21,994 bases of DNA from a virus: positions 1 to 21,994 of IMG/VR virus record IMGVR_UViG_3300008450_000523, one strand, 5' to 3'. Position 1 is the stretch's first letter. The number at the start of each line of letters is the position of its first letter. Made by a program: the position numbers and the translations under genes. This document shows positions 1-21,994 of the stretch, piece after piece. The notes under the pieces were generated by a model that worked only from the letters and a program-made list of their open reading frames with translations, was not told where the DNA came from and ran no database searches.

Positions 1-1
1 T

Positions 2-340
2 ATGACAACTGTATATGTGACTAATCGAAGCGAAAAAGCTTTGATCCAAAACTACGCTTTTCAGGACTATAAGTTTCCTGTAAACGAACCAGTCGAGATC
101 AGTGTAGAGATGGCGCGTCATGTATTTGGTTATGAGCAGGAAAATAAACTTCCTGCGATGGTGATGCTTGGGTTATGCAAATCAACCAATGAGATCGAAG
201 AAGGTTTGGTCAAGTTGGCAAAGTTTGAGATAACCCAAGATAAGCCGGAACAGAATCGCTTTTTATCCCCTGGCGATGACTCAGTAACCCCCCTTGTGCC
301 TAAAGCACATAGGGGGCGAACAGTCGTTAAAGCCGCTTAG
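2..340 (+). CDS. conserved phage virion-region protein of unknown function
   Basis: A 112-residue soluble protein with no signal peptide or membrane segment. Residues 1-50 carry a short beta-rich segment (VYVTNRSEKALIQ, then YKFPVNEPVEISVEMARHVFGY), followed by a charged helix-like stretch (EIEEGLVKLAKFEI) and a basic tail. Its position just upstream of the head-tail adaptor suggests it lies between the major capsid gene, presumably left of the window, and the connector genes. I recall similar small proteins next to capsid genes in uncultured tailed phages, but no function is known to me. The ATG at base 2 is the first codon visible, so an upstream start outside the window cannot be excluded. 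A strong stem-loop lies inside its last 20 codons. Confidence 0.75.
   Translation: MTTVYVTNRSEKALIQNYAFQDYKFPVNEPVEISVEMARHVFGYEQENKLPAMVMLGLCKSTNEIEEGLVKLAKFEITQDKPEQNRFLSPGDDSVTPLVPKAHRGRTVVKAA
289..316 (+). other. strong stem-loop inside the 3' end of the first gene
   Basis: Bases 289-299 (CCCCCTTGTGC) can pair with 305-316 (GCACATAGGGGG), giving 11 base pairs with one bulged T at 310 and a five-base loop CTAAA. No T-run follows, so it is not a classic intrinsic terminator. It sits 24 bases before the stop codon and 38 bases before the adaptor start. An RNA processing site, an mRNA stabilising element, or a partial terminator between abundant capsid transcripts and lower-level connector transcripts are all possible. 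The pairing is directly visible; the role is inferred. Confidence 0.5.
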
Positions 341-353
341 ATATGGGTTTTAA

Positions 354-1199
354 ATGGCAACTCTTAACAGCTATATCACGGAAGTCCGTAGGCTGTTGCA
401 TGATGCAAACGGGAATTTCTATTCCGACTCGGAACTGACTGATTACATCAATGGTGCGCGTGATCGCGTTGCCAGAGATACCGGCTGTCTAAGAAAACTA
501 CAAGTTGCTCAAACACCAATAGCACCCGTAGGCTATTCTGGTAATCCAGTTATCTGGACTGCAAATACGTTCTATGCCGTTGGCGCTTTAGTTTTTTCAA
601 ACATCTTTATTTATGAGGTCACTGTTGCCGGAACGACAGGTGACACTCCACCGCCTTATCCAGATAACTACACCGCATACCCGCCTTCAACGCCTTTTTT
701 AAATGGCACGGCAGAGTTTCGGTATGCTGGTAACTGCGAGATTATTCCTTACGACAGTTTGCCGGAAACTGGGCAGACGCTAGATATTCTGAACGTCAAT
801 GTGTTTTGGGGGAACAGCCGTTATCCGCTGTCTTATATGCCCTGGACGCAGTTCAACGCACAATTACGTTATTGGCAGAATTACATTGGTCGGCCTGTAG
901 CTTTTTCTGTTTTCGGTCAGAACCAGATTTACATTTCTCCGATTCCTGACCAGGTTTACACCATCGAAGTCGATACAACGATTTTGCCTGTGCCGCTGGT
1001 TAATGGCGCAGAGGTGGACAGCATTATTGATCCGTATACAACACCTGTCGCTTACTACGCAGCGTATACGGCGAAGTTCAAAGAACAGTCTTATGGCGAA
1101 TCTGAAATTTTCTACCAGCAATATATTAGCAAGGTTCGCTCTGTACTCAACACTACGTTCACAAGGCGAATGCCCGATCCTTACAGCACTCCGTTCTAA
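354..1199 (+). CDS. head-to-tail adaptor (connector) protein
   Basis: A 281-residue protein. Its N-terminus, with TEVRRLLHDANGNFYSDSEL and then TDYINGARDRVARDTG, is typical of the phage adaptor family, an alpha-helical ring protein below the portal comparable to P22 gp4. The middle and C-terminal parts are rich in aromatic residues and proline and beta-like (VFGQNQIYISPIPDQVYTIE), ending in a helix (YYAAYTAKFKEQSYGESEIFYQQYISKVRSVL) with a terminal RRMPDPYSTPF. Placement between a small capsid-region gene and a long tail protein agrees with connector function. The ATG at 354 gives the family-like N-terminus; its ribosome site is weak, so coupling to upstream translation is likely. The family assignment is by motif memory. 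Confidence 0.75.
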   Translation: MATLNSYITEVRRLLHDANGNFYSDSELTDYINGARDRVARDTGCLRKLQVAQTPIAPVGYSGNPVIWTANTFYAVGALVFSNIFIYEVTVAGTTGDTPPPYPDNYTAYPPSTPFLNGTAEFRYAGNCEIIPYDSLPETGQTLDILNVNVFWGNSRYPLSYMPWTQFNAQLRYWQNYIGRPVAFSVFGQNQIYISPIPDQVYTIEVDTTILPVPLVNGAEVDSIIDPYTTPVAYYAAYTAKFKEQSYGESEIFYQQYISKVRSVLNTTFTRRMPDPYSTPF

Positions 1200-1201
1200 C
1201 T

Positions 1202-3169
1202 ATGGCTGCGACAGAGCAAAAGAAAAGTTACGAGGTAGTCAAGAACTTCAGAGGTGTTAACACCAAGGCTAACCGCACGGCTATTGATAAGGATGAGTTT
1301 TCTTGGTTAGAAAACGCCATGCCTATTGGTTACGCCAATCTTAAAATTGTTCCAACCTTTACTACTGCAAATGTTTCATTTTCCAATTCAGTTACAACTC
1401 TAACATCTTGTAATATCAATAACTCAGATTTTGTTTTAGGGTTTAGCGAGAATGGTCGGGCTGAAGCAATTAATGTTGTTAATTACACAAAAAGCAATGT
1501 AGCTGTTGCTGGTACGTTTTCCAATTCTGGAATTAACACTACACAATGGAAAAGCGAAAGAATACTGATTGGCGATCCAGAAAAAGGTGTTTTTTCTTGG
1601 GATGGAACTAATCTAGTTACTATTGGCTCCGTCGGATCAATAGCTATTCTTAGACCAGGAAGCGGATACACAAGCACACCTGTCGTTAATATTTCTGCTC
1701 CAGATGAAGTTGGCGGCATTCAGGCAACGGCTCAAGCGACGGTTACTGCTAATGCGGTTACGGCTATCACGCTAACAGAAGCTGGATCGGGTTATATAAA
1801 TCCACCAACAGTTACGATTTTTGGTGGTGGTAGTACAAACGCAGCAAATGCTGTTTGTAGTTTTGTGACGTTTAGAAAAGGCACAGTTAGCATCAATGTC
1901 ACTAATCCTGGCACGGGCTACACCAACGTATTAAATACGGTTGTGACAATTACAGGTGGTGGCGGTACAAATGCTGCTGCTAGGGCAATTTTGTCTGGTA
2001 ATCAGATTTCACGGATTGTAATGACTAATCCTGGAATCAACTACACCAACAATGCCAACATTACTGTGACGATTACGGGCGGGGGAGGCAATAATGGAGC
2101 AGCCAAAGCCGTTATCCAAACAGATTCAGTATCAGGAATACAAACTTTTTCAGGAAGAACTTGGGTTAGCCAGGGAAGGACTGTTTTTTACTCTGCTGCT
2201 GATTCTTATAGCGATTTTACAAGTGTGTCTGCTGGCAACCTTGTTTTAACGGATAGCACGCTCCATAGCAATATTGTCCAACTGTTATCAGCCAATAACT
2301 TTTTGTACATCTTTGGTGAAGACAGCATCAATGTCTTTTCTGATGTTCGCGTTACATCGTTAGGCACAACTATATTCACCAACACCAACGTATCTGCCTC
2401 CGTAGGTACTCGGTTGCCGTATGCAATTTTCCCGTTCTTCCGTTCAGTATTGTTTATGAACGAATACGGTGCTTACGCACTTGTTGGCTCTACTACTTCA
2501 AAAATATCAGATGCTCTGGATGGCGTCTTCCCTGACATTGACTTTACTACAGCAGAGATTACTGGTGGTCAGGTACTTATAAACAACATTTTGTGTGCTG
2601 CCTTTAATATTCGCTACAACTATAACGGCACATATCAATACATCCAAGCGGTGTTCTTTGATAAAAAATGGTTTTTTACTAAGCAAAATCCAAATTTAAA
2701 ATTGATTACTTCCATTCCTACAAATGGAAAAATCAATATGTACGGAACTACCGGAACAGACTTAGTGTTTTTGTATTCAGATTCTACGAGTTTGATTGAT
2801 AGCGTTATTGAAACGGCACTGATGCCGATGACCGATCCAATCAGGACAAAACAAGCGTTAAAGGTTGGAATTGAAGCAACAATAGATGGCGCTGGTTTGT
2901 TATCAACAACAATTGATAGCGAATCAAGTTCTAGCCCGCCTTATCTTTTAGGTAATTATGTTGTTTGGACTAACAATTTTGGCGCTCCTATTTCTTGGAT
3001 TAACAATTCATCTAGCGTAATTTCCTGGCTCAGTACCAGTGGATATGTCTTATACAAAACTGACGCGCAACAATGGGGTAAATATCTTGGTATGACCGTT
3101 ACTTCTAATTCCTCGGCAATGGTAATTAACGGTTTTGAATACGAACACGAATTAAGAGTGAGGTTCTAA
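1202..3169 (+). CDS. large tail hub or stabilisation-type structural protein with GxGY repeats
   Basis: A 655-residue beta-rich protein. The N-terminus (VVKNFRGVNTKANRTAIDKDEF, here split as NFRGVNTKANRTA and DEFSWLENAMP) resembles podoviral tail proteins of the P22 gp10-like stabilisation or hub class. Residues about 150-306 hold four tandem units of 41-42 residues, each beginning GxGYT and followed by a TVTI-GGGG motif. The C-terminal half has propeller-like segments (NNFLYIFGEDSINVFSDVRV, FMNEYGAYALVG, KISDALDGVFPDI) which I recall as conserved in podoviral structural proteins. It follows the adaptor by two bases and is followed directly by tail-fibre genes, so a place at the tail tip is likely. 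Assignment as gp10-like is tentative; structural role is fairly sure. Confidence 0.65.
   Translation: MAATEQKKSYEVVKNFRGVNTKANRTAIDKDEFSWLENAMPIGYANLKIVPTFTTANVSFSNSVTTLTSCNINNSDFVLGFSENGRAEAINVVNYTKSNVAVAGTFSNSGINTTQWKSERILIGDPEKGVFSWDGTNLVTIGSVGSIAILRPGSGYTSTPVVNISAPDEVGGIQATAQATVTANAVTAITLTEAGSGYINPPTVTIFGGGSTNAANAVCSFVTFRKGTVSINVTNPGTGYTNVLNTVVTITGGGGTNAAARAILSGNQISRIVMTNPGINYTNNANITVTITGGGGNNGAAKAVIQTDSVSGIQTFSGRTWVSQGRTVFYSAADSYSDFTSVSAGNLVLTDSTLHSNIVQLLSANNFLYIFGEDSINVFSDVRVTSLGTTIFTNTNVSASVGTRLPYAIFPFFRSVLFMNEYGAYALVGSTTSKISDALDGVFPDIDFTTAEITGGQVLINNILCAAFNIRYNYNGTYQYIQAVFFDKKWFFTKQNPNLKLITSIPTNGKINMYGTTGTDLVFLYSDSTSLIDSVIETALMPMTDPIRTKQALKVGIEATIDGAGLLSTTIDSESSSSPPYLLGNYVVWTNNFGAPISWINNSSSVISWLSTSGYVLYKTDAQQWGKYLGMTVTSNSSAMVINGFEYEHELRVRF
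1658..2120 (+). repeat. four tandem 41-42-residue GxGY / GGGG protein repeats
   Basis: The GxGY-type motifs start at bases 1658 (GSGY), 1784 (GSGY), 1910 (GTGY) and 2033 (GINY), giving periods of 126, 126 and 123 bases. Each unit continues with a strand motif such as PVVNIS, PTVTIFGGG, VVTITGGGG or ITVTITGGGG and an alanine-rich end (QATAQATV, AANAVCSF, AAARAIL, AAKAVIQ). Units 3 and 4 are the most similar at DNA level. Such beta repeats are common in phage tail and fibre proteins. Confidence 0.8.
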
Positions 3170-3715
3170 ATGCCGGTTCCAAATACATTTGCCAGCGCCA
3201 CGACTTCGATTCCGTTGGCGCAACTGGATGCAAACTTTGCTACGCCTATTACGCTTGGAAATACGGTAATTCAGCTTGGAAATACAGTTTCAACAATAGG
3301 CAACATAACGCTGTCAAACGTCACTATTAACGGCGGGGCGATTAGCGCGAATGTAGCTAATGCAACAACAGATAGCGCCAATGTAGTTGGCTATATGGGT
3401 ATCCCGCAGAACATCCAGAATGGAAGTTACAACGTCGTTCTTGGAGATTCTGGAAAACATATTTATCACCCCATTAACACGGCTGCTGCGGTTTACACTT
3501 TTCCAGCAAACTCAAACGTCGCATTCACGATTGGTTCGGCGGTAACCATCATTAATGGTTCAGCTAACAACATCACAATTTCTCTGACTAGCGACACGAT
3601 GTATTTGGCTGGAAACGGGGCAACTGGTAGCCGAACACTAACGCAGTTTGGTATTGCGACAGCAGTAAAAGTAACCAGCAACTCTTGGTTAATCTCAGGC
3701 ACAAATCTGATATGA
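3170..3715 (+). CDS. tail fibre / appendage protein
   Basis: A 181-residue protein. The N-terminus (FASATTSIPLAQLDANFATP, then repeated LGNTV) is a common phage tail-appendage module. The C-terminal 90 residues (NVVLGDSGKHIYHP, FPANSNVAFTIGSAVTIING, NSWLISGTNLI) match a beta-structured domain I recall at the ends of many phage fibre proteins. It begins one base after the preceding stop with a good ribosome site (AGTGAGGTT) and its stop overlaps the next start as ATGA. It probably forms part of the receptor-contact complex with the next gene. Exact location in the virion is inferred. Confidence 0.7.
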   Translation: MPVPNTFASATTSIPLAQLDANFATPITLGNTVIQLGNTVSTIGNITLSNVTINGGAISANVANATTDSANVVGYMGIPQNIQNGSYNVVLGDSGKHIYHPINTAAAVYTFPANSNVAFTIGSAVTIINGSANNITISLTSDTMYLAGNGATGSRTLTQFGIATAVKVTSNSWLISGTNLI

Positions 3716-5652
3716 CAGGAATTCTACAAGCGTTGTTGTCTTGTTTTGGGGGCCAAGCTACTCCTGGGCCTTCTTACGTTGAAGACGTATTTTCGACGTA
3801 TTTATATACGGGAAACGGATCAACACAAACGATTGATAACGGAATGGACTTGTCTGGATCGGGCGGTATGGTCTGGATCAAAAGTCGATCAGCGGCTACT
3901 GACCATGCTTTATACGATACTGCGCGGGGTGCAACATTTGATTTGGTATCCAATTCTTCCGCAGCGCAAACAACACAAGTAAACGGTCTTACTTCTTTCA
4001 ATTTCAACGGGTTTAGTATTGGTTCTCTAGCCAAACTAAATACAAGTAGCGCAAATTATGCGTCGTGGACTTTTGAAAAAAAAGATAAGTTTTTTGACGT
4101 AAGAGCTGTTTCGCATACGAATGGCACGGCAACAGATGTTGATTTATCAAACCTTGGCACGTTAGGCTCGGTAATTTTCAAAGATACCGGTAGCGGTAAC
4201 TGGTTTGTATGGCATCGGTCATTGAGCGGCAGTAACAAGTTGATATTAAATTCAGCTGATAACCAAGCAAGTTTTACAACATTTAACGTATCTGGTACGA
4301 CGGTCACAATTTCATCTGCCGCAACTACTGGTACAAAATTGATTTATGCGTTTGCTCATGACGCAGGTGGATTTGGTGATTTTGCCGCTGACAATGTTAT
4401 CAGTTGCGGAACTTATCTTGGAAGCAATCATAGAGCGCAAGAAGTTGTTCAGCTTGGGTATGAACCGCAGTGGGTTTTAATTAAAAATATTACAACGAGC
4501 GCAACTCAATGGGTGGTCGTTGACAATATGCGCGGGATGGCAAGAACGGGGCCAAATTCGTGGCTTGCTCCTAATACTGCTAATGTTGAAACAACGACTG
4601 CTGCTGATAGGGTTGTTGCTTCCGCGACTGGATTCTTTTTTGATGGGCCACAACAGCCTATCAATGAAGCTGGATCAACTTTTGTTTACATTGCGATTCG
4701 TCGTGGGCCAATGAGAGTTCCCGTAAGTGGAACGAATGTTCTTCAGTTGTCTGCAAGAACTGGTACTGGGGCAAATGCAACTGTTTCAGGCGGCTCCTCA
4801 ATTGACGATTTGGTTATTATAAAAAATAGGGGTGCGTCAGTCATTCCTTTGTGGGTTCCTAGACTTGTTGGAATTAACTATCTTGCAAGTAGCGCAACAA
4901 CCGCAGAAACTGCTGCCGGAGCAACAATTTTACAATCTAATCCTTGGGATGTAATGGATGGGGTTAAAGTTGGAACAACTTCAACTATTGTCAACGCATC
5001 AGCAAATACCTACATTAATTACTTGTTTACCCGCGCACCTTATTTCTTTGATGTTGTGTGCTACACGGGAACTGGCACAAACACCACACAAGCGCACAAT
5101 TTAGGAGTTGCTCCAGATTTAATGATTGTAAAAGCAAGATCGGCTATAGGTGGTTGGAATGTGTACTCATCGGCTTTAACAAATACGCAATATATTTTCC
5201 TTGATAGCACAGCAGGGAGAGTTAGTGGCGCGACTACCCGCTGGAATAGCACCAGCCCAACCGCAAGCGTATTTAGCCTTGGTACTTCAAGTGAGGTTAA
5301 TGGGAGTGGTACTACCTACGTTGCTTACCTTTTTGGAACTATTGGAGGCGTTTCAAAATCAGGTGGTTATACGGGAACAGGCGCGGCACAAGTTATTGAT
5401 TGCGGATTTACCACTGGCGCAAGATTTGTAATGATAAAAAGAACAGATGCTATTGGTGGTTGGTATGTCTGGGATAGCGCTCGAGGAATTGCTGTTGGTA
5501 ATGATCCATTCTTCTTTATGGATAGTCCAGCATCAGAAAACACATCCACTGATTACATCAATCCGGCAAGTTCGGGTTTTGAGATTTCCAGTACAGCACC
5601 AATAGCAATTAATGCTTCTGGAGGTTCATATCTTTTCTTAGCTATTGCGTAG
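3712..5652 (+). CDS. tail fibre protein with tandem DUF7483-like modules
   Basis: A 646-residue beta-rich protein starting at the ATG that overlaps the previous TGA (3713-3715); an upstream in-frame TTG at 3685 is less likely. Modules with the pattern YTGxGxxQxIDxG then (V/M)(W/M)IK(S/A/R)R begin near residues 32, 447 and 550, with a divergent unit near 233 (VVQLGYEPQWVLIKN). Shared elements include GGMVWIKSRSAATDHALYD, APDLMIVKARSAIGGWNVY and ARFVMIKRTDAIGGWYVWD. This pattern resembles the DUF7483 repeat of phage tail proteins, probably a lectin-like beta sandwich. It is followed by a tail-assembly-chaperone-like gene, which supports a fibre role and receptor or surface glycan binding. The ligand is unknown. 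Confidence 0.7.
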   Translation: MTGILQALLSCFGGQATPGPSYVEDVFSTYLYTGNGSTQTIDNGMDLSGSGGMVWIKSRSAATDHALYDTARGATFDLVSNSSAAQTTQVNGLTSFNFNGFSIGSLAKLNTSSANYASWTFEKKDKFFDVRAVSHTNGTATDVDLSNLGTLGSVIFKDTGSGNWFVWHRSLSGSNKLILNSADNQASFTTFNVSGTTVTISSAATTGTKLIYAFAHDAGGFGDFAADNVISCGTYLGSNHRAQEVVQLGYEPQWVLIKNITTSATQWVVVDNMRGMARTGPNSWLAPNTANVETTTAADRVVASATGFFFDGPQQPINEAGSTFVYIAIRRGPMRVPVSGTNVLQLSARTGTGANATVSGGSSIDDLVIIKNRGASVIPLWVPRLVGINYLASSATTAETAAGATILQSNPWDVMDGVKVGTTSTIVNASANTYINYLFTRAPYFFDVVCYTGTGTNTTQAHNLGVAPDLMIVKARSAIGGWNVYSSALTNTQYIFLDSTAGRVSGATTRWNSTSPTASVFSLGTSSEVNGSGTTYVAYLFGTIGGVSKSGGYTGTGAAQVIDCGFTTGARFVMIKRTDAIGGWYVWDSARGIAVGNDPFFFMDSPASENTSTDYINPASSGFEISSTAPIAINASGGSYLFLAIA

Positions 5653-5662
5653 GGAAAATATT

Positions 5663-6160
5663 ATGGGATACAGAATAGAAGCGACAGGCGAGTATTTTGC
5701 AACGGATGCTTCGCTACGGAATGTTTTAAAAAGCAGACTTGATATTCCTTCGCCGATAACTCCAGAATTTATGGTGCAAAACGGAATTGAACCTGTGTTC
5801 GAGGGGCCACAAGCAACTGGAGGAACTGTTTATCAGTACAGCCAGTTTTCTGGCATAGAGAAAGCAGAAGATGGGAAGTGGTACAAAAAATATGTGTTAG
5901 GGCCAATCTTCACTGATAACGAAGAAGGATCGGCAGTCGAACAGGAATCCGCTTATAAGTCTAGGCGCGATGCAGAGCAATCTGAAAATGTGCGCCAAGA
6001 TCGTAATCGTAGACTTGCTGAATCAGATTGGACGCAGTTGGATGATACGCCAGTTACTAACAAATTAGATTGGGCAACTTACCGCCAGGCACTACGCGAT
6101 TTGCCAGAAAAAGATGGTTTTCCTTGGGCTGTAGATTGGCCTGCTCAACCGGAGGCTTAA
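5663..6160 (+). CDS. tail fibre assembly / tail assembly chaperone-like protein
   Basis: A 165-residue protein starting at the ATG at 5663 with AGGGA 8 bases upstream; a TTG at 5645 inside the preceding gene is the less likely start. Residues about 105-160 contain RRDAEQSE, RNRRLAESDWTQLDDTP, DWATYRQALRDLPEKDGFPW and a final WP, the signature of the phage tail assembly chaperone C-terminal domain (Phage_tail_APC). The N-terminal part (YRIEATGEYFATDASLRNVL, GPQATGGTVYQYSQF) is probably the partner-specific section. Genes of this kind normally lie directly behind the fibre they help fold or trimerise, as here. Family call is confident; chaperone activity versus being a virion part is not decided by sequence. 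Confidence 0.75.
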   Translation: MGYRIEATGEYFATDASLRNVLKSRLDIPSPITPEFMVQNGIEPVFEGPQATGGTVYQYSQFSGIEKAEDGKWYKKYVLGPIFTDNEEGSAVEQESAYKSRRDAEQSENVRQDRNRRLAESDWTQLDDTPVTNKLDWATYRQALRDLPEKDGFPWAVDWPAQPEA

Positions 6161-6490
6161 ATGGGAATTAATGCTTTTACAAAAACAGGCAACACAGTAA
6201 TTTTTACTGCTGCTACAACTGCGCCCACCGCTGTCCAGTGTTCTTCTACTACTTTGGGTGGCAATCAATACAGAGTTGTAAACGCAGGAAACGTGACCGT
6301 GTTTCTAGGTTATGGCACAACTGCGGCAGCAGCCAATACCGCATCGGCAAGTATTAGCACAACAGGAGAGGCTTTCCCATTGTTGGGAAATACCACTCAA
6401 ATACTGACATTTTTGCCCAATGCTTTCTTTACTGGAAGAACAGCATCTGGAACTGCTGCGGTGTACATCACGCCTGGCGATGGTTTGTAA
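6161..6490 (+). CDS. small virion-type protein, copy 1 (related to the one at 15550)
   Basis: A 109-residue alanine, threonine and valine-rich protein without charged clusters, predicted as all-beta. The ATG follows the previous TAA directly with GGAGG at 6151-6155. It shares NQYxVxN, VFxxYGxT and the terminal YITPG(D/E)GL with the protein encoded at 15550-15897, so the two are paralogues. The final 27 bases (6464-6490) match 25 of 27 bases in the other copy. Composition and position suggest a decoration or minor head or tail protein. No named function is known to me. Confidence 0.65.
   Translation: MGINAFTKTGNTVIFTAATTAPTAVQCSSTTLGGNQYRVVNAGNVTVFLGYGTTAAAANTASASISTTGEAFPLLGNTTQILTFLPNAFFTGRTASGTAAVYITPGDGL
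6464..6490 (+). repeat. 27-bp dispersed repeat, copy 1
   Basis: Ends two paralogous genes. This copy (6464-6490) and 15871-15897 differ only at bases 12 and 18, and both include the stop codon TAA. The remainder of the two genes is much less similar, so the conserved end stands out. Confidence 0.8.
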
Positions 6491-6518
6491 GATTACGGGG
6501 TCTAAATTGGAAGGCCAA

Positions 6519-6731
6519 ATGCTCTTTAATCTTGTTGTCGGTATCGCCGCCTTCTTTGGTGGTTGGACACTGAACAACATTACACGGATGTTGAACCGTT
6601 TAGATGAGGATATTCGGGATTTGCCGCACTTGTACGTTAGTAAAGACGATTACAAGAACGACATCCATGAAATTAAGGGAATGTTAGGCAAGATTTTCGA
6701 CAAACTCGAAGGTAAGGCTGACAAAGTATGA
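6519..6731 (+). CDS. single-pass membrane protein with coiled-coil tail
   Basis: Start chosen at ATG 6519 (GGAAGG at 6509-6514) rather than the longer in-frame opening at 6420, which lies inside the previous gene. The 70-residue product has one membrane segment (LFNLVVGIAAFFGGWTL, residues 2-18) and a charged helix (NRLDEDIRDLP, YVSKDDYKNDIHEIKGMLGK, FDKLEGKADKV). This layout is common in small phage proteins annotated as holin-like, XhlA-like or spanin-like. It is separated from the main lysis genes by 9 kb. The 3' end overlaps the next start (ATGA). Confidence 0.65.
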   Translation: MLFNLVVGIAAFFGGWTLNNITRMLNRLDEDIRDLPHLYVSKDDYKNDIHEIKGMLGKIFDKLEGKADKV

Positions 6732-7072
6732 ACATGGAGACTCTTAGCATCGTGAAGTTCGGCGATAAGGACTCGCTAGGGGAGTTTTTGTTCGAAAACG
6801 GTGTTCAGCACAAGTTATTCCAAGAAACATTCATGGATGCAGGCTTTATAGTGCCTGTTTTCCCGCTAATTGACGCTGATATAGACAATTTGGATGACTG
6901 GTTGCAGGTTCATCAGGTTGAACACCAAGCTTTTGCTAACCTTTTGGGGCTAAATAACCCCTTCAATTTGTTAGATACTGACTGGAATAGAGAAGAAGAT
7001 TTTTATGACTGGATAGCCAGTCACTTGTACATTCATGAACAGATTGTTGCTGCCCTTGAATTGGAAAATTGA
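6728..7072 (+). CDS. small acidic phage protein of unknown function
   Basis: A 114-residue acidic, aromatic-rich protein beginning at the ATGA overlap (6728-6731). It contains FGDKDSLGEFLFENGVQHKL and a conserved-looking WLQVHQVEHQAF segment, ending with HLYIHEQIVAALELEN. No membrane segment, metal site or known motif is obvious. I recall similar proteins before the large internal-protein genes in freshwater phages, but no function. Its stop overlaps the upstream region of the next gene, with the next ATG two bases after the TGA. Confidence 0.6.
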   Translation: MNMETLSIVKFGDKDSLGEFLFENGVQHKLFQETFMDAGFIVPVFPLIDADIDNLDDWLQVHQVEHQAFANLLGLNNPFNLLDTDWNREEDFYDWIASHLYIHEQIVAALELEN

Positions 7073-7074
7073 TT

Positions 7075-7407
7075 ATGGCTATGCTTCCCCAACCAAATAG
7101 AAATGTTGCAATGCAACAAAACGCTGATGTTATGCAAGCCATGCAAGGTGGTGGCGGTGCTATGAGCAATCCGCAAACGCAGCAGGCTAGGGAAATGATC
7201 ATGCAGCTTATGGAGCAGACTGGTCTAACCCCTGATCAGCTAAAAGAGTTGGGAAAGCTGGCAGAAATGAGCATCCAAGATCAGCAGGTCTATCCAATGT
7301 TTATGGAAAGACTTAGACGCTTTGGATTAAGCGATGCTGAGAGCTTGCGCGGTGATATTGATTACCAAGCGCTTGCGATATTTGCAACTGCCGCCAAACT
7401 GATTTAA
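7075..7407 (+). CDS. small methionine and glutamine-rich phage protein
   Basis: A 110-residue protein starting at ATG 7075, two bases after the previous stop; a TTG at 7069 is a weaker choice. The N-terminal 45 residues are low complexity (Met, Gln, Gly, Asn: MQAMQGGGGAMSNPQTQQAR), followed by helices (LMEQTGLTPDQLKELGKLAE, MFMERLRRFGLSDAESL). It precedes the 863-residue virion protein by 9 bases. It might be a scaffold-like or virion-internal helper by composition; that is inference only. Confidence 0.6.
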   Translation: MAMLPQPNRNVAMQQNADVMQAMQGGGGAMSNPQTQQAREMIMQLMEQTGLTPDQLKELGKLAEMSIQDQQVYPMFMERLRRFGLSDAESLRGDIDYQALAIFATAAKLI

Positions 7408-7416
7408 GGATAAAAG

Positions 7417-10008
7417 ATGGCTACTAATCCTACCGTCGTAAATCCTCGCGCTGGCATCTCAATGTCACCACAGCAGCACGTTGAGTATTTATTCCTGCGC
7501 GATCTCAACAGAAAAGCTGATGAGGCTGGCAAGCAGTTTTGGACAGAAAGGGCTATGCAGGTTCCTCCTGCTCAACTTAATGCAGAATTTCGCGCCGCCG
7601 CAAAAACAGAAAATCCCAAAGCGGGAAGTCTTCCAACAAGAGCATCAGGAATAACGCTGCCTGGCGATCCTGGCTACCAAGAATACAGAAATAAAAGTTT
7701 CTTTGAAATGGTAGCGCCGTTTGTTATTCCCGTTGTTGCGGTTGTTGCGCCTCAGTTTTTGCCTGCTATTGGTAAGGCTCTAGGCGCTACAGGTGCTGCG
7801 GCAACGGCTGTTGGCGCTGGTGTTGTTAATGCTGGAATTACTGCTGGATTAGGCGGTTCTCCAGAAGATATCGTCAAAGCAGGTCTTGCTGCTGGAGGCG
7901 GTATGTATGCCGGTTCAGTAGTTGGTGAAGCTGTTAAGGGCGCTCAACAAGCTGGAACTCTTAGCGGAACTTTAGGTGGTAATGCTGCATTACCTGCGGT
8001 TGCTGGAAGTGCTGTTGGCGCTGGTACTGGCACGCTGATTCAAACGGGCGATCCTGGAAAAGCAGGATTGGCTGCATTAGGTGCTGGCGCTGGTCAGGCC
8101 ATTGGTGGAGCAGCGCTTGATGTGCTGCCAGATGATGCCAATCTTACGCTTAAATCAGGTTTAGCTTCAGCGGCTGGTGGCGCTACCGAGGCCGCTGTCA
8201 CAGGCCAAGATGTTGGGGCAAGCGCACTCGTTAGCGGTTTGGCTGGCGCTGGTCAGGATTACATCACCGAACAAAAGTTAAAAGCGGAACAGGCAAAACA
8301 ACAAATTTCTGGTGACATTCTCAAAGCATTTACCAATCCAGCAAATAAAGTTGATGTTGCTTTTGCAGGGCCAATAACGGCTGACGAAATCAATCAGTTA
8401 GCCCGTAACGCTTCCAGAGAATTGATTGATACCTGGAGGGCTAGAGCAGCAGCCGATCCAACTTTTGCAAAAGAATTAGCCAAACCAGAAAATCTTAATG
8501 CAATTAGAAATGCTGGCTTAGTAGAACTTGCAACTGCGGTGACTTCTTTGACCTCTGTTGCCGCTGGTGGTGCTGGAGCAACCGCCTTGGCTACTGGTTT
8601 GTTGGCTGTGCCTGCCGCTGAAGCAGTAAGACGCGCAACGCAAGAAAACTCTATGCTTGGCGCTATGTCGGGCGATACATCATTTGCAAGCGCTCTAATT
8701 GATCAGGCATTAAGCACCCCAAATAATACTTTAACCACTACAGACACAACGCCTACATTGCCAGAAGTCGTTGTAGAAGCGCCTCGACTTTCAGACACTC
8801 CCCAAACTGCCGATATTTTGCGAGTGTCAAAAATTTTGCAAATATCGCCGGAAGAAGCGGCAATATTAAGTGAGAGAAATTCAACTCTATTTAATTATTT
8901 TACTGGAAAAGAAGGCGCTCCCACGCCCCCAGAGATAGACACATTACCATTACGCGAACGCGCAGCTATTGAAAGTGCTAATCGATCAGGTCAGCCCATA
9001 AGTTCTTTGCAGGATTTTAATGTGGTTATTACTGGTCAAACGCCACCGACAACTCCTGGCGTACAGACAGCAATACCGACAAATGAACAACAGATATTGG
9101 AATTGACTGGGATTGTTCCAAAAATTCGCACAAATTTATCCAACGCTCCCTCAGGTCAACAAGACCAAATTCAGGCGCTTTACGACCAATTCTTAAATCG
9201 TGAAGCGGATCAAGCCGGAAGACAGTTTTGGGAGCAACGCGCAACCCAAGTTAGCGCTGATCAATTACAAAGAGAGTTTCAAGAGGCCGCAAGACAAGAA
9301 CAAGCCTCCGCCCAGACACAAGCCGATACAAAGACCCAAACAGATACAAGAACGCAAACTGGAAACCAGACCGACCCACAAACGCAGGGAGATACAAAAA
9401 CACAAACGGATGCGGGTACGCAGTCGGACACAAAAACGCAAACAGACGCAAGTACGCAGTCAGATACAAAAACGCAAACCGGTACGAGTACACAAACTGG
9501 TACGAGTACACAATCCGGCACAAATACACAAACAAATACGCCGACAACATCTGGCAGCACAACCGGAGAAAGCACCGGCGGCCCCACGACAGGTGGCGTT
9601 ACTCCGACCATTACTGATACAGATAGAGAAATTATTAACTTGACAGGTATTGACGGTGGAGGCACAACGGTAACTGGCCCAACTGAGCCTACTAAAATCG
9701 ATGATACTAAAATTGATGATACTAAAATCGATGATACTGAAATTACGTCAACTGAAACACCAATAATTAAGAAAAAGAAAAAGAAAAAGGTTATACGCAG
9801 ACCAGCAGTTGAAACTAAAACAGTTCCACTACAAACATTATTGGGAGCGCCGCTTATGATGCCTGGTTCAAGCGCATTAGCCCAAGCGCTGAGTGTAGGT
9901 GACGCTGGCGGTTCTTATTTGGATAAGAAAGGTCAAAGACGCCAACCCGTTTGGAACGTCGAATCGTTGAAACTAACAGATGAATTAGGGGGCAGTGGCT
10001 ATGACTAA
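7417..10008 (+). CDS. large internal virion-type protein with two DUF4214-like modules
   Basis: An 863-residue protein with AAGGA 6-10 bases before ATG 7417. Residues 18-63 and about 583-628 are two copies of a DUF4214-like helix pair: FLRDLNRKADEAGKQFW and YDQFLNREADQAGRQFW, each followed by QV and a second helix. Between them are glycine and alanine-rich hydrophobic stretches (residues about 95-280; VIPVVAVVAPQFLPAIG is the most membrane-like) and helices. After the second module comes a Thr-Gln repeat (about 632-708), three copies of TKIDD, seven lysines in a row, and a C-terminal MMPGSSALAQAL. Position next to other Gln and Ala-rich proteins suggests an ejected internal protein. DUF4214 is otherwise known from surface-associated proteins. 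The function is inferred. Confidence 0.65.
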   Translation: MATNPTVVNPRAGISMSPQQHVEYLFLRDLNRKADEAGKQFWTERAMQVPPAQLNAEFRAAAKTENPKAGSLPTRASGITLPGDPGYQEYRNKSFFEMVAPFVIPVVAVVAPQFLPAIGKALGATGAAATAVGAGVVNAGITAGLGGSPEDIVKAGLAAGGGMYAGSVVGEAVKGAQQAGTLSGTLGGNAALPAVAGSAVGAGTGTLIQTGDPGKAGLAALGAGAGQAIGGAALDVLPDDANLTLKSGLASAAGGATEAAVTGQDVGASALVSGLAGAGQDYITEQKLKAEQAKQQISGDILKAFTNPANKVDVAFAGPITADEINQLARNASRELIDTWRARAAADPTFAKELAKPENLNAIRNAGLVELATAVTSLTSVAAGGAGATALATGLLAVPAAEAVRRATQENSMLGAMSGDTSFASALIDQALSTPNNTLTTTDTTPTLPEVVVEAPRLSDTPQTADILRVSKILQISPEEAAILSERNSTLFNYFTGKEGAPTPPEIDTLPLRERAAIESANRSGQPISSLQDFNVVITGQTPPTTPGVQTAIPTNEQQILELTGIVPKIRTNLSNAPSGQQDQIQALYDQFLNREADQAGRQFWEQRATQVSADQLQREFQEAARQEQASAQTQADTKTQTDTRTQTGNQTDPQTQGDTKTQTDAGTQSDTKTQTDASTQSDTKTQTGTSTQTGTSTQSGTNTQTNTPTTSGSTTGESTGGPTTGGVTPTITDTDREIINLTGIDGGGTTVTGPTEPTKIDDTKIDDTKIDDTEITSTETPIIKKKKKKKVIRRPAVETKTVPLQTLLGAPLMMPGSSALAQALSVGDAGGSYLDKKGQRRQPVWNVESLKLTDELGGSGYD
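9312..9540 (+). repeat. Thr-Gln-rich low-complexity repeat (TQ-D/G units)
   Basis: About 76 codons made of units of 4-6 residues such as TQTDTK, TQSDTK, TQTGTS with ACGCAAAC/ACACAAAC DNA cores. Long open frames in several other frames here arise from this low complexity and are not genes. It probably forms an extended linker. Copy number may vary between relatives. Confidence 0.85.
9691..9735 (+). repeat. three tandem 15-bp repeats (TKIDD)
   Basis: Units 9691-9705, 9706-9720 and 9721-9735 read ACTAAAATCGATGAT with one T/C change in the middle copy. They code for TKIDD three times, then a fourth divergent unit TEIT. They look like recent slippage duplication. Confidence 0.9.
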
Positions 10009-11110
10009 ACAAATTGCAAAACTACTGAAGGCTACTTTTCAAGAGAGTAGCGACCTCAAGCAAATCGCTAAAGAACTTGCCGGAAAAGGCAGGGGTGGTG
10101 ACAGTATGCTTGTGCATATCACGCCCAAAGAAGCGTATATGCTCAAAAATGCTGGTGGCGCTGGCACAATCAACCCTGATACTGGGTTGCTAGAGTTTTA
10201 CGAGATGGATGCGGACACATATTACTCTCCTAGCAGAACGGCTAATGTAAACACCAATGCTGATACCTATTATTCGCAAGCGCCTTTTTCAACTTCTTCT
10301 GTTCCAACACCTGATTTTGAACCGGTTTCTCCTTATAGTTTCTCACCTAACACACCGCAAATAGATTTAACACGACCAGATACAGCGCAATATTACAGTT
10401 CAGACGTTCCACAGCAGACGTTGTATCCAACGGTTAATTTTACGCCCCGTCCTCCTACGCCAATAAATATTCCTGACGTAAGTACAGACACTGGTTTTAT
10501 GCCTTCCACTCGAACGCTAGATGTTCAGAATCCTTACGGCCCTGGCAGTCCTACAGAATATGGTTTCGAACCCATGTCTCTGTCAGAGAGAGTTAAGTCC
10601 ACACTGACTAGCCCAAGAGTTCTTGAAAACATAACTATGGGTGGATTGGCTGCGTTGCCTGGAATTATTGCTTCTCGCAATGCAGCTAAACAAGGTCAGC
10701 GTGCTAGAGAAGATATGGAGAAGATGGCTGCGCCGTACCGTCAGCGAGGACAAGAACTTCTTGCTCAAGCGCAGTCTGGTGAACTAAATGTTGGCGAACA
10801 GCAACAACTGCAAGCTATGCGAGCTAGATTAGCACAGGGCGCTGCTAGTCGTGGTGGAGTAGGCGCAGAACAAGCACAAGTTCAGCTAGAGAATTTCCGT
10901 CAGCAAATATTGCAAAACAAATATGACTTAGGTCTGAAAGTTTCTGGAATTGCTGATCAGATTGCAACTGGCGCTATTAAGGCAGGATTGCAGGCAGACC
11001 AGTATGTTAGCGAATTGACAGGTAACTATTTTGCTAATGCTATGCAAATGGCAATGCAGGGCATGACTGGTAATCAGCCAAGCATAATTAGAAGACAGCA
11101 AGGAGCGTAA
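10001..11110 (+). CDS. putative internal virion protein with GGDSMLVH motif
   Basis: A 369-residue protein. The ATG at 10001 has AGGGGG (9987-9992) 8 bases upstream, whereas the GTG at 9995 is too close to it; the gene overlaps the previous stop by 8 bases. Residues 30-65 hold GRGGDSMLVHITPKEAYML, then INPDTGLLEFY, a motif I recall near the start of many phage internal proteins. The middle is Pro, Tyr, Ser-rich with repeated YYS. The C-terminal third (residues about 225-369) is helical: RQRGQELLAQAQSGEL, LQAMRARLAQGAASRGG, then MQMAMQGM. It likely is one of the proteins ejected with DNA. The evidence for the function is context and composition only. Confidence 0.6.
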   Translation: MTKQIAKLLKATFQESSDLKQIAKELAGKGRGGDSMLVHITPKEAYMLKNAGGAGTINPDTGLLEFYEMDADTYYSPSRTANVNTNADTYYSQAPFSTSSVPTPDFEPVSPYSFSPNTPQIDLTRPDTAQYYSSDVPQQTLYPTVNFTPRPPTPINIPDVSTDTGFMPSTRTLDVQNPYGPGSPTEYGFEPMSLSERVKSTLTSPRVLENITMGGLAALPGIIASRNAAKQGQRAREDMEKMAAPYRQRGQELLAQAQSGELNVGEQQQLQAMRARLAQGAASRGGVGAEQAQVQLENFRQQILQNKYDLGLKVSGIADQIATGAIKAGLQADQYVSELTGNYFANAMQMAMQGMTGNQPSIIRRQQGA

Positions 11111-11112
11111 AC

Positions 11113-12582
11113 ATGGCGGCAATGTTTCCAACTGAAAGATCAGGTGTGCCGATGTTTGGCATGGACACGGCTGTGGATAAGGCTGCTGCGCGTCGGCAAC
11201 CGGCTGGTACGGATTCTGAAGACGCGGCTGCGGCAGTCTTGTCTGACCCCGTATACCAGCAGTTCGTGGGTGGGCCTAGAACCAAGTTGGAAAAAGCACA
11301 GCGAGAGTATGGTTCGTTTGAAGGCGAGTTGGCAGCTAATAAAGCGGAACGAGAATCTACGCAACTAGGTCGTAGACAAGAAGCTTTTGATACTTACGCA
11401 GAATCAGTTAAAGCGCCTGAATTACGCGCTGAACGCACTCGGTTAGAAGAACAGGCTGGCGAGGCGTTTGTACCAACCCAAGAAAACGTCAGAGATATGG
11501 CAACCATCTTTAGTTTGGTTGGCGTACTTGGGTTTGCTATTGGCGCTGGCGGTAAGAGTAATGCTATTGGCGCAATGAATGCCATGAACGGCATGATGGA
11601 AGGTTACAAACAAGGCAGGCAAGATCGTTACCTACGCGAAAAGGACTTGTTTGAAGCCAACACGAAAGCATTAAAAACAAAGATTGATGCGCTGAATAAC
11701 CGCATGGTAGACATTGCCAAACTTGCTGCGGTGGACATGGAAAAGGCAAACATGGAAGCAGATATGCTGTTTGCCCAAGAAGGTGCTGATTTCCTAAAGC
11801 AGTACAAAGACAAGGTTGGTTTGGTCAACACCATCAAGATGCTGCAAGAGCAAGTTAAAGGCGGTCAGGAACTATTTAAGTTTATTCAAACAGAAAAACT
11901 ACGCGCTGCTGATAAACAAGCGCAGCGTCAGTTCATGGAAAGAATGCAAGAAGACCGTCAGCAAGCTGCGCGTGATTTGAAATATCTTGCTTTCAGCTTA
12001 AAAGATGGTGGTGGTGCAGGCAAACCAATGAAAGAGAAAGACACCGTTCAACTAGAGGGCTTGTATTCTCTGGCTGATCAATTACGTCAACTTGAAAAAG
12101 AATTCAAAGATGAATACGCAAGCTTGGGCGTTCTTGGCGTTGGTGCAGATTTGTCCTTAGAGGCAAAAAGAAGATTTGGTGACAAAGAAGGCGAAAAGGC
12201 TGCACAGTGGTGGTCTAAGTATCAAAGACTGCAAGCGCCAAATCGTCACGCATTGTTTGGAGCAACTTTAACAGGTAACGAATTAAAGAATTATCAATCG
12301 TTTACTGCAAAAACAAGTGACGCTCCTTCATTCGTTCGAACAATGCTTCAAGATCAGGCAGATTATTCTGAAGGAACGGCACAAAGTAGGGTTAGGGCTT
12401 TTGAACAAACAGGATATAAAGTTCCAGAATTAGGAAAACCCCGTAATTTCTTAGGAACTTATGGTAGTGGTGGCGGCGGCGGCGGTGAAACAGTAACGGT
12501 TGGTGGACAGACATATTCCCGTCCTTCCAGCTTTACAGACCAACAGTGGGCTGATTACAAGAGATCAGTGGGGGCGCAATGA
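11113..12582 (+). CDS. helical coiled-coil internal virion-type protein
   Basis: A 489-residue protein starting at 11113, two bases after the previous stop, with AAGGAGC at 11100-11106. Residues 1-60 are disordered and Ala-rich; about 60-120 coiled coil (AQREYGSFEGELAANKAERE); about 135-155 a short hydrophobic stretch (IFSLVGVLGFAIGAGG); about 170-320 long charged helices; a globular part around 320-440; and a glycine run ending in the tail VTVGGQTYSRPSSFTDQQWADYKR. It overlaps the next gene by ATGA. The layout (helices plus one hydrophobic stretch) fits ejection proteins, which form channels across the envelope. No enzyme motif is seen. Confidence 0.6.
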   Translation: MAAMFPTERSGVPMFGMDTAVDKAAARRQPAGTDSEDAAAAVLSDPVYQQFVGGPRTKLEKAQREYGSFEGELAANKAERESTQLGRRQEAFDTYAESVKAPELRAERTRLEEQAGEAFVPTQENVRDMATIFSLVGVLGFAIGAGGKSNAIGAMNAMNGMMEGYKQGRQDRYLREKDLFEANTKALKTKIDALNNRMVDIAKLAAVDMEKANMEADMLFAQEGADFLKQYKDKVGLVNTIKMLQEQVKGGQELFKFIQTEKLRAADKQAQRQFMERMQEDRQQAARDLKYLAFSLKDGGGAGKPMKEKDTVQLEGLYSLADQLRQLEKEFKDEYASLGVLGVGADLSLEAKRRFGDKEGEKAAQWWSKYQRLQAPNRHALFGATLTGNELKNYQSFTAKTSDAPSFVRTMLQDQADYSEGTAQSRVRAFEQTGYKVPELGKPRNFLGTYGSGGGGGGETVTVGGQTYSRPSSFTDQQWADYKRSVGAQ

Positions 12583-14621
12583 GTCCTGAAGATTGGGCAG
12601 CATCTCAACCAAAAACTAGCGAATCAAAACGTGCTGTTAGTCCAGAGGAATGGGCTTCCAAACAAGAACCTAGTTTTGGTGAAAAGTATATCCAACCAGT
12701 CACCGACGTTGTAAATCGTTCGTTGGTTGCTGGAACACTTGGCGCTCCTGCTGACATAGGTGCGCTTGCCCTACGTCCTTTTGGTTATACCCAAGAGCCA
12801 ACTTTCGGTTCTGAATACATTGGCAAGCAAATGGAAAAGGCTGGAATGGTCAGCCCAAAGCGACGCCCTGTGGCTGAGTTGCTAACAGGGTTTGCTCCAC
12901 TTGCATTGACTGGTGGCGTTTCTGCGGTACGCTCTGGCGCTGGAATGGTAGGTCGCGCTTTAGGAAAAGATGTCACTAAAGAAGCTGAAGCTTTGAAAAA
13001 GGCTACTGCTGCTAAATACCAAGCGCCAATATCCCAAGCTGAAAAAGAGGGTGAACGCGCTAGTAGAGCAATTCAGCAAATTGAACGACAGCCAAGTGTT
13101 GCCGCCCAACGCGCCGCTACCGCACCTCTAACAAGAGAACAGCAGATTGCTCAACTGCAAGCGCAAGTAAGACAGCCGGTTCGGGAACAAATGGGTGCGC
13201 GTCGCGTAACCGCTGAAGAACGCGCTGGCAAGGCCGCTGTTATAGAACAAGAGGCGTCTGAGCGCACTGCTGCTGCACAACAGGCAGTTGACGTTCTTGA
13301 GCAGAAACTGTTGGCAAGACCAACCATTACGCCAGAGCAATTTGGTGCAGAGTTGCGGCAGGCTACTAAAGATTTGCAAAAGCGGTTAGTAGACGCAAGA
13401 ACTGAAGGTTCTAAACTTGGTCAGGTTATTCGCTCTGCTGGAACTCAGCCAACAATTAACACTTCTGGTTTAGTTAATAGAGCAGAGGGGATTGCTCTGC
13501 GAACCAGAAATCCACAAGTTTTGGGAATGTTGGAGGAAGTTAAGTCGCTTGCGAAGTTCGACGGCGATGAGATGCTGACGCTAGAGCAGGCAGATTCTTT
13601 GCGTAAATATCTTAGCAAAGACATCATCAATAAGTTCTTTCCTACCACTGGTGCAGACAAAGAAGTTCTACGCGCATTACGGGGTTTGCGTGTTTCGCTT
13701 ATTGAAGCTACGCCACAAGCTTATAGAAAAGCATTAGGTGAGTTCAGCACTTTGTCTAGGCCGCTAGATATTGTTGAGCGTCAAGGTGCTTTGAAGCGAG
13801 TTGTAGACATTGATCCAATCAGCACTGCTGAAAAACTGACAGAGGCGCAGGTTGTTGGAGAAGTTATCAACAAGGCTAGGGCTGGCAATCCAGTGTTTAC
13901 CCGTCTATTAGAGGGGAGTCCACAGCTAAAAGATTCAGCGCGTCTGTACTTTACGCAAGATTTGTTTTCTAAAGGCGTGGTTCCAACAGAAGCCTCTGTC
14001 CGAACTTGGCTTAAAAGTAACGAAAGAGTATTGCGTCAAGTTGGTTTGTACGACGAATTTAAAGACATTCGTACCGCGAAAGAAACAGCACAACGTGCCG
14101 TAGACGAAGCAAAGCTAACAGAAAAAGCTGCAAGAGAAGTTGCTGGAGCAACATCAACAGAAGCAAGCCGTGCTGCTAAATTAAGCAAAGAAAGCGAATC
14201 AAGGCTGCAAGAAGCATTAAAAACCACTGCGTCACCAACTCAACGCCCTGGCGAAAGTTTGGCTGAAGCATTGCGTCGCACTAGGACTGGAGCGAAACCA
14301 GCGCCTATTCAGACGTTTGTTCAGACTAGAGAAAAGCAGGCGCAAGCAGTTCAGTCATTGACAAAGATGCAATCAGATGTTGTTGCGGCGAAGACGCCTC
14401 AAGAGGTTCAGTCTGCGGTTAGTAGCGCAGCCAATGATCTGCTAAAGCGCGGCATTATTGATGACGCTGGATACAGAACTATGATCAGAGATGTATCAAA
14501 ATTGCAAGACATGACTGACGCTAGAAACCAAGCAAGAAAGATTTTGGCGTATTTTGGTGGCTTGGCAGGCGTTGGCTTTTTAGGCAGGGGTGCAATTCAA
14601 TCTGTTGTGGAAGGGAAATAA
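12579..14621 (+). CDS. long coiled-coil internal virion-type protein
   Basis: A 680-residue protein beginning at ATGA overlap 12579-12582. The N-terminus duplicates short motifs: SPEDWAASQ and SPEEWASKQ, then PSFGEKYI and PTFGSEYI. Residues about 100-125 are hydrophobic (LLTGFAPLALTGGVSAV), and residues 130-640 are almost all charged helix (AEKEGERASRAIQQIE, EQEASERTAAAQQAVDVLEQ, RRTRTGAKPAP). The C-terminus has a second weakly hydrophobic stretch (ILAYFGGLAGVGFLGRGAI). It is the last of four large proteins that together resemble the internal and ejection proteins of podoviruses. No lytic transglycosylase or peptidase motif was found. Function inferred. Confidence 0.6.
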   Translation: MSPEDWAASQPKTSESKRAVSPEEWASKQEPSFGEKYIQPVTDVVNRSLVAGTLGAPADIGALALRPFGYTQEPTFGSEYIGKQMEKAGMVSPKRRPVAELLTGFAPLALTGGVSAVRSGAGMVGRALGKDVTKEAEALKKATAAKYQAPISQAEKEGERASRAIQQIERQPSVAAQRAATAPLTREQQIAQLQAQVRQPVREQMGARRVTAEERAGKAAVIEQEASERTAAAQQAVDVLEQKLLARPTITPEQFGAELRQATKDLQKRLVDARTEGSKLGQVIRSAGTQPTINTSGLVNRAEGIALRTRNPQVLGMLEEVKSLAKFDGDEMLTLEQADSLRKYLSKDIINKFFPTTGADKEVLRALRGLRVSLIEATPQAYRKALGEFSTLSRPLDIVERQGALKRVVDIDPISTAEKLTEAQVVGEVINKARAGNPVFTRLLEGSPQLKDSARLYFTQDLFSKGVVPTEASVRTWLKSNERVLRQVGLYDEFKDIRTAKETAQRAVDEAKLTEKAAREVAGATSTEASRAAKLSKESESRLQEALKTTASPTQRPGESLAEALRRTRTGAKPAPIQTFVQTREKQAQAVQSLTKMQSDVVAAKTPQEVQSAVSSAANDLLKRGIIDDAGYRTMIRDVSKLQDMTDARNQARKILAYFGGLAGVGFLGRGAIQSVVEGK

Positions 14622-14623
14622 TC

Positions 14624-14761
14624 ATGCCGCTGACAAAAGGATTTAGTCAGAAGTCGATTAGTAACAATATTCGTCGTGAGATGAAGCGTGGGAGGCCACA
14701 GAAGCAAGCGGTGGCTATTGCTCTTAGTGTTGCTCGAAAAGCAAAGAAAGGAAGAAAATGA
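14624..14761 (+). CDS. tiny basic phage protein (45 aa)
   Basis: ATG 14624 follows the previous TAA by two bases, with AAGGGA about 7 bases upstream. The 45-residue product has 13 Lys/Arg and no Asp; core GFSQKSISNNIRREMKRGRP then QKQAVAIALSVARKAKK. The core resembles small phage proteins of the PQKQAVAIAL type, which I recall as widespread and uncharacterised. It may bind nucleic acid or be carried in the head. The stop overlaps the next ATG (ATGA). A long minus-strand opening across the same bases is not supported. Confidence 0.65.
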   Translation: MPLTKGFSQKSISNNIRREMKRGRPQKQAVAIALSVARKAKKGRK

Positions 14762-14886
14762 TCCGCAATGACAGACCCCAAGAAGCCGGTGTTGGCGATG
14801 AAACCCCGCCACCAACCATGATTCAACCAACCCGCAAGATGAAGCGCCCAGAGCAGGCCGTGCAGAAGCGTAAAGCCAAGCGATGA
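14758..14886 (+). CDS. tiny basic phage protein (42 aa)
   Basis: Starts at ATGA overlap 14758-14761, with AAAGGA at 14747-14752. The product is a proline-rich half (GVGDETPPPTMIQPTRK) followed by a basic tail (MKRPEQAVQKRKAKR). The MKR-P-QAV segment repeats the core of the preceding protein (MKRGRPQKQAV), so both may share origin or role. The stop overlaps the next start by ATGA. Too short for confident homology. Confidence 0.55.
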   Translation: MIRNDRPQEAGVGDETPPPTMIQPTRKMKRPEQAVQKRKAKR

Positions 14887-15083
14887 GCAAGAAGACCAAG
14901 GGGATAAATCCAGAGTTGGAGAGGGCAATCGGTGATCTGCTAAAGGCCACCATGTCCGATCCAACCGCTAGTTTGACCGACAAGTCAAAAATCATCGACA
15001 GAGCGTTAAAACTTGAACAACTAAAAGCCAGGATATCGGATGATGATTGGGGTTCAGGGTTTGCTGATGATGAGGATGAGTAG
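14883..15083 (+). CDS. small acidic helical protein (66 aa)
   Basis: A 66-residue protein with basic head (MSKKTKG), helices (PELERAIGDLLKATMSDP, KIIDRALKLEQLKARI) and an acidic tail (DDDWGSGFADDEDE). I recall homologues in uncultured phages but with no function. The acidic tail beside two highly basic neighbours could be relevant to a complex. ATGA overlap with the upstream gene indicates coupling; its own ribosome site is poor. Confidence 0.6.
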   Translation: MSKKTKGINPELERAIGDLLKATMSDPTASLTDKSKIIDRALKLEQLKARISDDDWGSGFADDEDE

Positions 15084-15093
15084 TAAGATATGA

Positions 15094-15116
15094 GTATCCA
15101 TTTAGAAAGGGGATAC
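15094..15116 (+). promoter_or_regulatory. possible ribosome-site-occluding hairpin
   Basis: GTATCC (15094-15099) can pair with GGATAC (15111-15116) around an 11-base loop ATTTAGAAAGG. The ribosome site AAAGGGG (15106-15112) of the membrane protein starting at 15121 lies partly in this stem. The arrangement could damp translation of a potentially toxic membrane protein. The pairing is short and the function is inferred. Confidence 0.35.
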
Positions 15117-15120
15117 AAGT

Positions 15121-15345
15121 ATGGATGCTATTTCACTGGTACGTTTGGCTTTGAGCGTCATCAGCGAGAGATTGCTTGTGATTCTGGCTTTGTGCCTGAA
15201 TTTCGCGCTCGCTTGCTGGACAATGTGGGGATTGATGTGGGAGAGGCTGGTAGCGTTAGCCGTGTTTGCGTTATTCAGCTACCTTTTGATAAGAATGGAA
15301 AGGAATAAAGATGCGCGACAAGAAAGACCTAACGCTCAAGAGTAG
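15121..15345 (+). CDS. small membrane protein with two TM segments, possible lysis accessory
   Basis: A 74-residue hydrophobic protein; TM segments near residues 17-37 (LLVILALCLNFALACW) and 42-59 (RLVALAVFALFSYLLI), then a charged C-terminus ending RQERPNAQE. Two TM segments plus a charged tail are typical of small class II holins or of antiholin-like proteins. The gene lies 550 bases before the 3-TM holin. Its 3' end overlaps the next gene by 35 bases. An alternative open frame at 15090-15308 covers it but encodes a soluble protein of unlikely composition; the ribosome site AAAGGGG at 15106-15112 supports this one. Confidence 0.65.
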   Translation: MDAISLVRLALSVISERLLVILALCLNFALACWTMWGLMWERLVALAVFALFSYLLIRMERNKDARQERPNAQE

Positions 15346-15550
15346 CGTACCTGGGGCTGAAGAACTCAACTACAGCCAGAAATACGCGAAAGCTATCCGT
15401 CCTCAGAAACCGTCTGATACGACAGAACGATATCAGACTTGGCAGCCAGGTCAAGTGCCTATGGGTGGGTTCCGTTCCACTTTTAACTTCGGTGGTGGCG
15501 ACAACAGCAAGCAAAGCCCGACTTCAGGTGGCGGCAAGAAGGTGTACTAA
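15311..15550 (+). CDS. small low-complexity protein of unknown function (79 aa)
   Basis: A 79-residue protein with AAGGA at 15299-15303 before its ATG. It is polar and probably disordered: LTLKSSVPGAEELNYSQKYA, TTERYQTWQPGQVPMGGF, FNFGGGDNSKQSP. The stop overlaps the next ATG (TAATG). It lies inside the late operon between a membrane protein and a virion-type protein. No function is recognised. Confidence 0.6.
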   Translation: MRDKKDLTLKSSVPGAEELNYSQKYAKAIRPQKPSDTTERYQTWQPGQVPMGGFRSTFNFGGGDNSKQSPTSGGGKKVY

Positions 15551-15897
15551 TGGCTAACAATATTGCCTTTCAGCCGATGGGCAACTGCGTGGTGGCGGTT
15601 GCTGCGTCCGCGAACACTCAAGGGGCTGTGGTTTCTTTAACGGCTGTTAGTCCGGTGAATCAATACTTGGTGTTCAATACAAGTAAAGACTATCCTGTGT
15701 TTGTTGCCTATGGACAAACAGCAAATATCACAGCAAGCATTCCCACTGCCAATGGCGCTCCGGTAGTTGCCATCCCACCATACAGTGAAAAGGTTTTTAC
15801 AGGGCCGCAGGTTAGCGCAACCAAAACGGTCTATGTCCGCATCATTGCGCCTCATAACAATGCGGAACTGTACATCACGCCAGGCGAGGGTTTGTAA
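15550..15897 (+). CDS. small virion-type protein, copy 2 (related to the one at 6161)
   Basis: A 115-residue beta-rich neutral protein, with TAATG overlap at both ends. It aligns with the 6161 product across NQYLVFN, VFVAYGQTA and YITPGEGL; the middle differs. The final 27 bases are 25/27 identical to the first copy. It precedes the holin, which starts on its stop. A decoration protein or minor head or tail protein is likely, but position next to lysis genes is unusual for that. Function unknown. Confidence 0.65.
   Translation: MANNIAFQPMGNCVVAVAASANTQGAVVSLTAVSPVNQYLVFNTSKDYPVFVAYGQTANITASIPTANGAPVVAIPPYSEKVFTGPQVSATKTVYVRIIAPHNNAELYITPGEGL
15871..15897 (+). repeat. 27-bp dispersed repeat, copy 2
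   Basis: Second copy of the sequence at 6464-6490, 25 of 27 bases the same, including the stop codon. It may have arisen by gene duplication under a constraint at the C-terminus, or by gene conversion. Confidence 0.8.
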
Positions 15898-16304
15898 TGT
15901 CGCTTGATCCGATCAGCGCCATACTGAACATTGGTAGCAAAGTCATAGACCGGCTTTGGCCTGATCCAACCCAGGCTGCTGCCGCAAAGCTAGAACTGTT
16001 TAAGTTGCAACAGTCTGGTGAGTTGCAGCAGATCATGGGGCAGTTAGAAATAAACAAAGTGGAAGCTGCGAATGCTTCCGTTTTTGTTTCTGGATGGCGT
16101 CCTTTTATCGGCTGGATATGTGGCGCTGCTTGTGCCTGGAACTGGATCGGGATAAGCGTAGCCAAGACGATTGCAGCATTTGCTCACTATGACATCAACC
16201 TAAGTCCTGCTGACCTGTCTGAGATGCTTCCGGTATTGATGGGAATGCTTGGCTTGGGTGCGCTGCGTACTGTTGAGAAGATTCAAGGAGTGGCGGCAAA
16301 GTGA
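15897..16304 (+). CDS. holin of the 3-TM (GTA_holin_3TM-like) family
   Basis: A 135-residue protein. The N-terminal half is an amphipathic helix with Gln, Ala and Leu (KLELFKLQQSGELQQIMGQL), typical of GTA/phage 3-TM holins. Then come the conserved SGWRPFIGWICGAACAWNW (residues 65-83), a second segment to about 96, and a C-terminal hydrophobic stretch (MLPVLMGMLGLGALRT, 110-125). It would form lesions in the inner membrane to release the endolysin. The ATG lies on the previous stop, with GGCGAGGG upstream. It overlaps the endolysin by GTGA. Confidence 0.85.
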   Translation: MSLDPISAILNIGSKVIDRLWPDPTQAAAAKLELFKLQQSGELQQIMGQLEINKVEAANASVFVSGWRPFIGWICGAACAWNWIGISVAKTIAAFAHYDINLSPADLSEMLPVLMGMLGLGALRTVEKIQGVAAK

Positions 16305-16720
16305 TTAACAGCCGTAAGATTGAAGACCTGCTGCCAGTGGTTCGGGAGCGCGTCGAGAAGATGATTGCTGATTGTGAAGCAGAAGGTATAGAACTGCTTG
16401 TCACTAGCACCTACCGAGATAACTTCAGCCAAGCAGCGCTGTACGCTCAAGGCAGAACCGCACCAGGGAGGATTGTCACGAATGCACGGGCTGGTCAGTC
16501 TTTTCATAATTACCGTTGTGCTGTGGATGTCGTTCCGTTACTACACGGAAAACCTGTTTGGGATTCCAAGAACTCAATCTGGCAAGACGTTGGCAGAATA
16601 GGTAAAGCAGCAGGATTAGAGTGGGCGGGTGATTGGCAGCGGTTTAAGGAATATCCGCACTTCCAGTACACAGGTGGCGTGACATTGGCGCAACTACAGC
16701 GAGGAGCCAAAATTGTCTGA
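16301..16720 (+). CDS. endolysin, L-alanyl-D-glutamate peptidase (M15 family)
   Basis: A 139-residue protein with a GTG start that overlaps the holin TGA; AAGGAG at 16285-16290 supports it. It shows the M15 zinc-peptidase order: SFHNYRCAVDVVP (residues 67-79; H69 and D76 as zinc ligands) and KEYPHFQY (116-123; H120 as third ligand). E117 sits where the T5 enzyme has its catalytic Asp. It is single-domain with no cell-wall-binding module or signal peptide, as in T5-like lysins of Gram-negative hosts, and would cut peptide bridges of the murein after holin opening. The DNA context (immediately after a holin) agrees. Confidence 0.88.
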   Translation: MINSRKIEDLLPVVRERVEKMIADCEAEGIELLVTSTYRDNFSQAALYAQGRTAPGRIVTNARAGQSFHNYRCAVDVVPLLHGKPVWDSKNSIWQDVGRIGKAAGLEWAGDWQRFKEYPHFQYTGGVTLAQLQRGAKIV

Positions 16721-17114
16721 GAAAGAAGTTTTAGACCCTTCTGGCTTCCCTATTGAAATGGATAGGCCAGTGGTCTTTGAAGAAGATGACTTCGAGAATC
16801 CGCATACTGAACTTTCCATTACCGAATCAGCAGAGGATTTAGGATTGCCTGGTGGCGGTTTTTATAACGTGCCTAGCATCTATGGCGGTGTGATCTACGA
16901 TCCAAAGACACAGTTCGATATCATCAAGCAAAACGTCCAGAAGCAAGCGCAAACAGGATTCCGTTTCCCTAACTTTCCATCTATAGAGGAAGCAGAGAAA
17001 GCCGCGCAAGCCCGTAGCGCCTATTTCAATCAGATCAAAGCAGATATGCTGCGCCAAGCAGTAGAAAAACGTCGGCAAGAACTCTTACTTCAAATGATGA
17101 AGATAGGACAATGA
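16713..17114 (+). CDS. acidic phage protein of unknown function (133 aa)
   Basis: Starts at TTG 16713, overlapping the endolysin by 8 bases, with GAGGAG at 16701-16706; no good ATG fits near. The 133-residue product has an acidic, disordered N-terminus (FEEDDFENPHTELSITESAE), a Gly-Pro-rich middle (GLPGGGFYNVPSIYGGVIYD), and a C-terminal helix (SIEEAEKAAQARSAYFNQIK). The segment FPNFPSIEEAEKAAQARS recalls short phage proteins with the same tail, often near lysis or virion genes. Function unknown. The unusual start may reduce expression. Confidence 0.6.
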   Translation: MSEKEVLDPSGFPIEMDRPVVFEEDDFENPHTELSITESAEDLGLPGGGFYNVPSIYGGVIYDPKTQFDIIKQNVQKQAQTGFRFPNFPSIEEAEKAAQARSAYFNQIKADMLRQAVEKRRQELLLQMMKIGQ

Positions 17115-17347
17115 TGTCTAAAACTAACGTAAAGCTATCGGTAGGTAGGGGTGAGAAGCTGTCAGTTAAGGCTGGCGGTGGACTGACTGCCAAAGGCAGA
17201 GCCAAGTACAACCGTGCGACCGGCAGCAACCTACAAGCCCCGACCAAAGATACCTCTAACCCACGTCACAAGTCTTTTTGCGCCCGTAGCCGCAACTGGA
17301 CAGGTGATCGTGGCAAAGCAGCCAGAAAGCGTTGGGGTTGTCGTTGA
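17111..17347 (+). CDS. small basic DUF6321-like protein
   Basis: A 78-residue basic protein (the ATG at 17111 or the next at 17114). Residues 23-43 have GGLTAKGRAKYNRATGSNL, and the C-terminus has SFCARSRNW and KAARKRWGC; I recall this as a DUF6321-type pattern in phages. C57 and C77 are the only cysteines I see, so a zinc site would need a partner. It overlaps its neighbours on both sides (17111-17114, and TTGA at 17344-17347). Function unknown; nucleic-acid binding is plausible. Confidence 0.6.
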   Translation: MMSKTNVKLSVGRGEKLSVKAGGGLTAKGRAKYNRATGSNLQAPTKDTSNPRHKSFCARSRNWTGDRGKAARKRWGCR

Positions 17348-17856
17348 GCCATCCAGCACAAATTGAATTCGTTGCCAGCCTCAAGTCACAGTTCCCTGAT
17401 TACTTTGTTCGTAAGAACGTCCTGGAAGTTGGCAGCCTAAACATCAATGGTTCAATACGTCCATTTTTTGAGCAATGTATCTATGTTGGCGTTGATCTTG
17501 GCGCAGGAACCGATGTTGATGTGGTGGCTAGAGGAGAAGACCTCACCTATGCTGATGGCAGTTTTGATGTTGTTGCTAGCTGTGAGTGCTTTGAGCATAA
17601 TCCTGCTTGGCTGAAAACCTTTGCCAATATGATCAGGATGTCATCCGGCCTGGTCTTCTTTAGCTGCGCGACCACAGGCAGGGCAGAGCATGGCACACGC
17701 CGCACCAGTCCACATGATGCGCCATTCTGCGGTGACTACTACCGCAACCTAACCGAGCAAGACTTTCGAGAAGCGTTTGACCTGTCAGAATTCCGACAGT
17801 ATGCTTTTACCACTAACGATCAGGCGCACGACCTTTACTTTTGGGGTGTCAAATGA
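17344..17856 (+). CDS. SAM-dependent methyltransferase-like protein (type 11-like)
   Basis: About 170 residues when started at TTG 17344, which overlaps the previous stop as TTGA and gives the likely MSHPAQ N-terminus; TTGs at 17332 and 17338 are alternatives, and no early ATG exists. The class I fold signature is present: motif I as VLEVGSLNING (26-36), acidic D51 after strand 2 (YVGVDLG), and strand 4 SFDVVASCECFEH. This is shorter than usual, with a minimal C-terminus (YYRNLTEQDFREAF, DLYFWGVK). Substrate is unknown: DNA, protein, or small molecule. It lies between two tiny basic proteins in the late operon rather than in the early block. Confidence 0.75.
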   Translation: MSHPAQIEFVASLKSQFPDYFVRKNVLEVGSLNINGSIRPFFEQCIYVGVDLGAGTDVDVVARGEDLTYADGSFDVVASCECFEHNPAWLKTFANMIRMSSGLVFFSCATTGRAEHGTRRTSPHDAPFCGDYYRNLTEQDFREAFDLSEFRQYAFTTNDQAHDLYFWGVK

Positions 17857-18008
17857 AAGACGGACTCTACGCAAACATCAATGCCAAGAGAGCAAGGATC
17901 AAAGCCGGTAGTGGTGAGAGGATGAGAGCGCCTGGTAGTAAGGGCGCTCCCACCGCAGCAGACTTTAAGAAGTCAGCAAAAACAGCCAAAAGAGAAACAA
18001 AAAGGTAA
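17853..18008 (+). CDS. tiny basic phage protein of the GLYANI-type
   Basis: A 51-residue protein starting at the ATGA overlap (17853-17856), with GGGGTG upstream. It reads KDGLYANINAKRARIKAG, then ERMRAPGSKGAPTAADF, and a lysine-rich tail. I recall the same pattern in small proteins of several unrelated phages, sometimes fused to other domains. It is highly basic (16 Lys/Arg) with few acids and likely contacts nucleic acid or an acidic partner. The last gene on the plus strand. Its 3' third is antisense to the small minus-strand ORF at 17965-18060. Confidence 0.65.
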   Translation: MKDGLYANINAKRARIKAGSGERMRAPGSKGAPTAADFKKSAKTAKRETKR

Positions 18009-18060
18009 GGATCGTTGCTCCGATCCCGACCAGCATTCCTGCAACAAACAGGATGCTCAC
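17965..18060 (-). CDS. possible 31-aa single-pass membrane peptide
   Basis: A GTG at 18060-18058 overlaps the TGA of the HTH gene as GTGA and opens a 31-codon frame: MSILFVAGMLVGIGATILTF then LFLFWLFLLTS. The sequence is one uninterrupted hydrophobic span with no charge. It overlaps the end of the plus-strand gene antisense. The overlap pattern matches the coupling seen elsewhere in this phage, which is the main argument for it. Short hydrophobic frames do occur by chance, so this is tentative. Confidence 0.35.
   Translation of the reverse strand: MSILFVAGMLVGIGATILTFLFLFWLFLLTS
18009..18026 (-). terminator. possible terminator hairpin at the convergent junction
   Basis: GGATCG (18009-18014) pairs with CGATCC (18021-18026) around a six-base loop. 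Read on the minus strand the stem is followed by TTACC and then a T-rich tract (TTTTTGTTTCTCTTTT). On the plus strand it directly follows a stop codon but has no T-run. Six pairs and a broken T-tract make it a weak candidate, more likely for the minus-strand operon. If the 31-aa frame above is real, this stem would lie inside it. Confidence 0.3.
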
Positions 18061-18296
18061 TCGGCTGCGCTACTAGGTAAGTAGCCCCTAATCTTTTCCA
18101 GACTCCAATCTGTCGCATCATGCACCGCCAGCAGATAAGTTGGCGTAAATGTCATCTTGCCATGCCGTAGTCTGCTTAATATGGATGGCGTGATCTCCAA
18201 GAACTCTGACAGGTGGCGATCATTCTTTATCTTGAACTCGCGCCTGATAGCATCAAAGATGTCGTTAGGCTGATTGTCTGTTGTTTCTTCTGACAT
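18057..18296 (-). CDS. small helix-turn-helix regulator
   Basis: A 79-residue protein with GGAGA upstream of its ATG. Residues 12-70 show an XRE/Cro-like pattern: IFDAIRREFKIKNDRHLSEF, then ITPSILSRLRHGKMTF with the recognition-helix-like PSILSRLRHG. The end (SLEKIRGYLPSSAAE) forms a last helix. It resembles small phage HTH proteins near the end of early operons. It would bind DNA as a transcription regulator, but no operators are visible here. It is the last clear gene in its operon. Confidence 0.7.
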   Translation of the reverse strand: MSEETTDNQPNDIFDAIRREFKIKNDRHLSEFLEITPSILSRLRHGKMTFTPTYLLAVHDATDWSLEKIRGYLPSSAAE

Positions 18297-18305
18297 GATC
18301 TCTCC

Positions 18306-19049
18306 TTATGGTGCTGGCGTCAGAGCGCCTTCAAATACATAGGTTCCAACGTGCGCTAGGTGCGCCCAGGGCGCTGCGTGAACTTGACCGCCAGCCTCCC
18401 GCCAGATACGGCAGAAGTGGTAATCCTCTGACAACAAGCGGTTTGTGCCTGGTTCAATGCTGGTAGCAAAGAACTCCTTGATATCATCAGCCTTGATGTT
18501 GCCAGCTAGGTCTGTGACATCGTTGGTGTAGGTTGGTACTTGGTCTGCCAGCTTCTCGAACACTTCCCGCTTGATGATCATGAAGCCTGTGCCGCCATTC
18601 CAAATCTCTACAGGTTCATTGACCGGCACTGTTACCTCGCCTGAGTAGCCCACCAGGTTGACCACAAAGCTACCTGTGTGCCACTTCAATTCATCGGGTG
18701 ACACGCCAGCGTCTACCGCTTTAGAAACGCCATGCCAGTTGATTTCTTTCTTAGGATAGATGCCACAGATAATGTCTTTGTCAGCGTCTAGCATAGGGAA
18801 TACATCACCAGGATTGAAGCGTATGTCAGCGTCAATGAAGAACAAGTGGGTGCAGTCAGTCTTTAGGAACTGGTGAACCAATGCGTTGCGTCCTCTGGTG
18901 ATCAGGCTTTCGTTGAACATGAAGGACATCATGGTGGTGATCTCTTTGTCACGCATCATGTTGTTTAGTTGCAGCAAAGACTGAGCATAGAAGCCGAAAC
19001 ATTGACCGCCGTACATAGGTGTGCAAATGAACACTTTTGGTTTAGACAT
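18306..19049 (-). CDS. GT-A family glycosyltransferase
   Basis: A 247-residue protein of the GT2-like GT-A fold. It has a nucleotide-sugar binding start (KVFICTPMYGGQCFGFY), a DxD metal motif in THLFFIDADIRF (D73, D75), an acceptor-region NGGTGFMIIKREVF (151-164) and SEDYHFCRIWREAGG (207-221) with the likely catalytic acid E208 or D209. No membrane anchor or signal peptide, so it acts in the cytoplasm. It could decorate phage DNA or proteins, or change host surface sugars. It overlaps the end of the HNH gene by 8 bases and precedes the HTH regulator. The sugar donor and acceptor cannot be read from the sequence. Confidence 0.78.
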   Translation of the reverse strand: MSKPKVFICTPMYGGQCFGFYAQSLLQLNNMMRDKEITTMMSFMFNESLITRGRNALVHQFLKTDCTHLFFIDADIRFNPGDVFPMLDADKDIICGIYPKKEINWHGVSKAVDAGVSPDELKWHTGSFVVNLVGYSGEVTVPVNEPVEIWNGGTGFMIIKREVFEKLADQVPTYTNDVTDLAGNIKADDIKEFFATSIEPGTNRLLSEDYHFCRIWREAGGQVHAAPWAHLAHVGTYVFEGALTPAP

Positions 19050-19497
19050 TTTTCCAGACCTTTCCGTTTCTGATGTTGTTTATTGTTTGGCGGCAAACAC
19101 TAAATTCAATAGAAATTTCTGAGTCCGAAAGCCCTGTTGAAAACAAGTATTTGATGTCTTTAACATCTTCTTTGTTTAGTTTAGACATAGGGTTGCGCTC
19201 CCCTTTTGTGCTTCGCCCTTTCCTTGCCATATCCTCAAGATTTTGCTTTTGAGTTCCAAGAAATAAGTGGGCTGGATTGACGCAATACACATTGTCGCAG
19301 GCATGGCAAACGTGCATATCTTTTGGTATTTCTCCAATGAATGCTTCGTATGATGCGCGATGAGCGTAATGTTTACGGTTGTTACTAATGATTTGACCGT
19401 AACCCCTAACGGTTGTAGTTCCCATCCATACCCAACAACCACCTTCAGGTATGCGCTCTACCTTATTTTCTATTCTTTCTTTGGTAATTGGATTCAT
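19042..19497 (-). CDS. HNH homing endonuclease (HNH_3 with C-terminal HTH)
   Basis: A 151-residue protein. Residues 45-85 carry the HNH_3 core: AHRASYEAFIG, then HVCHACDNVYCVNPAHLFLG, with H65, N74 and H77 as catalytic-type residues and C64, C67 and C72 as metal-type cysteines. A C-terminal 45 residues (SKLNKEDVKDIKYLFS, then DSEISIEFSVCRQTINNIRN) look like a NUMOD-type helix-turn-helix for DNA contact. The start (WVWMGTTTVRGYGQI) matches the family N-terminus. It is more AT-rich than flanking genes and sits between two unrelated genes by an ATGA overlap upstream and 8-base overlap downstream. Likely a free-standing selfish gene. Confidence 0.82.
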   Translation of the reverse strand: MNPITKERIENKVERIPEGGCWVWMGTTTVRGYGQIISNNRKHYAHRASYEAFIGEIPKDMHVCHACDNVYCVNPAHLFLGTQKQNLEDMARKGRSTKGERNPMSKLNKEDVKDIKYLFSTGLSDSEISIEFSVCRQTINNIRNGKVWKNV

Positions 19498-19700
19498 ATT
19501 GTCATCCTATAAAACCACTTGTCATTACGCCGCTGACAGTCGATCTGATAACCGTTCTGCCGCAACTCCGAGATGATGCTATTAACTGCACAAACACCTG
19601 CCCTCTGGATGATCTCCAGGGTAGTAAACTCACCACCGCCTGACAGCAGCTTAAACACACGCTGCAAGCGATCAGACCTAGTTAGGTTCGCTGCGTTCAT
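19494..19700 (-). CDS. small winged-helix / HTH_55-like protein
   Basis: A 68-residue protein joined by ATGA overlaps at both ends. It begins with NLTRSDRLQRVFKLLSGG and continues with FTTLEIIQRAGVCAVNSIIS, then ELRQNGYQIDCQRRNDKWF; this fits the HTH_55-type winged helix common in early phage operons. Probably a small DNA-binding protein. It lies between the nuclease-like gene and the HNH insertion. No target is visible. Confidence 0.65.
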   Translation of the reverse strand: MNAANLTRSDRLQRVFKLLSGGGEFTTLEIIQRAGVCAVNSIISELRQNGYQIDCQRRNDKWFYRMTI

Positions 19701-20017
19701 GAAATATCCTCCACTCTCAAAACGTATCTGCCTTTGACATTCTTGCGCCAGCCGTGAACTTCAACTCGAATACCGGCATCTCTGACCAGCGCAATCGTGG
19801 GTGATTCTTGAATCTTCTTGATCCTCTCTGCGACACCTGTGCTCGTCACCTGAACGGCTAAGACTTCGTTCTTGCGAATAGCTAGGATGTCGCACCATCC
19901 CCAAAGGTCTTGACGTATCTTTGACCAAGGATTCCACTTCTCTACTATCGCGCAGAAGTAGCCCTGTTCTCGCAGATACTCAAGACTGCGTTGGGTTGGC
20001 GTTTTAGAGGAAGCCAT
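19697..20017 (-). CDS. small PD-(D/E)XK-fold-like protein
   Basis: A 106-residue protein. It opens with TPTQRSLEYLREQGYFCAIV, then KIRQDLWGWCDILAIRKNEV, then LAVQVTSTGVAERIKKI; this is the strand order of small PD-(D/E)XK nuclease-like phage proteins, with D in CDILAI and Q-V-T where E-X-K is expected. The C-terminus has RVEVHGWRKNVKGRYVLR. The missing ExK lysine and acid make catalysis uncertain. It sits next to recombination genes, so repair, resolution or DNA-binding are possible. TAATG overlap with the next upstream gene. Confidence 0.55.
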   Translation of the reverse strand: MASSKTPTQRSLEYLREQGYFCAIVEKWNPWSKIRQDLWGWCDILAIRKNEVLAVQVTSTGVAERIKKIQESPTIALVRDAGIRVEVHGWRKNVKGRYVLRVEDIS

Positions 20018-20319
20018 TAGAACGGTACTTCGTCATCCTTGAATGGGTCATACTCTCTAGGCTTCTTCAATGTTGCCGAGGGCGCTTCCATTGGTGGCTT
20101 GCGGTAATTAGGATCGGGTGTCCAGTTATCCTGCGCTAGGCTGATCAGTTCACCGATTCTGGTGGCTTTCTTCCAAGCAGCGATCTTGATTTGCTCACCC
20201 GCCTTAACATCTCGGTCTACAGTGATCACGCCCTTGTAGTCAGGCTGTGCTGATCCTGGCGCTTTCTTATCGTTCTGAAAGAGTACGCCCTTGCCTGGTT
20301 CTGATTGATGCTGTTTCAT
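20017..20319 (-). CDS. SSB-like protein with DUF736-like body and acidic tip
   Basis: A 100-residue protein. Residues 12-65 (VLFQNDKKAPGSAQPDYKG, then VDRDVKAGEQIKIAAWKK) recall DUF736-like proteins and OB-fold-like strand order. The C-terminus DPFKDDEVPF ends in the D-D-x-(I/V)-P-F pattern of bacterial SSB tips, which recruit replication and repair partners. The middle linker is proline-rich. Neighbours are a RecT-like gene (ATGA overlap) and a nuclease-like gene (TAATG), so a single-stranded DNA-binding role is likely. The body is shorter than E. coli SSB. The tip motif is seen directly; ssDNA binding is inferred. Confidence 0.6.
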   Translation of the reverse strand: MKQHQSEPGKGVLFQNDKKAPGSAQPDYKGVITVDRDVKAGEQIKIAAWKKATRIGELISLAQDNWTPDPNYRKPPMEAPSATLKKPREYDPFKDDEVPF

Positions 20320-21125
20320 ACTTCCTCCAAGGTAGTGACTGCTGCCAAGACTTTGGTCTTTGCTGTCGGTGTCATGTTTTCAATAACGTGCTGGTTTGCC
20401 TTCTTGAAAGCTTTGAGTTTCTCTAGCTTCTGCTTGTCATCAAGCTTTCCTGCTTTTACCTTTGAAATCATTTGGTAGAAAATAGTCTCCCAAGCGTCTA
20501 AGTTCTCCGCCAAGTCGTATGGTTCCTCTTGACCTGGTATGTACAGAGGCAAAAAATCTTCACCTACGGTCTTAGCTGACTTAATCTCGTCAACGATGTC
20601 TGCCGCACCCATGTCTTTGATCTCTGGCGTGACAACCTTTGCCGGTTTATCGTCAAAGTCTTGGACTTCTTCGACGCTATAGGTTCCAACCACACAGCCT
20701 GGATACACTGCTCTGATTCCTTCTGAGATGCAGCGCGATCTAAGCATTGCGCGAGGATACTTATGCCATCCCGAACTAGGCTTAACCAAACCAATATGCT
20801 TTGCCTGATCGATAGTCCAAGTAACAGTAATAGACCCGCCACTAGGATGACTAAAAATTCCAGAAACTCGTTCATCTGTGTAGTCCTCCCATTGAACTTT
20901 TCCACCAGCGCCCTGAAACCTTGCCAGCATTGCGTCAGCTTTTAGTGCTGGTCTGCCCTGAATGATGTGATAGTCACGCGCAGCTATTGCAGGGTGCTGG
21001 CCTTCTGCTTGAGCGATCAGCATTAGCGCCATAGCTTCGTCTGAAGTCTTGACACCAAACAAACCTGACTTAGCCACAGCTAACGCCATGCGCTCTATGT
21101 CTTGAACTGGTACTAAGTTACTCAT
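20316..21125 (-). CDS. RecT-like single-strand annealing protein
   Basis: A 269-residue protein. The N-terminal 170 residues show DIERMALAVAKSGLFGVKT, then AMALMLIAQAEGQHPAIAAR, DYHIIQGRPALKADAML, and KYPRAMLRSRCISEGIRAVY, a pattern I recall from phage RecT-like recombinases. The C-terminal 90 residues are acidic and helical and likely contact partners. It is adjacent to the YqaJ-like exonuclease fragment and the SSB-like gene, a usual trio in phage recombination. It starts with a strong AGGAGATGAG ribosome site and overlaps the upstream 104-aa gene by 8 bases. Family by pattern only. Confidence 0.7.
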   Translation of the reverse strand: MSNLVPVQDIERMALAVAKSGLFGVKTSDEAMALMLIAQAEGQHPAIAARDYHIIQGRPALKADAMLARFQGAGGKVQWEDYTDERVSGIFSHPSGGSITVTWTIDQAKHIGLVKPSSGWHKYPRAMLRSRCISEGIRAVYPGCVVGTYSVEEVQDFDDKPAKVVTPEIKDMGAADIVDEIKSAKTVGEDFLPLYIPGQEEPYDLAENLDAWETIFYQMISKVKAGKLDDKQKLEKLKAFKKANQHVIENMTPTAKTKVLAAVTTLEEV

Positions 21126-21432
21126 TTCTCATCTCCTCAGTATCTCCGCCATAAGCATCAATAAACATTTCCATATCTACTTCTAAAATCTGCAACATGA
21201 TTGTGAAAGATCGAGCAACATCGAAATCGCTTTCGGCAACCACGCCATCTAAAATTTTTTCTTTCCAGTCAGACAAATCAATATCGCCCCACATGATCAT
21301 CAGTCTTTTTAGACCAATCACGGCTTCTTGAAATTGTTTGATGGTTTTGTTGGCAAGTCGCTCGTTCATTTCCCTTGTTTGTTTTGCGTACTTTTCATGT
21401 AGTTCTTTACGCATTTTTTCTATGTCATCCAT
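21118..21432 (-). CDS. unknown helical protein between exonuclease and RecT genes
   Basis: A 104-residue charged helical protein (KMRKELHEKYAKQTREMNER, then QEAVIGLKRLMIMWGDIDLS) ending in an acidic DAYGGDTEEMRNE. It begins 9 bases after the exonuclease stop with AAGGAGATGAG directly before the ATG. It overlaps the RecT-like gene by 8 bases. It is more AT-rich than either neighbour, which may mean a separate origin. Perhaps an exonuclease or RecT partner; no family recognised. Confidence 0.55.
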   Translation of the reverse strand: MDDIEKMRKELHEKYAKQTREMNERLANKTIKQFQEAVIGLKRLMIMWGDIDLSDWKEKILDGVVAESDFDVARSFTIMLQILEVDMEMFIDAYGGDTEEMRNE

Positions 21433-21441
21433 CTCATCTCC

Positions 21442-21994
21442 TTATTTAAGTAGGAATCTGCGACTGCCTGGGGTTTCCACGACAAACTTCTCATAGATGT
21501 CCGGCATGGCTTGCTGGAATAGCTTTGCGTCAAACTTGCTGGAACTTTTAGCGGTGCGCCAGGTTGCTAGGGTTCTGCCAGCCAAATCCGTCAGCGTAGA
21601 CCTGTCTGTCATGTAGCCCCTGATAGCGACCTCAAGGGCTTCTGACTGATCCTCTAGTTCCTTGATCTTGGCCTTGTAAGCTTTCAGTGCTTCACAGGCT
21701 TTCTCGACAGCGCCAGACGCGACGATGGTGGCTTCTGTTGACTCTGGATAGATCAGCTTGACTGACTCCAGGCTGTCAGGTTCTGGCGGGGTATTGGTGG
21801 CTACCATGCCCCAAAGTTTTGCCATTTGCCTGATCAGGTCTTCTTTCTGTGCGTCAGTAATGGTGAAGTGATAGGTGCGGAATGCCTGACCGCCGAACAA
21901 GACCGCAAGGTATATTGACTCCACGTTATGTACGGCAGCTTCGTGTATGAGTTGCGCCATATCAGCAGCAGGAACCAGGTTTGTTTCTTCGTCG
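21442..21994 (-). CDS. YqaJ-type exonuclease, C-terminal part (runs off the window)
   Basis: The frame stays open through the right edge: the residues before the internal ATG at 21960 read DEETNLVPAAD, so that ATG is not the start. The segment VESIYLAVLFGGQAFRTYHF, then TPPEPDSLESVKLIYPEST, resembles the last part of YqaJ viral recombinase domains (the LAVLFGG strand). The remaining 100 residues are coiled coil (YKAKIKELEDQSEALEVAI) and the C-terminal cap with TLATWRTAKSSSKFDAKLF and TPGSRRFLLK, typical of phage YqaJ proteins. The catalytic PD-(D/E)XK residues lie outside the window. It pairs with the RecT-like gene for Red-type recombination. Confidence 0.65.
   Translation of the reverse strand, partial: DEETNLVPAADMAQLIHEAAVHNVESIYLAVLFGGQAFRTYHFTITDAQKEDLIRQMAKLWGMVATNTPPEPDSLESVKLIYPESTEATIVASGAVEKACEALKAYKAKIKELEDQSEALEVAIRGYMTDRSTLTDLAGRTLATWRTAKSSSKFDAKLFQQAMPDIYEKFVVETPGSRRFLLK

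Follow-up and report, generated by a model that had tools for sequence, protein, structure and literature searches.

The question raised by this locus is how an acidic C-terminal tip of the SSB type comes to stand on a 100-residue phage protein, and what such a protein does beside a RecT-like annealase and an exonuclease. An earlier note, made from the letters of the window alone (the window being the whole stretch of DNA analysed, 21,994 nucleotides), had read the ending as an SSB-type tip on a DUF736-like body and had suggested that the protein, imitating SSB, could act either in the service of the RecT/exonuclease pair or in competition for host SSB partners. The answer reached here is that the gene probably encodes the phage's own SSB, in which a small DUF736-like beta domain is joined by a flexible linker to an SSB-type tip, and which works with RecT and the exonuclease.

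The gene and its operon

The gene is a single ORF on the minus strand (window 20017-20319), for which a reading-frame check gave an ATG start and 100 codons followed by a stop. An SD-like sequence, TTGGAGGAAGT, sits ahead of the ATG. The stop of the RecT-like gene overlaps the start of the SSB-like gene by 4 bases (20316-20319), and base 20017 is common to the stop of the latter and to the ATG of the next (106-aa) ORF. The operon is tight and leftward, running from the RecE/YqaJ-like exonuclease through a 104-aa ORF, the RecT-like annealase, the SSB-like gene and the 106-aa ORF to a winged-helix protein. Its features, in this order, are as follows.

21442..21993, minus strand: RecE/YqaJ-like exonuclease, C-terminal part, cut by the window end (phrog_434, E 4.6e-34)
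21118..21432, minus strand: 104-aa ORF between exonuclease and RecT, with no confident family
20316..21125, minus strand: RecT-like ssDNA-annealing protein, 269 aa (phrog_561, E 6.3e-25; PF03837, E 0.0011, below cut-off)
20017..20319, minus strand: SSB-like gene, 100 aa, made up of body, linker and SSB-type tip (phrog_18154, E 1.3e-8)
20122..20319, minus strand: body, residues 1-66, net charge +3, a remote DUF736 relative with four predicted beta strands
20050..20121, minus strand: linker, residues 67-90, of low model confidence and presumed disordered, varying in length and sequence among relatives
20020..20049, minus strand: SSB-type acidic tip DPFKDDEVPF, residues 91-100, net charge -3
19697..20017, minus strand: 106-aa ORF sharing one base with the SSB-like stop, with no family match
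19494..19700, minus strand: winged-helix (HTH_39) protein, 68 aa, downstream in the operon (PF14090, E 4.8e-5)

The YqaJ domain is seen in the full-length exonuclease copy of a relative (G002). The 106-aa neighbour carries the pattern D..IL...VLAVQVTS, which looks nuclease-like by eye. Elsewhere in the window, positions 7417-10008 encode an 863-aa protein with a long low-complexity stretch of the TQTDTKTQ type.

Conservation of the C-terminal tip

Relatives were collected by IMG/VR scans seeded from the window protein, P0001 (48 loci; 80 of 136 matching loci), and from relatives (80 of 95 and 17 of 17 matching loci), many loci recurring between scans. A profile search over the collected loci gave 192 matching ORFs, of which 111 were distinct and 109 closed; the two left open at contig ends were excluded from the clusters. 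Poor conservation of the terminal Pro-Phe (PF), which the earlier note had named as the point that would tell against its claim, was not what was found: PF closes 71 of the 109 distinct closed relatives and, when clustering is done on the body alone, prevails in 17 of 23 clusters at 70% identity and in 12 of 16 at 50%, these counts being counts of related sequences and not of independent events. Of the remaining six clusters at 70% identity, two lack the tip; in the other four, the prevailing ends are LGF (a single large clade), DF, PW and PF extended by five further residues. Within the large clade (the L093-L142 group), NDPLGF replaces the tip, with the acids and the terminal Phe kept; the 28 LGF sequences come largely out of a search that was seeded within that clade.

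PF ends are few elsewhere. Among the 62 window ORFs of at least 50 aa, only two have one, namely the SSB-like protein and an ORF ending STPF, and such an end is found in 32 of the 3732 closed ORFs that these loci hold outside the family. At least two acids occur among the six preceding residues in 24 of these 32 ORFs, and 23 of the 24 are a single orthologous gene of the same phage lineage, with RDCPF, RDAPF or RDSPF as its ends. A short protein of that lineage, encoded upstream of the exonuclease (L191, 1825-2142), has a conserved RDCPF, RDAPF or RDSPF end; it is without a PHROG match, and its Pfam match is weak only.

A PF end arising by chance was rejected, PF being rare among other ORFs and frequent in the family. 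A constraint at the DNA level, exerted by the overlap with the next gene, would suit the base that the window stop shares with the following ATG, but the 121 rows with PF use four Pro codons (CCG, CCC, CCA and CCT), two Phe codons (TTC and TTT) and all three stops, so that the constraint on PF lies on the protein and not on the DNA. PF is also kept where the genes do not overlap, for example in L004, and either origin, chance or DNA constraint, is regarded as exceedingly improbable.

As to the kind of tip, the 25-residue tail of a Klebsiella phage relative aligns to the extreme C-terminus of E. coli SSB (E 5.3e-5), and its last 12 residues, EPPMDFDDDIPF, are identical to those of E. coli SSB (chain 1eqq). 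Taken together, the conservation of PF, the variation of its codons, the scarcity of PF ends elsewhere and this tail alignment mark the ending DPFKDDEVPF as a real and selected tip of the SSB type, as the earlier note had held; judged by sequence, it is a protein-level trait of a broad phage family.

An acidic tail may have another use than docking. In T7 gp2.5 and T4 gp32, it imitates DNA and thereby modulates the protein's own ssDNA binding, and the tail of the window protein could likewise act on the ssDNA binding of its own body, a reading with which the opposite net charges of body and tip agree, as do the variants EADFDF and DPLGF, which retain acid and terminal Phe. A pure mimic of DNA does not, however, need a conserved Pro-Phe end, and with PF the commonest end in most of the body clusters this use is unlikely; a docking tip is the reading preferred here.

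In phage MW202825 (L001), tandem copies of the body occur in overlapping frames, the first (3522-3770) tipless and ending KGNRNG, the second (3766-4002) ending DDDVPF; possibly, the two form a hetero-oligomer.

Affiliation of the body

The window protein has no match in Pfam, even with E allowed to rise to 1, hence none to PF00436 or PF05037, and the view that its body is unlike a standard SSB is borne out in that PF00436 is unmatched. Residues 9-64 match phrog_18154, named 'single strand DNA binding protein' (E 1.3e-8), a name that is an annotation and not a test; the same profile is matched by 26 of the 27 members of the relatives' alignment A2. Relatives annotated as ssDNA-binding include genes of Acinetobacter phage SH-Ab 15497, of Klebsiella phage K21lambda1 and of environmental phages.

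Kinship with DUF736 (PF05284) emerges at the level of the family, although P0001 alone stays under the Pfam threshold. The Pfam model of DUF736 picks up five of 27 relatives (best E 7.3e-4), the family profile A3 recovers two PF05284 proteins of a Paraburkholderia genome (E 4.1e-5 and 1.8e-4), and hhalign, set to compare the phage family with the DUF736 alignment, gives a probability of 95.7 and E 1e-8 over 47 columns. The motif NDK..(N)EK.PD(F/Y)..AWKK(T/A)S..G.(Y/F).S is common to the body and to DUF736. On this profile evidence, the body is a remote DUF736 relative, other than the canonical SSB domain, and the DUF736-like character proposed by the earlier note is upheld as remote homology.

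The DUF736 proteins of plasmids and ICEs share the body motif with the window protein but differ from it at the C-terminus, the tip being absent from the three true DUF736 proteins read. SSB-type tips do end two plasmid proteins of Caballeronia and Paraburkholderia (LEDEDIPF and EDDEIPF). These proteins (L090, 4770-5267; L091, 4788-5288) are 165-166 aa long; their C-terminal half is DUF736-like, and the N-terminal half looks similar to it by eye.

Predicted fold

The AlphaFold2 model of the body alone (72 residues, 34 sequences) has a pLDDT of 84.7 and a pTM of 0.68, the pLDDT of the first model being 71. Its predicted strands span residues 11-15, 28-33, 43-53 and 56-63, with no helix. In the first model, the linker and tail have the low confidence expected of a disordered tail. 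Searched against the PDB with Foldseek, the body-only model gave no match at E 0.001 or better, OB-fold chains appearing only at E near 1; with VIA-align against the PDB, there was no meaningful match (best Z 4.2). Two candidates were set aside as too weak to use, Borrelia Pur-alpha (Z 4.2 and 3.7) and, for the first model, the Enc34 SSB (Foldseek E 2). In BFVD, the first model had six matches at E 0.001 or better, all with uninformative names, and the next was the Vibrio phage JSF9 SSB at E 0.087. By sequence, the PDB gave no match to P0001, matches only at E above 0.3 to alignments A1 and A3, and none below 0.4 to a true DUF736 protein. The prediction is a four-stranded sheet without a significant PDB match, and therefore neither an OB fold nor a DNA-binding surface is established by it.

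Gene neighbourhood and other SSBs in relatives

Among 36 records profiled, phrog_561 RecT is present in 16 and the YqaJ domain (PF09588) in 26. Positions relative to the SSB-like gene were taken in 31 phage loci, leaving out W03-W06, the bacterial genome G038 and, on contig G037, the additional partial matches to RecT and YqaJ that lie at its far end. Of the 16 placed phage loci that have RecT, 15 carry it directly upstream on the same strand, no more than 402 bases away, and of the 25 that have YqaJ, 24 carry this domain upstream on the same strand within 2.2 kb, G032 being the sole exception in both respects. The association with a RecT/exonuclease pair, which had been suggested from the window, is in this way found both in its own operon and in the relatives. 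In a near relative, contig G006, the RecT-like match at 16978-17775 has one internal TGA, and relative G002 encodes a 207-aa protein (L192, 16445-17068) with a domain that is sliding-clamp-like by eye.

W03-W06 match neither phrog_561 nor PF09588 and keep the tip, which argues that RecT is not the tip's only partner. In W04-W06, the gene adjoins DNA polymerase I and adenylosuccinate synthetase-type genes; in keeping with their annotated genes, these three are taken to be Z-genome phages. Retention of the tip in phages of this type, together with the Klebsiella phage tail that copies an E. coli-type SSB end, favours a reading in which the tip chiefly recruits host SSB-binding proteins (replication restart, RecO/RecQ/RecG-type) to phage ssDNA and RecT is a mere neighbour. 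Against RecT as a mere neighbour stands the coupling of the gene to RecT in the window's own branch, and a chiefly host-directed tip, compatible with the main reading and not exclusive of it, is held to be quite possible, if short of probable. With a phage SSB that works with RecT, host SSB-binding proteins would by analogy probably dock on the tip too, since the tip resembles that of the host and relatives without phrog_561 RecT keep it.

The same phages bear on what the body binds. PF05284 is described solely as a protein of unknown function and a DNA-binding fold has not been recognised, so the body could be an adaptor that binds RecT or the exonuclease instead of DNA, the tip linking these to host factors. 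The body is found, however, without YqaJ or RecT in the Z-genome-type phages, and on plasmids, and the PHROG profiles of the family carry an ssDNA-binding name; an adaptor is judged improbable, and a body that binds ssDNA is preferred.

Canonical SSB (PF00436) was detected in 0 of 27 related records, most of which are contigs and maybe incomplete, with the control matching in 10 of 14 genomes. For phrog_378, the count was 0 of 24 related records, with two controls matched; for PF05037 and PF10991, it was 0 of 27 each, and as the controls gave no match either, absence is not implied. A decoy that draws SSB-binding partners away from the host protein, thereby disarming host repair or defence with no need of ssDNA binding, would account for a host-SSB-like tip on a short protein. 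Yet the body is conserved and has an ssDNA-binding family profile, the gene shares an operon with RecT and the exonuclease, a separate canonical SSB went undetected in the 27 records and there was no sign of host inhibition, all of which make a decoy very unlikely. Nothing was found here in favour of the competition for host SSB partners that the earlier note had envisaged, and its phrase 'imitates SSB' gives way to a different picture, the family profiles and the records lacking a detectable canonical SSB pointing to a working phage ssDNA-binding protein.

Proposed function and comparison with known systems

In the scheme proposed for the phage SSB, the RecE/YqaJ-like exonuclease would resect DNA ends, the DUF736-like body would cover the single strand thus laid bare, and RecT, expressed from the same operon, would be brought onto the covered DNA by docking on the DDEVPF tip, by which annealing would be stimulated. 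Protein-level conservation of the tip, family membership, operon position and the lack of a detectable canonical SSB in related records are supported directly here. Binding of ssDNA, docking of RecT and stimulation of annealing are expected by analogy with phage HK620. According to PMC5928155, the HK620 SSB (Pfam DUF669, tip NDYPPF) adjoins the Sak4 annealase and stimulates it; Sak4 needs the last six residues of this SSB in order to bind ssDNA coated with it, and most of the stimulation depends on the same residues. The likeness consists in a short phage SSB beside an annealase gene and in an SSB-type PF tip, the importance of which has been demonstrated for HK620. The two systems differ in their bodies, DUF669 (PF05037) being unmatched by P0001, and in their annealases, RecA-like in HK620 and RecT-type in the window. 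A link between RecT and such tips is also reported in PMC10711431, where the compatibility of RecT with a host is tied to the last seven residues of the host SSB.

With E. coli SSB, the window protein shares an acidic, PF-ending tip on a flexible linker; the E. coli protein has, however, a PF00436 body and 178 aa (chain 1eqq), whereas the window protein has 100 aa and no PF00436. Close in architecture are the putative phage ssDNA-binding proteins of phrog_18154 and phrog_7364, in which body and tip are the same as in the window protein. The genomic setting may nevertheless differ, the SH-Ab 15497 copy lying between DNA polymerase I and adenylosuccinate synthetase genes and the window copy in a RecE/RecT operon.

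Novelty and implications

Phage SSBs that bear a host-like tip and are encoded next to an annealase were known before, and some members of the present family already carry an ssDNA-binding annotation. The features that seem new are the DUF736-type body, the family-wide occurrence of the tip and the usual place of the gene behind exonuclease and RecT; a literature search, sparse in subscription journals, found no DUF736-like SSB described. A testable function is thereby offered for DUF736, which has none assigned and which PMC8627217 reports on all Mesorhizobium ICEs compared there. It is conceivable, though doubtful, that the DUF736 superfamily of conjugative elements and phages forms an unrecognised minimal class of ssDNA-binding proteins, maybe without a full OB fold, in which the tipped phage branch and the two-domain Paraburkholderia/Caballeronia plasmid branch plug into the SSB network and replace SSB in RecET-type recombination. 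The window would also provide an SSB/RecT pair that is both natural and compact, such as is relevant to recombineering host range as treated in PMC10711431. Lastly, phage SSBs are reported to trigger several anti-phage systems (PMC12904381), so that the unusual body of this one could cause it to be sensed differently.
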